Shown: piece after piece, positions 1 through 64,000 of the stretch | How the letters are laid out: every line of letters begins with the position of its first letter | Numbering within the stretch: the stretch's first letter is position 1 | Assembly: GCA_001515945.1 (NCBI GenBank) | Contig: LOER01000032.1 | Coordinates: 1-64,000, forward strand | DNA: 64,000 nt | Source of the DNA: Desulfitibacter sp. BRH_c19 | GTDB lineage: Bacteria; Bacillota; DSM-16504; Desulfitibacterales; Desulfitibacteraceae | Reading direction: 5' to 3' | Notes under the pieces: model-generated | Databases searched by the model: none | Seen by the model: the letters and a program-made list of their open reading frames with translations, nothing else | Told to the model about the DNA's origin: nothing | Program-made: the position numbers and the translations under genes

Positions 1-58
<58 letters not shown>

Positions 59-71
59 TCATTAACATAAA

Positions 72-146
72 TGGTGACCCGTAGGGGACTTGAACCCCTG
101 TTACCGCCGTGAAAGGGCGGTGTCTTAACCGCTTGACCAACGGGCC
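72..146 (-). tRNA. tRNA-Glu (TTC)
   Basis: The minus strand folds as a full cloverleaf beginning GGCCCGTTGGTCAAG. The anticodon stem CCGCC/GGCGG encloses loop CTTTCAC (anticodon TTC), followed by a GGTTCAAGTCC T-arm and an encoded CCA at 72-74. It lies between tRNA-Pro and tRNA-Val and was probably co-transcribed with them. Confidence 0.96.
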
Positions 147-155
147 TTATTAAAA

Positions 156-232
156 TGGTCGGGGCGAAAGGATTTGAACCTTCGACCCCATGGTCCCAAA
201 CCATGTGCGCTACCAAACTGCGCTACGCCCCG
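156..232 (-). tRNA. tRNA-Pro (TGG)
   Basis: The minus strand folds as a full tRNA beginning CGGGGCGTAGCGCAG. The anticodon stem CATGG/CCATG encloses loop TTTGGGA (anticodon TGG), with a GGTTCAAATCC T-arm and encoded CCA at 156-158. It is the first tRNA of the cluster. A second proline tRNA (GGG) lies near 58.8 kb. Confidence 0.96.
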
Positions 233-250
233 ACAACAACGACAAGATTT

Positions 251-279
251 ATTATAACAAGTATATACCCTTAAGTCAA
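251..279 (-). promoter_or_regulatory. Sigma-A-type promoter of the tRNA cluster
   Basis: Reading the minus strand, TTGACT (274-279) and TATAAT (251-256) are separated by exactly 17 bases. They sit about 20 bases upstream of tRNA-Pro, as expected for a strong housekeeping promoter of stable RNA genes. Confidence 0.85.
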
Positions 280-327
280 TAGATTTAGATAATTATTTTT
301 GATAATATTTTTACAATACTTTAATCT

Positions 328-711
328 CTAAGCTATATATTCTCTTATATAGTCTTGTAAAAAACCTTCATTTTCTACACCGATAGAAAAGATTATATCA
401 TGACCATGTATTTTGTCAATTATTTCGAAAATAATTTTTTTACCCCATTCTTTTTCACGCGGGAATTCTATATGCTCACTAGAAATGTTAGGTTTTAATC
501 GAATATAAGTGGTAGTTGTATCTAGCATTATTAGGAATTCTTCTTGATTATCTGCTTTAAAGATAATGTAATCATTCTCATATTCATAATCCAAAGCTTC
601 AACTCTTTGATAAAGTTTGTCATTTGTTTTAAAAATTTGTAACAGGATCAGCTCTTTGTGTTCAAAGCAATAATCACAAAAATTTATAAGTTTATTGTAC
701 AGGTTACTCAC
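328..711 (-). CDS. Hypothetical protein, 127 aa
   Basis: I do not recognise this gene. It encodes a soluble, acidic 127-residue protein with mixed charged and aromatic residues, no signal peptide and no membrane segment. It lies downstream of malQ on the same strand after about 75 bases and upstream of the tRNA promoter. The GTG at 711 is the first possible start, but no clear ribosome binding site precedes it, so the N-terminus is uncertain. Codon use resembles that of its neighbours. It may belong to the tail of the glycogen transcript, although nothing in it suggests a carbohydrate role. Confidence 0.6.
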   Translation of the reverse strand: MSNLYNKLINFCDYCFEHKELILLQIFKTNDKLYQRVEALDYEYENDYIIFKADNQEEFLIMLDTTTTYIRLKPNISSEHIEFPREKEWGKKIIFEIIDKIHGHDIIFSIGVENEGFLQDYIREYIA

Positions 712-786
712 CTACTTAAAATAACTCTTCTGATACATTGTACATTATTCTTAATGAAAATTGAAGTAAGATATGGTGAAATTAAG

Positions 787-2295
787 TTATTTATTTTGTG
801 AAATATATTGTTCAGATAAGTTAGCTAATTTATTTATTATAATATCATTAAGTTCACCTTTTCTAAATCTCCATGTCCAGTTATCGCCTACTGTTCCAGG
901 AAAATTCATACGTGCAGTACTGTCTAATGATAAAGCATCCTGCAAAGGAATAATAATATACTTTGCTTTCGACATGAAAGCTAACTCAATTAGTTTCCAA
1001 CATATATCTACTTCATTAGTGCTTGAATTAATACTGAAGTATTCTTTTAAATATTTCAGTACTAGAGGTTTTGTCAATAAGCTATGCTTATACCAACCAA
1101 CAGTTGTATCGTTGTCATGTGTACCAGTATAGATTGCCATATTATAGTTTTCTAAAGCTTTAATTATTTCTGCTTCACCACCCTCAAATGCAAAATGCAA
1201 AATCTTCATTCCAGGATAATGAAATCGTTTTCTAAGTTTGTGTACCTGGCTTGTTATAAAGCCCAGGTCTTCTGCAATAACGGGTAATTTGTCTAGATGT
1301 TTCTCAATTATTGAAAAAAAATCTTCTCCTGGTCCACTTACCCATTTACCATTTACTGCTGTTTTTTCATTAGCTGGAATTTGCCAATATGCCTCAAAGC
1401 CTCTGAAATGGTCAATCCGAATTATATTTACACATTTCAGGAGGATTTCAAATCTTTTTTGCCACCAGGCATAGTTATCTTTCTTCATGACATCCCATCT
1501 ATATAAAGGATTTCCCCAGTATTGACCTGTTTTACTAAAATAATCAGGCGGCACTCCTGCAACATGGAGTGGATTACCATTAATATCCAAGTCAAAGAAC
1601 TGGGAATTAGACCATACGTCACTACTATCATATGATACGAAAATTGGTAAATCTCCAAATATCTTGATACCTAATGTGTTGGCATAGTTTTTTAATAAGT
1701 TCCACTGCGAGAAAAACATATATTGCATAAATATATGATAGTTTATCTCTTCCATTAATAACTTACTATAATAATCTATACCCTTTTGTTCCCTAAAAGC
1801 TATTGATTTTTCCCATTTATTCCATACAGCTCCATTAAAATAGTTTTTAACTGCCATAAAAAGAGCATAATCATTTAACCAAAATCTATTCTCTGACAAA
1901 AAGATAAAGTAATCTCTTGGTTTTGGTAGTTCTTTAAACTCTTTGAATGCTATTCTAAATAGCTGCTCCTTAAGTTTTGTAACTCTAGAGTAATCAACCT
2001 TATCCATGTTTAGATTTGATGGATAATCATCCAATACATTTCTTGGAAGTAGACCTTCATCTGCTAAGAGGTCAATACTTATCAGGAGAGGGTTGCCTGC
2101 AAATGCTGAATAGGATTGATATGGTGAATTACCGAAGCCAATAGGGCCTAGCGGTAATACTTGCCATATGTTTAGTCTGCATTTTTTTAGAAACTCTAGA
2201 AACAAGTAAGACTCTTTACCTAAATCTCCTATCCCATAGGATGATGGTAAGCTAGTAGGATGTAATAGAATACCGCCTTCTCTTAATTTTGGCAT
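787..2295 (-). CDS. malQ: 4-alpha-glucanotransferase (amylomaltase)
   Basis: This GH77 enzyme transfers alpha-1,4-glucan segments between maltodextrins in the cytoplasm and works with glycogen phosphorylase on short chains. The 502-residue length is typical. Family signatures are visible: HPTSLPSSYGIGDLG near residues 12-26, the nucleophile motif RIDHFRG at 293-299 (D295), EDLG at 342-345 with the acid/base glutamate, and GTHDND at 391-396. A strong AGGAGG precedes the ATG. It is the last clear gene of the seven-gene glycogen operon, 16 bases after the GH13 gene. Confidence 0.95.
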   Translation of the reverse strand: MPKLREGGILLHPTSLPSSYGIGDLGKESYLFLEFLKKCRLNIWQVLPLGPIGFGNSPYQSYSAFAGNPLLISIDLLADEGLLPRNVLDDYPSNLNMDKVDYSRVTKLKEQLFRIAFKEFKELPKPRDYFIFLSENRFWLNDYALFMAVKNYFNGAVWNKWEKSIAFREQKGIDYYSKLLMEEINYHIFMQYMFFSQWNLLKNYANTLGIKIFGDLPIFVSYDSSDVWSNSQFFDLDINGNPLHVAGVPPDYFSKTGQYWGNPLYRWDVMKKDNYAWWQKRFEILLKCVNIIRIDHFRGFEAYWQIPANEKTAVNGKWVSGPGEDFFSIIEKHLDKLPVIAEDLGFITSQVHKLRKRFHYPGMKILHFAFEGGEAEIIKALENYNMAIYTGTHDNDTTVGWYKHSLLTKPLVLKYLKEYFSINSSTNEVDICWKLIELAFMSKAKYIIIPLQDALSLDSTARMNFPGTVGDNWTWRFRKGELNDIIINKLANLSEQYISQNK

Positions 2296-2311
2296 ATGTC
2301 CTCCTGAAATC

Positions 2312-4273
2312 TTAGCTTAACAATAGAACCTTGCCTTCTAAGGGCATTATTTTTAATCTAATACTTTCCCTTTGGACTTCTATAGTTTTATTCGAACTGT
2401 TGGAAGCTATCAAATCAATAATTGTTTTGTTATGTGGTATAGTACTCAAATCTATGTTTATGGAATGACTAGTATATTTACTTCTATTAAAAATAACAAG
2501 GAGAGAATTATTCTTTTTAGCTTGATTGAAGACATCAATTCCTTTATCAATAACCCTCAGATATCCATATAAATCGCCATCCTTTATTAAGGATAACCAC
2601 TTTCCAGTTTTTAAAGCATCATATTCATGTCTAATTGAAATTATGTTTTTATACCAGTCTAGTAAATCCTTGTTTTCATTACCCCAAGGGTAAGTTTTTC
2701 TGGATAATGGGTCACCATAGCCTTCTAGACCTACTTCATCACCATAATATATGCAAGGCATTCCAGGAAAGGTCATCTGAAATAGAGATAACATTTTCAT
2801 ACGTGCTATTGCTAGGTTTCTTTGGTCAGGTGACAGTTCTAGCTTATATCTATTTTCTAAAGATAAGTTCTCTTCAGAAGGCATTTCACCTACTAATGTT
2901 AGGGTTCTTGCCACATCATGACTACCTATTAGATTCATAGTTGAGTAGAAATGGTGAAGTGGATAGTTTTCGAAAAGACTCATTAACCTGCTATGGACTT
3001 CAGAAGCATTAATACTTCCAAGGACAAAATCAAGGAGAGTTTTTCGAAAAGGGTAGTTTGTAACCGAGTCTAATTCGTTACCGAATAAATACTCGCGTTT
3101 TTGCCCATAGCTAAGTTTATTAGAGGCATCCTCCCAAACCTCACCAATTAATACTGCTTCAGAATCTATTCCTTTTACAGCGCTTCTAAGCATCTTTAAA
3201 AATTCATCTGGCAGTTCATCAACTACATCTAGACGCCAACCCTTTGCACCTAGTCTTATCCAGTATTTACACACACTATCATGATCGTGGATAATAAAAT
3301 CCTGATATGAGGGTTCTAATTCATTGACATTAGGTAAGCTTTCAACACCCCACCAACTGTCATATTTATCAGGGTAATCCTCAAAGCGATACCAATTAAT
3401 ATAAGGTGAAGCCTTGGATTGGTATGCTCCTAAGCTAGGATAGTTACCATCTTTATTAAAATATATACTATCACTACCAGTATGACTAAAGACTCCATCA
3501 AGTATAATAGATATTCCATATTTTTTTGCTGTAGTGCATAGCTCTCTAAACAACTCATTACTCCCAAACATTGAGTCAACCTTTTTGTAATCAGCAGTAT
3601 CATACTTATGGTTACTTGAGGATTCAAAAATTGGGTTTAAATAGATGAGATTAATTCCAAGTTCCTTAAGATAGGGCAACTTCCTGATTATTCCAAGAAG
3701 ATTTCCTCCAAAAAAATCCCAACGAACCACATTCCCCTGTTCAATGTCTCTAATATAGAATGGAGAATTTTCCCAATGAGAGTGGATTAATGAATTAGTT
3801 TTAACATTGTTGATACTTTTATCATCATTTCCATTAAAAAAACGATCTACGAATATTTGATACATTACTGCTTCTTTTAACCACTGCGGAGTTGATAAAT
3901 TATTTTCATGTACTGTAACTTGATAAGAACTAGGAATTTGATACCTTACTTCCCCTATTCCCCCAAGCATCTTATTGTTATTACCGTAATAAAGAGATTT
4001 ACCATCAATCATTACGTGAAAGTAATACCACATTAAACATGGAAAAGAAGAAGTAATAACTTCTCCTTCATAGATATATTGATTATGATTATCTTCTTTT
4101 AATATCATCGGATAATGGTGCTGTTTATCGTTTATAGATACTAGGACTTCTACATGATTTGGAATTTTTTCAGACTGTATTTTCAGCTTTATAGTAATCT
4201 TCTTATTACAAGGTACTGCACCGAATGGATGTCTATAATACTCATTATGAGAATTATGAAACAACAAGACCAT
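2312..4273 (-). CDS. GH13 alpha-glycosidase (neopullulanase/amylopullulanase-like)
   Basis: This 653-residue alpha-amylase-family hydrolase probably cleaves alpha-1,4 or alpha-1,6 links in maltodextrin or glycogen in the cytoplasm, since no signal peptide is present. An N-terminal beta-sandwich (about 1-120) precedes a TIM barrel. The barrel carries GWRLDV with nucleophile D349, IGEVWED with acid/base E378, and GSHD with D453. A small C-terminal beta-domain follows. The N-terminal domain resembles that of neopullulanase or cyclomaltodextrinase-type enzymes. Placement between glgP and malQ suggests debranching or trimming of glycogen. Exact bond specificity cannot be read from the sequence. 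GGGAG lies ten bases before the ATG. Confidence 0.85.
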   Translation of the reverse strand: MVLLFHNSHNEYYRHPFGAVPCNKKITIKLKIQSEKIPNHVEVLVSINDKQHHYPMILKEDNHNQYIYEGEVITSSFPCLMWYYFHVMIDGKSLYYGNNNKMLGGIGEVRYQIPSSYQVTVHENNLSTPQWLKEAVMYQIFVDRFFNGNDDKSINNVKTNSLIHSHWENSPFYIRDIEQGNVVRWDFFGGNLLGIIRKLPYLKELGINLIYLNPIFESSSNHKYDTADYKKVDSMFGSNELFRELCTTAKKYGISIILDGVFSHTGSDSIYFNKDGNYPSLGAYQSKASPYINWYRFEDYPDKYDSWWGVESLPNVNELEPSYQDFIIHDHDSVCKYWIRLGAKGWRLDVVDELPDEFLKMLRSAVKGIDSEAVLIGEVWEDASNKLSYGQKREYLFGNELDSVTNYPFRKTLLDFVLGSINASEVHSRLMSLFENYPLHHFYSTMNLIGSHDVARTLTLVGEMPSEENLSLENRYKLELSPDQRNLAIARMKMLSLFQMTFPGMPCIYYGDEVGLEGYGDPLSRKTYPWGNENKDLLDWYKNIISIRHEYDALKTGKWLSLIKDGDLYGYLRVIDKGIDVFNQAKKNNSLLVIFNRSKYTSHSINIDLSTIPHNKTIIDLIASNSSNKTIEVQRESIRLKIMPLEGKVLLLS

Positions 4274-4369
4274 TTAGTTTCAACTCCCTATTTTGGTAAT
4301 GTTAGTAGAATAATCTGTCCGAATTGCCGGTATTCTTCTGAATTCAACTTCAGAACTAATGTCATACAG

Positions 4370-6781
4370 TTAGATTTTCCAAATCTCCTTTGCATATTCT
4401 GATATGGTTCTATCACTTGAGAACACTCCTGAGTGAGCTACATTAATCCCTGACATTTTCAACCACCTGCTCTTATTTTCATAGAGTTTACTTGCTTTTT
4501 GCTGAGCATTTACATAGGATGAGAAATCCTTTAAAACAAAATACTCATCATTGTGATGCAAAAGAGAATTATAAATATTTACAAAATCCCCAGTAGGGGC
4601 AGGTAAAAAATTATTAACAAGCTGATCAATTATAGTCTTTACCCGTTCATCACTATTATAAACCTCCCAGGAATTATAACCCCCATGATGATAAAATGTA
4701 AAAACCTCTCTATCAGTAAGACCAAAAGTAATAATATTATCTATTCCAACGCTATCTCTGATTTCAATATTTGCACCATCTAGGGTAGCTAATGTTATAG
4801 CACCATTCATCATAAATTTCATATTTCCTGTTCCAGATGCTTCCTTGCTAGCAGTAGAAATCTGTTCACTAAGATCTGTGCCAGGAATAATTATTTCTGC
4901 CAAGGATACACTATAGTTTTCAATAAAAACAACCTTAATCTTATCCTTAATATCTTTGTCATTATTTACTTTTTCTGCTATAGAATTTATCAACTTAATT
5001 ATTTGCTTGGCGTAATGATAGCCTGGAGCTGCCTTTCCACCAAAGATGAATGTTCTTGGAACAAGATCTAAATTTGGGTTCTCTTTTAGAAGATTATATA
5101 AATGCATAATATGAAGAGCATTTAATAGCTGTCTTTTATAAGCATGGAGTCTTTTAATTTGCACATCAAAAATTGAAGTACAATCAAGGTTGATAAAATA
5201 TTTATTTTTAATAGCTTCTGCCAATATATTTTTATTATAGGCTTTAATTTGATGTAATTTTTCTTGAAAGGAAGTATCATTTACAAAATCCAATAGATTT
5301 ATTAATTCTTGAGGTTTAGTAATCCAAGTTGTTCCAATGCAGTCTGAAATAAGGTCACTTAAAGGAGGGTTCGTCTTCATTAACCACCGTCTATGTGTTA
5401 TTCCATTGGTTTTATTATTAAATTTATATGGGTAATATTCGTAGAAGTTCTTTAGCTCATTTTTTTTAAGGATATCTGTATGGACTTTAGCGACACCATT
5501 TACACTATGACTACCAACTATAGCTAGGTGGGCCATTTTAACATACCCATCTGAAATAATAGCCATTTCCGTTATTTTACCAGGGTTATGAATATATTTA
5601 TTCTGTAACTCATTAGAAAATCTTTTGTCAACTTCTTGTACTATCAAATAAATTCTCGGTAAAAGAGGTTTAAAGATTTCCAATGGCCATTTTTCTAAAG
5701 CTTCTGATAGTGTTGTATGATTTGTATATGAGATAGTCTCTGTAGTAATATGCCAGGCCTCATCCCAACACATGCCCTCTTCATCAATTAATATTCTTAT
5801 TAGCTCGGGAATTGCCAAAGCAGGATGTGTATCATTAATATGTATCTTTACTAGGTGATGCAAATCAGAAAGTGGAATTCCTTTTTTCTTAAAGTTACAG
5901 ATAATACTCTGGAGGCCAGCGGAGACAAGAAAGTATTCCTGTTTTAGTCTCAAAATCCGTCCTTCCCAATTGCTGTCATCAGGATACAAAAATTGTGATA
6001 TGGCTTCTGCTGATTCTTTATATTTTAATGCTTTTAGATAATCTCCATGGCTAAAAGAGGGGAAATCAAAATATTTAACAGCACTTTCGGCACTCCAAAG
6101 GCGAAGATTATTAACTATCTGATTTTTATAACCTACAATAGGCATATCATAGGGGACAGCAAGAATTGGTTCGTAATTTTCATGGTAAAATGTTAGCTTT
6201 CCGTCAATATAATCTCTTCTAACTGAACCACCAAAGCGTACTTCAAAGGTTTTATCAGCTTTTCTAATTTCCCAAATATTTTCTTCTCTTAACCAATTTT
6301 CCGGTAATTCTACTTGATAACCATTAATGATTTTTTGCTCAAAATGACCATACTTATACCTAATGCCACATCCATGGCCAGGAATGTTTAGTGATGCTAT
6401 AGAATCTAAAAAGCAAGCTGCAAGCCTGCCTAAACCACCATTACCTAAACCAGCATCTACCTCCATGGCTTCTATTGTCTCTAACTCCAAACCTAATTCT
6501 TTAAGGCCTTCTTTGCAGACATCTCTAATTCCAAGATTTAATAACGCTGTTGGCATTAGCTTACCTAGTAAGAATTCCATGGAAAAATAATAAACCTGTT
6601 TCTTGCAATCTTTCCTATACTTAGTATTGGTAATGAGCCATAGTTCACTTATATACTCCATCACAAGCTTGCCAAATGTTATATATGTATCGATGGGAGT
6701 AGCTTCTTCAATGTTCGTACTGCGATGAGTGGTAAGCTTTTTTAAAAAGGCTTCTTTGAATTTTTCTTTGTCGGAAAACAT
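4370..6781 (-). CDS. glgP: Glycogen/maltodextrin phosphorylase
   Basis: This GT35 enzyme releases glucose-1-phosphate from alpha-1,4-glucan ends using pyridoxal phosphate and inorganic phosphate. The PLP-lysine motif EASGTGNMKFM lies about four fifths along the protein, and GLGNGGLGRLAACFLDS is present near the N-terminus. The frame is open to 6835, but the ATG at 6781 has a good AGGGGG upstream and avoids overlapping glgA, so I place the start there (803 aa, normal for the family). It follows glgA after 16 bases in the operon. Confidence 0.95.
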   Translation of the reverse strand: MFSDKEKFKEAFLKKLTTHRSTNIEEATPIDTYITFGKLVMEYISELWLITNTKYRKDCKKQVYYFSMEFLLGKLMPTALLNLGIRDVCKEGLKELGLELETIEAMEVDAGLGNGGLGRLAACFLDSIASLNIPGHGCGIRYKYGHFEQKIINGYQVELPENWLREENIWEIRKADKTFEVRFGGSVRRDYIDGKLTFYHENYEPILAVPYDMPIVGYKNQIVNNLRLWSAESAVKYFDFPSFSHGDYLKALKYKESAEAISQFLYPDDSNWEGRILRLKQEYFLVSAGLQSIICNFKKKGIPLSDLHHLVKIHINDTHPALAIPELIRILIDEEGMCWDEAWHITTETISYTNHTTLSEALEKWPLEIFKPLLPRIYLIVQEVDKRFSNELQNKYIHNPGKITEMAIISDGYVKMAHLAIVGSHSVNGVAKVHTDILKKNELKNFYEYYPYKFNNKTNGITHRRWLMKTNPPLSDLISDCIGTTWITKPQELINLLDFVNDTSFQEKLHQIKAYNKNILAEAIKNKYFINLDCTSIFDVQIKRLHAYKRQLLNALHIMHLYNLLKENPNLDLVPRTFIFGGKAAPGYHYAKQIIKLINSIAEKVNNDKDIKDKIKVVFIENYSVSLAEIIIPGTDLSEQISTASKEASGTGNMKFMMNGAITLATLDGANIEIRDSVGIDNIITFGLTDREVFTFYHHGGYNSWEVYNSDERVKTIIDQLVNNFLPAPTGDFVNIYNSLLHHNDEYFVLKDFSSYVNAQQKASKLYENKSRWLKMSGINVAHSGVFSSDRTISEYAKEIWKI

Positions 6782-6797
6782 TCTTAATAAATTCCCC

Positions 6798-8222
6798 CTA
6801 TGCACTAAGATTTTCGTATAATTTATTGTAATCAAGGGCTGACCTATTCCAACTAAAATCTTCCAGCATTGCCTGCTTTATCATATTTTCAAATACAGGT
6901 TTGTTATTAAATATATGCATAGCTTTTTTAATGGTGAATAACAAATCAGAACCTGAGTATTTATCAAAGGTAAATCCATTACCTTTTCCAGAAATTTCAT
7001 TAAAGGAACGTATAGTATCCTTAAGACCGCCAGTATTTCTTACAATAGGTATGGTACCATAACGAAGGGCAATTAATTGTCCCAAACCACATGGCTCGAA
7101 AAGTGAAGGCATCAAAAAGAAGTCTGAGCCAGCATATATTCTATTTGCTAGTTTTGTATCAAAAAGTATATTAGCAGATATTTTGCTAGGATACTTTTTT
7201 ACCACTAATTTAAAAAGGTTTTCATACTTTTCTTCCCCGGTACCTAGTACTACCAGTTGAACTTCTTCTTCCAATAATTCATCTAAAATTTCCTCTACTA
7301 AATCAAGACCTTTTTGCTTGACTAACCTAGATACAATTGCAATTAATGGCATACCTGATTCTTTAAGTGATAAGTGTTTTTGAAGACGGGTTTTATTTAC
7401 ACCTTTAATTCTTAAAGTCATTTCGTTATAATGCTGAAAAATATGACAGTCAGTTTTCGGATTAAACACTTCATAATCAATCCCGTTAACAATACCAAAT
7501 AGAAATGATTTTCTCTTGAGGAGTAAGCCTTCTAACTTTTCGCCATATTGAGGTGTTTGGATTTCAGAAGCATATGTCTTGCTGACAGTTGTTATTAAAT
7601 CTGAAAAAGCTATTCCCCCCTTGATAAAATTAACTTGATTATAAAATTCCAACCCGTCAATTGTAAAAAGATCATTCTTGAGACCAAGAAGACTTAGAAT
7701 GTCTTTTGAAAAAATTCCTTGATATTGTAAGTTATGTATAGTAAAAATGCTTTTAATATTTTTATAAAAAGGATGATATCTATATTGAGTTTTTAATAAA
7801 ACGCTTATCATAGCTGTGTGCCAATCGTGGCAATGAATAACATCAGGCTGAAAATCCAAGTAGATTAAGCACTCTAAAACAGCTTTACAAAAAAAACCAA
7901 ATCTTTCACCATCATCACAGTAACCATATAAATCTGATCTATTAAAATAAATTTCATTGTCAATAAAATATATTTTAAGTGCATTAATCTCTATTAATTC
8001 AACACCACAAAACTGATTTGTGGTTCCCATAGGAATAGAAAATCTCTTAATTAATGTCGTTGATTGTTTGTAGATTTCAGGTATATTTTTATATTTAGGT
8101 AGTATAACTCTTACATCCAACCCTAAGTTCTTCAATTCCTTAGGTAACGAACCAATGACATCTCCTAGCCCTCCAGTTTTTATAAATGGGGCCGCTTCTG
8201 CAGCAGCAAATAAAATTCTCAT
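6798..8222 (-). CDS. glgA: Glycogen synthase (ADP-glucose type)
   Basis: This GT5 enzyme extends alpha-1,4-glucan chains from ADP-glucose made by GlgC/GlgD. The N-terminal KTGGLGD motif (residues 15-21) that binds ADP-glucose is intact, as is the C-terminal LFEPCGLGQL nucleotide-sugar segment. Its 474 residues are typical of bacterial GlgA. The ATG has AAGGAGG eight bases upstream. It follows glgD by 18 bases. Confidence 0.96.
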   Translation of the reverse strand: MRILFAAAEAAPFIKTGGLGDVIGSLPKELKNLGLDVRVILPKYKNIPEIYKQSTTLIKRFSIPMGTTNQFCGVELIEINALKIYFIDNEIYFNRSDLYGYCDDGERFGFFCKAVLECLIYLDFQPDVIHCHDWHTAMISVLLKTQYRYHPFYKNIKSIFTIHNLQYQGIFSKDILSLLGLKNDLFTIDGLEFYNQVNFIKGGIAFSDLITTVSKTYASEIQTPQYGEKLEGLLLKRKSFLFGIVNGIDYEVFNPKTDCHIFQHYNEMTLRIKGVNKTRLQKHLSLKESGMPLIAIVSRLVKQKGLDLVEEILDELLEEEVQLVVLGTGEEKYENLFKLVVKKYPSKISANILFDTKLANRIYAGSDFFLMPSLFEPCGLGQLIALRYGTIPIVRNTGGLKDTIRSFNEISGKGNGFTFDKYSGSDLLFTIKKAMHIFNNKPVFENMIKQAMLEDFSWNRSALDYNKLYENLSA

Positions 8223-8240
8223 ATGAATCCTCCTTAGAAA

Positions 8241-9350
8241 CTAAACAATACTTCCTTTACCTATATATATAGGGTGCTTCTCATCGCCAATAAGTGTTTT
8301 ATCAGCGGATATACAGACATTTTTATCAAGGATTATATTTTCTATATAAACTCCGTTTCTAATCTCGGTTCTAGGCAATATTATACAGTTTTTGATTGTC
8401 GAACCTTCTGCTACCGTTACACCCCTGAATAAAATACTATTCTTAACTATTCCTTCAATAATGCAGCCACTAGCAATAAGAGAGTTTTCTACTGTGGAGG
8501 TTTCGTAGTATTTGGTAGGAGGTTCATTTTTCACCTTTGTATAAATTGGTCCTGAATTAAAGAACAACTCCTTCCATATTTCTGGTTTTAACAAATCAAG
8601 ATTATGTTTGTAATAACAAGCTAGAGAAGATATTTTTCCAAAGTAACCTGGATAGTGATAAGCATAAACATTTAGGGTTTTTAAGTTATTAATAATTCCA
8701 TGTTTTGTTAAGTCATACTTACCCTTTGATATACAAGTATCGGTTATATCAATTAGCAACTCTTTTTTCATAATATACATTTCCATTGATAATTTTTTAC
8801 TAGTTTTTCTAGCGGGATTTACTTTTAAATCAATTACTCGATTATTAGAATCAGTTTCTAAGATAGTTTTGTGGACAGATATTGGTTGAGGGTAGTCAGA
8901 ATATAGCATTGTAATGTCTGCATGATTATTAATATGAAATTTAAATGCCTTATCAAAAGTAGTATTACAAACTGCATTACTGCCTGCTATAAGAACGTAT
9001 TTTTCAGTACTTCCATGAAAATAATCTAAATGTTTATAGAAGTACTCTAAGTCTCCACTAGGGTTACCAGCATGATTTCTGTAATCTGTCGGCAGAATAA
9101 ACAAACCATTTCTTTTTCTATGCAAATCCCAATCCTTTCCTGATCTTAAATGATCCATTAAAGATCGTGATTTATGACCAATGAATATTCCAACATTCTG
9201 TATACCAGAGTTAACCATGTTAGATAATATAAAATCGATTAGGCGATAACGCCCCCCATATGGTACTGCTGCAACAACTCTATCATTTGTTATATCATGC
9301 AGGGATTCCAAATTATCTGGAATTGTAATTATGCCCATAACATCTTTCAT
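8241..9350 (-). CDS. glgD: ADP-glucose pyrophosphorylase regulatory-type subunit GlgD
   Basis: This is a 369-residue paralogue of GlgC. It has a nucleotidyltransferase fold and a C-terminal left-handed beta-helix of hexapeptide repeats, seen in the IEGIVKNSILFRGV stretch. It lacks the GGQGSRL nucleotide loop found in the neighbouring GlgC, and the corresponding N-terminus reads MGIITIPDN. This is characteristic of GlgD, which in Firmicutes pairs with GlgC to raise its activity. It lies 26 bases after glgC, with GAGGTGAG as ribosome binding site. Confidence 0.93.
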   Translation of the reverse strand: MKDVMGIITIPDNLESLHDITNDRVVAAVPYGGRYRLIDFILSNMVNSGIQNVGIFIGHKSRSLMDHLRSGKDWDLHRKRNGLFILPTDYRNHAGNPSGDLEYFYKHLDYFHGSTEKYVLIAGSNAVCNTTFDKAFKFHINNHADITMLYSDYPQPISVHKTILETDSNNRVIDLKVNPARKTSKKLSMEMYIMKKELLIDITDTCISKGKYDLTKHGIINNLKTLNVYAYHYPGYFGKISSLACYYKHNLDLLKPEIWKELFFNSGPIYTKVKNEPPTKYYETSTVENSLIASGCIIEGIVKNSILFRGVTVAEGSTIKNCIILPRTEIRNGVYIENIILDKNVCISADKTLIGDEKHPIYIGKGSIV

Positions 9351-9376
9351 ACGTGCTCACCTCACATAAAAAACTA

Positions 9377-10576
9377 TTACTCAACCTTTTTTATACAATC
9401 TTGGCTAGATATATATGCTTTTTCTCCCACAACTGTTATACCAGAACTATCATATTCTATAGGGTAATTCCCACTAGTTGTACCACTCATCCACTTGATA
9501 GAGGTATTATCATAAATCAAGGTATCTTCACCGATAATAGCCCTTTCAATTAATACATTTTTGCCTATTCTCACATTAGGCATTATTATTGAGTCTTTTA
9601 CCAAGGAGTTTTCTCCTATAACCACTCCTGTGGAAATTACTGAATGATTGACTTCCCCATAAATTAAACATCCTTCATTGATAAGAGATTGGTTAATGCT
9701 AGCCTTTGGCCCAACGTAATGTGGAGGTAAAGCAAAGTTGGCCGAGTATATTTTCCAGTGCCTAGTATATAAATCAAGAAGAGGTTGTTTAGATAATAAA
9801 TCCATATTAGCTTCCCATAAACTATCTATTGTCCCTACGTCCTTCCAATAATCTACAAAGGGATAGGCAAACATTTTGTGACAACCTTTTAGCATCTTTG
9901 GAATAATATTCTTTCCAAAATCATGACTTGAGATTTTGTCCTTATCATCACTTTCTAAAAAGCTTTTTAACAAATCCCAATTGAAGATATAAATTCCCAT
10001 CGAAGCCAAATCATTCTTGGGAGCTTTTGGTTTTTCTTCAAATTCAACTATTTTACCAGATTCATCAGTATTCATAATTCCAAATCGAGGGGCATCTTCT
10101 AAAGGTACTTTAAGTACAGCAATAGTTGCCTCAGCATTTTTTATCTTGTGAAATTCTAGCATTAATGAATAGTCCATTTTATAAATATGGTCACCAGATA
10201 ATATAAGTACATAGTCAGGGTCGAACATATCAATAAAATCAATATTTTGATAAATGGCATTTGCAGTACCTTTGTACCATTCCCTGCCTTCATCTTTAAC
10301 ATAAGGTGGTAAAAGACGTACACCATCATTTCTTCTATCTAAATCCCATGGTGAACCGATACCAATGTAAGTATTTAGAATTAATGGTTGGTATTGAGTT
10401 AGAACTCCTACACTAGTAACCCCTGAGTTAGAGCAATTACTTAAAGTAAAATCAATAATTCTATATTTTCCTCCAAATGAAAGGGCAGGTTTAGCAATCT
10501 TTTTAGTTAGAGTTCCTAGACGGCTACCTTGGCCACCAGCTAAAATCATGGCTACACATTCTCTTTGTTGTTGCAT
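9377..10576 (-). CDS. glgC: Glucose-1-phosphate adenylyltransferase
   Basis: The catalytic subunit converts ATP and glucose-1-phosphate to ADP-glucose, the committed step of glycogen synthesis. The N-terminus carries [13 protein letters not shown], the nucleotide-binding loop, followed by [15 protein letters not shown] and the [10 protein letters not shown] segment. Hexapeptide repeats fill the C-terminus. The 399-residue length is typical. Its start overlaps the end of glgB by 25 bases, consistent with translational coupling. GGGGAG precedes the ATG. Confidence 0.97.
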
Positions 10577-12438
10577 TTATCACTCCCCCTTGATTGTGTT
10601 TTACGGATAAATAATGTGGATAATGGTGCCAGTATGATTTCTATGGAATATTCTCTATTATGCCAAGGTATATTGTTAGATTTATAACACATTTCTGTAA
10701 CACCTGTACCCCCATATTCAAGATAATTACTACTAAAAACTACCTCATAATTGCCTTGTTCAAATATACCAATCCTATAGTTATGTCTCTGAATCGGTGT
10801 AAAATTACATACAATAATTAAATAATCATCGCGGTTTTTGGCGTAACGCAAAAATGTAATTACACTTTGCTGATAATCATTTGCGTCAATCCATTCAAAT
10901 CCGCGAATTTCATGGTCCAATTCCCATAGAGAACGATTTTGAAGGTAGAAATTGTTTAACTCTTTCACATATAAATGCAATTTATTATGCATTTCAAAAT
11001 TTAGTAAGTGCCAATCTAATTCGTTATTTTCATTCCACTCATTGAATTGACCAAGTTCAATTCCCATAAATAAAAGCTTTTTGCCAGGGTGTGCCATCAT
11101 GTAACCAAGAAGGATCCTTAGCCCTGCAAATTTATGCCAGTAATCCCCGGGCATTTTATTTAGAAGTGATTGTTTACCATGTACTACTTCATCATGTGAT
11201 AAAGGAAGTAAAAAGTTTTCTGAAAAAGCATACATAAATGAAAAAGTAAGCAGATTATGTTCCCATTTTCTGTGTATGGGATCAGTTTCAATATACCTAA
11301 GTACATCATTCATCCAACCCATATTCCATTTATAGTTATAACCTAAGCCACCTACATAGGTCGGTTTTGTGATTAGAGGCATGGCTGTTGATTCCTCTGC
11401 AATCATTAATGCATATGGAAATTTTTCAAATACACATTCATTTAGCCTTTTCATAAAGTCAATTGCTTCTAGATTTTCATGACCACCATAGATATTTGGA
11501 GTCCACTCTCCTGGATTTTTTCCATAATCTAGATAGAGCATGTTAGCAACTGCATCTACTCTTAGACCATCAATATGGTATGCATCGAACCAAAAAATAG
11601 CGTTTGATATCAGAAAGCTTCTCACTTCTGCTTTTGCAAAGTCAAAATTTAATGTTCCCCATCCATAATTTTCACTTCTGTCATAGTATTCAGATTCAAA
11701 AAGATTAGAACCATCAAATTTACTTAAGCCATGATAATCCTTACAAAAGTGGCCAGGTACCCAATCAAGGATGACTCCTATACCCTTTTGATGACACATG
11801 TCTATGAAATACATGAAATCATGGGGAGTTCCATAGCGACTAGTAATAGAATAAAAACCAGTAATTTGATATCCCCAGGAAGCATCATATGGGTGTTCCA
11901 TAATAGGAAGCAGCTCTATATGTGTATAGCCCATATTCGACACATAATTAATCAATACATTGGCAAAATCTCTATAGTTTAAGAAATCACCATTTTCTTT
12001 TCTTTTCCATGAACCTAAATGTACTTCATATATTAAAATAGGCTTATTATAACCCGGACTATTATAATTCTTCCATTGCTGATCATTCCATTTGTACCCA
12101 TCTAAAGAATAGACTTTTGAAGCAGTATTAGGTCTGTATTCAGAATAAAAAGCGTAGGGATCTGATTTAAGCAGTATTTCACCCATATAAGTATGAATTT
12201 CATACTTATATAGAGCTCCATGAGTAATGCCTGGAATAAATATCGTCCAAACTCCGCTTCCATATTCTGTCTCCATAACATGATTGTTTCCATACCAACC
12301 ATTAAAGTCGCCTACTACCCTAACTTCACGAGCATTAGGTGCCCAGACAGTAAATTTAACGCCTGGGATACCATTTTGAAAATACAAATGAGCACCAAAA
12401 CTACAATAAGAGTGATAATTATTGCTTAAAGTAAACAT
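10552..12438 (-). CDS. glgB: 1,4-alpha-glucan branching enzyme
   Basis: This GH13 enzyme introduces alpha-1,6 branches into glycogen. An N-terminal CBM48-like beta-sandwich ([20 protein letters not shown] near residue 30) precedes the barrel with [10 protein letters not shown] (nucleophile Asp), AEEST (acid/base Glu) and LSHDEV, then a C-terminal beta-domain. At 628 residues it is of normal length. It is the first gene of the glycogen operon. AAGGAG lies ten bases before the ATG. A short SD-led reading frame overlaps its start, which might tune its translation. Confidence 0.96.
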
Positions 12439-12490
12439 TATTTATTGCTCCTTGATTAATAAATGTTAGTATATGGAAATTATTAGCCAT
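12419..12490 (-). CDS. Possible 23-aa leader peptide overlapping glgB start
   Basis: On the minus strand an ATG at 12490 follows AGGGGG with five bases between. It opens a 23-codon frame (MANNFHILTF...) that ends with TAA at 12419, inside glgB in another frame. The ribosome binding site is as good as that of glgB. The peptide has no family I recognise. It could couple translation to glgB or be a chance frame. Confidence 0.3.
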   Translation of the reverse strand: MANNFHILTFINQGAINNVYFKQ

Positions 12491-12550
12491 AATGTCCCCC
12501 TAATCCTTCAGGATATTTTCGATTAAACTAGGCTTAAATGTAATATAATG

Positions 12551-12587
12551 CAAAAAAACAGAGTTTCGAGTATAACTCGAACTCTGT
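12551..12587 (-). terminator. Intrinsic terminator after the methyltransferase gene
   Basis: On the minus strand a stem of about 12 base pairs (ACAGAGTTCGAGT paired with ACTCGAAACTCTGT, one bulge) is followed by seven T residues. It lies about 20 bases downstream of the stop at 12608. Confidence 0.85.
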
Positions 12588-12607
12588 TTCTATTGCAGTT
12601 GGTTAAA

Positions 12608-13747
12608 TTATGATTGTTTTCTAGGTGGTCTTGGTCCAAAGTATTGATAATAATCAACTTTAATTTTTCCATTATAAAGCTTTCTTTTTTTACTGGCCTT
12701 CTTTCCGAATAATGTTTCAAACTTTTCATGAGAGGTTAGTATGTAATAAGACCAAGTGTCTAGCCTACTGAATACTTTCCCCATTTCCTTGTATAGCTTT
12801 TCAACTTCTGGTAGGTTCCCGAGACGCTCTCCATAAGGAGGATTAGAAATGATTTTTCCATATTTTTTTTGGCTACTGAAATCAGATAGAGGTAGCTGTT
12901 GAAAGTGTATATCCTGTTCAAGATTAAATTTAGCGGCATTAATTCTTGCAAGCTTTATGGATGGACCATCAATATCTGTACCTATGATGTCTAGTTTCAG
13001 TTTTCTTACATTATCCCGTGCTTCCTCCCTAACTTTTTTCCAAACACTTTTTGGTATGTTGGGCCACCTATCCGATACAAATTCACGGTTAATTCCTGGT
13101 GCTATGTTTTGCCCAATTAATGCAGCCTCTATGGGAATTGTACCTGAACCACACAAGGGATCTATTAAGGTTGTATCTGGATACCATTTTGAAAGTAAGA
13201 CTAGAGCTGCTGCAAGTGTCTCTCGTAGTGGTGCTGTACTAGTCAGCTCTCTGTAACCTCTTTTATGTAATCCTGGCCCACTAGTATCTATGGTCAATGT
13301 TGCTATATCTTTTAATAAAGCTACTTCAATTTTATATAGAGGCCCCTTTTCTTCAAACCACTGAGTTTTATACTTTTTCTTCATGCTCTCTACAACTGCC
13401 TTTTTAACTATAGCTTGACAATCAGAGATACTAAATAGTGTTGATTTAATTGACTTGCCATCCACGGGAAACTCTGCATTAGCAGGAATAATCTCTGGCC
13501 ATGGAAGTGCTTTTGTCTTTTCAAATAGCTCGTCAAAGGTGGTTGCTTTAAATTCTCCTACTTTCAAACGTATCCTATCGGCTGTTCTTAGCATTATGTT
13601 TGTTCTACAAAGGCTCTCTTCATCGCCAGTAAAGCTTACTTTTGCATTTTCAACGGTTATATCTTCATATCCAAGGCTTTTAAGCTCTTGTGCTACTACT
13701 GCTTCTAATCCAAAAGTTGCAGTAGCAATTAAATTAAGCTTGGACAA
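12608..13747 (-). CDS. THUMP-domain RNA methyltransferase (RlmL/YpsC family)
   Basis: This protein is probably a SAM-dependent 23S rRNA guanine-N2 methyltransferase. The N-terminal half is a THUMP RNA-binding domain. The C-terminal half is a Rossmann methyltransferase with IDPLCGSGTIPIEAALI (SAM motif) and ISNPPYGERLG (catalytic NPPY). The open frame runs to 13852, but a TTG at 13747 preceded by AAAGGAGTGGGG gives a 379-residue protein starting at the conserved SKLNLIATATFGLE, so I choose it. It is a single gene with its own terminator. Confidence 0.88.
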   Translation of the reverse strand: MSKLNLIATATFGLEAVVAQELKSLGYEDITVENAKVSFTGDEESLCRTNIMLRTADRIRLKVGEFKATTFDELFEKTKALPWPEIIPANAEFPVDGKSIKSTLFSISDCQAIVKKAVVESMKKKYKTQWFEEKGPLYKIEVALLKDIATLTIDTSGPGLHKRGYRELTSTAPLRETLAAALVLLSKWYPDTTLIDPLCGSGTIPIEAALIGQNIAPGINREFVSDRWPNIPKSVWKKVREEARDNVRKLKLDIIGTDIDGPSIKLARINAAKFNLEQDIHFQQLPLSDFSSQKKYGKIISNPPYGERLGNLPEVEKLYKEMGKVFSRLDTWSYYILTSHEKFETLFGKKASKKRKLYNGKIKVDYYQYFGPRPPRKQS

Positions 13748-13790
13748 AAACCCCACTCCTTTCTTGATCTTGATAACATTTATGCATGAA

Positions 13791-13823
13791 TAAATAAACA
13801 AAGAAGGTAGGCCGCAACCTACC
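13791..13823 (-). terminator. Intrinsic terminator after sspH
   Basis: GGTAGGTTGCGGCCTACC on the minus strand forms a compact hairpin followed by a T-rich tract (TTCTTTGTTTATTT). It lies between sspH and the methyltransferase gene on the same strand. Confidence 0.65.
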
Positions 13824-13873
13824 CTGCAACATGACAACCTATTTCTTAACACTGTAAAATTATAGCATACTTA

Positions 13874-14056
13874 TCAATTAATCTCTATAAGATCGTGTAC
13901 ATGTATATCTTTTCTCTTACTGGTGGTGTCACCCAAAGTAACTTTTGCTGTTTGTGTATTTGGATCTAAACTATCAATCCAAACTGGTTCGCCTTGATAT
14001 AACACCTCAAATGTTGCAGGAGAATTTAGTATTTCTTCTGCTCTAGAATACAGCAT
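13874..14056 (-). CDS. sspH: Small acid-soluble spore protein, H type
   Basis: This 60-residue protein matches the SspH family in length and pattern: RAEEILNSP, then a short VLYQGEPVWI beta-strand, then NTQTAKVT and a VHDLIEI C-terminus. SspH proteins accumulate in the forespore of endospore formers. The frame opens at 14065, but the first GTG lies inside the ribosome binding site AAGGAGTGG. The ATG at 14056 has correct spacing. This gene is the window's direct evidence that the organism sporulates. I did not identify a sigma-G promoter. Confidence 0.88.
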   Translation of the reverse strand: MLYSRAEEILNSPATFEVLYQGEPVWIDSLDPNTQTAKVTLGDTTSKRKDIHVHDLIEIN

Positions 14057-14302
14057 ATTTACCACTCCTTGAAATTAATTTTTTTATTATTGTTGCTTTT
14101 AACAAGGAACCTTATACCCATGAATTAAATGGTCTAGAAACCGCCAGTAACACTAATGAAATTGTTCAATAGTATTTAGTGTGTGCAGATGTTGAAGTTT
14201 AGCGGTGTTAGTCATCGAAAAAATTGTTGAAGGAAGAGGAAATTGCTAATAATAAAAGAATAAAGGTTTAACATAAAATAAGGTTATGTGGAGGAATAAT
14301 CC

Positions 14303-14749
14303 ATGAATTATTGGCTATTAAAAACTGAACCAGAAGAATATAGTTGGGATGATCTGATTAAAGATAAGAAGGGTATATGGGACGGTGTTAAGGGAAACCA
14401 AGCCCTTAATAATATTTCTAGGATACAAATAGGTGACAGAGTATTTATTTACCATACTGGCAAAGAGCGCAGTATTATTGGTACTGCTGAAATAACATCA
14501 GATCCTTATCCAGACCCTACAGAAAAAGATAATAAATATCTTGTATTCCAATTAGTACCTACTGCAAAATTAGAAAGACCCGTAAGCTTGCAAAAAATAA
14601 AAGAGTTAGCAAATGATGATTCAGATGAAGAAAAAGATATTTTAAAAAACTGGGAACTTGTTCGTCAACCCCGGCTATCAATTGTCCCTGTTACCTATGA
14701 ACAATGGAAAAAAGTCATAGATGTATCTTCAAATGGTAGCATCCGTTAA
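14303..14749 (+). CDS. EVE (PUA-like) domain protein
   Basis: A 148-residue protein consisting of one EVE domain: MNYWLLKTEPEEYSWDDL at the N-terminus, GIWDGVKGNQALN, then GDRVFIYHTGKERSIIGTAE. Family members bind modified bases in DNA or RNA, and their cellular role is often unclear. It is one of few plus-strand genes here. GGAGGAATAATCC precedes the ATG. Its end abuts the convergent FtsA-like gene, with the two stop codons adjacent. Confidence 0.88.
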   Translation: MNYWLLKTEPEEYSWDDLIKDKKGIWDGVKGNQALNNISRIQIGDRVFIYHTGKERSIIGTAEITSDPYPDPTEKDNKYLVFQLVPTAKLERPVSLQKIKELANDDSDEEKDILKNWELVRQPRLSIVPVTYEQWKKVIDVSSNGSIR

Positions 14750-16747
14750 CTAAGCCCAATAGATTTCAACTTTATCGCCATCGTTTATATAGGATGTATA
14801 TGCTGCATCTTCATTATTAACTTTTAATACAAGCTTTTTCTTATCTAGAGGTGGTGTTGTTGGAAAATTAATTTTTTTAAAAATGTCTAGCAACATCAAT
14901 GGATTATTATTGTCTTCTAAAAGTATATTTTCATCATTAAGAGTAATGTTAACAGTATGATTAGGTACTATATCAGTACTATGATTCTGATTATCAACTT
15001 TAGACTTATAAATAAATTCTATTTCATCATTATTATGTACCTCAGTTTCCAAAGAGGAAATTAATAAATTAATTGATACTTCTTTAATAGTGTCAGTATC
15101 TATTTCTAAATATTCACAAACATCCTTTACGGTATTAATGGGATTTACAGTTATTATTGCTTTATCTTTTAATGGGGTATTATGCTTAACCCTGTTTCTA
15201 TTCTGATAAATCATGGGTTTTAGGTATCGCTTTTGACCATTTATAAACAAGGACTTATCTAGAACTTTTGGAAGAATATCTTTTATATGCCCCTTTGCAT
15301 CTTCTCCTGGCTGGGCAGGTATAAAAGTGATTTTATCTCCATATTTTACGAAATCATCGAGATTTGCTGGTTCACCATTTATCTTAATCTGCGGATCAGT
15401 TCCTTTAAGGCCTTTTAATATTTTAATCTTGTTATTTAATTCGACCGTGATTCCCATACCTGGTTTGGCCACTAACTCAGAGTTTTTAAACCCACTAGCA
15501 ATTAGAGCATCTAGAACTATTAGCTTTTCTCTGCCAAATATTCTAACCATTTCACCATTAACTATTATAAATTCAAAGCTATTTCTTATACCTAGTGTCT
15601 GGGTAAAGGCAATTCCTATTGGCGTGATAGCCATTGGACCAGATAACTTGTTAGCTGCACCAGTAATATTATTAATGACTTCTCTCCCTCTTATGGCAAC
15701 TCTATCCTTAGTGAGACCTGCATGAATTGCAATTTTTTCAGCTAATAAAGGGGTAAGGCTTCCACCACCAATAAGCAGAATTGCTTGTGGGCCTTTACCA
15801 TTTAGGGTAATTATTTCTTGGGATATTTTTTTTGCTAGGTTTTCAATCTCTAGTGATATTTTATCGATTATAACCTTTGCATCGGTATGGATAGTCATAC
15901 CAAGAATATCTTCATATGAAATACTTGTACTTGAATTTAATTTTCGCTTAATAACTTCTGCAGTATTGAAATCTACTAATAGTTTATCAGAAATTGCCTC
16001 GGTAATCATATCCCCAGCAGAGGGAACCATGGCATAAGAGCATATGGCACCATCATAAGATATAGCAATGTCAGAGGTACCAGCACCTATATCTACCAAG
16101 GCAAGGTTTAATTTTCTCATCCCTTCAGTTATTACTAGACTACTTGCTGCGATAGGTTCCAATGTCATATTTTTGATAACTAAGCCCGCACCAGTAATTA
16201 CTGAGTTTAAAGAATCAACAACTATTCGTGGCAAAAATGTTGCAATAACCTCAACCCCGATTAAACTTCCTCGTTGTCCAATTAAATTTATCATTTTCTG
16301 AGAATCTAAATAATATCCAATAACGGAATGACCAACACAATAATAATTATTATCCTCTTGAGGATGGTACTTTTTCTTAATTAATTTTTGGGCCTCTTGA
16401 ATTCCTGTCATTACTAAAGAGTAAACGGTATTATCATCTACAAGATCTCCTTGTGTTAGTTTTTTGTTTACAGAAGCTTTTTGTGTATAGAGAGCTCTTC
16501 CGGCTGCAGCGACAGAAACCTCTGTAAGCTTTCCTTTTATCCTTTTTTCTAGCTTATTCTTTACTTTTTTGATAACCTTTGTTACAGCAGGAATGTCATG
16601 GATTTGCCCGTCAAGCATGGAACGAGTATTGTGCTCTTCAATTTCTGATGCTAAAATATGAAATCTATCATTTCTGGATTCAAGAACAACACCTATTACA
16701 GTACGAGTTCCTACATCCAATGCAAAATACAAGGTTTTATCAGTCAC
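14750..16747 (-). CDS. FtsA/actin-fold ATPase with C-terminal beta-grasp-like modules
   Basis: This 665-residue protein has an actin/Hsp70-type ATPase core: ALDVGTRTVIGVV (phosphate 1) near the start, ALVDIGAGTSDIAIS (phosphate 2) in the middle, and ILLIGGGSLTP (adenosine motif) near residue 330. It resembles FtsA/PilM-type proteins but is far longer than FtsA (about 420 aa). The extra C-terminal half seems to hold repeated small domains, with ThiS-like YVNDGDKVEI-type endings seen at KYGDKITFI and INDGDKVEIYWA. The GTG at 16747, preceded by GAGGTG, is chosen over the longer frame to 16846. It may act in division or envelope assembly. The exact role is unknown. Confidence 0.75.
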   Translation of the reverse strand: MTDKTLYFALDVGTRTVIGVVLESRNDRFHILASEIEEHNTRSMLDGQIHDIPAVTKVIKKVKNKLEKRIKGKLTEVSVAAAGRALYTQKASVNKKLTQGDLVDDNTVYSLVMTGIQEAQKLIKKKYHPQEDNNYYCVGHSVIGYYLDSQKMINLIGQRGSLIGVEVIATFLPRIVVDSLNSVITGAGLVIKNMTLEPIAASSLVITEGMRKLNLALVDIGAGTSDIAISYDGAICSYAMVPSAGDMITEAISDKLLVDFNTAEVIKRKLNSSTSISYEDILGMTIHTDAKVIIDKISLEIENLAKKISQEIITLNGKGPQAILLIGGGSLTPLLAEKIAIHAGLTKDRVAIRGREVINNITGAANKLSGPMAITPIGIAFTQTLGIRNSFEFIIVNGEMVRIFGREKLIVLDALIASGFKNSELVAKPGMGITVELNNKIKILKGLKGTDPQIKINGEPANLDDFVKYGDKITFIPAQPGEDAKGHIKDILPKVLDKSLFINGQKRYLKPMIYQNRNRVKHNTPLKDKAIITVNPINTVKDVCEYLEIDTDTIKEVSINLLISSLETEVHNNDEIEFIYKSKVDNQNHSTDIVPNHTVNITLNDENILLEDNNNPLMLLDIFKKINFPTTPPLDKKKLVLKVNNEDAAYTSYINDGDKVEIYWA

Positions 16748-16855
16748 TTCTTTCACCTCTTTTATCCAAAATATTCTATATGGGTTAAACCCCGTTTCTT
16801 CACTAATTTTCGACAATAGATATATTTTTCCTTTAATTCCTACCAAATTTATGCT

Positions 16856-16899
16856 TTAAAAATACTAAAGGACCCAGGGAATAATCCCGGGTCCTTTAG
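16856..16899 (-). terminator. Intrinsic terminator of the heme operon
   Basis: A long stem (CTAAAGGACCCGGGA paired with TCCCTGGGTCCTTTAG, four-base loop) is followed on the minus strand by TATTTTTAAAG. It lies 100 bases past hemL, the last gene of the heme operon. Confidence 0.88.
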
Positions 16900-16998
16900 C
16901 TCAAGGAGGTCTATGAAGAAGTGAGTGTGCCTTTCTATTATTTCCATTGATAGTATAATTATAACAAACCTATGTAAATTATTATGTTTTTAGTTGTT

Positions 16999-18294
16999 CT
17001 ATGAATTTGCTACAGCTTTAAAAGCCTTAAATGCTGCTTCAATGGTTTTTTCAATATTCTTATCTTCATGAACATACGACATGAACCCTGCTTCAAACTG
17101 AGAAGGGGCTACATATACTCCCTCCTCAAGAAGGGTTCTAAAGTATGCCACAAACTTGTCAATATTGGATGTTGCTGCACTTTGAAAATCAGTAACTTTT
17201 TCTCCTGTAAAAAATGCTGAAAACATGCTTCCTACCCGTGTGAAGTATACCTCAGCACCTGCTGATTGGGCAGCACCCTTCATTCCTGCAGCAAGCTTAG
17301 CGCTCTTTTCCTCTAATTTATCATATACATTTTTATTTTGAAGTATTTTTAAAGTGGTATATCCCGCTGTCATAGCTAACGGGTTTCCAGATAGAGTTCC
17401 TGCCTGGTAAACTGGTCCTACAGGAGATACATATTCCATAATTTCCTTCTTTCCACCATATGCACCCACAGGTAAACCTCCGCCAATAATCTTTCCTAAG
17501 CAAGTAAGATCTGGAGTTATCTTGTAAATGGATTGTGCACCCCCTAGAGCTACCCTAAAGCCTGTCATTACCTCGTCAAATATTAACAAAGCACCATATT
17601 GTTCAGTAATCTTTCGAACGCCTTGTAAATATCCATCTACAGGGGGAATGCATCCCATATTTCCGGGAATTGGCTCTAGAATGACGGCAGCAATATTTTC
17701 ACCTTCTTGAGAAAATATCTTTTCCAAAGTTTCTAAATCATTAAAAGGGGCCGTAATGGTGTTTTGAGCAGTATTACTTGGAACACCTGGACTGGTTGGT
17801 ACCCCATGTGTTAGAGCTCCGGAGCCAGCTTTTATTAATAGAAAATCAGCATGGCCATGATAACAGCCTTCAAATTTAACTATCTTATCTCTGCCTGTAT
17901 AGCCTCTAGCCAATCTTAGAGCACTCATTGTTGCTTCAGTACCTGAATTAACCATTCTTACCATTTCAATTGATGGCACACATTCAGTAACTAGCTTAGC
18001 CATTTTTGTCTCAAGCTCTGTAGGAGCTCCAAAGCTTGTGCCTGTTTCCAAACAGTCTTTTAGTGCACTACTTACTTCAGGATGACAATGCCCTAAAATT
18101 AAAGGTCCCCAGGAAGCTACATAGTCGATATAACTATTGCCGTCTTCATCAAATATGTAAGGACCATTTCCTCTGGCAATAAAAGGAGGATCCATTCTTA
18201 CAGATTTAAAAGCACGGACTGGACTATTAACGCCTCCTGGGATATACTTTTGTGCTTCAGCAAACATTTCCTTTGAACGGGACAAATTAAGCAT
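16999..18294 (-). CDS. hemL: Glutamate-1-semialdehyde 2,1-aminomutase
   Basis: This PLP enzyme converts glutamate-1-semialdehyde to 5-aminolevulinate, the second step of the C5 heme pathway. The 431-residue protein shows [10 protein letters not shown], the PLP-binding [12 protein letters not shown], and the Schiff-base lysine in [24 protein letters not shown] precedes the ATG. It is the last gene of the heme operon, although it acts early in the pathway. Confidence 0.97.
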
Positions 18295-18345
18295 TTTATA
18301 ACCCCTTTATAATTTAATCTTTTAATTATATAACAATCAACAAGA

Positions 18346-18816
18346 CTATTCTAAAAAATATTTCATACTTATCTTCTTCAGTTCTTCTGTACTAAAAAAT
18401 AGTTGATAAGGATAATCGCCTACTAAATTTGAAATCTTATTTGCCATTTGTTCACATTCTTCCCTTGTAGGAAAATGTATCATAGCAAAAATATTAAAAT
18501 GCCAGTCCTTGCTGGTAGGTCTTTGATAACAATGGGTTACCTCAGGGAAGGAGGCAATTTCATTGCCTACCCTTTCACAATCTTTCTCGGGAACCTTCCA
18601 AACAATCATTGCATTAGCTTCTATACCCATTTCTCTGTGCCTTAAAGCTGCACCAATCCTACGTATATAGCCTTCTTTCTTCATGAATCTAATTTTTTTT
18701 AAAAGTTCTTCCTCAGTAATTCCTAACTTTTGAGCAACTTCATTATAGGGTCTACTAACAAGGGGAAGGTCTTTCTGAAGCTCTCTTATAATACTAACGT
18801 CTTCTTTTGTAATCAT
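18346..18816 (-). CDS. ahbB: Siroheme decarboxylase subunit AhbB
   Basis: AhbA and AhbB together decarboxylate siroheme to 12,18-didecarboxysiroheme in the siroheme-dependent heme route. This 156-residue protein has an AsnC/Lrp-like winged helix at the N-terminus (YNEVAQKLGITEEELLKKI) and an effector-like ferredoxin fold with THCYQRPTSKDWHFNIFAMIHF, the family segment near the active site. Its ATG overlaps the last four bases of ahbA. Generic annotation as an AsnC regulator would be misleading, since the neighbours fix its role. Confidence 0.92.
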   Translation of the reverse strand: MITKEDVSIIRELQKDLPLVSRPYNEVAQKLGITEEELLKKIRFMKKEGYIRRIGAALRHREMGIEANAMIVWKVPEKDCERVGNEIASFPEVTHCYQRPTSKDWHFNIFAMIHFPTREECEQMANKISNLVGDYPYQLFFSTEELKKISMKYFLE

Positions 18817-19274
18817 TTGCCTACACCTTTCACAGAAAACTTTACATTAATCTTGAAAAATCTTTTAGCAGGAAGCTGCAGTAAATCCTGTATCCCACTT
18901 AACTCCATAATCTCACTACAGATATTATCAATATGATCTGTCGATGGAGCAATTAAAGTAAACCACATATTATACTTATGTTCTCGAAGATAGTTATGGG
19001 TTACACCAGGATATGCATTAACTAGCTTAGCAACTTTAGAAATCTTATCTTTTGGAACCTTCATAGCACATAATGTACTTTTATAGCCTAATTTACGTGA
19101 ATCAAATATCGCTCCCAGTCTGCGAATGATTCCCATATCTTGGAGGCTACTTATCCTTTGTAGTACTTCTTCTTCAGATATGCCTACACTTATCGCCAGG
19201 TCCTTGTATGGCTCTGACGATATGGGAAAACTATCCTGAATAATCTCTAGTATTTTTTGATCAACATTATCCAT
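18813..19274 (-). CDS. ahbA: Siroheme decarboxylase subunit AhbA
   Basis: Partner of AhbB in siroheme decarboxylation. It has an N-terminal winged helix followed by GVTHNYLREHKYNMWFTLIAP, the AhbA/NirD-type signature. The frame is open to 19367 only because it reads through the end of ahbD. The ATG at 19274 has GGAGG eleven bases upstream and shares one base with the ahbD stop codon (TAATG), so the true protein is 153 residues. It is similar to AhbB next door, an ancient tandem duplication known for this family. Confidence 0.92.
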   Translation of the reverse strand: MDNVDQKILEIIQDSFPISSEPYKDLAISVGISEEEVLQRISSLQDMGIIRRLGAIFDSRKLGYKSTLCAMKVPKDKISKVAKLVNAYPGVTHNYLREHKYNMWFTLIAPSTDHIDNICSEIMELSGIQDLLQLPAKRFFKINVKFSVKGVGK

Positions 19275-20266
19275 TATAAACCAGTCCTCCCATGGTATAA
19301 ACACCAGGGTTCCTCTGCCATGTAGCTTCCATGATAATAATATGCTCTTGCACGGCAGCCACCACAAATCTTTTTAAAATCACAAACTCCGCAACCTCCC
19401 TCATAATCCATGGTACGTAGCTCCTTGAAAACGTCACTTTCCTCCCATATGAGATTAAAAGGTTTTTCCTTTACATTACCTATTGGAATATTAAGATAGG
19501 CACAAGGCTGTATATCTCCCCTGGGGCCAATGATGCAATAGGATGTACCTGCTAGGCATCCTCTTCCGAATCTCACCTTTTGACCTCTTTGTTTAGCTAT
19601 TCTCATAAATTGGGGAGCACATGTAGGTTTTATTTCGATCTCTACTTTTTCCGATTTATCTTGAATTTTATTTAATAGATCCTCATATTCTTTAGCTCTG
19701 AGGCTTTCCTGTTCAATATTTGCTCCTCTACCTGTAGGAACCAGGAAGAAAATATGATGTGCCATTGCTCCAATCTTTACTGCAAAATCAGTTAAATTTA
19801 CTATTTCATCTTTATTCCAATCCATAACAGTTGTATGAATTTGAAATCGCAAGCCTACTTCTTTACAGATTTCCATACCTCTTACTGCTTCTTTCCATGC
19901 ACCTTTATATTTGCGAAGCTTATCATGCTTTTCAGGATCCATACTATCAAGGCTGATACCAATGCCCATAGCACCAGCATCTTTTAATTGTTTAGCTAAG
20001 TCTTTTGTAAGAAGTGAACCATTAGTTCCAAAAACCGGACGTAAACCGAGGCTGGAGGCATGTTGTACTAATTCCACAATATCATTTCTCAAAAGGGGCT
20101 CTCCACCACTAAAAATCATAATCTTAAACCCAGCTTGGGCTATCTCATCAAGCATTTTCCTTGCCTCTTGGGTTGACAACTCGCTATCTGCTTTTGCACC
20201 AGCATCTCTATAGCAGTGGTCGCAAAACATATTACATTGATTTGTAGAATTCCAAGAAACTATCAT
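19274..20266 (-). CDS. ahbD: Radical SAM heme synthase AhbD (NirJ2 type)
   Basis: AhbD converts iron-coproporphyrin III to heme by radical decarboxylation of two propionates. The 330-residue protein begins with the radical SAM cluster motif C11-x3-C15-x2-C18 (QCNMFCDHCYRD), has GGEPL nearby, and ends in a SPASM-like cysteine-rich region (CGVCDFKKICGGCRARAYYYHG). Length and the IVSWNSTNQCN start match the shorter NirJ2/AhbD group rather than AhbC. The stop overlaps the ahbA start. Its place beside ahbA and ahbB supports the assignment. Confidence 0.9.
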   Translation of the reverse strand: MIVSWNSTNQCNMFCDHCYRDAGAKADSELSTQEARKMLDEIAQAGFKIMIFSGGEPLLRNDIVELVQHASSLGLRPVFGTNGSLLTKDLAKQLKDAGAMGIGISLDSMDPEKHDKLRKYKGAWKEAVRGMEICKEVGLRFQIHTTVMDWNKDEIVNLTDFAVKIGAMAHHIFFLVPTGRGANIEQESLRAKEYEDLLNKIQDKSEKVEIEIKPTCAPQFMRIAKQRGQKVRFGRGCLAGTSYCIIGPRGDIQPCAYLNIPIGNVKEKPFNLIWEESDVFKELRTMDYEGGCGVCDFKKICGGCRARAYYYHGSYMAEEPWCLYHGRTGL

Positions 20267-20285
20267 TATTTTGCTTCCTCCCTCA

Positions 20286-21260
20286 CTATATTTCTTTTAA
20301 CCAACGGGCCACATCCTTTGCGTGATAAGTCAAAATAATATAGGCGCCAGCCCTTTTCATTCCTAATAGTGTCTCTAGCACAACACCTTTCTCGTCTATC
20401 CATCCATGGGCAGCAGCAGCTTTTACCATGGAATACTCACCACTAACATTATACGCACCTACTGGGTAGTTAAAACTATCTTTAACACTTTTAATAATGT
20501 CCATATAAGCAAGAGCAGGTTTAACCATTACGATATCTGCTCCTTCTAATATATCCAATTCTACTTCTTTGATTGCTTCTCTGCTATTGGCTGGATCCAT
20601 TTGATAACTTTGTCTGTCTCCAAATTGAGGGGTTGATCCGGCAGCATCTCTAAATGGACCATAGAACTTTGAAGCATATTTTGCAGCATAGGACATTATG
20701 GGTATTGTTTCAAAACCATTAACATCTAGTTCTTTACGTATAGCAGATACTCTGCCATCCATCATATCAGAAGGAGCAACTATGTCAGCACCTGCTTGGC
20801 AATGTGATAGAGCAATTTTGGCAAGATAGCTTAAGGTGGGGTCATTTAAAATTTTTCCTTGGTTAACAATACCGCAGTGGCCATGGTCTGTAAATTCACA
20901 CATACAGACATCAGTAATAACTAGTAAATTAGGAAACTCTTTTTTTAAAGATAATACTGCCTGTTGAACTATTCCTTCTTCTGCATAAGCCTCTAACCCT
21001 TTTGGGTCTTTTGAAGTAGGAATTCCAAAAATAATTACAGAAAGAATTCCTAATTCTGTGGCATCCCCTACTTCTCTTAAAAGTTCATCAATGGAAAATT
21101 GGAATATCCCAGGCATAGATTTGATAGGATTCTTTATCTTATTCCCATGAGTTACAAAAACAGGCAATATCAATTCATTTACAGATAATGAAGTCTCCCT
21201 TATCATTTTTCGGAGTACTGAATTTTCTCTTAACCGACGAGGTCTAATTGTTGGGAACAA
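20286..21260 (-). CDS. hemB: Porphobilinogen synthase (5-aminolevulinate dehydratase)
   Basis: Condenses two 5-aminolevulinates into porphobilinogen. The 324-residue protein has the zinc-type active site with C119, C121 and C129 (TDVCMCEFTDHGHCG) and the two Schiff-base lysines K194 (SYAAKYAS) and K247 (VMVKPAL). The cysteine triad predicts zinc rather than magnesium dependence at the catalytic site. It sits between ahbC and ahbD in the operon. Confidence 0.97.
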   Translation of the reverse strand: MFPTIRPRRLRENSVLRKMIRETSLSVNELILPVFVTHGNKIKNPIKSMPGIFQFSIDELLREVGDATELGILSVIIFGIPTSKDPKGLEAYAEEGIVQQAVLSLKKEFPNLLVITDVCMCEFTDHGHCGIVNQGKILNDPTLSYLAKIALSHCQAGADIVAPSDMMDGRVSAIRKELDVNGFETIPIMSYAAKYASKFYGPFRDAAGSTPQFGDRQSYQMDPANSREAIKEVELDILEGADIVMVKPALAYMDIIKSVKDSFNYPVGAYNVSGEYSMVKAAAAHGWIDEKGVVLETLLGMKRAGAYIILTYHAKDVARWLKEI

Positions 21261-21303
21261 ATTAGATTCCCCCCTTTATCAAGATTATTTAACTTAAACA
21301 CTA

Positions 21304-22482
21304 TTATGCATGTAATCCTATTTCTTCATCAGTCAAATAGCAGGCAGGATCAGTTTCCCAAAAGTCTCCTGTTACTGCCTCAGCACGTGCTCTAAAGTTT
21401 CCATTACACATGTTAACCTTTGAACAAATCCCACATCTACCCTTTAATAGAGACTTTCTATTTTTTAAACCACCCAGAATATGATGAGATTCATCGGTCC
21501 AAATATCCGTAAACTTTCTTTCTTTAATATTTCCAAAAGTATGATTCTGTGTGAATTGGTCAGAATGAACATTGCCATACATGTCTACCTGCCCAATTGC
21601 TATTCCGGAGCGATTTCCACCGTTTGTTTCTAATAACTCTAAAACACGTTGGGCATGTTCTGTATCTTTGTTTTTTAAAGTTTCATAAATATATATCCCA
21701 TCACAATGATTATCTACTGTTAAAATCTCTTTTGGAATTCCCCTTTTATGAAAATCATTTGTCCAGTAGATTATCTTATCCATAACCTGTCTAGTTTCTT
21801 CATGACTAATGTCTTCCTTAATCATTTCATTAGCTCTTCCAGAATATACTAAATGATAAAAGCAGATGCGTGGTATATTTTCTTTTTCTACAAGCTTAAA
21901 AATATTATCTAATTCCATAAAGTTATGTCTATTAATAGTGAAGCGCAAGCCTACTTTTTGCCCCACAGAAATACAATTCCGTATTCCTTGCAAGGCCTTT
22001 TCAAAGGCACCTTTTTGACCCCTGAAGCGGTCATTGTTGTCACCTATTCCGTCAAGGCTAATACCTACATAGCTAATACCTATATCTTTAATTCTTTGTG
22101 CAATTTCTGGTGTTATAAGAGTTCCGTTTGTAGAAATAGTAGAACGAATACCCTTGCTCTTTGCATAGGCAGCGAGTTCTAATAAATCTGCACGAACAAG
22201 AGGTTCTCCACCAGAAAAGAGTATGACAGGAACATTAAAATCTGCTAAATCATCGATAAATTTTTTCGCATCAACTGTAGTTAGTTCACCATCGTATTTC
22301 TTATTATCAGATGAAGAGTAGCAATGAATACAATTTAAATTACAGGTTTTAGTACAATTCCATACAACAACAGGGCCCATGCCATGGGTTGTTCCATGTT
22401 GAGTTCCCCTTGCTTCATTTACATATCTTAATTTATCTCCATAGTATTCGCTATTTAATAGCAATTTAGTTACACTTATCAT
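21304..22482 (-). CDS. ahbC: Radical SAM didecarboxysiroheme deacetylase AhbC (NirJ1 type)
   Basis: AhbC removes two acetate side chains from 12,18-didecarboxysiroheme to give iron-coproporphyrin III. The 392-residue protein carries C47-x3-C51-x2-C54 (CNLNCIHCY), GGEPLVRADLL, and a C-terminal SPASM-type region (CGICSKVNMCNGNFRARAEA). The roughly 35-residue N-terminal extension before the cluster, with GPVVVWNCTKTCN, is typical of NirJ1/AhbC. Its ribosome binding site lies in a small hairpin (separate entry). Confidence 0.91.
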   Translation of the reverse strand: MISVTKLLLNSEYYGDKLRYVNEARGTQHGTTHGMGPVVVWNCTKTCNLNCIHCYSSSDNKKYDGELTTVDAKKFIDDLADFNVPVILFSGGEPLVRADLLELAAYAKSKGIRSTISTNGTLITPEIAQRIKDIGISYVGISLDGIGDNNDRFRGQKGAFEKALQGIRNCISVGQKVGLRFTINRHNFMELDNIFKLVEKENIPRICFYHLVYSGRANEMIKEDISHEETRQVMDKIIYWTNDFHKRGIPKEILTVDNHCDGIYIYETLKNKDTEHAQRVLELLETNGGNRSGIAIGQVDMYGNVHSDQFTQNHTFGNIKERKFTDIWTDESHHILGGLKNRKSLLKGRCGICSKVNMCNGNFRARAEAVTGDFWETDPACYLTDEEIGLHA

Positions 22483-22483
22483 A

Positions 22484-22497
22484 GGAGGAAATCCTCC
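22484..22497 (-). promoter_or_regulatory. Hairpin covering the ahbC ribosome binding site
   Basis: Immediately before the ahbC ATG the minus strand reads GGAGG-ATTT-CCTCC. The Shine-Dalgarno core can therefore pair perfectly with an adjacent anti-SD, five base pairs with a four-base loop. This may lower or gate ahbC translation. Regulation is inferred only from the base pairing. Confidence 0.5.
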
Positions 22498-22525
22498 CTT
22501 CCTAAATAGTTTTCAACACCTGAAT

Positions 22526-24043
22526 TTATGATACTAGAATTGCTTGTAAAAGTCCATCTAGGGTATATTCTGATGCTTCTACGGTTATATCAAGTCCTAG
22601 TTCAACTGCTGTGTTTGTTGTAATAGGTCCAATTGAGGCCAGTTTTACACCTTGAAGAAGCTTAGGTAATTCATCTTTATTAAACATACTCACAAAGTTT
22701 TTTACTGTTGATGAGCTTGTAAATGTGATTATAGTAATTTTATTATTTATTAGTAAATTCCTAACTTCGTCTACTTTTCCATCTCCATTTACTGTCTTAT
22801 ATGCAACAACTTCCTCCACATCTGCCCCTAATGATTTAAGTGATTCGGGTAAGATTTTGCGCGCTATATCTGCCCTAGGAAGTAGAATCTTTTTCCCATT
22901 TAAATTTTCACTCTGCATTTTTTCAATTATAGCTTCTGCTCGATACTCTCCTGGCACATAATCTACAAGTAGACCATAATTCTCTAATGCTTCCTTTGTT
23001 TTAGGTCCAATAGCACAGATCCTTATGCCGTTTAATTGACGAAAATCCATTTTATTTAGAAGTAATCTTTCATAAAAGGATTGTACTGCATTGACACTAG
23101 TAAAAATAATCCAATCAAATTCAGTTACTCTAGTTATAGCCATATCTAAAGGGGTATAGTCATCTGGTGGGACAATATCTATTGTGGGAAATTCTATTGG
23201 TTCACCACCAAGATCGTTAATCATTTCAGAAAAAACACTAGCTTGATTTCGTGAACGGGTTACCAACACTCTCTGTCCCCATAGAGGCCTTTTTTCTACC
23301 CAACTTAACTCATCTCGCAAAGAAACAACCTCACCAACTATTATTATTGCGGGATTTTTAAACTTACTTTCTTCAGCCTTGTTTACAATATCCTTTAATG
23401 TAGAAGTTATTGTTGTTTGTTCCGGAAGAGTCCCCCAGCGAATTAAGGCCACAGGTGTCTCAGGTAATCTTCCATTTTCAATTAGTTTTTGAACAATTTT
23501 TGGTAGATTTGCCATACCCATTAAAAATACAAGGGTGCCAATTCCGGTACTTATTTTTTGCCAATCAATATCAGTATCTTCTTTTGTAGGATCTTCATTA
23601 CCTGTAATGAATGCTAGATTTGAGGTTAAGCCCCTGTGGGTTACTGGAATGCCAGCATATGCAGGAACTGCAATTGCTGAGGTTATTCCTGGTACTATTT
23701 CAAAAGAAATATTATTATTTACTAATTCAAGTGCCTCTTCCCCACCTCTACCAAAAACAAAGGGATCTCCTCCCTTTAATCGAGTGACAATTTTATTTTC
23801 GCTAGCTTTAGCTACTAATAAACTATTAATTTCTTCTTGGCGGAGAGTGTGTCTATCTGGAGATTTACCAACATAAATTAATTCGGCATCTTTTGATGCA
23901 TACTCCAGCAATCTAGAATTAACAAGCCTATCATATACTATGACATCTGCTTTTTTTATACATGCCATACCCTTTACAGTTATAAGTCCTGGATCTCCTG
24001 GCCCAGCACCAACTAAATATACATAAGATCTATTATTTTTCAC
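22526..24043 (-). CDS. cobA-hemD: Uroporphyrinogen-III C-methyltransferase / uroporphyrinogen-III synthase fusion
   Basis: A two-domain enzyme. Residues 1 to about 245 are the SAM-dependent SUMT domain (VYLVGAGPGDPGLITVKG, GGDPFVFGRGGEE, VPGITSA), which makes precorrin-2. The remainder is HemD (RVLVTRSRNQA..., then WIIFTSVNAV and TFTSSSTVKNF), which closes uroporphyrinogen III. The fusion is common in Clostridia. The GTG start has AGGAGA nine bases upstream and overlaps hemC by 11 bases. The same protein thus commits tetrapyrrole to siroheme. Confidence 0.95.
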   Translation of the reverse strand: MKNNRSYVYLVGAGPGDPGLITVKGMACIKKADVIVYDRLVNSRLLEYASKDAELIYVGKSPDRHTLRQEEINSLLVAKASENKIVTRLKGGDPFVFGRGGEEALELVNNNISFEIVPGITSAIAVPAYAGIPVTHRGLTSNLAFITGNEDPTKEDTDIDWQKISTGIGTLVFLMGMANLPKIVQKLIENGRLPETPVALIRWGTLPEQTTITSTLKDIVNKAEESKFKNPAIIIVGEVVSLRDELSWVEKRPLWGQRVLVTRSRNQASVFSEMINDLGGEPIEFPTIDIVPPDDYTPLDMAITRVTEFDWIIFTSVNAVQSFYERLLLNKMDFRQLNGIRICAIGPKTKEALENYGLLVDYVPGEYRAEAIIEKMQSENLNGKKILLPRADIARKILPESLKSLGADVEEVVAYKTVNGDGKVDEVRNLLINNKITIITFTSSSTVKNFVSMFNKDELPKLLQGVKLASIGPITTNTAVELGLDITVEASEYTLDGLLQAILVS

Positions 24044-24983
24044 ATGAATCAGTCTCCTGTCTTACTTGTTTTAGAATTTCCCCTGCCCCTTTAGATAATA
24101 AACGTTTAGCCAACTGAATTCCTAAATCTCTACTCAAACTAGTGCTACCAATAATCTTTTCTCTAATTAGGATGCTACCATCTAAGCTAGCTACCATAGC
24201 TTCTAAAGAAATTGAATCACCATCAACTTTTCCTAGTGCTCCAATTGGAATCTGGCACCCTCCTTCAAGAAATTCTAATAGGGATCTTTCTGCTAATACT
24301 TCGTATGATGAAGGTTCATGGTGTAATCCAGATATTACATGTTGTGTGTCGGGATCATCTTTGCGGATTTCTATACCAAGGGAACCCTGTCCAACAGCAG
24401 GTAGTGATATTTCAAATGGAATATATTCACTTATCTTATCCTCCCAACCCATACGAATAACACCTGCAGCTGCCAAAACAATAGCAGCAAAATCTTCCTC
24501 AACCATTTTACGTAACCTTGTGTTTAAATTACCTCGTAGGTCTTCTAAAACAAGATCATTTCTATAGTATAATATTTGAGATCTACGTCTTAAACTACTG
24601 GTGCCAATTTTTGCACGTATAGGAAGAGTTTTTAAGGAATAACCACTTGGTGAAATTAGAACATCCTGAGAGTTTTCACGCTTTGTAACACAACCTATTA
24701 TACAGCCATCTGGTAATTGTGTAGGTATATCTTTTAAGCTGTGAACAGCCAAGTCAATCTCACCTTGTAGAAGAGCAACTTCTAATTCTTTTGTAAATAG
24801 ACCTTTATCACCGATTTTAGACAAAGCGACATCGAGAATTTTATCTCCCTGTGTCTTAATATACTTCAAAGAAAACTTTCTATCAGGATTGAGCTCCTTT
24901 AACCTTTCTAGTACCCAATTCGTTTGCCATACAGCTAGCTGACTGTCCCTGGTTCCTAAAATAATCTCTTTCTTCAACTTCAT
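24033..24983 (-). CDS. hemC: Hydroxymethylbilane synthase (porphobilinogen deaminase)
   Basis: Polymerises four porphobilinogens into hydroxymethylbilane. It shows EIILGTRDSQLAVWQ at the N-terminus, the dipyrromethane-cofactor cysteine in EGGCQIPIGA, and LRGNLNTRLRK. The frame is open to 25034, but homologues begin close to the KKEIILGTRDSQ segment, so the ATG at 24983 is preferred (316 aa). No strong SD is visible, since this stretch also encodes the C-terminus of hemA. Translation may depend on coupling to hemA. Confidence 0.94.
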   Translation of the reverse strand: MKLKKEIILGTRDSQLAVWQTNWVLERLKELNPDRKFSLKYIKTQGDKILDVALSKIGDKGLFTKELEVALLQGEIDLAVHSLKDIPTQLPDGCIIGCVTKRENSQDVLISPSGYSLKTLPIRAKIGTSSLRRRSQILYYRNDLVLEDLRGNLNTRLRKMVEEDFAAIVLAAAGVIRMGWEDKISEYIPFEISLPAVGQGSLGIEIRKDDPDTQHVISGLHHEPSSYEVLAERSLLEFLEGGCQIPIGALGKVDGDSISLEAMVASLDGSILIREKIIGSTSLSRDLGIQLAKRLLSKGAGEILKQVRQETDSCEK

Positions 24984-26313
24984 CACCATCTTTTTCATAT
25001 TTAATGTTGCTTCCATTGCAGTTGATTGGTTCAACAGCTTTTTGACCGACTATTTCTAGATTAAAGAGGTTTTGGCAAATCTCAGAATATAAATGTCCTT
25101 GACCTGATGATGCTTGTTCTTTGAGGTTGATTATAGGATCATGAATAAGCTGCTTTATTATAGAGTTAACCATACTTCCAATTACTTTTTCTTGTCTTTC
25201 TGTGAATCCACCTAATCTGTTACAGGCTTTTTCAAGCTCTTTATATTTTATTTCTTCTGCTTTTCTCTGTAAAGCAACAATAGTAGGAACAACAAACAAT
25301 GAATTTAGCCAATTAAAGAAATCATCCAATTCTTCTTCAATAATCTCCTCAGCTACTAATGCTTTACGTTTTCTTTCTTCTAAATTTTTATCAACTACAT
25401 TTTTCATTGCATCAATATCAAATAATTTGACAGCTTCTATATTGCTTACCGAAGGGTCAATATCTCTGGGAACTGCGATATCAATTAAAAGAAGGGTTTT
25501 ATTCTGTCTTTTTTGCATTACTGAAATAATGTCTTTTTGATTAATTATGTAATGGCGTGCTGCAGTAGCGCTTATAACAATATCTGCCTCAACCATATAA
25601 GTAAATAAGTCATCGAATTTAACTGCCTTACCTTTAAATTCTTCAGCCATATCTACTGCTCTATCAAATGATCTATTAGATACCATTATTGTAGAAACGC
25701 CATTGGCTAAAAGGTGTCTTGCAGTCAAGCGGCTCATTTCTCCTGCTCCAAGAACCAAAACTGTTCTTTCAGACAATTTATCAAAAATCTGTTTGGCAAG
25801 TTCAACTGCTACATAGCTCACAGAAACCGCATTTTGGTCGATCTGTGTTTGTGTTCTGACTCTCTTACCAACCGATATAGCTTGTTGAAACAAAGAATTA
25901 AGTATGTTATTAGTTGCCTTATTGTTTAAAGCATCGTCATAAGCGTCTTTAATTTGCCCAAGTATCTGAGTTTCTCCCAAAATCATGGAGTCTAAACCAG
26001 ACACAACTCTAAAAAGATGACGCACACCATCATAAAGGCTTTTGATATATAGGTATTGTCTAAGATCATTTTTATTAAAATCACAGTAAGAGGCAATAAA
26101 ATCCTTGATACCACTTAGCCCTTTTTCTACATCATGTACCGTAACATAAATTTCTGTTCTATTACAGGTTGCTAGTATAATACAACCAGTAATATCTTTT
26201 TTAGAATTAAGTTCGTTTAAAGCTTTGGGAAGCTGTGACTTGGTAAAAGTAAGTTTTTCCCTGATTTCTACAGGGGCTGTTCTATGATTAAGACCTACTA
26301 TAAGGATATACAT
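24883..26313 (-). CDS. hemA: Glutamyl-tRNA reductase
   Basis: First enzyme of the C5 pathway, reducing glutamyl-tRNA to glutamate-1-semialdehyde. The catalytic cysteine is in ATCNRTEIY. VVSGLDSMILGETQILGQ and the Rossmann VLVLGAGEMS follow. At 476 residues it is longer than most homologues (about 420-450). The last 34 residues are encoded by DNA that also encodes the start of hemC in another frame, and they look unlike a normal GluTR tail. An original stop may have been lost by an indel. AAAGGAG precedes the ATG. Confidence 0.94.
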   Translation of the reverse strand: MYILIVGLNHRTAPVEIREKLTFTKSQLPKALNELNSKKDITGCIILATCNRTEIYVTVHDVEKGLSGIKDFIASYCDFNKNDLRQYLYIKSLYDGVRHLFRVVSGLDSMILGETQILGQIKDAYDDALNNKATNNILNSLFQQAISVGKRVRTQTQIDQNAVSVSYVAVELAKQIFDKLSERTVLVLGAGEMSRLTARHLLANGVSTIMVSNRSFDRAVDMAEEFKGKAVKFDDLFTYMVEADIVISATAARHYIINQKDIISVMQKRQNKTLLLIDIAVPRDIDPSVSNIEAVKLFDIDAMKNVVDKNLEERKRKALVAEEIIEEELDDFFNWLNSLFVVPTIVALQRKAEEIKYKELEKACNRLGGFTERQEKVIGSMVNSIIKQLIHDPIINLKEQASSGQGHLYSEICQNLFNLEIVGQKAVEPINCNGSNIKYEKDGDEVEERDYFRNQGQSASCMANELGTRKVKGAQS

Positions 26314-26933
26314 TTATGAATCCTCTCCTTTATCAACCCATCCTCATGTAGCTTTATGAGCTCATATAAATTTATTTCCATTAAATTATTTAAAATATCT
26401 TTCCTTTTTACTGGGTCCTTTACCTCTGTTTTAATCCTTTCTCTAATTTCACCCAAGATATTTACATATCTTTCATATTCATTGCCGTATTGGTTTGATA
26501 AATCCTGTTTGATTTTAGAGGCAAGAGTTGGGCTCTTTCCTCCTGTAGAAATTGATATTGAAAGGTCACCTCTTCTAAGGATTGAAGGCACAAAAAAACT
26601 ACAAATCTCGGGTTTGTCTACTACATTAATTAATATATTCTTATTGTTACATATAGTACCTATTTTAGAATTCAACTCTCTATCATTTGTAGCACTTATT
26701 ACCAGGAACATGCCATTAAGATCGCTTTCTTCAAAAGGACGAGTAATGAGTGTTAAGTTTGGATGTCCTTGTAATGCGAGAATACTAGTTTTAAATTTAG
26801 GACTAACTACTGATACATTTGCTGCACACTCTAATAGAGACTGAATCTTTCTTTCGCTTATATTACCTGCACCAACAACTAAACATTTACGACCTTTTAA
26901 ATTAACATTTATTGTATATAAATTTGTAGACAT
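26298..26933 (-). CDS. Precorrin-2 dehydrogenase (SirC/Met8 N-terminal type)
   Basis: Oxidises precorrin-2 to sirohydrochlorin with NAD, and some relatives also insert iron. The 211-residue protein begins with a Rossmann fold (GRKCLVVGAGNISERKIQSLL) and carries the family STGGKSPTLASKIKQDL segment. The ATG at 26933 is preceded by AAAGGG, and the earlier GTG is part of that site. It overlaps hemA by 16 bases. No separate ferrochelatase is seen in the operon, so this protein may also chelate iron or the enzyme lies elsewhere. Confidence 0.9.
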   Translation of the reverse strand: MSTNLYTINVNLKGRKCLVVGAGNISERKIQSLLECAANVSVVSPKFKTSILALQGHPNLTLITRPFEESDLNGMFLVISATNDRELNSKIGTICNNKNILINVVDKPEICSFFVPSILRRGDLSISISTGGKSPTLASKIKQDLSNQYGNEYERYVNILGEIRERIKTEVKDPVKRKDILNNLMEINLYELIKLHEDGLIKERIHKCISL

Positions 26934-26998
26934 TTTTTTCACCCTTTAACAACAATAATCAATTTATCTTAGTATTAACAGACATGGCAAATTTACTC

Positions 26999-27982
26999 TT
27001 AGTAACTCCTTGCATATATGAAGTCGGCCATCATTTCAAAAGTTTCTCTACAACTAACTGGGGGTAGGTTATTCAATTCCTTTTTTGCTTTTTCAAGATA
27101 TTTTCTTGCAATTGAAAAGGAATATTCAATGCCTCCAGTATGCTTAATTAGTTCAATTGCTTCCTGAATCTCTTCTTCTGTTTTTTCTTTTTTCTGAAGA
27201 AGTTCGGCCAATCTACTTTGATGTCCATGTTTTTTTAAAGCTTGAATTGCTGGAAGTGTTATTATACCCTGTCTTATATCACTACCAATTGGTTTTCCCA
27301 ATTCCAACTCATCAGCAGTCATATCTAAAATATCATCGGTAATCTGAAATGCCATTCCCAAAAAATGACCGTATTTAGAGAGACTTTTAACCAAGGAATC
27401 AGGTGCACCTACTGCAATGGCTCCTAACTGACAACTTGCAGAAATCAACAAGGCTGTTTTTCTATTTATTTTATAAAAGTAATCACGGATAGTTTGATCT
27501 ATACTATATGCAGTAGCCAATTGCTGAATTTCACCTTGACACATCTGCACACTTACTTTAGCAAGAACAGAGGATATTCTTTTATCACTATATTCAGAGA
27601 TCAAAACTAGCGATTTACTAAATAAATAATCACCTGTATGTAAAGAAATTCTATCTCCCCATTGTGCTTTTACAGTAGGCTTACCTCTGCGGGTCAATGA
27701 AGCATCGACTACATCATCATGAACTAGGGTTGCCATATGAATGGTCTCTAAAGCTATAGCTAAAGGAAGAAGCTTTGCTAATGAATAATTATGAAACTTT
27801 CCAGCGAGTAGTGCAAAGGCTGGCCTAAGTCGTTTGCCACCTGCAAGTAAAAGATGACTGCTTGTTTCAGTCAATAAAGCACTAGGGGTTTGGACGAATT
27901 TCTCAATTTCCTTTTCTACTATATATAAGTCATCTCGTATATCTTCAAATAAATCAAATTTTAACAAAAAACTTGTCACCAC
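26999..27982 (-). CDS. Polyprenyl diphosphate synthase (HepT/IspB-like)
   Basis: An all-helical prenyltransferase that makes the long isoprenoid tail of menaquinone from isopentenyl diphosphate. Both aspartate motifs are present: VHDDVVD (first, with the downstream RRGKPT) and QITDDILD (second), plus GGKRLRP. The 327-residue length is usual. The annotated GTG at 27982 lacks a clear SD and the start may lie a few codons downstream. It stands 65 bases ahead of sirC and may head the heme operon. A degenerate homologue lies near 38 kb. Confidence 0.9.
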   Translation of the reverse strand: MVTSFLLKFDLFEDIRDDLYIVEKEIEKFVQTPSALLTETSSHLLLAGGKRLRPAFALLAGKFHNYSLAKLLPLAIALETIHMATLVHDDVVDASLTRRGKPTVKAQWGDRISLHTGDYLFSKSLVLISEYSDKRISSVLAKVSVQMCQGEIQQLATAYSIDQTIRDYFYKINRKTALLISASCQLGAIAVGAPDSLVKSLSKYGHFLGMAFQITDDILDMTADELELGKPIGSDIRQGIITLPAIQALKKHGHQSRLAELLQKKEKTEEEIQEAIELIKHTGGIEYSFSIARKYLEKAKKELNNLPPVSCRETFEMMADFIYARSY

Positions 27983-28044
27983 CGTAAACTAGGTTATCTA
28001 AAATAGTGTACCATATTATCCAAAAACCAACAAAGTTTTTATAC

Positions 28045-28071
28045 AAAAAAGCACCTACTTGGTGCTTTTTT
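28045..28071 (-). terminator. Intrinsic terminator after sdhB
   Basis: AAAAAAGCACC-TACTT-GGTGCTTTTTT gives an 11-bp stem with T runs on both strands. It probably ends the sdhCAB transcript, separating it from the polyprenyl synthase and heme genes. Confidence 0.88.
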
Positions 28072-28103
28072 GTACTCAAAACCATTTAGATGAACTGCGC
28101 CTT

Positions 28104-28850
28104 TTACTTCTTAAACCATTTATCCAAGGAATGAAGAATAGTATCTCTATTTAATCTGGCTATTGACGAGGTTAAAGGAATCTCTTTTGGGCAAACCTGA
28201 ACACAGTTTTGTGAATTACCGCAGTCTGCTAAGCCACCCGCTGTCATTATCGACTCTAATCTTTTTGCCTTAGTCATTTGTCCTAGCGGCATTTGGTTAA
28301 ATAATCTAACCTGACTTAAAGCAGCAGGACCAATGAATTGAGATTTCGTATTAACATTAGGACAGGCTTCTAGACAGCAGCCACAAGACATACACAGAGA
28401 AAGCTTATATGCTTCTACCCTTGTTGCTTCTTCGAACCTTGGACCAGGACCTAAATCAAAGGAACCATCTATTTCGGTCCAAGCTTTTACTTTTTTAAAA
28501 TTCTCTAGAATAGAATCTCTATTTACCAATAAATCTCTAATAACAGGAAATTTGCTTAATGGCTTAAGTTCGATTGGTTGTTTTAATGTATCTATTAGTG
28601 CTGAACAAGCTTGTCTAGGAATGCCATTAATAATCATACTGCATGCACCACAGACTTCCTCTAGGCAGTTACAATCCCATACAACAGGTGTAGTTTCTTT
28701 GCCTTCTTTATTTACCGGATACTTTCTTATTTCCATAAGAGTAGATACCACATTCATGTTAGGGCGATACTTTACAGAGAACTCCTCATAGTAGCTTTGT
28801 TCATTTGGACCATTTTGTCTTTTTATTTTTAAATGAATGAAATCAGCCAT
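28104..28850 (-). CDS. sdhB: Succinate dehydrogenase/fumarate reductase iron-sulfur subunit
   Basis: Carries electrons between the flavoprotein and the membrane subunit. The N-terminal 2Fe-2S ligands lie in DCNCLEEVCGACSMIING...AC. The C-terminal half holds CMSCGCCLEACPNV (4Fe-4S) and CGNSQNCVQVCPKEIP (3Fe-4S). Choosing the ATG at 28850, preceded by AAGGAGG, gives 248 residues; the longer frame to 28877 reads into sdhA. It overlaps the end of sdhA by eight bases. Confidence 0.95.
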   Translation of the reverse strand: MADFIHLKIKRQNGPNEQSYYEEFSVKYRPNMNVVSTLMEIRKYPVNKEGKETTPVVWDCNCLEEVCGACSMIINGIPRQACSALIDTLKQPIELKPLSKFPVIRDLLVNRDSILENFKKVKAWTEIDGSFDLGPGPRFEEATRVEAYKLSLCMSCGCCLEACPNVNTKSQFIGPAALSQVRLFNQMPLGQMTKAKRLESIMTAGGLADCGNSQNCVQVCPKEIPLTSSIARLNRDTILHSLDKWFKK

Positions 28851-30606
28851 TATTACTTGCCTCCTTTGCCACATCATAGCGTCTTAGCCGGGGCTTAATA
28901 ATAGAAGTATCAACATCTTCATATCTAAATATTGGACCATTTGAACTATAACTGGCTACTGTAGTTTTTAACCAATCTTCATCATTTCTATCGGGAAACT
29001 CTTCTTTATAATGGGAACCTCTACTTTCATTTCGATTTAAGGCACCCTTTGCAACAACTAATGCTAGATCCAGCATATTAGCTAAGTCACGTACAAAGAA
29101 CGATGTTTGATTACCCCACTGTAAATTGTCAACAACATTAATATTATTATAACGTTCCTTTAATTCCAATATCTGTTCGACTGCTTTACTTAGTTTTGAG
29201 TTAGTTCTAACTACACCTACATTTGTACTCATGACATCTCCAAGTTCATTATGAAACAGATATGGGTTTTCTTTGCCATGCATATTAGAAATCGTATTGT
29301 GAAGCTCTTGCTGCCTTTTTATTTCATCATCAAATTCACTACTAGCGATATCCTCACTTGTATTAGAGAGACCATTTATATACTCAAATATTTTTGGTCC
29401 TGCCACCGTTCCACTATATGTGGCAGATAGTAATGAGTTTGCTCCTAAGCGATTGGCACCATGATACATATAATCGCATTCACCAGCTGCAAACAATCCT
29501 GGTATCTTTGTCATGTGATTCCAATCAACATGAATTCCACCCATGAAATAATGAGGAGCAGGATAAATTTTCATAGGCTTTAAACATGGATCATCCCCAG
29601 AAAATTTACGATAGATTTCTAAAATGCCTCCTAGTCTAGTTTCCAAAAATTCAGCATCTCTGTGAGTTAAGTCTAGGTGTACCTGGTGTTTACCATCAAT
29701 GCCTAGTCCCATTTCTACACATACCTTATATATTGCTCGAGAAGCTATGTCTCTAGGAACTAAATTACCATAAGCGGGATACCATTCCTCTAAAAAGTAC
29801 CATGGTTTTCCATCTTTATAAGTCCAGATACGTCCCCCCTCGCCTCTTGAGGCTTCGGACATTAAACGATATTTATCATCACCTAGCATTGCAGTAGGAT
29901 GGAACTGAACAAACTCTCCGTTAGCGTATTCAACTCCCTGCTGAAAAACTGCACCAGCAGCACTTCCTGTGCATATAGTTGAGTTTGTGGATCGACCATA
30001 AATCATGCCTGCTCCCCCTGTTGCAAGGCAAACAGCATCGGCTTTAAAAGTATGAATAGACATGTCGGTCATATTCTGGGCTACTATTCCTCGGCATATT
30101 CCTGCATTGTCTTTAATGGTTGATAAAAATTGCCAACCTTCATATTTATTAACTAGTCCATTATCTTCGTATCTTCTAACCTGAGAATCAAGACCGTATA
30201 ATAACTGCTGCCCTGTAGTTGCACCAGCAAATACAGTTCTCTTCTTTTTTACGCCACCAAAAATTCGTAAGTCTAATAAACCTTCCTGGGTTCTACTAAA
30301 TACTACACCCATTCTTTCCATAGCATATATAAGCCCTGGAGCTTCATCACACATTTGCTTTACAGGAGATTGATTTGCTAAAAAATCTCCCCCATAGATA
30401 GTGTCATCGAAATGCTCCCAGGTTGAATCTTTCTCACCCTTGGTATCTAGTGCCGCATTTATTCCACCTTGAGCACAAAGAGAGTGAGATCTGCGAACAT
30501 GACACAGGGAGAATAAATCAACAGGAATACCTTTTTCAACTAACTTTAAAGTTGTCATTAATCCTGCTAAACCTCCACCGACTACGATTACCTTGTGTTT
30601 ACTCAT
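28843..30606 (-). CDS. sdhA: Succinate dehydrogenase/fumarate reductase flavoprotein subunit
   Basis: Catalytic FAD subunit interconverting succinate and fumarate. The N-terminus has the dinucleotide loop VVGGGLAGLMTT. RRSHSLCAQGGINAAL carries the histidine for covalent FAD, and EFVQFHPTAM and the catalytic region near ASRAIYKV follow. The start is taken at the second of two adjacent ATGs (30606), seven bases after AAGGGG, giving 587 residues. Sequence alone does not settle the direction of the reaction. Confidence 0.95.
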   Translation of the reverse strand: MSKHKVIVVGGGLAGLMTTLKLVEKGIPVDLFSLCHVRRSHSLCAQGGINAALDTKGEKDSTWEHFDDTIYGGDFLANQSPVKQMCDEAPGLIYAMERMGVVFSRTQEGLLDLRIFGGVKKKRTVFAGATTGQQLLYGLDSQVRRYEDNGLVNKYEGWQFLSTIKDNAGICRGIVAQNMTDMSIHTFKADAVCLATGGAGMIYGRSTNSTICTGSAAGAVFQQGVEYANGEFVQFHPTAMLGDDKYRLMSEASRGEGGRIWTYKDGKPWYFLEEWYPAYGNLVPRDIASRAIYKVCVEMGLGIDGKHQVHLDLTHRDAEFLETRLGGILEIYRKFSGDDPCLKPMKIYPAPHYFMGGIHVDWNHMTKIPGLFAAGECDYMYHGANRLGANSLLSATYSGTVAGPKIFEYINGLSNTSEDIASSEFDDEIKRQQELHNTISNMHGKENPYLFHNELGDVMSTNVGVVRTNSKLSKAVEQILELKERYNNINVVDNLQWGNQTSFFVRDLANMLDLALVVAKGALNRNESRGSHYKEEFPDRNDEDWLKTTVASYSSNGPIFRYEDVDTSIIKPRLRRYDVAKEASNNG

Positions 30607-30619
30607 CATTTCACCCCTT

Positions 30620-31234
30620 TTAAATAAATGCCAGGAGGGAACCAAGTCCCACCAAAGTTAGTCCCAAGAACACTATGTTACCAAGCCAAGCAGCATATCT
30701 TTGGGAATGAGGGCCGGTAGTGACACCCCAGCTTATAAGAAAAGTTGTAAGACCATTTCCAAAATGATACATGCTTGCAATTACTCCTACTACATAGAAC
30801 CAGAAAATAGTTGGATTAGCAAAATGATTACCTACAGATTGAAAATTTATTTCAAATCCATAAATCGCATGTCCTATTCTTAATGCCCATACATGATACA
30901 AAACAAAGATGAATGTAATGATGGCCGTGATCCTTTGTAAATAAAAGGCCCAGTTTCTATAATAGGTGTACTGTAAAGTATTGTTTTTAGCAAGATATAC
31001 AATATAAATCCCAAATAAAGCATGAAATAACAAAGGTATTACAATTAATGCCATTTCCAAAAAGAGTAGTAAGGGTAAGCTTTGTAATAATGATACAGTT
31101 AGATTATACGCTTCTGAACCATATCTCGCAGTTGAGTTTACAAATGTGTGTTCAATTAAAAATATTCCTAATGGAAATATTCCTGAAAGTGAATGCAACC
31201 TTCTTATAAAATACTCATTTTTATACCAAACCAA
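30620..31234 (-). CDS. sdhC: Succinate dehydrogenase cytochrome b558-type membrane subunit
   Basis: Membrane anchor that binds heme b and quinone. The 204-residue protein has five hydrophobic helices and conserved histidines (RRLHSLSGIFPLGIFLIEH, FVLYHVWALRIGH, YHFGNG), matching the single-subunit, di-heme B. subtilis type, which works with menaquinone. A TTG start with GGAGGG six bases upstream is used. It is first in the sdhCAB operon. Confidence 0.92.
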   Translation of the reverse strand: MVWYKNEYFIRRLHSLSGIFPLGIFLIEHTFVNSTARYGSEAYNLTVSLLQSLPLLLFLEMALIVIPLLFHALFGIYIVYLAKNNTLQYTYYRNWAFYLQRITAIITFIFVLYHVWALRIGHAIYGFEINFQSVGNHFANPTIFWFYVVGVIASMYHFGNGLTTFLISWGVTTGPHSQRYAAWLGNIVFLGLTLVGLGSLLAFI

Positions 31235-31349
31235 ATAAGACCCTCCCTCTATAAAAAATAATTTTCTGTATGGGTTTTAATAACTATTTAGGTTTTCTGT
31301 ATTTAATAGAATAAACCCTTTTTATTTTACAAAGTAGACTAGTATGCAA

Positions 31350-31395
31350 TATGAAAATATATATTATTAAAGGCGATGGTGTAAGCCATCGCCTT
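31350..31395 (-). terminator. Probable terminator after the M20 peptidase gene
   Basis: AAGGCGATGG and CCATCGCCTT form a perfect ten-base stem with a six-base loop, followed on the minus strand by an A/T-rich tract. It lies 34 bases past the stop of the M20 peptidase gene. The following tract is not a pure T run. Confidence 0.65.
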
Positions 31396-31428
31396 ATTTG
31401 TTTAATTATTCTATTATTTTCTAAAGTC

Positions 31429-32583
31429 TTATTCTAGTCCTAATTTATATAGTGATAGGGCCATAAGTTTCGTTTTTTGTAATAAACTGTTCCTGTATAT
31501 AAATTCATCTGCTCGATGGTAATTTCCTCCAGTTGGGCCCATGCCATCTAGGACAGGAACACCTAGAGCAGCTACAAAGTTACCATCTGAGGCTCCTCCC
31601 GTAGATTGATCCTTTATCTCCATTCCCAATAAAGAACCAGCATCTCTCACATTATTCAAGAGGCTTTCAGTATCCTCAGTTTTTATCATAGGGGGTCTGT
31701 TTAATCCACCTTCTAAAACTATTTGTACTCTAGAATCAACAGCTTCCTCTGTAATTCTCTTTATCTTATTAATGACCTCATAAGCAGTGTTTAAATCAGG
31801 CAGTCTCACATCTATTTCAGCTTCTGCTTTATCCGGAATGATATTGGAACGAGTTCCACCATTTATAACTCCAATTGTTACTGTAACTCCAGTATAAATA
31901 TCATTTAGGGCTTCAAGTGCTATAATTTTGTGTGCTAATTCCTTAATAGCACTAGCTCCTTTTTCAGGAGATTCTCCTGCATGGGATGCGCTACCAATGA
32001 AAGATAGTTTAAAGGAAGCTACGCCTTTACGTGCTGATACCAGACTACCATCCACTCTTCCTGGCTCAAATACAAAACAGGCATCAGCATTTGCAGCTTC
32101 TGTTTCATAAAGTTCCTTTGATGTTGGAGAACCAATTTCTTCATCGCCACCTATTACAACTATAAATTCTTTATAATTAGTAAACTTGATGTTTTCTAAA
32201 GTTTTAAGAGTATATATTATTGTAACAAGACCAGCCTTCATATCAGCTATCCCTGGACCAAATATTTTGTTGTCTTCAATTTTGTAAGGTCTGCTTAAGA
32301 CAGTACCTCTCTCAAAAACAGTATCTGCATGACCTATCAGCAAAATGGTTTTTTGCCCAGTTCCATATTTCTTTGCCACCAAATTTAGAGTTTCAGAGGT
32401 TTTACTTATTTCAGTCTTAAAGCCTATCTCTTTTAAGCTCACCGCTAGGGTTTGGATGACTCTTGAAATACCTCCATAATCGTATGAGCCACTATCAATG
32501 TTTACTAAGGTACTCAATAGAAACTCTAATTCTTTTTCTTTTGTATCCAAGTAATTTGTAACTGACTTAACTATCCTTTCCAC
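31429..32583 (-). CDS. M20 family metallopeptidase (glutamate carboxypeptidase-like)
   Basis: A cytoplasmic di-zinc exopeptidase or deacylase of about 384 residues. Zinc-site motifs are LLIGHADTVFERG, GPGIADMKAG, VIGGDEEIGSPTS and FEPGRVDG, and a dimerisation domain interrupts the catalytic domain. The GTG at 32583 is preceded by AAAGGAG; the frame open to 32652 has no better start. It resembles carboxypeptidase G2-type enzymes, but the substrate cannot be told. It stands eight genes from sdh without an obvious functional link. Confidence 0.85.
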   Translation of the reverse strand: MERIVKSVTNYLDTKEKELEFLLSTLVNIDSGSYDYGGISRVIQTLAVSLKEIGFKTEISKTSETLNLVAKKYGTGQKTILLIGHADTVFERGTVLSRPYKIEDNKIFGPGIADMKAGLVTIIYTLKTLENIKFTNYKEFIVVIGGDEEIGSPTSKELYETEAANADACFVFEPGRVDGSLVSARKGVASFKLSFIGSASHAGESPEKGASAIKELAHKIIALEALNDIYTGVTVTIGVINGGTRSNIIPDKAEAEIDVRLPDLNTAYEVINKIKRITEEAVDSRVQIVLEGGLNRPPMIKTEDTESLLNNVRDAGSLLGMEIKDQSTGGASDGNFVAALGVPVLDGMGPTGGNYHRADEFIYRNSLLQKTKLMALSLYKLGLE

Positions 32584-32659
32584 ACTATACAACTCCTTTA
32601 CCTCATGACTAAACGAAATGCAACATGGATACAATACTTCCCACTTTTTCAAGCTACTA

Positions 32660-33364
32660 TTATTTTATTTGAAAAGTTTCTCCTGGTTCCATAATTATTA
32701 CTTCAGTTGAAGTTTCTTTTTCAACTGTTTCTTTAAATTTAGCTGCATCCTGCTCTAGTATGGGAAATGTATTATAATGCATTGGCACAACCGCTTTAGG
32801 CTCAATCCAACGTATCGAAGTTAGAGCGTCATCTGGACCCATAACAAAATTATCGCCAATAGGTAATAGTGCAATATCAATGGATTTTCCAGATAACATA
32901 TCTTTTAGAATTTTCATATCACCAAACAGTCCTGTATCGCCAGCATGGTAGAGAATAGTTCCATCGATTTCTAATAAGAATCCACATGGATTACCCAGAT
33001 ACTGAACACTATTCTCTTCAACTAAACCAGATCCATGCAACGCTTGCACTAGCTTAACCCATCCCCAATTAAACCTGTGTGATCCCCCAATATGCATGGG
33101 ATGATTATCTATTCCTTTCATTCCTAAATAGCTTGCCAGCTCATATGTTGCAATGACTTGGGCATTATTATTATAAGCTATTTCTATTGTATCGCCTAAA
33201 TGGTCTCCATGACCATGGGTAAGCAATATGGCAGATAAATTTTGAATATCATTAGGCCCAAACTTTGCTAGAGGATTGCCTTTTAAGAAAGGATCTAGAA
33301 TTATCTTCCCCTTTACTCCTTGAATCTCAAAACAAGCATGGCCATGAAAAGTTATCGTAACCAA
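32660..33364 (-). CDS. Metal-dependent hydrolase, UPF0173 (YtkL-like)
   Basis: A small metallo-beta-lactamase-fold hydrolase of 234 residues. Metal ligands are in FHGHACFEI, LTHGHGDHLGD, LYHAGDTGLFGDM and VVPMHYNTFP. A TTG start at 33364, with AAAGGGGTGG upstream, gives the family's usual N-terminus (TITFHGHACF), so the frame extending to 33451 is not used. The substrate of this family is unknown. Its start lies about 45 bases from the small gene upstream. Confidence 0.88.
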   Translation of the reverse strand: MVTITFHGHACFEIQGVKGKIILDPFLKGNPLAKFGPNDIQNLSAILLTHGHGDHLGDTIEIAYNNNAQVIATYELASYLGMKGIDNHPMHIGGSHRFNWGWVKLVQALHGSGLVEENSVQYLGNPCGFLLEIDGTILYHAGDTGLFGDMKILKDMLSGKSIDIALLPIGDNFVMGPDDALTSIRWIEPKAVVPMHYNTFPILEQDAAKFKETVEKETSTEVIIMEPGETFQIK

Positions 33365-33407
33365 AAACACCACCCCTTTCGTGTCTATATCTAACAGCCG
33401 TTTATAA

Positions 33408-33551
33408 CTAACTTTTTTTTGGGATTTCATCATCATCCCACAATGAATCATGTTTTTGAGTTAAGGCTCCTAAGTTAATTCCCCTAACAGATAACCAGAA
33501 TGGATTACGTCTTTTCCTTAAAGTGTTTTTATCATTAAATCCTTGTACCAT
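33408..33551 (-). CDS. Small protein, 47 aa, unknown
   Basis: A 47-residue protein, rich in Arg/Lys/Asn in its first half (NDKNTLRKRRNPFW) and acidic near the end (DDDE). AAAGGAG lies ten bases before the ATG at 33551, a strong initiation site. The frame is out of register with the hydrolase gene downstream. I know no family for it. It could be a small conserved accessory protein or a chance frame with a good ribosome binding site. Confidence 0.5.
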   Translation of the reverse strand: MVQGFNDKNTLRKRRNPFWLSVRGINLGALTQKHDSLWDDDEIPKKS

Positions 33552-33680
33552 GGTTAAACGGCTCCTTTGTGTTTTTCCTATATTATCCACAAAAAAACTT
33601 ACTTTAATTCTTTTTCACAGGAATTTATTAAAACCTCCTGAAAAAGAAAAATATTTTCTGTCAAAATTGTTTAATAAGGT

Positions 33681-34067
33681 TTAACTCTTAAGTGCAGTGA
33701 TAGCTTCTATTTCTACATTAACATCCTTTGGTAGTCTTGCCACCTCAACACAGGATCTTGCAGGAGGATTTTCAGGAAAATACTTTGCATAAGTTTCATT
33801 TATCAAGGCAAATTGGTCCATATCCTTGATAAAAATTGTTGTCTTAATAACATCATTGAGTGTTGCACCTGCCTCCTCTACAACAGCCTTTAAATTTTCT
33901 AGCACCTGAACTGTTTCTTTTTGAATATCTGCAATAACTAAATCCCCAGTAACTGGATTTATTGGAATTTGCCCAGAAGTAAACAGAAATCCACCTACCC
34001 TAATAGCTTGTGAATAAGGACCAATGGCTTTAGGAGCCTTATCAGTAAATAATATCTCTTTTTTCAC
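33681..34067 (-). CDS. ridA: RidA family enamine/imine deaminase
   Basis: Hydrolyses reactive enamine and imine intermediates such as 2-aminoacrylate released by PLP enzymes. The 128-residue protein carries GPYSQAI near residue 16 and the catalytic arginine region [19 protein letters not shown] at its C-terminus. GGAGGGATAAATA precedes the GTG start. A threonine/serine dehydratase, a typical source of such intermediates, is encoded about 1.7 kb upstream. Confidence 0.93.
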
Positions 34068-34216
34068 TATTTATCCCTCCAATTGATTTATTATGGAGTT
34101 ATTCTACATATTAACCATTCTTCCTGCATTAAGCATTAGCATATCTATAATGTTCACAAAAACATTAAGTTAAGTATATTTTAGTTAATGTAAAATAAGC
34201 ACGACTACTGGTGGCA

Positions 34217-34245
34217 TAAAAAACAGACGGTAGCAACTACCGTCT
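34217..34245 (-). terminator. Terminator whose stem contains the stop codon of the coiled-coil gene
   Basis: AGACGGTAG-TTG-CTACCGTCT on the minus strand forms a perfect nine-base hairpin followed by GTTTTTTATG. The upstream arm includes the last Arg codons and the TAG stop (34237-34239) of the coiled-coil gene. Confidence 0.85.
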
Positions 34246-35589
34246 AAAAAGTGCAACTATTTTCAAGCTAAAACGTACTAAAGGATGTTTAGTCATACCT
34301 TTTAAGATTCTATTTTCCTTTCTAAGGTCGTGGAATTCTAGTTCCATCATTTCCATTGAGTATCTTCTTTCTTCACTCTCTTGGATAACCCTACGTAAGT
34401 CAGCAGTTATTTTTCCTAATTCATTTTTAAATTCTTTTTCCTCTTTTTTTGATTTAGCAATTATCTTATCTAATTGGTGTTTTAGGTTGACATTTTCTCT
34501 AGTAATTTCTGCTTTCTCAGTAACATATTTATCTTTTAATTGCGCAGTTTTGTATCTATGTTGCCTCTCTCTTTCGGTTAAATCACTTATATTTGTCCTT
34601 AGTTGATTTAGTTCTTGTATTAAGCTTTCATTTTCCTGTTCTTTAAGCTTTGTCCTATTCAGCCATAACCTACACTGATATAAAATAGAATCTGCCTTTT
34701 TATCTGATTTTTGCATTTCTTCCTTAACTCTATATAATTCGCGCTTTCTCAATGAAAGTAATAAATCCTTTTCAGCAAACCTTTGGACTAGATGATCATA
34801 TTCTTCCACATTATTATTTCGTTCGGCTAGAGAAGCAGCAATTTGTTTTTTTGCTACACAAATTTCTCTAAGTTGTATTTCGTGTGTTTTAATTTTATCT
34901 ATAAGTTTAACTTTTTGTGAAAAATGCTTAAGCTGCTGTTTGTGTAGAGTTTTGAGATACTTCTCTAGTGTTTTATCATAGGCGGATCTAGCTTCAGGAT
35001 GATACAACCATTTATCATCCTGTTTAGCAAAATATGGATACTTATGTAAAAGATCACGCACCGCAGAGGGAAATGCTTTTTTATAAATTTCAACCTTATC
35101 CTGTATTTCCTCATAAGTGAGGCCATCTGGGTTCTTATGTAATACTTTGATTAAGACGTGTCTTAATCGATAATCATTGACATCGACTTCCCAATCAGTT
35201 AATCCCCAATTACCACTTTCCAATTGAACGAATCGCCCATCGGAATTAAGGTTAGTAGGATGTGAAATAACCTTGGTATTTTTACGACTTTTTTTTACAG
35301 AAGAATTTGTAGGAGAAAACTTTAGGGCCCGCTGGTGTTTGAATAGCATATTAAAGAATTGATCATTCTCTCTTAACCCTTGCTTGTCCATATGCCATAT
35401 ATATCCATCAGAGGAATAGAAACAAGCACATTGATGCAAACATGAGTTCACAAAGCTCTGAGCTTGCTGAAAAGTATAATCTTGTAGCATTTTTTGTTGG
35501 ATGCTCCTTGTTAATTCAATAACTGTAACGCCTTCTGCGAAATATAGATTCTTTTTAAGTAAGTCAACCAATGAATGTAGTTTCGTCAC
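34237..35589 (-). CDS. Coiled-coil protein with N-terminal winged-helix-like domains
   Basis: I do not recognise a named family. The 450-residue protein seems to have two helical, winged-helix-like modules (about 1-85 and 110-195, the second with VLIKVLHKNPDGLTYEEIQDKV) joined by a basic linker. A long heptad-rich coiled coil with many K/E/L/Q residues runs from about 200 to 430. No signal peptide or membrane helix is present. The GTG has GAAGGGTGG upstream. It is a monocistronic gene with its own terminator. It may be a DNA-binding or scaffold protein. Confidence 0.65.
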   Translation of the reverse strand: MTKLHSLVDLLKKNLYFAEGVTVIELTRSIQQKMLQDYTFQQAQSFVNSCLHQCACFYSSDGYIWHMDKQGLRENDQFFNMLFKHQRALKFSPTNSSVKKSRKNTKVISHPTNLNSDGRFVQLESGNWGLTDWEVDVNDYRLRHVLIKVLHKNPDGLTYEEIQDKVEIYKKAFPSAVRDLLHKYPYFAKQDDKWLYHPEARSAYDKTLEKYLKTLHKQQLKHFSQKVKLIDKIKTHEIQLREICVAKKQIAASLAERNNNVEEYDHLVQRFAEKDLLLSLRKRELYRVKEEMQKSDKKADSILYQCRLWLNRTKLKEQENESLIQELNQLRTNISDLTERERQHRYKTAQLKDKYVTEKAEITRENVNLKHQLDKIIAKSKKEEKEFKNELGKITADLRRVIQESEERRYSMEMMELEFHDLRKENRILKGMTKHPLVRFSLKIVALFRR

Positions 35590-35792
35590 TATGTTACCAC
35601 CCTTCCAAAGTCAATGAACTATAAATCTACATATTTTACTTTGTAGGGTGGTTTTCCTGCCAATTTATAGGATTATTTTCTATAATTTTCCTGCAAAATC
35701 CTAGCTATATCAACAATATATACAAGTCAGCGATTAAGAATCGACCATATCTTATTGACTAAGACAATTATGCCGTGTAATTCTTAAATTTT

Positions 35793-36761
35793 TTAGAAAT
35801 CATCTTCAATAAATTTAGAAAATATTTCACATGCTGAGCTAATATCTACATTTCCTCCACTAATTACTACACCAACTTTTTTATGTTTAAAATAATCAAA
35901 TTCTTGGCTAAAAAGAGCAGATAAAGCCAGAGCACCTGTTGGTTCAACGACTATTTTTAATCTCGTCCAAACAAAATACATTGCTTTTACTATATCTTCT
36001 TCCGAAACAGTAATAATATTATCTACATAATTTTTTATTATTTCAAAGTTAATTGTTCCTAGCGAAGGAGTTCTAACTCCATCTGCAATCGTGAGTGGAT
36101 TATGTACCTTGTGTAAAACACCTGACTGAAAAGATTTATATGCATCATCTGCTAGCTTCGGCTCCACCCCTATTACCTTGCAGGATGGTAGAATATTTTT
36201 ACTGCTTATTGCTGATCCACTTAATAAACCTCCTCCACCACAAGGGACCAATAAATAATCAAGGCAAGGATAGTCTTCCAGAAACTCCTTTACACATGTA
36301 CCTTGACCAGCAACAACATCAATATGGTTAAACGGTGGAATAAGTTCATAATCACCCTTTGTCATTAAATTATTTGCTAGTTCTTCTCGTGAAGTTTCCT
36401 TAGGATTATAGGTTATTATCTCTGCTCCGTAGCTTTTTGTAGCATCTAACTTGCTTTTAGGAGCATCATTGGGCATAACAATAGTTGTTTTTAAATTAAA
36501 CATTTTTCCTGAAAGGGCAACTGCTTGAGCATGATTACCTGATGAAAACGTCAATAGGTCTTTGCGTTTTCCACCCTCAACCAGTTTGCCAATGGCATTG
36601 TAAGCACCACGAAACTTAAAGGCGCCAACCCTTTGGAAGTTTTCGCACTTAAGATAGACAGTACTGTTAACCATTTCATTTAAACTGTTTGAAGTTAAAA
36701 CTGGTGTCTTATGAGCTACTCCCCAAATCCTTTTAGATGCATCTAATATAATTTGATACAT
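35793..36761 (-). CDS. Threonine/serine dehydratase (fold-type II PLP enzyme)
   Basis: Deaminates threonine or serine to the 2-oxo acid. The PLP lysine is in RVGAFKFRGAYNA and the phosphate loop in PCGGGGLLSGSA. SGNHAQAVAL is also present. At 322 residues there is no C-terminal ACT regulatory domain, so it resembles catabolic TdcB or serine racemase rather than biosynthetic IlvA. It is a single gene facing the same way as RidA. Racemase activity cannot be excluded. Confidence 0.88.
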   Translation of the reverse strand: MYQIILDASKRIWGVAHKTPVLTSNSLNEMVNSTVYLKCENFQRVGAFKFRGAYNAIGKLVEGGKRKDLLTFSSGNHAQAVALSGKMFNLKTTIVMPNDAPKSKLDATKSYGAEIITYNPKETSREELANNLMTKGDYELIPPFNHIDVVAGQGTCVKEFLEDYPCLDYLLVPCGGGGLLSGSAISSKNILPSCKVIGVEPKLADDAYKSFQSGVLHKVHNPLTIADGVRTPSLGTINFEIIKNYVDNIITVSEEDIVKAMYFVWTRLKIVVEPTGALALSALFSQEFDYFKHKKVGVVISGGNVDISSACEIFSKFIEDDF

Positions 36762-36819
36762 AAGATTTCCTTCCCTTCTTATTGAGGTAATTATAAATCT
36801 TAGGATCTTTTAACCTAAG

Positions 36820-36855
36820 AACAAAAATAAAGGCACCATAACACATATGGCACCT
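36820..36855 (-). terminator. Intrinsic terminator after ubiE
   Basis: AGGTGCCAT-ATGTGTT-ATGGTGCCT on the minus strand is a nine-base stem followed by TTATTTTTG. It begins about ten bases past the ubiE stop. Confidence 0.85.
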
Positions 36856-36865
36856 AGTTTGCTTT

Positions 36866-37600
36866 TTATTCAGGGACAGTTCCTACATGTATAGCCACTA
36901 TCCCACCTGTAAGCTCAAAGTATTGAGGATTTAATAAGCCCACATCACCAAATAGATCCTTTATCTCTTCTTGATGAGGGAAAATCTTTAACGAATTTGG
37001 TAGGTAACTATATGGACCTTCTTTGCCTATCCCTAGCTTACCCATTATAGGCACTATCTGATTAAAATATAAGTAATATACTTGCTTAAAAACAGGAGCC
37101 GATGGTTTTGCTAATTCCAGAGACACAACTTTACCACCAGGCCTTACCACTCTTTTCATTTCCTTAATGGTTTTTTCTATTGAAGGAACATTTCTTAAAG
37201 CAAAACCTATGGTAGCAGCATCAAATTCATTATCAGTAAAGGGAAGATCAGTAGCATCACCCTTAACCCAGTTTATATTTTTTTTATAAACCTCAGGTGT
37301 TTTTTCCTGGGCAATTGATAGCATATCATTACAGAAGTCAACTCCAATAACTTCCCCATTTTTACCGACTCTTTTAGCTTGTTCAAAGGATAATTTTCCA
37401 GTACCACAGCACACATCTAACCCTCTATTACCTTTAATTAAACAAGTTTTGTCTACAGTCAATTTTCTCCATGCCTTATCCCTATTGAAGCTTAAAATAG
37501 TATTTAATAGGTCATATTTTGGAGCTATTGTAGAAAATATAGAATGGACATATTCTTCTTTGGATTTATACCCTTTTGGTAATTTCAATTCTTTTGTCAT
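36866..37600 (-). CDS. ubiE: Demethylmenaquinone methyltransferase
   Basis: Methylates demethylmenaquinone in the last step of menaquinone synthesis, using SAM. The 244-residue protein has GLDVCCGTGKLSFE (SAM motif), IGFALRNVPS and VVRPGGKVVSLELAKP, all typical of UbiE/MenG. It lies nine bases after a degenerate prenyl-synthase homologue, an order that recalls the hepS-menG-hepT arrangement of Bacillus. Confidence 0.94.
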   Translation of the reverse strand: MTKELKLPKGYKSKEEYVHSIFSTIAPKYDLLNTILSFNRDKAWRKLTVDKTCLIKGNRGLDVCCGTGKLSFEQAKRVGKNGEVIGVDFCNDMLSIAQEKTPEVYKKNINWVKGDATDLPFTDNEFDAATIGFALRNVPSIEKTIKEMKRVVRPGGKVVSLELAKPSAPVFKQVYYLYFNQIVPIMGKLGIGKEGPYSYLPNSLKIFPHQEEIKDLFGDVGLLNPQYFELTGGIVAIHVGTVPE

Positions 37601-37609
37601 GTCATTCCC

Positions 37610-38350
37610 CTAGCATACTTTGCTATTAACTTCCAAGATACTAGATTTCAAACTATTAATCATTTGCTGGAAGTTTGTAATTTTTTCTTTATTATTGCTT
37701 AAAGAAGAAACTATAGAAATATGTTCTTCAGCCTCTTCTATATAATTTAAGATTTTTGATACAGATGCTCTTTTATCATCTAACAGACCAAAAATTAAAC
37801 CTAGGATATAGCCTATTTCTTTTAAGGAGTTTACTGCTCTTGCTGGTGCATTCGCAAAATTTGCCCCTAGAAAACATGAAATTTCTCCTAAAGCAGCATT
37901 TTCCTTAGAAATAATATTGAGAATGCTATTTTTCACCGGGTTACTCTCAAAACGTTCCATACTCCCAAGATGCATTACACTAATGGTTTGTGAAAGAGGA
38001 GCTAGCCATTCTATCATATCATACTTACAAAGGTATTGAAAAAACATAGCATATATATAATCCCCAACTAAAACAGGATATTCGGGATTATCACCTTCAT
38101 ATTTATGAATTTCTGATGCAAGATATATTAACTGAATTATGGCAGCCATACTAATAACTTTAACATTACTTTCCCTTTTAAACAGTGAGTAACTGAGTAG
38201 GAATAAGCTTGGGTAAAAATGTCTCTTCTTATTTTCTATTTTAAACTGAGATAATTCCCAGATACATTTGTTTTTAATGTTAAAATCATTTAACATAATT
38301 TGGTCGGCTAGTGTTAGCTGATTGTCTAGGAAATTCATAATTGTGGCCAA
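37610..38350 (-). CDS. Degenerate polyprenyl-synthase-like protein (candidate HepS-type partner)
   Basis: A helical protein of about 247 residues that appears to follow the polyprenyl synthase fold but lacks the catalytic aspartate motifs. Where active enzymes read LVHDDVVD...RRG..T it reads ASEIHKYEGDNPEYPVLVGDYIYAMFF, and where the second DDxxD should be it has GLLDDKR. The VGDYIYA segment matches the GDYLFSK of the active paralogue at 27 kb. Position next to ubiE suggests a non-catalytic subunit of heptaprenyl diphosphate synthase, like HepS. The start is probably the TTG at 38350 after AGGGGG. Confidence 0.55.
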   Translation of the reverse strand: MATIMNFLDNQLTLADQIMLNDFNIKNKCIWELSQFKIENKKRHFYPSLFLLSYSLFKRESNVKVISMAAIIQLIYLASEIHKYEGDNPEYPVLVGDYIYAMFFQYLCKYDMIEWLAPLSQTISVMHLGSMERFESNPVKNSILNIISKENAALGEISCFLGANFANAPARAVNSLKEIGYILGLIFGLLDDKRASVSKILNYIEEAEEHISIVSSLSNNKEKITNFQQMINSLKSSILEVNSKVC

Positions 38351-38452
38351 AACAGCCACCCCCTACTAACTTAATCTTTAACTAAATATATATTCTCTTA
38401 ATAAAAGATCTTTCCTTCTTTTATTATTTAAAATTTATTTTACCAATTATAT

Positions 38453-38491
38453 AAAAAGCCTTATAATACCCTTTAGTCGGTATCATAAGGC
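38453..38491 (-). terminator. Intrinsic terminator after speD
   Basis: GCCTTATGATACC and GGTATTATAAGGC pair with one mismatch and a loop of about eight bases, followed on the minus strand by TTTTTATAT. It lies about 45 bases past the speD stop. Confidence 0.85.
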
Positions 38492-38536
38492 GCAACTAAC
38501 CTTCAGTATGTTTAATCAGTAAAATAAATATCCCTC

Positions 38537-38917
38537 CTATTGATTTACCACCTTTTTACCACAGGAAAAGCTATTAATACCCCTTAAAACTTCCTTACAC
38601 TCAATAGACTCGGCACTAAACATCTCTGTGAGGTAATTACAGGCATCCCACGGATTTACAGTTTCACCACAAGTAAAAACGTCAACTGCAGCGTATCCCA
38701 ATTCAGGCCATGTATGAATTGCTAGATGTGATTCTGATATAACAACAACACCACTTACACCTTGTGGACTAAACTTATGAAAAACTGCTTCTCTAACTTC
38801 TGCACCTGCTTCTAGTGCAGCTTTGACCATTATTCGTTCAACCTTTTCAACGTCATTTAAAATATCGAATTGACAACCATAGATTTCAGCCAAGATATGG
38901 CGACCTAATGCGTTCAA
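38537..38917 (-). CDS. speD: S-adenosylmethionine decarboxylase proenzyme
   Basis: Supplies decarboxylated SAM for spermidine synthesis. This is the short bacterial type (126 residues), which self-cleaves between E62 and S63 ([14 protein letters not shown]) to create the pyruvoyl group. The CxxE-type segment [10 protein letters not shown] is also present. The TTG start is supported by AGGAGG eight bases upstream. No spermidine synthase gene is adjacent. Confidence 0.95.
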
Positions 38918-38993
38918 TTATCATTCCTCCTATCCAACTGTTTAATACAAAATCAATTTTAAACCACGAAAATCTTACTGTCAATCAAATTGT

Positions 38994-41237
38994 TTACAAT
39001 TTTTCAGCATTATTCTCCTTATAATACGATAGGCCTCCAAGATATAATAAAGGTGCAACAGCATAGATCAACATTGTAGCAGCAGCTACAATTCCAGAAT
39101 CATTTGCAATTAGGGCCGCAATGCTTCCCAGTATAATTGCAAAAAGTCCATTAAACATCTCTGGATAATGATTTTTAAGTTCCTTTATTAAATAAATAGG
39201 TCTAAAAAAAGCAACAATTAGAGCTACCATTGCAAGAAGGAAAACCCGACTCCAAATTGTATAGCGAAATAACTTTATATTCATAGCTATTTTTCTGGCG
39301 ATTATTTCCAAAATCGGTTCAAACCCTTCTATGAAAACCATTGATGCTGTTCTACCAAAGTGAGATTGTAAGTTAATATCCCTCATGCTATCTGCTATGG
39401 CAAAAGTTAGAATTGACGCAATCCCAACGGCTCCTGCCATTGAAAACTGAAAGACAGTTACTTTTTCAAAATACAAATGTAGTAATAAGTAACTAAAACC
39501 TACTGTTGCTGCAATTGTTCCGCCAAGATTACTACCCCAATTAGGAGAAGCGACCAAAAAGATGGTAAGAATAAGATATAAACTACAGGTATTTAAGACA
39601 TATTTATTCTTTTTAAACTTATCTAGTACACCACTTATTCCTATTATACTAGAACCTATTAATACACCTATATATTCATTTCCAATTCCATAATACCTAG
39701 CGCCTGCAAGGGGATCATATCCTAAGGTAGATTTTTTTATAAACTCTGCTCCAAAATACAGGTCAATTAATATGGCTAAAGAAGTAAATAAACCTATTAA
39801 AATAAAGGGAGTTAGGGTATCAATGTATTTGCCTGATTTAAAAACTATGTTTGGAAGTAAGGATATTGCTAATAACCCTAAGGCCAGAAAAAGGGCTATA
39901 ATAGTATACGGAATTAGTGATGTTACTGTTACTAAGCCAACTAATAACAGACCAAAGGGAACTGACATTAAAAATAATAATGGAAACCGTAAGTATAGTA
40001 AGAATTTTGGGAAGAAAAAAACCATCAACATAGCTAAAGCTAAAACAATTATCTGCAATGATATGTAACCTTTTACCAATACAGGGCGTGTGTTGTGAAT
40101 GAACTGCATAGAGTGATTCATGGTAATCAAATAATCTAAAGAATCTAAAGACTCAGTACTAATGCGTTTTGATATAACTGGTCTACCTGGTAAATTGTAT
40201 TTACCATCAAGATCTAGGCTCGATACTATTGTAGGTAATATGTCTATATTTGCGATAATACCTTCTCTTCTAGTACTAGAACTTATTAATAAACCAGGTT
40301 CTACTCCTTTTCCCCATAAAATTACTGGCACCATAAGATTATGAAAACTGTTTTGTTCACGTGTCGGAGCAGCACTAAGAAAAATTAATAAATCATTGTT
40401 TTTGTCCATTTCTTTTACTATGCTACTTATAAATGAATCCTGTAACTGTACAATTGATGTTTTTGTCGCCTGAAGCTGTTTTTCGTTAGCCATTTCTTGT
40501 ACTAATTGCAATCTTGTCCAATCGCCCATGTCAATACCAATAACTGAAATATCACTAGTTGCAGATTTAAATAATTTATTTATTTTATCATAATCAGTAA
40601 CAGAACTTAGAGAACCTATTTCCTGCTCCTTTATGGTATCAAATTGTGCTAGGGGAATCCTTCCTTTACTGTCCATGAACATTAGGGAAATCTGGTTATG
40701 AACTACCCCTAAATAACTACTAGTACCTATAATCATTGAAGATATTTTATTTTCTGCTAGTATATCTCCTAATCGTCCCCAATGACGTTTTTCTGAAATC
40801 TTGACCCTTTTAGAAGATTGAGTTATATCTAGAATAACACCACCATGTTCTGGAGGTGTTTCGCCAGTTAGACGTTGAAAAGTATTACCAGACTTTTCTC
40901 CGTTATAAATAGCCTGAGTTGAGTAAACCAATGCTGATGAATTTCCCCATTGACTAATAGTGCCTGACCCCAGGGTTATAAAACCATTTTCTTTGGTTCT
41001 AGGACCTGCTGTACTAGTATTCATTAAACCAATAGAGCCTTCACTAATAATTTGTTGTAAATTGTTAAACTCATATCTCTTAATCTCTTCAAGAGTTAAA
41101 CCTCCCAAATCAATAATAATAACTCGGGAGGTCGCCGTATCTGAGTATAGGTTGTTAGCCAAGGATGGATTGTAAAACCCTATTATTACATAAATAAGTA
41201 ATCCTAAAAAGAAACTATAGAAAATCTTGTTTTTCAT
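38994..41237 (-). CDS. Membrane protein with alkaline phosphatase-like extracellular domain
   Basis: A 747-residue protein. An N-terminal signal-anchor helix (about 5-25) is followed by an outside domain of about 340 residues. That domain resembles the alkaline phosphatase superfamily (RVIIIDLGGLTLEEI at its start, GIIANIDILPTIVSSLDL near its end). About ten hydrophobic helices then fill the C-terminal half. Classical metal ligands are only partly recognisable, so activity is uncertain. The gene ends at a spaced stop and starts ten bases after the glycosyltransferase, suggesting a joint role in envelope glycoconjugates. Confidence 0.7.
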   Translation of the reverse strand: MKNKIFYSFFLGLLIYVIIGFYNPSLANNLYSDTATSRVIIIDLGGLTLEEIKRYEFNNLQQIISEGSIGLMNTSTAGPRTKENGFITLGSGTISQWGNSSALVYSTQAIYNGEKSGNTFQRLTGETPPEHGGVILDITQSSKRVKISEKRHWGRLGDILAENKISSMIIGTSSYLGVVHNQISLMFMDSKGRIPLAQFDTIKEQEIGSLSSVTDYDKINKLFKSATSDISVIGIDMGDWTRLQLVQEMANEKQLQATKTSIVQLQDSFISSIVKEMDKNNDLLIFLSAAPTREQNSFHNLMVPVILWGKGVEPGLLISSSTRREGIIANIDILPTIVSSLDLDGKYNLPGRPVISKRISTESLDSLDYLITMNHSMQFIHNTRPVLVKGYISLQIIVLALAMLMVFFFPKFLLYLRFPLLFLMSVPFGLLLVGLVTVTSLIPYTIIALFLALGLLAISLLPNIVFKSGKYIDTLTPFILIGLFTSLAILIDLYFGAEFIKKSTLGYDPLAGARYYGIGNEYIGVLIGSSIIGISGVLDKFKKNKYVLNTCSLYLILTIFLVASPNWGSNLGGTIAATVGFSYLLLHLYFEKVTVFQFSMAGAVGIASILTFAIADSMRDINLQSHFGRTASMVFIEGFEPILEIIARKIAMNIKLFRYTIWSRVFLLAMVALIVAFFRPIYLIKELKNHYPEMFNGLFAIILGSIAALIANDSGIVAAATMLIYAVAPLLYLGGLSYYKENNAEKL

Positions 41238-41247
41238 TCTTTACCTC

Positions 41248-42435
41248 TCAATAATTTAAATTGATAGCTACTTCTGCTTTAACTTGATCTTCTATCATTA
41301 ATCCCTTCAAACATAGTACTTTTTCATAGATATGTTCTGTATCTTTAATCATCCTAGTTAAGGAAAACTTTTCCTCAACTGCTTGTCTAGCTGTATTACC
41401 CAAACGTTCAGCTTTTTGCCTGTGTATTAACAATTCCATTACACCACGTGATAATCCATTAATATCTCCTTTTTTTACAACCAGGCCAGTCTCTTCATTA
41501 ACAATCAACTCAGGAAGACCACCAGTATTATAGGCAACAATAGGTCTTCTCGACGCCATTGCCTCAAGGGCTGTAATGGATAAGCCTTCACTTAAAGAAG
41601 GTATTACAAGCACATTAATGATGGGAAGCAACATAGGTATATCTTTTCTATAACCACAAAAAATTATACGAGCTTCAATACCCATATCATAGGCTTGATC
41701 AACTAATGAGTCTCTCAACGGACCACTACCTATGATTAAAAATTGACATCCAGGTAGTTTTTTACTTACTATATCTGCCATTTTCAAAAAATGCTGTACT
41801 CCCTTTTCGGGAATCAGTCGTGCTATTACTCCTACTACTGGTTCTTTAATATCTAAGAGTAATGCTTCCTTAGCCGCATTGCAGTCGAACATCATTTCAA
41901 AGTCTTTTAAATTAACACCATTATATATGACAGATATTTTATCTTTTGAAAGGTTTTCGTTAAAGCATAGGTTATTTGCTAATGCATTTGAGACAGCAAT
42001 ATAGTGATCCGCACTAGGAACTAACTGACGTTGGAAATATGAAAACAGTTTACCCTTTAACCAAGACGCTGGGCACTGGTAAATGAAATTATGAACAGTA
42101 CTAACTGTGCCAGATATAGCCCCTAGTCTTTTTGCTGCTAATCTTCCAAAAACACCAGCTTTAGCACCATGGGTATGAATTAAATCAGGTTTTTCCACAT
42201 TAACTATATGAATAAGTTTATTTAAAGTTTTTAGATCGTTGCTTGGTGTAATATTTTCGGTTAGCTCCAAATTATAAACTTTACAATTTGTGTTCATTTT
42301 TGCAGCAACCCTAGCAGGGCATACTAATATTGATTCATAAATTGCTGGATTAATATTTTTTATCAAGCTCTGAACATGGTTATACATTCCACCCTCTGCA
42401 AGACGCAAAATATGCATTACTTTAAATTTAGTCAT
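41248..42435 (-). CDS. GT4-family glycosyltransferase
   Basis: A GT-B fold glycosyltransferase of 395 residues. The N-terminal acceptor domain has HILRLAEGGMYNHVQSL and the C-terminal donor domain has GVIARLIPEKGVQHFLK and the EGLSITALEAMASRRPIVAY nucleotide-sugar motif with both glutamates. It is cytoplasmic or peripheral to the membrane. It is paired with the membrane phosphatase-like gene downstream, so envelope polysaccharide or glycolipid synthesis is likely. The substrate is unknown. GAGG precedes the ATG. Confidence 0.88.
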   Translation of the reverse strand: MTKFKVMHILRLAEGGMYNHVQSLIKNINPAIYESILVCPARVAAKMNTNCKVYNLELTENITPSNDLKTLNKLIHIVNVEKPDLIHTHGAKAGVFGRLAAKRLGAISGTVSTVHNFIYQCPASWLKGKLFSYFQRQLVPSADHYIAVSNALANNLCFNENLSKDKISVIYNGVNLKDFEMMFDCNAAKEALLLDIKEPVVGVIARLIPEKGVQHFLKMADIVSKKLPGCQFLIIGSGPLRDSLVDQAYDMGIEARIIFCGYRKDIPMLLPIINVLVIPSLSEGLSITALEAMASRRPIVAYNTGGLPELIVNEETGLVVKKGDINGLSRGVMELLIHRQKAERLGNTARQAVEEKFSLTRMIKDTEHIYEKVLCLKGLMIEDQVKAEVAINLNY

Positions 42436-42631
42436 ATTTATAACCTCACTTTTCTTTTCATTACTTAATATACCCCTGATTTTTTAGTCAGTATGTATGA
42501 AGATTTTTCAATAGTTGTGTTAATGTTCTATAGTTGAAAAAAATATCTTTAGTATTTATATGAAAGCAACAAAATACCAAGCCTTACATCAAGTAAACCT
42601 TGGAATAATTTAAATATATATGAAAAATGTT

Positions 42632-44017
42632 TTATATCAATTGATTTAAGATAAATAATACAATTATTGCTACAACTAAGTGCATTAATCCAGCAAATAC
42701 CATCCACTTTAAGCTTTGAGTTTCTTTATGTATAGTTAACAATGTTGTTCCACATGGATAATGCAGAAGTGAAAATAACATAAAGGATAATGCAGTCATT
42801 AAGGTCCATCCATTATCTACAAGCAAAGTTTTTAGCGATAACAAACTATCCAACTCTAACATAGCTCCTTCAGCTAGATAACCCATTATTAGTATTGGCA
42901 ATACTATTTCATTTGCAGGTAACCCTAAAATGAAAGCTATTAGAATCATTCCATCAAGACCTATCATTTTGGCAAAAGGATCCAAATGATTAGCAGATTG
43001 GCTTAACAAGCTAAAATCCCCAATATAAATATTGGCAAGAATCCATACAATTGCTCCTGCCGGTGCAGCAACCTTAATAGCCCTCATTAGCACAAATAAT
43101 GTCCTATCGAATAACGACCTTATAATCACCTGCAGAATCTGTGGTTTTCTATATGGTGGAAGCTCTAATGTGAAAGCAGAAGGAATACCTCTTAAAAGGG
43201 TTTTTGATAGCATCCACGAAACGAGTAAGGTTGCTATTATGCCTATAAGAATCATTCCTATAACGGTCAATAATGGTGCAAAATTACCAATAGGAGTAAC
43301 AAAAACTCCTCCTAAAAAAATTGTTGCCATAACTATTAAAGTGGGAAATCTTCCATTGCATGGTACAAAATTGTTAGTTAAGATTGCAATTATTCTTTCC
43401 CTCGGTGAATCAATTATTCTGCAGGCTATTACTCCAGCGGCATTGCACCCAAATCCCATACTCATGGTTAAGGATTGTTTGCCGTGTGCACCAACTGATC
43501 TAAAAAGTTTATCTAGATTAAATGCTACTCGTGGTAAATAGCCGAAGTCTTCAAGCAAGGTGAATAGTGGAAAAAATATAGCCATTGGCGGTAACATCAC
43601 CGCAATTACCCATGCCAATGTACGATAGACACCTAACACAATAAATCCATGCAACCAATCTGGTGAACCAAAGTAAAAAAACATTTTAGTAAGATTTTCT
43701 TCTATCCAGAAAAACAGGTCATATAAAACATTGGCTGGATACTCGGCTCCTTCAAGTGTTATCCAGAAAACTAATGCAAGGATTGTAAGCATTATTGGAA
43801 AACCAATAAATTTAGAAGTTAAAATGTCATCTATCTTTCTTTCCCAATTTAATTTAGTGTTTGTTTCAGTCACTACTTCCTTTGAGATTGTTTCCGCCCT
43901 TTTGTATATATTGTTAACAAGTTTATCGCGTAAAGCTGATTTATGATAATTTCCATCTAGCCTTTTTGTAATCTCATCTAAACTCCTATGTACATGTGAT
44001 TGATTTACTGCACACAT
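42632..44017 (-). CDS. feoB2: Ferrous iron transporter FeoB, membrane half
   Basis: The 461-residue protein corresponds to the membrane portion of FeoB. It has two nucleoside-recognition (gate) domains with multiple helices, including GFGCNAAGVIACRIIDSPRERIIA and the conserved NNFVPCNGRFPTL segment. It lacks the GTPase domain, which is encoded by the preceding gene. The ATG has GAGGTG eight bases upstream and overlaps the end of that gene by 13 bases, so it is a separately initiated polypeptide and not merely a broken gene. Confidence 0.9.
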   Translation of the reverse strand: MCAVNQSHVHRSLDEITKRLDGNYHKSALRDKLVNNIYKRAETISKEVVTETNTKLNWERKIDDILTSKFIGFPIMLTILALVFWITLEGAEYPANVLYDLFFWIEENLTKMFFYFGSPDWLHGFIVLGVYRTLAWVIAVMLPPMAIFFPLFTLLEDFGYLPRVAFNLDKLFRSVGAHGKQSLTMSMGFGCNAAGVIACRIIDSPRERIIAILTNNFVPCNGRFPTLIVMATIFLGGVFVTPIGNFAPLLTVIGMILIGIIATLLVSWMLSKTLLRGIPSAFTLELPPYRKPQILQVIIRSLFDRTLFVLMRAIKVAAPAGAIVWILANIYIGDFSLLSQSANHLDPFAKMIGLDGMILIAFILGLPANEIVLPILIMGYLAEGAMLELDSLLSLKTLLVDNGWTLMTALSFMLFSLLHYPCGTTLLTIHKETQSLKWMVFAGLMHLVVAIIVLFILNQLI

Positions 44018-44772
44018 GTCATTTTCACCTCAGCATCTGCATCAAAATAGGATAGATAGTCTTTAATACCCTCTAAGAAAGTTGTATCACCTTCTATTAA
44101 CCTTAGTGCTACCCATCTAGAATTCAATCTACCTTTAAGGAGCCTATCTAAAGATGGTTCTATTTCTTTAATGTTTTTTTCAATTATGTCATCATATAAA
44201 GTAAGCCTAGGATTAGGTTCTATTGCTGCTGTAGCAACTTTATATACGGTAGCCATTAAATTATTAAGTCCTTTCCTATTACGTGCAACTGTTCCTACTA
44301 CTGGAACGCCGAGCTCACTCGATAATTTATCAAGGTCTATATTTATATTTTTTCTTTTTGCTTCATCCATTAAGTTGACACAAACAACAACATTCTTTGT
44401 AATTTCCATTACCTGCAAAACAAGGTTGAGATTTCTCTCTAGGCAGGTAGCATCTGTTACTACTATAGTAGCATCTGGATTTGCAAAGCATAAGAAGTCT
44501 CTTGCCACTAATTCATCAAGTGATGTAGACAGTAATGAATATGTTCCAGGTAAATCTACTAATGTACACAATTGTCCATTTAATATAAAGGATCCCTGAG
44601 ATTGCACTACAGTCTTTCCAGGCCAATTTCCAGTATGTTGCTTCATTCCTGTTAATGCATTAAAAACTGTACTTTTACCTGTGTTTGGATTACCAGCTAA
44701 GGCCACAACAAAGCTCCCTGACTCATTTGAAAGGTTAAATCTTTCATTTATATATTTAGTCCATTTATTCAT
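44005..44772 (-). CDS. feoB1: Ferrous iron transporter FeoB, GTPase half
   Basis: The 255-residue cytosolic part of FeoB. G-protein motifs are GNPNTGKST (27-35, G1), the switch region around TGNWPGKTV, DLPGTYSL (G3) and NLMD (G4). A helical domain follows and stops before the first membrane helix. The ATG at 44772 with GGAGGGTGAG upstream is chosen over the frame open to 44796. It is coupled to feoA upstream and to the membrane half downstream. Confidence 0.92.
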   Translation of the reverse strand: MNKWTKYINERFNLSNESGSFVVALAGNPNTGKSTVFNALTGMKQHTGNWPGKTVVQSQGSFILNGQLCTLVDLPGTYSLLSTSLDELVARDFLCFANPDATIVVTDATCLERNLNLVLQVMEITKNVVVCVNLMDEAKRKNINIDLDKLSSELGVPVVGTVARNRKGLNNLMATVYKVATAAIEPNPRLTLYDDIIEKNIKEIEPSLDRLLKGRLNSRWVALRLIEGDTTFLEGIKDYLSYFDADAEVKMTCVQ

Positions 44773-44789
44773 AATCTCACCCTCCATAA

Positions 44790-45044
44790 TTACCATAAAT
44801 TATCTTTTAAAGGACTGACTAATATTTTTTCTGCATCCACTTCTCGTAGTGCAATTATGGCACCACGAATAAAATAGGCAGTTGGATCTCCTATTGGACT
44901 TTTTCTTAAAACCTCAATTTTTGTACCGGAAACAAAACCTAAGTCAAGCAACCTCCTTCGAATTATTCCTTCGGAATTTATTTTAGAAACCATTCCTGTA
45001 GCACCAACTGGGATTTGTGATAAAGGTACAGGGATGTTTAACAT
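44790..45044 (-). CDS. feoA: Ferrous iron transport protein FeoA
   Basis: A small SH3-like protein (84 residues) needed for FeoB-dependent iron uptake. It has IPVGATGMVSKI, RRRLLDLGFVSGTKIEVLRKSPIGDP and ends with ALREVDAEKILV, all typical. GGGAGGCG precedes the ATG. It is the first gene of the feo operon and is divergent from the metal-dependent regulator gene. Confidence 0.95.
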   Translation of the reverse strand: MLNIPVPLSQIPVGATGMVSKINSEGIIRRRLLDLGFVSGTKIEVLRKSPIGDPTAYFIRGAIIALREVDAEKILVSPLKDNLW

Positions 45045-45084
45045 TTATTATTCGCCTCCCAAATTCTCTTAGAATTAATATCAC

Positions 45085-45114
45085 ATTATGTAAAAGGTAT
45101 AAATTTTGACACAA
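45085..45114 (-). promoter_or_regulatory. Candidate feo promoter
   Basis: On the minus strand TTGTGT (45109-45114) and CATAAT (45085-45090) are 18 bases apart, ending about 40 bases before feoA. The match is moderate. A perfect TTGACA is also present on the plus strand in the same stretch but lacks a good partner. Confidence 0.4.
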
Positions 45115-45176
45115 CTAAAACTATTAAAAGCAGTAAATTTTGTTAACATTTTTTAACATATTTTTAGCTAAACTTA

Positions 45177-45190
45177 TTAGTTCTGACTAA
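45177..45190. promoter_or_regulatory. Inverted repeat TTAGT-TCTG-ACTAA, candidate metal-regulator operator
   Basis: A dyad in the feoA/regulator divergent intergenic region. Its TTAG...CTAA arms resemble half-sites bound by DtxR/IdeR-type repressors. It lies about 50 bases upstream of the regulator start. A nearby near-repeat, TTAACA-TTTT-TTAACA, is direct rather than inverted. Binding is inferred. Confidence 0.35.
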
Positions 45191-45241
45191 CACTTTTTCG
45201 AATAAACAAATACTAAAGATTAATTTTTTGGAGGGCTCTAA

Positions 45242-45721
45242 ATGAACGAGAATAATGAGGAGTTCTATACTGCTCGAGGGTATGAGACTGCAGCTGGGGA
45301 AAATGTTTTAACCCCCAGTATGGAAGATTACTTAGAAATGATCTATCGATTAAGTAGAGAAAATGGTTATACACGTGTAACCGAACTTGCAGATAGTTTA
45401 AATGTTCAGCCTCCATCAGTAACAAAAATGATTCAAAAATTAAATGAAAAGGCCCTGTTAAATTATGAAAAATATGGGATGATCCATTTAACAGAAGAAG
45501 GAAAAAGATTAGGAAAGTATTTCCTGGAAAGACATAATACAATGCGAGAGTTTCTTAACTTGATTGGTGCCAATGATAATCTACAAAAGGATGTTGAAAC
45601 AATAGAACACTATATAAGCTTTACAACATATAAGGTTATATCTGCTTTAGTAGGTTTTTTGAAAGAAAATCCTGATATCCAGATTAAGTTCAAAGAATAC
45701 CAAAATAAAACAGGCCTCTAA
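45242..45721 (+). CDS. DtxR/MntR-family metal-dependent transcriptional regulator
   Basis: A 159-residue repressor with an N-terminal winged helix (VTELADSLNVQPPSVTKMIQKL) and a dimerisation domain, but no SH3-like third domain. The metal ligands known from MntR are all present at equivalent spacing: D29, E32, H98, E119, E122 and H123 (MEDYLEMI, ERHNT, DVETIEHY). It therefore probably senses manganese or ferrous iron. GGAGGG precedes the ATG. Divergent placement from feoAB suggests it controls iron uptake. Confidence 0.88.
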   Translation: MNENNEEFYTARGYETAAGENVLTPSMEDYLEMIYRLSRENGYTRVTELADSLNVQPPSVTKMIQKLNEKALLNYEKYGMIHLTEEGKRLGKYFLERHNTMREFLNLIGANDNLQKDVETIEHYISFTTYKVISALVGFLKENPDIQIKFKEYQNKTGL

Positions 45722-45744
45722 ATGACGCATCATGGCCTGTTTTC
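45707..45744 (+). terminator. Terminator of the regulator gene
   Basis: AAAACAGGCC and GGCCTGTTTT form a ten-base stem around a 17-base loop that contains the regulator's stop codon. Confidence 0.75.
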
Positions 45745-45752
45745 CACAAATT

Positions 45753-45974
45753 TTATATATCTATCTGATTGATAATATCTTTTAGCTCCTTAAGCTCAAC
45801 TGCTGAAAGAGTTACACCCTTACCCATTTTTTCGTGCTGTGGATCCCATTCACGTAAATCATATTTAGGTTCTCGTCCATTCCAGCTAATTAGATTAAGC
45901 TCCTTTTTCCATCCCTTTGTACTTTCCGACAAAGTACCTAGGCTTTTAACAATTTCATATTTAAACTCTGCCAT
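45753..45974 (-). CDS. YdbC/PC4-like single-stranded nucleic-acid-binding protein
   Basis: A 73-residue protein of the YdbC (PC4-like) family: GWKKELNLISWNGREPKYDLREWDPQHEKMGKG is diagnostic, and homologues bind single-stranded DNA as dimers. GGAGGTAGG precedes the ATG. Its end faces the regulator gene across a shared 30-base gap that contains the terminator. Confidence 0.9.
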   Translation of the reverse strand: MAEFKYEIVKSLGTLSESTKGWKKELNLISWNGREPKYDLREWDPQHEKMGKGVTLSAVELKELKDIINQIDI

Positions 45975-46150
45975 AAACCTACCTCCATTATTTTATACCA
46001 AACATTTGTTCTATAATACATTATAATTATAGTATTGTAAAGGGTATATTTCTAAAAAAGTTCAAGCTCATTTTTATTGGATATTGGAACTTTTTACAAT
46101 ATTTAATCTATCATATTAGATAAAAAACTTCTTAAAAGGGGGAAGTGTCC

Positions 46151-46271
46151 ATGCAAAACTTAAGTAATAGGCATCTACAAGGAATAGATGTTTCTCATTG
46201 GCAGGGAGTAATCGATTGGAAAGCTGTAAGAAACCAAATATAAATTTGCCTATTTAAAGGCACCCATTTAG
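46151..46271 (+). pseudogene. Remnant of a GH25 lysozyme N-terminus, frameshifted
   Basis: An ATG at 46151 with GGGGGGAAG upstream opens a 30-codon frame reading GIDVSHWQGVIDWKAVRNQI, the signature N-terminus of GH25 (Chalaropsis-type) muramidases with the first catalytic Asp. It stops at 46243. Homology continues in another frame at 46236-46271 as KYKFAYLKAP, matching the next conserved strand (KFAYLKA), and then ends. The gene is thus frameshifted and truncated; the remaining 150 or more residues are absent. Confidence 0.82.
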
Positions 46272-46300
46272 ATGTAGCTAATTTCTGAAACTGGTGCCTT
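46253..46300 (-). terminator. Possible terminator after the glutamate synthase-like gene
   Basis: AAGGCACC (46257-46264) and GGTGCCTT (46293-46300) can pair across a 28-base loop, followed on the minus strand by TTTAAATAGG. It lies just past the stop at 46311. The loop is long and the T tract weak. Confidence 0.4.
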
Positions 46301-46310
46301 CATGTATTGT

Positions 46311-47720
46311 TTACTCTTCATAAAGAATTTTATTATACCCTAATGGTATATCAACTACCTTTGCTATATATGAGTCTAAGGCAAAAAGATCATTTTTATT
46401 AACTTCTTTTATACTCTTTTTACCTAAAGCTCTAACCCCAATCATTATTTCTTCATTACAGGATGTAAGAAATTTAGATAAGTTTTTAGCACCTGTGTTA
46501 ACATTAAATTTATTATTTAGAGGTCCTTTGTAGAAAACAACTGTCGGCGGTGGTTCCCAAGGTAATGCCTCTAAAACTTCAGTATGGGACATGGCAAAGA
46601 GAGCGACAGAACCTATATACAAAGCATCTGCCCCTAGAGCTAATGCTTTTAGCATTTGCCCAGGGTTATAGAAACCTCCAGCCATTATCAGACTAACATT
46701 ACCTTTTTGCTGAGTATCAATCAAGTAATCATTTGCTCTTTTGAGTGCAAACAAAGAAGGTAGCCCGAAATCATCTTGTAGCATTGGAGCTGTTCCCTTT
46801 GACCCGGCTTGGGCACCATCAAGAACAATAAAATCAACCTTTGCCTCAAGAACTATCTCCAAATCCTTTTCAATAAATTTACTACCTGCTAACTTAACCC
46901 CAACTGGTACTCCTCCTGATAGGCGCCTCAAATATGAGACTAATTTGCTTAAATAATCCTTATGTTTGATTCCTGGTAAGGTTGCATGAATGATAGCTTG
47001 TTCTCCCCATTTAAGACCTAATGCTCTTTTTATTTTATAATCAATATTCTTATCAGGAATAGCGTGTCCAGTTCCCCCTCCTGCTCCCTGTCCTATATGA
47101 ATCTCAATAGCATCCGCTTGCTTTAATATCTTTTCTGACTTGGTCCACTTACCTCTGTTATATTGAATGATTAGCTTTTTTGCTGACTTCCTTTCGGCAG
47201 GCAAATAAGCTCCTTCACCAGTATTTGTAGCTGTCCCAGCCATGGTGCTTCCTTTAGCTAAAGCTATTTTTGCTTTAGCTGAGAGCGCCAAACCATATGC
47301 CATACCCGAAATCATAATTGGCATACTAACTTTCAAAGGTTTTTTTGCTTTAGGTCCAATGATAACCTCGGTATCAATCTTTAGTCCTTCGTCTGTAGGT
47401 AGTCTATGTAGTTGAGCAAAGTTTAACATTATGCCATCAAAGTCTGGAAAACTTCTTGGGCTTCCAAGTGGACGATGAATTACTTTTCCCTCTTGGCTTC
47501 TTAGATTAGTTTCAACTATATTTTGAAGTCCTACTTTACGGGAAGCAGAAACAAATTCCCAAAGATTCTCCTCAAATTTATCTACCATTATTCTATGAAT
47601 AAAGCTATTAGTAGCCATTTCTATTGTTTTACGACCTAACCAAAGCAACCCATAATATCCTGTAAGACCAGCAGCTGTTACAAGTAGTGATTTCTTTATT
47701 AGTTCGTCCTTATCAGACAT
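46311..47720 (-). CDS. FMN-binding glutamate synthase-family protein
   Basis: A 469-residue protein matching the FMN-binding central domain of glutamate synthase: PIMISGMAYGLALSAKAKIALA, SHIGQGAGGG-type EIHIGQGAGGGTGHA, FIVLDGAQAGSKGTAP and GADALYIGSVALFAM. A hydrophobic N-terminal helix (LLVTAAGLTGYYGLLW, about 12-28) may tether it to the membrane. The cysteine cluster that binds 3Fe-4S in true GltB is not evident and no glutaminase domain is present. It may act as a stand-alone oxidoreductase rather than make glutamate. Confidence 0.8.
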   Translation of the reverse strand: MSDKDELIKKSLLVTAAGLTGYYGLLWLGRKTIEMATNSFIHRIMVDKFEENLWEFVSASRKVGLQNIVETNLRSQEGKVIHRPLGSPRSFPDFDGIMLNFAQLHRLPTDEGLKIDTEVIIGPKAKKPLKVSMPIMISGMAYGLALSAKAKIALAKGSTMAGTATNTGEGAYLPAERKSAKKLIIQYNRGKWTKSEKILKQADAIEIHIGQGAGGGTGHAIPDKNIDYKIKRALGLKWGEQAIIHATLPGIKHKDYLSKLVSYLRRLSGGVPVGVKLAGSKFIEKDLEIVLEAKVDFIVLDGAQAGSKGTAPMLQDDFGLPSLFALKRANDYLIDTQQKGNVSLIMAGGFYNPGQMLKALALGADALYIGSVALFAMSHTEVLEALPWEPPPTVVFYKGPLNNKFNVNTGAKNLSKFLTSCNEEIMIGVRALGKKSIKEVNKNDLFALDSYIAKVVDIPLGYNKILYEE

Positions 47721-47837
47721 AATAATGCCTCCTAGTAAACAGTCTATTTTTACTTAGTTTACTGCAAGCCCATTTATCTATGCGATATTCTTTCTTTTAG
47801 TATCCTTCGATAATCTGTGACATATGTAATTATCAGT

Positions 47838-47957
47838 TATAATTTTGATGCGATAGTAGTCCTGTAATCAAACCTAAGTACAGTATGTAAGCTAGGAATT
47901 TGGCATTTAAGACTTCTAGAGGTTAAGGAAGCCAAAAAAAGGTTTCTTTTTTTGTAT
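47838..47957 (+). ncRNA. Candidate small RNA between the GltB-like and TPR genes
   Basis: The 326-base gap 47721-48046 contains no convincing gene. On the plus strand a perfect TATAAT (47838-47843) without a strong -35 is followed about 80 bases later by a hairpin AAGGAAGCC-A7-GGTTTCTTT (47925-47949) and a T-rich tail. Since no plus-strand gene lies upstream, the terminator may end a transcript of about 100 bases, or act as a leader attenuator for the TPR gene. An inverted repeat AGTAAAC...GTTTACT (47734-47763) precedes the GltB-like gene. Confidence 0.35.
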
Positions 47958-48046
47958 TTTTTTGATAGGATTTAAATGTAAGTTATCACTTTGAAACTGT
48001 TTGTTTTAAAACTTACTATAAACTTAGTATAGATGGAGGAAAATAA

Positions 48047-48961
48047 ATGAGTTTGAAAAAAAAGGTTCAAAAGGAGAACAAGCCTAGCAAACGTCCAAGT
48101 ACAACAGATACATACAAGACAATGGGCACTCCAAGGACAGGCTTTTATGCGTTAGAATATGTTATCAGGAAAAATAATCAATTAGACATAGGGGAAACTC
48201 CGAAAATGAAGACTACCTTTTTAATGCCAAAATACTTACCTATTCCCCGTGAAATAAAACCTACTATTCTTCCCACCATAATTATTTTAATAGCACTACT
48301 TCTTATTACCTTCAATCAATACGCCACAGCATTACTAGCATTTACTGCTTTTATATTTATAAGTTTAAAAAGATGGAAATCTACCAACCAAAAAGCATTT
48401 AAGAAATTTATGCGCGGCAAGGATCTTTTTGAAAGACGTAAATATGATCAGGCGCTCAATTTCTTTAACGAAGCTGCCGAGATTTTTCCATCCTCGTCTG
48501 ATCTCCAGCTCTTGTTAGGAAAACTAACAGCTTTTTTAATAGACTTTACCAAATCAGTTGAACACTTTTCCAACTATTTTGAAAGCAATCATGATGACCA
48601 AGAAACCAGAGTCGAATACGCAGCCTCACTACTAGCAGATAGAAAGCCAGAGAAAGCACTATCTATCCTGCAATCCCTGCCAGCGTATGCCAAGAATTCA
48701 CTTCCTGTTGTTACTTTGATTGCCAGTTGTCTGTTAGAACTAAATAAGCACGAAGAAGCCTTGGAAGTAATGAAGAACATTTCTTTAGATAATGAGGACG
48801 AGGTAATAAATACAGGCAAGATGTTTTTTAGGTACATATTGGCAACAGTATACCAAAAATTAGGTAAGAACAATGAATCTCTTGAGCAGTATAGGTTAAT
48901 TCATGCAGAGGATAAAGACTTCATTGATGTAGCAAAAAAGCTCCATCCAGTAACTGAATGA
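48047..48961 (+). CDS. Membrane-anchored TPR protein
   Basis: A 304-residue protein. A basic cytoplasmic N-terminus (about 1-75) precedes two adjacent hydrophobic helices (about 77-115, ILPTIIILIALLLITF and ALLAFTAFIFISL). Several tetratricopeptide repeats follow (RGKDLFERRKYDQALNFFNEA, VEHFSNYFESNHDD, RKPEKALSILQSLP, NKHEEALEVMKNI). TPR proteins mediate protein contacts, and the partner here is unknown. GGAGG precedes the ATG. It is a single plus-strand gene. Confidence 0.75.
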   Translation: MSLKKKVQKENKPSKRPSTTDTYKTMGTPRTGFYALEYVIRKNNQLDIGETPKMKTTFLMPKYLPIPREIKPTILPTIIILIALLLITFNQYATALLAFTAFIFISLKRWKSTNQKAFKKFMRGKDLFERRKYDQALNFFNEAAEIFPSSSDLQLLLGKLTAFLIDFTKSVEHFSNYFESNHDDQETRVEYAASLLADRKPEKALSILQSLPAYAKNSLPVVTLIASCLLELNKHEEALEVMKNISLDNEDEVINTGKMFFRYILATVYQKLGKNNESLEQYRLIHAEDKDFIDVAKKLHPVTE

Positions 48962-49117
48962 AGCTATCCCTTCTGTATGATTGACAAATGGAGATTATTT
49001 TTACCCCATTTGTTGCTTTAGGCTTAATGTGTATTTAGAGTTTATTAGATTCATATCCAATGGAAGCACTAGGACCTTCCACGTGTTTTTTTCTTCATAA
49101 ATCAAGGAATTTAGTTA

Positions 49118-49630
49118 TTATCTATATTTTATAGCTAATCCTTTTAAGAAATTCCTAGCGTATCTATCACCACACTCTTTATAATGCTTGTGTCCTTTTT
49201 TTCTAAATAAAGCGCTTAATTCTCCTTTTGTTATAATGACTCCTGCTTCTTCGAATATATCAAGCATATCCTCACTTTTTAGTGCTAGTGCTATTTTCAA
49301 TTTCTTTAGCATCACATTATTGACACTTCCATTATCCTTTATAGATAGTGCTGGCTTTTCAGGTTGCCCTGGTTTTGGATCCTGTTTTCCTCTTTTAAAT
49401 ATAATCAGGCCATTCAAAAATGACTCTAACATAAAATTATTGCATTCTATATTCCATTTATCACCATCATTGTCAGCTTCATTATTGTAACTGTCCTTTG
49501 ATTTCATAAACATCTTTAGCACTTCTTCTTTTGTTGCTTCGATACCACCAAGTTTAAAAATCTCTACCATATCTGTATTTTTTATATCTAAGGCATATCT
49601 TAATCTAATTAATATATCATTATTATCCAT
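49118..49630 (-). CDS. DUF1456 family protein (YehS-like)
   Basis: A 170-residue protein with two copies of a helical module: NNDILIRLRYALDIKNTDMVEIFKLGG and VNNVMLKKLKIALALKSEDMLDIFEEAG, each followed by a KEEVLKMF/KGELSALF segment. The doubled layout is characteristic of DUF1456. The function is unknown. AGGAGG lies upstream of the ATG. Its end faces the TPR gene. Confidence 0.88.
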   Translation of the reverse strand: MDNNDILIRLRYALDIKNTDMVEIFKLGGIEATKEEVLKMFMKSKDSYNNEADNDGDKWNIECNNFMLESFLNGLIIFKRGKQDPKPGQPEKPALSIKDNGSVNNVMLKKLKIALALKSEDMLDIFEEAGVIITKGELSALFRKKGHKHYKECGDRYARNFLKGLAIKYR

Positions 49631-50164
49631 CTATAAACCTCCTTCTGTAAAACATGGATTATTTGCACAGCAGTTCATCATTAAAATTCTTCATTCTTAT
49701 TAATTTAGTCATTTTGCCATTTCATCATACAATAAGCATCAATCTTAACCTTCTTTATTGCTATTGCCACTTCAGGTTTCGATGCATCTTTAGAAAAAAA
49801 TTCCCCAAACCCTTTTAGTCTGGGGGAACATATTTTACGTCTATAAAAAAGCTAAAATGCTTCCCATTTTATTGTTCATCTAAAAATCCACCACTCTTCG
49901 CCTTCATTAAAAAACTCAAATGCTTTTCCATCAATATTGCACTTATATCTGACTGCATTCTTAAAAAGCTTCATACTCCTAATTGGATCTTTTATTTCAA
50001 ACTTTTCATCGTTGATTCAAAAGGGATATTCCATTAGTGCTATAATGCTCTCAAAGAAAATTATCAATGAAAAACGTGTCCACTTATAACCTTTTGGTGA
50101 GATTGCCTTACATTACGGTTCATAAACCTGCTTTAATGTAACCTCATGCGTTAAGAAGCCTTTG
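49631..50164 (-). other. Gene-poor stretch with a decayed reading frame and orphan terminator
   Basis: No complete gene is seen. On the minus strand 50016-49876 is an open 46-codon stretch of protein-like composition, ending FEFFNEGEEWWIFR and a TGA stop. It follows an in-frame TGA and has no credible start at its beginning, so it may be the tail of a decayed gene. It is followed by a hairpin CCCCCAGA...TTTGGGG and a T run (49793-49828), which looks like its terminator. Confidence 0.35.
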
Positions 50165-50353
50165 TTATTTTTTAGGCTTCTTAACAGGGACTTTTCCAGT
50201 TGCGATTGTGGGCTGCACAGTAGCTTTCTCAACTTTTTTCTTCTTTTTTGGTGGTCTATTTGGGGTCTTATCTCCCATATCAAACATCTCCTCTCTTGCT
50301 TGTTCTTTATCTTCACGCATAATAATCAGTAATTGCTTTAGCTCCTTGCTCAA
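50165..50353 (-). CDS. Short hypothetical protein with basic, proline-lysine tail
   Basis: A 62-codon frame. The first part is helical and charged (MREDKEQAREEMFDMGD) and the second is rich in Lys and Pro (RPPKKKKKVEKATV, ending KKPKK). The TTG at 50353 has no clear SD, and an ATG lies twelve codons in. The last codons fall in a perfect 12-base inverted repeat, GTTAAGAAGCCT...AGGCTTCTTAAC (50150-50184). It may be a real small nucleic-acid-binding protein or a remnant. Confidence 0.35.
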   Translation of the reverse strand: MSKELKQLLIIMREDKEQAREEMFDMGDKTPNRPPKKKKKVEKATVQPTIATGKVPVKKPKK

Positions 50354-50437
50354 ATGTGGTTTTAGCTCATACTATAGATAGAAAGTTTGAATTGCCTTTC
50401 TTATGAATTGATGATATTTAAAAATCTTGTTACCTAT

Positions 50438-51475
50438 CTATAATTTTCCTGTAGGTCTATATATTGTGAGAATGTCTTTTAAAGCTGCCGCTGCCGCTGA
50501 TTTTGGGTCTGATTTTCCGCCAATTATAGTTAATTCACCCATGGTATCTGTATTAAAGCAGACCCCTTTTGTAGCACCGTTTACCGCCGCGAGAGGGTGA
50601 TTGAATGGTAATAGTTTTGGCCCAATATTTACTTTGACTCCGCTAAATGTATTAACTACTTCACCCACGAGTTTAATAACGTTTCCTTCGTTTTTGGCCT
50701 TATATATTTCATCTAATGTAATATCTGTTATTCCTTTGACATTAAGATCATTAATTTTTAAGCCTGCATTCATAACAGTATTGGCTAAAATTAATATTTT
50801 TGCTGCAGTATCCCATCCTTCAATATCTAAGCGTGGATCAGATTCTGCTATTCCTTTTTGCTGTGCTTTTAACAAGGCATCCTCATAAGTAATTCCATTG
50901 TACGTCATTTGCGATAAAATATAATTTGTCGTACCATTAAGAATTCCTTGAATTGAACTAATTTCAGTTCCAGCTAGGCAATACATGGCTACATCAATTG
51001 TAGGTAGAGCTGCTGCAGTTGCGCCGCTAAACTTTAAATATGCATTATTTTCTTTGGCAAGTTGATGTAATTTGTTATAACTACATACTATTGGACCCTT
51101 GCTTAAAGTTACAAAATGTATTCCTTGGGATAATGCAGCTATAGCGTGTGATAAACCAGGCTCTCCCGTGTCTAGATTAGTTGGTCCTGCTTCTAATACT
51201 ACATTCGGTTTAGTATCTTCAATAGCTTTCAGACCACTTACTCCTTTTCTCCATTTATTAAGGTTTGTGCAAATATATTCTTCTTTAGTTTTCAATATTT
51301 CTTGTAAAACTAAACCATTTTTATCAATAGCTCCTCCTTTTGTACCAACTGCTGCGACAATTAAAGGTTCTAAATTATAATCATTCATAATAATATCCTT
51401 TTTCTCTATAATAAGTTCAACAAATTTTCTACCCACATTTCCATAGCCAATTAAAGCAATTTTTATTTTTTTAAT
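50438..51475 (-). CDS. Homoserine dehydrogenase without ACT domain, apparent AUU start
   Basis: Reduces aspartate semialdehyde to homoserine with NAD(P)H. This 345-residue second copy lacks the ACT domain of the hom at 60.4 kb. It shows ILNGTTNYILSQM, DIEGWDTAAKI and a C-terminal GELTIIGGKSDPKSAAAA. A GTG at 51436 would remove most of the Rossmann loop (KIKIALIGYGNVGRKF). In frame upstream the only codon correctly spaced from AGGAGG (seven bases) is ATT at 51475, so I infer initiation there. It lies downstream of the ApgM-like gene after a long gap with its own promoter. Confidence 0.85.
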   Translation of the reverse strand: MKKIKIALIGYGNVGRKFVELIIEKKDIIMNDYNLEPLIVAAVGTKGGAIDKNGLVLQEILKTKEEYICTNLNKWRKGVSGLKAIEDTKPNVVLEAGPTNLDTGEPGLSHAIAALSQGIHFVTLSKGPIVCSYNKLHQLAKENNAYLKFSGATAAALPTIDVAMYCLAGTEISSIQGILNGTTNYILSQMTYNGITYEDALLKAQQKGIAESDPRLDIEGWDTAAKILILANTVMNAGLKINDLNVKGITDITLDEIYKAKNEGNVIKLVGEVVNTFSGVKVNIGPKLLPFNHPLAAVNGATKGVCFNTDTMGELTIIGGKSDPKSAAAAALKDILTIYRPTGKL

Positions 51476-51559
51476 ACAATAACCTCCTCGTCCTTACATA
51501 ATTGAATTTAAAAATTGTAAGAATTGGTAAGTAACAAAAAGTTAAGTCGTCCTTTTAAC

Positions 51560-51588
51560 AATTTACCATTATTACCAATAATAATCAA
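51560..51588 (-). promoter_or_regulatory. Promoter of the second homoserine dehydrogenase, palindrome in spacer
   Basis: On the minus strand TTGATT (51583-51588) and TAAATT (51560-51565) are 17 bases apart. The spacer contains the dyad ATTATT-GGT-AATAAT. The gap 51476-51787 otherwise holds two hairpins (separate entries) and no gene. Confidence 0.5.
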
Positions 51589-51646
51589 ATGGCTTTAGGT
51601 AAAGCTAACAGTATAAGTAAGAAACTATAGTAAATGGTTCTTTAAC

Positions 51647-51696
51647 TATAAAACAAAACTTGGCTTGCGCCAAGTCCTTAGACGCAGGCGCAAGCC
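51647..51696 (-). terminator. Strong GC-rich hairpin upstream of the second homoserine dehydrogenase
   Basis: GGCTTGCGCC (51662-51671) and GGCGCAAGCC (51687-51696) pair perfectly, followed on the minus strand by AAGTTTTGTTTT. The segment CTTGGC-TTGC-GCCAAG within it can form a competing hairpin. It may be a second terminator after the ApgM-like gene or part of a switch. Confidence 0.55.
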
Positions 51697-51749
51697 TTAG
51701 TCTTTGTTAATACTATCTACCTTGTTTGAACTTATACTTCTGATAGTAT

Positions 51750-51777
51750 AAAAAAATCCTCATACAAGATGAGGACA
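51750..51777 (-). terminator. Intrinsic terminator after the ApgM-like gene
   Basis: GTCCTCAT-CTTGT-ATGAGGA on the minus strand is followed by seven T residues. It begins about ten bases past the stop at 51788. A near-identical sequence recurs at 58575-58605. Confidence 0.85.
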
Positions 51778-51787
51778 AAAGTGAATA

Positions 51788-53005
51788 TTAGTCTCGATGC
51801 CTAGCTAAAAAATAATCCATTAATCTGTGTCCTACATCAAAATAATAATTTGATGCTTCTGCTGATTTTTCAGAAAAGTGATTATTAGGTGTCTCTCTTG
51901 CCTGGGTGGAATCGTAGATAACATAAGGTACAGGATCTGATGAATGTGTCCTTATAGATACGGGTGTTCTATGATCAGGTAATACCATCAATTTAAAGGG
52001 TTTGCCAGAAGTCTCAAAGTATTCAAATATGGGTCGTACAACCAATTCGTCGATAATTTCGATGGATTTTATTTTTTCTTTAAGATTACCTTGATGTCCG
52101 CATTCGTCAGGAGCTTCTAAATGTATATATACGAAATCATCACTAGAAAGAGCCTCAATCGCCGCTTTGGCTTTGCCGGTAAAATTCGAATGAATAGTAC
52201 CAGTAGCCCCTTCAACTTTTACCGGTTTTAAACCTGCAAGTAAACCAATGCCATTAATCAAATCTACTGCTGAGATAACTGAGCCTGATAGATTGAATTT
52301 TTTTTCAAAGGAATCTAACCTTGGTTTTTTACCTTCTCCCCAAATCCAAATGGAATTTGCAGGATTAAGCCCTAGTTCCACTCTTTTTATATTTATCGGA
52401 TGATTTTTAAGTAGATCATAGGATTTTTTAGTCATATCAATGATAAAATCCTTGTCGGGTCCTTTAGGTAAATAATCCTTGATTTTTTTTCCCAAGATAT
52501 CATGAGGTGGGGTCAAATCAAATTCATAGGGTCCTTTATCCCAAACGATTAAGTGCCTGTAGCTTACACCGGGATAATACTTCAAAAACTCAGTTTGAAG
52601 GTCCTCTCTAATATCAAGAATTAATTGACTAGCTTCTTCTGTGGTAATATCTGATGATGAATGGTCAATCATAGTCTTATTTTCATAGGGTTCATCACCA
52701 GAAACCGTTACTAAATTACATCTAAAGGTAACATCGGTTTCAAGTAATTCCACGCCCATAGATGCAGCTTCAAGTGGAGACCTTCCAGTATGATAAATCA
52801 ATGGGTCATAACCCATTACTGAGAGATTCGCAGTATCACTACCAGGGGACATGCTATCTGGCACAGTCTTTACCATGCCTATTTCTCCAAGCTGAGCTAA
52901 TTTAGTAATACATGGAATGTTTGCAACCCCTAAGGGTGTTTTGTTTCCCAATTCTTCAATTTCATAATCAGCCGCTCCGTCTACCAATATTGTTATATAC
53001 TTCAT
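51788..53005 (-). CDS. ApgM-family protein, putative alternative homoserine kinase
   Basis: A 405-residue alkaline-phosphatase-superfamily protein of the archaeal-type cofactor-independent phosphoglycerate mutase family. It has ILVDGAADYEIEELGNKTPL, the metal/phosphoserine region SPGSDTANLSVMGYDP, VYIHLEAPDECGHQGN and VLPDHRTPVSIRTH. A branch of this family is proposed to act as homoserine kinase where thrB is missing. Its place between thrC and a homoserine dehydrogenase, with no intact GHMP-type thrB seen in the window, favours that role. Mutase activity remains possible. GAAGGAG precedes the ATG. Confidence 0.85.
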   Translation of the reverse strand: MKYITILVDGAADYEIEELGNKTPLGVANIPCITKLAQLGEIGMVKTVPDSMSPGSDTANLSVMGYDPLIYHTGRSPLEAASMGVELLETDVTFRCNLVTVSGDEPYENKTMIDHSSSDITTEEASQLILDIREDLQTEFLKYYPGVSYRHLIVWDKGPYEFDLTPPHDILGKKIKDYLPKGPDKDFIIDMTKKSYDLLKNHPINIKRVELGLNPANSIWIWGEGKKPRLDSFEKKFNLSGSVISAVDLINGIGLLAGLKPVKVEGATGTIHSNFTGKAKAAIEALSSDDFVYIHLEAPDECGHQGNLKEKIKSIEIIDELVVRPIFEYFETSGKPFKLMVLPDHRTPVSIRTHSSDPVPYVIYDSTQARETPNNHFSEKSAEASNYYFDVGHRLMDYFLARHRD

Positions 53006-53034
53006 AATATCGCCAGTCTCCTTCTATATATAAT

Positions 53035-54519
53035 CTATTTGAGTATTTCTACGACTTCTTTCTTTAAATTATTTTTATCAATTACCCTAGGATGCAAAAT
53101 TTGTTTATCTTGAATATCTTTAATAGGTTCAGGAACATTAATATGAGTTGCATTTGAAAGAATATCAATCAATTCAAAATCGTTATAAGCTTCAGTTTGC
53201 ATACCTAGACCTTCTACAACACTTCTTGTAAATTTGTATGGGCTTGCAGTAGATGCAATAAGTGTATGTGTCATATCAGCAGTTTCATCAACATAATCCT
53301 GATATACCTTAAAACCTACTGCAGTATGGGTGTCTGCCACATAGTTGTACTGCGAATAAAGGAATCGAATTGCCTCAACAGTTTCCTCATCTGTGGCAAA
53401 ACCACCCGAGAAGGCTGCTAAGTTATTCTTCATGTTAATAGTAATCTCATATCTACCATCTTGTTTTAATGATTTCATAAGACTAGTGACACACGCTGAA
53501 TCACGATTGCTGATTTCGTACAAAAATCGCTCAAGGTTACTGGATATCAGAATATCCATAGATGGTGTATTTGTCATTTCAAATTTTCGATGTATATCGT
53601 AAACTCCAGTATTCAGAAAATCTGTGAGAACATTGTTAGTGTTTGATGCACAGATAAATTTTTGTACAGGTAATCCCATGTTTTTTGCATAATATGCAGC
53701 AAGAATGTTTCCGAAATTTCCAGTTGGCACGACAATATTAATCAAATCACCATTTTTTATATGTCCTTCTTTCACAAGCATTAAATACGAATGAACATAA
53801 TACACAATTTGGGGAAGTAATCTACCAATATTAATGGAATTGGCTGAAGAAAAAGTGTACCCCTTTGATTTTAGCTCTTCCCTTAATTCTTCATCCAAAA
53901 ATATATCTTTAACTCCGTTTTGTGCATCGTCAAAATTTCCTGTTATGCCCAATACCGTTACATTAGCACCCCCTTGAGTAGTCATCTGCCTCTTTTGAAC
54001 ATCACTAACGCCCTTGGTAGGATAAAAAACAATAATTTCGATTCCATCAACGTCTGCAAAGCCTTCAAGTGCTGCTTTTCCTGTATCTCCAGAGGTTGCT
54101 GTAAGGATAACTATTTTTTCTTTTATGGCAAGTTTCTTTGATGCAGTCTTTAATAAATAAGGTAAAATGGACAAAGCCATATCTTTAAAGGCTAAAGTTT
54201 TCCCATGATATAGCTCTATAAAGCTCGCTTTATCAAGGGTCTCTATAGGTGCAATCAACAATTCTCTAAATTTTGAATCATAAGCATGATCAACACAATA
54301 GCTAATCTCTTCAATAGAAAAATCCTCAATATATAAACTCAGGATCTTTTTTGCTAAATCTTGATAACTCAAATTTAAGAGATCATCATTAAAAACGAGC
54401 TTAGGAAATTTTGAAGGTACATACAACCCTCCATCTGGTGCAATCCCCTTAACAACTGCTTCTGAGAAAGTGAGTTTTTCATGATTCCCTCTTGTACTAC
54501 TATAATAAATATTAGACAT
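53035..54519 (-). CDS. thrC: Threonine synthase
   Basis: Converts O-phosphohomoserine to threonine with PLP. The 494-residue protein is of the longer, E. coli/yeast-like type: YYSSTRGNHEKLTFSEAVVKG start, PLP lysine in GKTLAFKDMA, ATSGDTGKAALEGF and VPTGNFGNILAAYYAK. The ATG at 54519, preceded by GGAGG, is chosen over the frame open to 54579. It is the first gene of the threonine cluster, 29 bases before the ApgM-like gene. Confidence 0.95.
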   Translation of the reverse strand: MSNIYYSSTRGNHEKLTFSEAVVKGIAPDGGLYVPSKFPKLVFNDDLLNLSYQDLAKKILSLYIEDFSIEEISYCVDHAYDSKFRELLIAPIETLDKASFIELYHGKTLAFKDMALSILPYLLKTASKKLAIKEKIVILTATSGDTGKAALEGFADVDGIEIIVFYPTKGVSDVQKRQMTTQGGANVTVLGITGNFDDAQNGVKDIFLDEELREELKSKGYTFSSANSINIGRLLPQIVYYVHSYLMLVKEGHIKNGDLINIVVPTGNFGNILAAYYAKNMGLPVQKFICASNTNNVLTDFLNTGVYDIHRKFEMTNTPSMDILISSNLERFLYEISNRDSACVTSLMKSLKQDGRYEITINMKNNLAAFSGGFATDEETVEAIRFLYSQYNYVADTHTAVGFKVYQDYVDETADMTHTLIASTASPYKFTRSVVEGLGMQTEAYNDFELIDILSNATHINVPEPIKDIQDKQILHPRVIDKNNLKKEVVEILK

Positions 54520-54611
54520 GGTATACCTCCATATAAAGTGTGTCCAATAGGCACATAAATGTATTTTAACTTCATCCATAAATAGCTATGTTGAGTTATT
54601 ATTTCTACATA

Positions 54612-54641
54612 ATTCTACAATAATCCTTTAAGAATCGTCAA
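54612..54641 (-). promoter_or_regulatory. Promoter of thrC
   Basis: On the minus strand TTGACG (54636-54641) and TAGAAT (54612-54617) are separated by 18 bases, about 90 bases upstream of the thrC start. The gap 54520-55259 otherwise contains a terminator, the tRNA fragment and one hairpin. I see no gene in it. Confidence 0.7.
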
Positions 54642-54680
54642 CTAAGTGTAAAACTGTATGTATACATGGTTATACTTTGA

Positions 54681-54725
54681 TAGAATAAAAAAGATGATTT
54701 CTGTTGAATTCAGAAACCATCTTTT
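54681..54725 (-). terminator. Terminator downstream of the tRNA-Pro 3' fragment
   Basis: AAAAGATGGTTTCTG-AATTCAA-CAGAAATCATCTTTT pairs over about 15 bases with one mismatch, and the minus strand continues TTTTTTATTC. It lies 12 bases past the tRNA-Pro fragment, where the terminator of an intact tRNA gene would be expected. Confidence 0.75.
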
Positions 54726-54736
54726 GTTGCTGTTGA

Positions 54737-54789
54737 ATTAATGGTCGGAGCGACCGGATTTGAATCGATGACCTCCTCTACCACCCCAA
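54737..54789 (-). repeat. Direct-repeat copy of the 3' half of tRNA-Pro(GGG), probable att site
   Basis: The 53 bases match 58749-58798 of the intact tRNA-Pro(GGG) flank and 3' half. Two substitutions and one three-base insertion (CTC) separate them. The match starts five bases beyond the CCA end and breaks off in the anticodon loop. Both copies are in the same orientation. Such partial tRNA duplications mark the far end of elements integrated by tyrosine recombinases. The copy cannot form a working tRNA. Confidence 0.85.
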
Positions 54790-55119
54790 TTTTCTGAAGG
54801 GCAAAATGCTTGCAAAAATCCATGCATATAGATGGAAATTTTTAAATGTATCAATGGCTTATCTAATTGTAAAAAATAGTACATTAAAATCTAACGCATT
54901 GTAGCATGTCTTTTTATTAACCCCGTAACTGTCAAAACCTATCTCCTAAATATGTAATTAACTGTTGAATATCTTTGTCCTTACTCAAGCAAAACTTAAC
55001 TTTATCAAGAAAATAGTAACATACTATATATAGAGTCATACACTCTTATTTACATCCACTTTTTCAAAGACTGATATTCATGTTAGTATTTTAAAATAGT
55101 TGTATAGAAATCTGATTTA

Positions 55120-55170
55120 TTTTTAATAATAAGTAAAGGTCAATGCATTATATTTTTGCATTGACCTTTA
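55120..55170 (-). terminator. Hairpin after the M14 peptidase gene, probable terminator
   Basis: TAAAGGTCAATGCA (55134-55147) and TGCATTGACCTTTA (55157-55170) form a perfect 14-base stem with a nine-base loop. The minus strand continues with an A/T-rich tract. It lies 90 bases past the peptidase stop. Confidence 0.65.
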
Positions 55171-55259
55171 CACTTACATGACGAACTATCTTTTTTCTCT
55201 AGCTAGTATAAGTGTTCAAGTTTCTATTGACCCTATAATCTGTTTAGTCCGAATCTCCA

Positions 55260-58103
55260 TCAAGTTGTGCCGCAAATATTGCATTGGGCTAAGAACCTAT
55301 AAGAGTACCTTGGATGTGCTCTGTTGGTTAAGTCATTGGCAAATAGGGTAATGGAGGCGCCATCAATTTTCGTTGTAAATGCAAAAATCTGGCCTTGTGC
55401 TCCTTCATAACCTGGCCACCAGCCAGCTTTGTAGAAATCATCTCCATCACTTACACTTGCAAGGACTTGTGCACCTTCAGGAACAGATGTTATCCATGAT
55501 CCTGAAGTAGTATATAGGTAGTCCTCCTCACTATATCCAGCTGTAATTAAGCTGTTCTGATTAATTATACCGTGTAAAAGCCCTTCGCCTCGGGCTCTAC
55601 CTTTATCATCAGAGCGGTCATAGTCAAATCCCGGAATTAAACTACTATCCTTTAATTGAGTAAATGATCCTCCACCAACTCCAATATAGTGTTTACCACT
55701 TTGCAATTCGGTTCCACTATTATCAACAATTACATCTGCCTGATTCCTTGATACAAGGTTAAAACCTAATTCCTTGAGTACAAATGTACTTTCATAACCG
55801 TTTACTGATACTTTTGGCTGGGCCAAAGTTATTGTCTTCACCGAAGTTAGATTCACTGCGGCTAAGTCAAGTACGTAATTATTTGATAAATTGTTAATAT
55901 CTGTTTTGGAAACTAAATAGTCCCCCATAGAATATCCATCACCAGATTCTAATATCCATTTAACGGTTTTACCTTTAGCTAACAATTCATTAACTACCCT
56001 TATGGCATCATTGTTAGAATTTTTTATTACATATTCATCTGCATTCTTAACCTCTTTGTCATTACCTATTATTATATTACCTTTAGGAATAACCATCTTT
56101 TTAACTTCTCGTGTATTGTCATCAAATGCTTCTTCAACTCTTACTTCATATCTGTCAAACCCACGTAAATCATGGAAAACCATTGCAATTTCTGCATACA
56201 TAACGGGCCAATCAGACCAATTGATTCCGTCAGACAATACTGTATTAGCAAGTCCACGTTTTGCCTGGTGCATTGGTACTATATAACTCCCTGCTGGGTA
56301 AGTAATACCATCTACATCAGTACTTTTTACTAATGTATCTACTTTTATTCCATTTCTCAGAAGCCATTCCACCATATTATAAGCTTCCAAAGCATTTCTT
56401 TGTAACTCTTTCTCTACAGGAATTACATAATATTCTGGGAAGAAGTTATCATTGTTCCCTCTTTCCCTTCCGACAACTGTTTCCAAATCAGGAGCCACAA
56501 AGTATTCATCTACTTCCGTATCGTCTATACCTTGAACACCTCGCCTGAAAATCTCGAGTTGGTCCATAAATAAATCATCCTTACCATCTATAGCATATTT
56601 CGCTGCAGCCAAAGCCAAATGTACTGTCGAAGTATTACAGTTCTCGTTTATCTGTGGCATTTCTACAGTAAATCCTAAAGCTCCATGGTGCATTGCATAT
56701 TGTGCTGTATAAGAAGGTGCAGAATCCTCCCAACCTGACCCCCAATGATCTTGAGCAATGCGATATTGTGTATATGTTGAATTTGCGATTGCTGCGTTAC
56801 CCATGGTATAACCTAATGGATTCATATTTTTATTTAGTAAGTCATACTCATAGTTCTGATCATGAGGCGGTGTACATGGATCTATTACCATTGAATCATA
56901 AAACCCATGTAGATCTAAAAAGATTAATGGAGTCCACTTTGCTATCTCTGAAGTTACAATTTGAGTTTCTATTTGTGTCTGGAAAGCGTTATCACGGTTT
57001 AGGTCAAAGCCATTTGTATTTTGTCTAACCATATGATATCTTCCATCAGGATTCTGAGTAAGGTTAAACAAAAGTATAACATCGTCTAAAGCTTCATCTA
57101 CATTGATAGATACCTTTGTCTTTTCTCTGTCGCCTTCTATACCACTTCTATCATCATCATCATATGTCCAATATTCTATTGTTTCCTGTGTAGAAAACCA
57201 CTCCATAAGTTTAATTTGAGCATCAATTCCTATGGTTTCATCTGGGTGAATATTATTGTACCAAATAGGTACTTTGTAATCTCCTATGGTGCCATCCTTG
57301 AGTTTTTCTTGCAAAGCTTCTGGGTTTTCTAACATAAGAGGAAGTGTCTTTTTAAGATAATTATCAACTGATTTTTTATCCTTAGCCACTATAACAAAAT
57401 TTATATCTCTACCTTCATTTGTTTTGCCTGAGACTTCATGTTCAATATATCTACCGTTAATTACATTTCCTTTGATTTCATCAATTACATCTCCAAATTC
57501 ATCGTAAAGGTAAAAACTATCATATGGAGCCACTCTCATTATCCTTTTTAGTTCTATTCCTGTTTCTATATCTTTTACTATTAAATCAAAATAGCCAGTT
57601 AAGTCTACAATTCTAGGACGAATAGTCCTAGAAGTTGGACTAGATGTATCAAACAAAAGTTCATTCTTAATCTGAGCTTTTACAACAGTTCCATCAAGAT
57701 AAGGTTCTGTTTCGAATAGAATAAATGGATCACCAGTATAATCTCTTGCATCAAAATCCCAAGTTTTCCATTCATCAAATTGTTTTCCCCCAAGAGTCCA
57801 TTCTAACTCTTCTAAATCAGGTAAATAGCCGAAATCTACCTCAATGTTGATTATCCTTACTTCTGTCATGGGTATAATTTCATTACTTACTGTGAGACTT
57901 CCCTCTGCTTCATTTCCTTTAACCTTGTCTGCTGCTTTATTTCCTTTAACCTTCTCTGGTTGTTCATTTACTTTAACCTTGGCTATTGCCTCACTTCCTT
58001 GAGCAAAGGCTGCTACTTCACTTCCTTGAGCAAAGGATACTGATGAAAAAGCCAACAAAATCATTAGTAATACAAAAATCTGGACTACTCTTTTCCTTAA
58101 CAT
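55260..58103 (-). CDS. Secreted M14-type zinc carboxypeptidase-like protein
   Basis: A 947-residue exported protein. A signal peptide (about 1-25, hydrophobic core VLLMILLAFSSVSFA) is followed by a short repetitive linker (AQGSEVAAFAQGSE, then KVKVNEQPEKVKGNKAADKVKGN). A beta-rich domain and the M14 catalytic domain follow, with zinc ligands H286 and E289 (NNIHPDET), H399 (LDLHG), substrate-binding GFDLNRD and catalytic E481 (GFTVEM). The last 400 residues lack a known fold to me. No sortase or S-layer anchor is evident. It is the only intact gene in the islet between the tRNA-Pro repeats and has no promoter or partner genes in common with its neighbours. Confidence 0.85.
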   Translation of the reverse strand: MLRKRVVQIFVLLMILLAFSSVSFAQGSEVAAFAQGSEAIAKVKVNEQPEKVKGNKAADKVKGNEAEGSLTVSNEIIPMTEVRIINIEVDFGYLPDLEELEWTLGGKQFDEWKTWDFDARDYTGDPFILFETEPYLDGTVVKAQIKNELLFDTSSPTSRTIRPRIVDLTGYFDLIVKDIETGIELKRIMRVAPYDSFYLYDEFGDVIDEIKGNVINGRYIEHEVSGKTNEGRDINFVIVAKDKKSVDNYLKKTLPLMLENPEALQEKLKDGTIGDYKVPIWYNNIHPDETIGIDAQIKLMEWFSTQETIEYWTYDDDDRSGIEGDREKTKVSINVDEALDDVILLFNLTQNPDGRYHMVRQNTNGFDLNRDNAFQTQIETQIVTSEIAKWTPLIFLDLHGFYDSMVIDPCTPPHDQNYEYDLLNKNMNPLGYTMGNAAIANSTYTQYRIAQDHWGSGWEDSAPSYTAQYAMHHGALGFTVEMPQINENCNTSTVHLALAAAKYAIDGKDDLFMDQLEIFRRGVQGIDDTEVDEYFVAPDLETVVGRERGNNDNFFPEYYVIPVEKELQRNALEAYNMVEWLLRNGIKVDTLVKSTDVDGITYPAGSYIVPMHQAKRGLANTVLSDGINWSDWPVMYAEIAMVFHDLRGFDRYEVRVEEAFDDNTREVKKMVIPKGNIIIGNDKEVKNADEYVIKNSNNDAIRVVNELLAKGKTVKWILESGDGYSMGDYLVSKTDINNLSNNYVLDLAAVNLTSVKTITLAQPKVSVNGYESTFVLKELGFNLVSRNQADVIVDNSGTELQSGKHYIGVGGGSFTQLKDSSLIPGFDYDRSDDKGRARGEGLLHGIINQNSLITAGYSEEDYLYTTSGSWITSVPEGAQVLASVSDGDDFYKAGWWPGYEGAQGQIFAFTTKIDGASITLFANDLTNRAHPRYSYRFLAQCNICGTT

Positions 58104-58456
58104 TTTTTCATTCCTTCTTTTTATTGTGAAAATCCAGCAATTTTAGACAAATATTGATAGAAAATTCTGAATTATCTTTTCTAAAAGTATTCTATATTCT
58201 AATTAGTTTATCCTTCTTTATTTCTATATTATTCTAAAAACGTATAATTATGGAACAAGTTGCATGTCGTATCAGGTGTATTAGCTTTAATAAAAAGAGA
58301 ATCCTTCAGCAAAGTAATTCCGAATGATTTTTTATTTAATACATTAAAGATAAAGCAGCTGATTATTCAACTGCCTTTATCAATATAATTAAAACCTATG
58401 ATCTAAGTATTGCAGCTAATGGCCTTTATTTACTAAAAAGAAAGAAATTTAGATAA
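58104..58456. other. Non-coding stretch upstream of the peptidase, with a possible gene fragment
   Basis: On the minus strand TTGTTC and TAGAAT about 16 bases apart near 58236-58257 could be the peptidase promoter. On the plus strand 58350-58450 reads KDKAADYSTAFINIIKTYD, then AANGLYLLKRKKFR and stop, with stops immediately upstream. This short fragment looks like a decayed gene of unknown family. Confidence 0.3.
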
Positions 58457-58558
58457 AATCATCTCTCTCGTACACACACAAAACCAAAACCCTGGTCCAT
58501 TGCAGACACTTACTCTCATGTTTCGGCGCAGTTAGCATCAGACGAAATAGCTAAGTAG
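58457..58558 (+). pseudogene. C-terminal remnant of a tyrosine integrase
   Basis: A 33-codon frame without a start reads HLSRTHTK, then SIADTYSHVSAQLASDEIAK and TAG. ADTYSHV is the catalytic-tyrosine box of phage and ICE integrases, and HLSRTHT resembles the HxLRHTH box that carries the second active-site arginine. The 25 or so residues normally between the boxes (including LGH) are missing. It lies about 195 bases from the intact tRNA-Pro(GGG), the usual place for the integrase of a tRNA-integrated element. Confidence 0.75.
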
Positions 58559-58574
58559 ATGGGGTTATTTACAA

Positions 58575-58605
58575 CAAAAAAAGTCCCCATACAAGATGAG
58601 GACAA
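58575..58605 (-). repeat. Second copy of the 51750 terminator-like sequence
   Basis: CCCCATACAAGATGAGGACA and the flanking A7 run match 51750-51780 with two or three differences. The minus strand forms GTCCTCAT-CTTGT-ATGGGGAC followed by seven T residues. It could terminate transcripts from tRNA-Pro(GGG), 150 bases upstream. Nearby, ATTACTGTCAAA occurs twice (58680-58703). Confidence 0.6.
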
Positions 58606-58753
58606 ACTGAATAATATTCTCTATCACATTACCGTCAAAGGAATACCCTCTAGTGGCGGTAATGCTATTTTTAATTCAAATTACTGTCAAAATTACTGTC
58701 AATATTCAATATTTAAGGATGTGTTAAAAAACCCCGAAAACCGTTGATATTAA

Positions 58754-58830
58754 TGGTCGGAGCGACCGGATTTGAACCGACGACCTCTACCACCCCAAGG
58801 TAGCGCTCTACCAAGCTGAGCCACGCCCCG
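58754..58830 (-). tRNA. tRNA-Pro (GGG)
   Basis: The minus strand folds as a full tRNA beginning CGGGGCGTGGCTCAG. The anticodon stem CTACC/GGTAG encloses loop TTGGGGT (anticodon GGG), with a GGTTCAAATCC T-arm and encoded CCA at 58754-58756. The 3' half is duplicated at 54737-54789, which marks this tRNA as an integration site. Confidence 0.95.
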
Positions 58831-58846
58831 ACAGGCTACAGAGTAT

Positions 58847-58875
58847 ATTCTACAACCTGAAGCATATAAAGTCAA
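58847..58875 (-). promoter_or_regulatory. Promoter of tRNA-Pro(GGG)
   Basis: On the minus strand TTGACT (58870-58875) and TAGAAT (58847-58852) are 17 bases apart and end 16 bases upstream of the tRNA. The tRNA therefore has its own promoter just past lysC. Confidence 0.8.
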
Positions 58876-58931
58876 GAAGTTAATTTACCAGCAGTTTACA
58901 GTCAATGGGAAATCTCAGACTATAAGGATGT

Positions 58932-60176
58932 TTAACCAGCTACATTTGCGACATCTTCATTTTGTAGGTTGAATTTGTCAACTAGAGTTTTAACAGCCTT
59001 AATGCAATCCTTAGCGTCAATTATGACAGAAACCTTAATTTCAGAGGTACTAATCATTTCTAAGTTAATATTGGCTTCTGCCAAGGCTTCAAACATATCA
59101 GCTGCTACACCTGGGTGGGTAATCATTCCAGCTCCTACAATGCTGACCTTTGCAATGTTCTCTGTACAACCCATACCCCTGGCATTCATTTTTTTAGCAA
59201 TCTTTTCCAAAATATCTTTAGTCTTTTCCATATCCTCTTTCTCTATAGTAAATGCTATATCATTAACACCATTCACTTTAGCACTTTGCACAATCATATC
59301 AACGTTTATAGATTGCTCAGCAAGTGTCTTAAATATTCTACAGGCCATTCCAGGGATATCAGGAACGCCAAATACTGCCATCTTTACTGCGTTTAAATCA
59401 TGGGCTACACCACTAACAACAATTTCTTTTTCCATTTCCATATTGCTGACCTCCTGAACGATGGTTCCTTTAGAATTATTAAAGCTTGATCTTACATGAA
59501 GCTTAACATTATAAATTTTAGCAAACTCTACAGCTCTTGGTTCTAAGACCTTTGCGCCAAGACTAGCCAATTCTAACATTTCATCAAAGGATACGTAGTC
59601 TAATTTTTTAATGTTAGAAACGATCCTAGGATCTGCAGCATAGACTCCATCAACATCAGTATATATTTCACACATTTCTGCTTCTAAAGCTGCAGCAATA
59701 GCAGCAGCAGTTGTATCAGAGCCACCTCTGCCGAGGGTGGTTATATCATCATTTATAGTTGCTCCTTGGAAACCAGCTACTATAACTATTCTACCTTGAT
59801 CTAACTCTTGATGTAGCCTATCAGAACTAATATCAAGAATTCTTGCCTTACAGTGGATATTATCTGTTGTAATTCCAGCTTGTGGACCTGTTAATGAAAT
59901 TACAGGTTCACCCATTGCTTGAATAGCCATTGCTAAAAGAGCTATTGAAACTTGTTCACCAGTAGCTAAAAGCATATCCATTTCCCTTTTGGATGGAGAA
60001 TCTGATACTTGTTTTGCCAGAGAAATTAAATGATCTGTATTATCACCCATTGCTGAAACTACGGTAACAACCTTATGACCCATTCTCTTCGTCTCGACAA
60101 CTCTTTTTGCTACTCTCTTTATTCTTTCAGCATCAGCTACTGAGCTACCTCCGAATTTTTGAACCATAATGCTCAT
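58932..60176 (-). CDS. lysC: Aspartate kinase
   Basis: Phosphorylates aspartate at the entry to lysine, threonine and methionine synthesis. The 414-residue protein starts [18 protein letters not shown], with [18 protein letters not shown] and [15 protein letters not shown] in the kinase domain. Two ACT domains (about 265-410, [19 protein letters not shown] and [21 protein letters not shown]) provide feedback control by amino acids. It is monofunctional and resembles the Bacillus-type enzymes. Its ATG overlaps the stop of the damaged small gene upstream. I see no lysine riboswitch. Confidence 0.96.
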
Positions 60177-60402
60177 AGCTGTACTACCCCTCTCTCCTTA
60201 ATAATTTCTACTCCATTAATTTCCGTATTTAGATTTTTTATTGTACATTCAACTCCTGATTTTTTGAAAGAATCTTTGATTGCTTGGGCTATTATTACTG
60301 ACGCACTACTTTCTAAATCCCTTGGTAGTGTTATACTATTAGCAATTTTATTTTTAAACCCTTTGGCTTATAATTGCTGATATATAAGCCTTGCCAATGC
60401 AT
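60173..60402 (-). pseudogene. Small gene between hom and lysC, frameshifted or nonsense-interrupted
   Basis: An ATG at 60402 directly follows the hom stop and has GGGGGA nine bases upstream, but its frame ends after 23 codons (TAA at 60331). The -1 frame is open from 60367 to the TGA at 60173, which overlaps the lysC ATG, and encodes ITLPRDLESSASVIIAQAIK, then DSFKKSGVECTIKNLNTEIN and [13 protein letters not shown]. The frames are joined across G_GGT_TTA (60355-60361) and T_TTA_AAA, both canonical -1 slippery heptamers. Alternatively the -1 frame is one gene broken by TAA at 60368. The tail loosely recalls the C-terminus of homoserine kinase ThrB, whose gene often lies here. Confidence 0.55.
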
Positions 60403-61698
60403 TTACTTGTTTCCCCCTTCAACACGAATAACATTTGAGATAGTATCAACTATAGACATACCACCAATTATTTGTAGTGCATCCCTGACACTATTTTCGG
60501 TTACCACATGAGTGATTAATACAATCTCTGCTTTACCATTGTTACCCATACTTTTTTGCAATACTGAAGCTATACTAACATCATGGTTTCCAAAAACACT
60601 AGCAATGCTTGCTAGGACACCAGGTTTGTCTGCAACCTTAAGCCTAAGATAATATTCACTTCTTAGTTTACCTATTTCAATTATAGGTTTATCTTCAAAG
60701 CATGTACAGGAAATTCTGCCGGTTACACCATATGCAATGTCCCTAGCTGCAGCTACAATATCTCCAACTATAGCACTTGCAGTTGGCAGTTCACCGGCTC
60801 CCTGACCAAAAAACATTGCCTCACCAATTGCGTCACCTTTAACAAAAATGGCATTATATGCATCATTTACAGTAGCTAATGGATGATTTTTTGGTATAAA
60901 TGCTGGATGAACTCTAACTTCAACGTAACCATTTATGCTTTTAGCAATTCCTAAAAGCTTTATAACATAACCTAAATCCTTGGCATACTGAATATCTTCT
61001 ACCGTAATATTAGTAATGCCCTCCACAAAGACATCTGAAAAAGTAACTCTTGTACAAAAGGCAACAGATGCAAGAATTGCTATCTTTCTTGCTGCATCAA
61101 AGCCTTCAATATCTGAACTAGGATCTTCCTCTGCATATCCTAGTTCTTGAGCTTCCTTAAGTACTTCATTAAAGTCTGAACCTTCTAATGTCATTTTTGT
61201 AAGTATATAATTTGTTGTGCCATTAATAATTCCCATAACCTGCTCTAGTCTATTTCCAGCTAAGCACTCTTTTAAAGGTCTTATTATTGGTATTCCGCCG
61301 GCAACGCTTGCTTCAAAAAACAGATCATTGTGTTTATTTTCAGCAGCGGCAAATAATTCTTTTCCATGAATAGCAAGTAAATCCTTGTTTGCTGTTACAA
61401 CATGTTTACCATTTTCTAACGCCTTGATAATGTAATCTTTTGTAGGTTGAATTCCACCCATAACCTCAACTATGATATTGATTTCAGGATCAGCTAATAA
61501 GTCTTCAGGATTATCAGTTAAGATTTCAGTAGGTACTGATAAATTTCTTTGTTTATCTTTATTTCTTACAAGAATTTTAGCCAACTCAACAGGTTTTCCA
61601 ACCTTTTTAGTTATACTATCCTGATTGTTTTGTAAAACCTTTGCAACACCAGTTCCAACAGTTCCTAGTCCTAGTAGTCCAACTTTAATAGTATCCAT
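60403..61698 (-). CDS. hom: Homoserine dehydrogenase with ACT domain
   Basis: Makes homoserine from aspartate semialdehyde. The 431-residue protein has KVGLLGLGTVGTGVAKVL (Rossmann loop), the catalytic region IINGTTNYILTKM with DIEGFDAARKIA, and a C-terminal ACT domain (YYLRLKVADKPGVLASIASVF) for threonine feedback. The ATG at 61698 lies eight bases after AAGGAGG; an earlier ATG is too close to it. It is the second gene of the ACT-hom-lysC operon. A shorter homologue without ACT lies at 50.4 kb. Confidence 0.95.
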   Translation of the reverse strand: MDTIKVGLLGLGTVGTGVAKVLQNNQDSITKKVGKPVELAKILVRNKDKQRNLSVPTEILTDNPEDLLADPEINIIVEVMGGIQPTKDYIIKALENGKHVVTANKDLLAIHGKELFAAAENKHNDLFFEASVAGGIPIIRPLKECLAGNRLEQVMGIINGTTNYILTKMTLEGSDFNEVLKEAQELGYAEEDPSSDIEGFDAARKIAILASVAFCTRVTFSDVFVEGITNITVEDIQYAKDLGYVIKLLGIAKSINGYVEVRVHPAFIPKNHPLATVNDAYNAIFVKGDAIGEAMFFGQGAGELPTASAIVGDIVAAARDIAYGVTGRISCTCFEDKPIIEIGKLRSEYYLRLKVADKPGVLASIASVFGNHDVSIASVLQKSMGNNGKAEIVLITHVVTENSVRDALQIIGGMSIVDTISNVIRVEGGNK

Positions 61699-61711
61699 AT
61701 ACATTGCCTCC

Positions 61712-62170
61712 TTAAGACTGCCCAACCAGCTCTACCTTAACCACTCCAGCTAGGTCACTAAGATTTTTAAGTAATTTATCTAGTGAAATAGCCATTTGAG
61801 CTATTTCAACTGATATGGTTACATGTCCTACACCCTGTAAAGGTATGTTTTGGTTAATAGTTAATATGTTTGCATTTGCCCTGGCAACGGTATTTAATAC
61901 TTGTGATAAAATACCAGCTTTATGGTCTAAAAGCATTGATAAGCTAACTATTGTGCCTTTAAGTGGATCCTGAAGTGGAAAAACACCATCTCTATACTTA
62001 TAAAAAGCACTTCTACTTAAGCCAACTTTATCTACAGCTTGATTGACAGTATCTACTTTACCCTTACTAATTATCTCCTTAGCCTCAGCAGTTTTTAAAA
62101 TAGCTTCAGGTAATATATCAGCCCTGACAAGATAAAACTTTTGTTCACTATTATCTTTCTTAGACATCAT
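61712..62170 (-). CDS. ACT domain protein, UPF0735/PheB family
   Basis: A 152-residue protein. The N-terminal third is a helical, HTH-like region (VNQAVDKVGLSRSAFYKYRDGVFP) and the C-terminal half is an ACT domain (LSMLLDHKAGILSQVLNTVARANANILTI). The family is usually encoded next to hom or pheA and is thought to sense amino acids, possibly as a regulator. It is the first gene of the operon, 13 bases ahead of hom. AAGGGGG precedes the ATG. Confidence 0.88.
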   Translation of the reverse strand: MMSKKDNSEQKFYLVRADILPEAILKTAEAKEIISKGKVDTVNQAVDKVGLSRSAFYKYRDGVFPLQDPLKGTIVSLSMLLDHKAGILSQVLNTVARANANILTINQNIPLQGVGHVTISVEIAQMAISLDKLLKNLSDLAGVVKVELVGQS

Positions 62171-62227
62171 ATTAAAATACCCCCTTGATGTCCATGTGAT
62201 AAATACATATATCCATTCATGATAGAC

Positions 62228-62256
62228 ATTATAACACCCCCATTTAGGGGGTGCAA
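62228..62256 (-). promoter_or_regulatory. Promoter of the ACT-hom-lysC operon with palindrome between -35 and -10
   Basis: On the minus strand TTGCAC (62251-62256) and a perfect TATAAT (62228-62233) are exactly 17 bases apart. The dyad CACCCCC-TAAAT-GGGGGTG (62235-62253) fills the spacer and overlaps the -35. A protein bound there would block or remodel the promoter. The adjacent PheB-type HTH/ACT protein is one possible ligand-sensing binder. Confidence 0.75.
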
Positions 62257-62390
62257 GTTAAAATTATTCTTTTTAAAGATTATTTTAACACCTAGTCCTA
62301 TATCTCAATAGCTATTGGCCTTATTAGCAATGGAAACAGTATAACTAGGATAAGTATATCAAAAGTGATAGTAGCTGTAAAGTTAGGACA

Positions 62391-63671
62391 CTATTTTTGA
62401 CTATCTGCTAATGCATTATCAAGATCATTTCTTATATCTTCTATATCTTCTATTCCTATGGATAACCTAATTAAATCATCACTTACACCACTAGCTAATC
62501 GTTGTTCAGGTGTTAATTGCTGATGTGTTGTACTAGCAGGATGGATAACAAGTGATTTAGCATCCCCTATATTAGCAAGCAATGAAAACAGCTTTAAACT
62601 ATCAATGAATTTCTTACCTTCCTTAAGGCCACCTTTTATACCAAATGTCATAAGTGCACCACAACCCTTTGGAAGATACTTTTGAGCATGGTCATAATTT
62701 GGATGAGCCTCTAGACCAGGATAGTTTACCCAACTTACACTAGGATGTGTGCTCAAATGCCTCGCTATTGCAAGGGCATTTTCGCTATGTCTTTCCATTC
62801 TAAGATGAAGGGTCTCGATTCCTTGTAATAGTAGAAAAGAGTTAAATGGACTGAGACTGCAGCCAATATCTCTCAATAACTGAACTCGTGCTTTAACTAT
62901 ATAGGCTGCGGGTCCACATACTTCAGTATAGCTAACTCCATGGTAACTTGGATCAGGATCTACTAGTCCAGGAAATTTATCTTTAGTCCATTGAAATTTA
63001 CCAGAATCTACGATTACCCCTGCAATTGAGGTTCCATGACCTCCTAAGAATTTAGTTGCGGAATGAACAATTATATGTGCTCCATGCTCAAATGGGCGGC
63101 ATAAATATGGAGTAGCAAAGGTATTATCAACTATCAACGGTATATTATGTTCTTCTGCCAGTTTTGATAAAGCTTCAATATCAGGGATGTCCATTTTTGG
63201 GTTTCCAATTGATTCTATATACAAGCACTTAGTTTGTGGAGTTATGGCACTAGCCATTTCAGTAACATCAGGCTTCACCATTGTTACATTTATACCGATT
63301 TTTTTTAATGTAACAGCAAATAGATTAAAGGTTCCTCCATAAAGGCTTGAAGATGATACCAGATGATCCCCAGCTTCACATATGTTTAAGATTGCAAGAG
63401 TAATGGCAGCTTGTCCTGAAGATACTGCTAAAGCTCCCACTCCACCTTCTAGAGAAGCTACTCTTTTTTCGAGAACATCAGTAGTAGGGTTCATTATTCT
63501 TGTATAGATGTTTCCTGGCTCTTCTAAAGAGAATAGTCGTGCAGCATGATCACTATCCTCAAATAAGTAACTTGTGGTTTGATAAATTGGAACAGCCCTA
63601 GATAAAGTGTCTTTATCTGGAACATGTCCTTCATGAAGTGCTCTGGTGTTAAAGTTAAATTTGTTGTTCAT
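62391..63671 (-). CDS. metY: O-acetylhomoserine aminocarboxypropyltransferase (sulfhydrylase)
   Basis: A PLP enzyme that makes homocysteine from O-acetylhomoserine and sulfide. The 426-residue protein has [48 protein letters not shown] and the PLP lysine in [17 protein letters not shown]. The length and N-terminus favour MetY over the shorter MetB/MetC enzymes. AAGGAGAGAG precedes the ATG. A SAM-I riboswitch controls it. Confidence 0.93.
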
Positions 63672-63696
63672 AATTACTCTCTCCTTTTAATATAAA

Positions 63697-63847
63697 ATAA
63701 GCCCCTTCGATAAGAAGAGGCTTTTAACGGCATTTCGACTCTCTTATCTATCAGCCAATAAAAAACTGGGGCTGCAGGATTTAGCACCTTCCCTAAGGGG
63801 GGTTGCCGGGTTTCATAGGGCCAGTCCCTCCACCACTCTAAATAAGA
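63697..63847 (-). promoter_or_regulatory. SAM-I (S-box) riboswitch of metY
   Basis: The minus strand shows the conserved S-box core: CTTATTTAGAG for helix P1, GGTGGAGGGACTGGCCCTATGAA, CCCGGCAACC, GGTGCTAAATCCTGCAG, and the P1 partner GATAAGAG at about 63742. The expression platform is the hairpin AAGCCTCTTC-TTATC-GAAGGGGCTT followed by ATTTTA (63697-63726). When SAM is bound, transcription should stop before metY. Confidence 0.95.
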
Positions 63848-63868
63848 TTCTTTATTAAATTATTTAAA

Positions 63869-63897
63869 ACTATACAACTAATTAAATTATTTGTCAA
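63869..63897 (-). promoter_or_regulatory. Promoter of the SAM riboswitch-metY transcript
   Basis: On the minus strand a perfect TTGACA (63892-63897) and TATAGT (63869-63874) are 17 bases apart and end about 20 bases before the aptamer. Confidence 0.85.
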
Positions 63898-63906
63898 GTT
63901 AAGTTT

Positions 63907-64000
63907 CTATACCGAGATACTAGGCTTTTGAGTTTTATTACGCTGCTTTTGTAAAAACCAGATAGTAGCAACTAGTATAAATCCAACTATATCAGTAAGC
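63907..64000 (-). CDS. C-terminus of a membrane protein, cut by window edge
   Basis: The last 31 window codons on the minus strand read DIVGFILVATIWFLQKQRN, then a polar tail KTQKPSISV and TAG at 63907. One hydrophobic helix followed by a basic cytoplasmic tail is typical of the end of a multi-pass transporter. The rest lies outside, so no family can be named. Confidence 0.6.
   Translation of the reverse strand, partial: LTDIVGFILVATIWFLQKQRNKTQKPSISV

Follow-up and report, generated by a model that had tools for sequence, protein, structure and literature searches.

Translation of infC begins at AUU in Escherichia coli and Bacillus subtilis (PMC1805508; PMC6097659 for B. subtilis). In Staphylococcus aureus, near-cognate starts serve cvfC1 (AUU), ccpN (AUA) and, in the NCTC 8325 lineage, citZ (AUA), with an output of ~10% of AUG in poor medium and, for ccpN, up to 30% in rich medium (PMC13009471). 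The GTC start of Streptomyces sigR, a gene other than infC, is repressed by IF3 (PMC5472188).

The homoserine dehydrogenase gene described here, hom2, lies on the minus strand of a 64,000-nucleotide stretch of a Desulfitibacter contig (the window) and is very probably a further member of a class already known but rare, that of genes with a likely AUU start; the few such genes listed in bacteria are joined here by one for a biosynthetic enzyme. As in infC of E. coli and B. subtilis, AUU follows a strong Shine-Dalgarno (SD) sequence and would be the sole start. Unlike infC, whose product IF3 inspects the start codon and closes a feedback loop, hom2 encodes a biosynthetic enzyme that cannot close such a loop. 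Feedback of the kind that the earlier note attached to AUU starts is only inferred for hom2; because hom2 is not an initiation factor, any effect of IF3 would be one-way, as for sigR (PMC5472188). The likeness to sigR lies in a non-canonical start on a non-infC gene, and one-way control of hom2 by IF3 is proposed by this analogy (PMC5472188); sigR differs in its codon (GTC), in its product, which is a regulator and not an enzyme, and in having been demonstrated experimentally.

The three S. aureus genes share with hom2 their phylum (Bacillota) and a near-cognate start, with strong extended SDs in cvfC1 and ccpN, and citZ is likewise a metabolic enzyme gene with a lineage-specific start change (PMC13009471). 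Ribosome profiling and reporters located their starts, whereas that of hom2 is predicted from sequence; the starts of cvfC1 and ccpN are conserved among relatives, and that of hom2 is not. With AUU documented in cvfC1 and AUA in ccpN and citZ (PMC13009471), the earlier view that AUU starts are known mainly from infC and pcnB is too narrow. Gene callers that allow ATG, GTG and TTG only would put the hom2 start within or beyond the cofactor-binding loop and so lose the N-terminus. Further cases could be sought by looking, at the codon where homologues start, for a near-cognate codon that has an SD at the proper distance, and hom2 lends itself to a simple test of whether such starts in enzyme genes reflect tuning or accident.

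Start region of hom2

Read from ATT 51475, the hom2 frame ends with the stop codon 50440-50438 (50438..51475, minus strand; 345 amino acids) and encodes a homoserine dehydrogenase without an ACT domain. On the minus strand its head reads ATG TAA GGA CGA GGA GGT TAT TGT ATT AAA AAA ATA AAA ATT GCT TTA ATT GGC TAT GGA AAT GTG GGT. Read directly from this sequence (all features minus strand), the in-frame stop TAA at 51496-51494 closes the frame upstream and is followed by the SD AGGAGG at 51488-51483 (AGGAGGT to 51482), a seven-base spacer (TTATTGT) and the proposed start codon ATT (AUU) at 51475-51473, nine codons before the GxGxxG motif. Of the SD, 7 bases are matched, and its spacing of 7 to the start codon recurs in other genes here, e.g. 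AGGAGGCATTATT-ATG. From the in-frame TAA to GTG 51436 the hom2 frame contains no ATG, GTG or TTG. The first canonical in-frame codon is therefore this GTG (51436-51434), inside the loop GYGNVG; it was rejected as a start, having no SD and costing the protein strand beta-1 and half of GxGxxG. The TTG at 51479 was rejected as well, being out of the hom2 frame and opening a mini-frame, TTG TAT TAA (51479-51471), that stops directly after TAT. On all of these points, namely the GTG inside the loop, the in-frame ATT seven bases after AGGAGG, the short out-of-frame TTG and every coordinate of the start region, the earlier note agrees with the minus-strand sequence. A bare ATG TAA (51494-51499, with the ATG at 51499) precedes the hom2 SD; it has no SD of its own and is probably accidental.

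Upstream of hom2, a consensus scan placed a terminator-like stem after the preceding gene (51678-51655, minus strand), one of two such stems between the kinase gene and hom2, and promoter-like hexamers TTTATA-17-TATAGT at 51652-51624 (minus strand); stem and hexamers suggest that hom2 is probably transcribed alone. The idea that the leader holds an attenuator or a conserved RNA element was rejected, as Rfam returned nothing above the gathering score there and the leader fold was no better than that of shuffled sequences (z 0.27).

In this AT-rich window, ATT follows AGGAGG at 5-9 nt in 7 places for 36 occurrences of AGGAGG, and the AGGAGG-ATT pair was therefore rejected as evidence in itself, being frequent by chance. 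Of the longer AGGAGGT the 64 kb window has 10 copies on its two strands together, from which the chance of finding it at spacing 5-9 from a random position is about 4e-4. The case rests on AGGAGGT standing at start spacing from a codon that homology sets independently, an arrangement that, judged from these counts, is not due to chance. As a control, we searched the 219 open frames of 150 codons or more in the whole 246,664-base contig for a near-cognate codon that follows an SD and precedes the first canonical start. Only in hom2 did such a codon lack a canonical start close behind it, the gap being 13 codons; in all other cases in the contig the canonical start was at most 2 codons further on.

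Homologues of hom2 and the start of infC

Homologues were collected by using a four-member profile, which gave 80 loci 37-54% identical to hom2 (a genome scan with the single hom2 protein was empty). All 80 have a canonical start. In counts made without reference to the start of hom2 itself, ATG, GTG or TTG stands exactly 9 codons before GxGxxG, the position of the hom2 ATT, in 56/80, and a canonical start stands 8-10 codons before the motif in 76/80 and at 13 in the remaining 4; the comparison of N-termini proposed in the earlier note thus agrees with a start at 51475. The first column of hom2 aligns with the Met of 64/80 homologues, in an alignment biased towards agreement, since homologue starts were picked close to where they were expected. 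Both PRK06270 and PRK06813 (NCBIfam) align hom2 residue 2-3 at profile position 2. None of the 80 homologues shares the ATT start, the best of them are only about 54% identical to hom2, and hom2 was not found in close relatives (none in the genus, order or class).

Read from ATT, the predicted N-terminus is (M)KKIKIALIGYGNVGR, and AUU is the reading that yields a complete predicted Rossmann domain. The gene assignment is based on NCBIfam and Pfam (Homoserine_dh, 3.8e-55; NAD_binding_3), with a full-length match to the NAD-binding and catalytic domains (PF00742, PF03447). PRK06813 scores 325.6 bits (above its cut-off of 286) and PRK06270 331.5 bits (below its cut-off of 373); relatives in the PDB include 3do5. 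Of 53 columns that 95% or more of the 80 homologues conserve, the protein retains 52. In a maximum-likelihood tree, where the nearest rows are Bacillus suaedae, Candidatus Acetocimmeria and Aquibacillus, its terminal branch measures 0.43, against 0.51 and 0.75 for its sister rows. By these measures hom2 is not visibly decayed and its branch length is ordinary, and it is an intact homoserine dehydrogenase that is probably active. Directly downstream, 50165-50278 (minus strand) may encode a small lysine-rich protein, MGDKTPNRPPKKKKKVEKATVQPTIATGKVPVKKPKK, which could reach 62 amino acids if TTG at 50353 is used.

In the genome that carries hom2 and in a congener (G001), infC (L121, L122) has an ATT start after GGAGGTGA. 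Its head in the hom2 genome reads GGAGGTGACAAAAT-ATT-AGT-AAA, identified by the B. subtilis pattern and the same in the congener, and in neither genome does infC have a canonical in-frame codon before residue 27. Across a phylum sample of infC genes the corresponding codon is ATT for the most part and sometimes ATC. Given the ATT start of infC here and in the congener, this organism appears to use AUU for initiation. Gene callers likely truncate infC in both congeneric genomes.

Proposed mechanism and competing explanations

The AUU-start reading put forward in the earlier note is supported by homologue N-termini, SD spacing, conserved residues and the ATT-started infC, and we consider it likely that hom2 has undergone a lineage-specific change of start from ATG to ATT, rescued by its strong SD, with low and IF3-sensitive synthesis. 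The ancestral start of hom2 in this lineage, most simply ATG, would have become ATT through one substitution. AGGAGGU, 7 nt upstream, would place the 30S subunit on the AUU at 51475-51473, initiator tRNA would pair with two of its three bases, and translation would begin there with fMet. Initiation would be expected at about a tenth of that from AUG and repressed by IF3, thereby keeping hom2 scarce relative to hom1, the other homoserine dehydrogenase, with an output that would track the IF3 level. We infer both the correctness of the ATT base and actual initiation at AUU; a low hom2 level and dependence on IF3 would be expected by analogy, from the near-cognate output in S. aureus and the repression of sigR by IF3.

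The base itself comes from one draft assembly (48 contigs), and a sequencing or assembly error would leave the true genome with a canonical start, most simply ATG at 51475, one base away from the ATT and at the position where most homologues have theirs. The earlier note saw the main form of such an error in an indel within the A7/A5 runs. Enumeration excludes it: one or two A more or fewer in either run gives no in-frame ATG, GTG or TTG. A-run indels cannot supply a start because TAA 51473-51471, which covers only the first two A7 bases, already ends the TTG frame. An artefact would then have to be a miscalled base in the start codon itself or an indel lying upstream of the A runs. To random base errors a start codon offers a very small target, and a second such gene was not found in 246,664 bases; these are prior arguments rather than proof, and with them we regard an error as unlikely.

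Recent loss of the start codon would make hom2 a nascent pseudogene covered by hom1, which it duplicates and which is intact. The ATT, found in no relative, fits such a loss, and early loss of a start codon would look alike, a very recent one leaving no mark; the full-length frame, the 52/53 conserved columns, the ordinary branch length and the retained strong SD, in an organism in which AUU appears usable, make it quite improbable. Least credible, to the point that we give it hardly any weight, is a truncated protein with another role, with GTG 51436 or an ATG further on as its start. Gene callers would pick these codons, the GTG being the first canonical one, but it has no SD, and a start there cuts the glycine loop kept by all homologues and leaves AGGAGGT without a gene.

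If hom2 does start at AUU, the codon could also have been selected, the lineage having swapped thrC-thrB for a threonine module with its own homoserine dehydrogenase, whose dose is set by an IF3-sensitive start; threonine synthesis would then be tied to the state of the translation machinery. As no homologue has ATT, conservation does not speak for selection, and we hold this extension to be doubtful.

Threonine-pathway setting

Upstream of hom2 on the minus strand are a proposed phosphoglycerate mutase-like homoserine kinase (51788..53005; TIGR02535, 512 bits, cut-off 446) and a long-form threonine synthase, thrC (53035..54579; TIGR00260, 231 bits). The longer homoserine dehydrogenase hom1 (60403..61725, minus strand; PRK06349, 585 bits) is 38% identical to hom2 across the matched part. 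Gene order in this genome is metY-ACT-hom1-ask, and the congener has the run metY-ACT-hom1-thrC-thrB-ask, in which thrC and thrB were assigned by family search and the other members by resemblance to the annotated genes of the window. Unlike in the congener, thrC-thrB is absent between hom1 and ask in the hom2 genome, where no thrB scored above cut-off anywhere and a second thrC-family gene lies on another contig (C42); the long-form thrC, the TIGR02535-type kinase and hom2 stand some kilobases on from ask. A protein search of the congener found no comparable relative of hom2, of this kinase or of the long-form thrC. From this comparison of two genomes only, hom2 seems to be part of a replacement threonine module, duplicating hom1, and its case is of interest because the gene encodes an enzyme of a pathway module that seems to have been replaced. 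The apparent replacement spans 50438-63848, and a SAM riboswitch (RF00162, 85.5 bits) lies at 63741-63848, upstream of metY.
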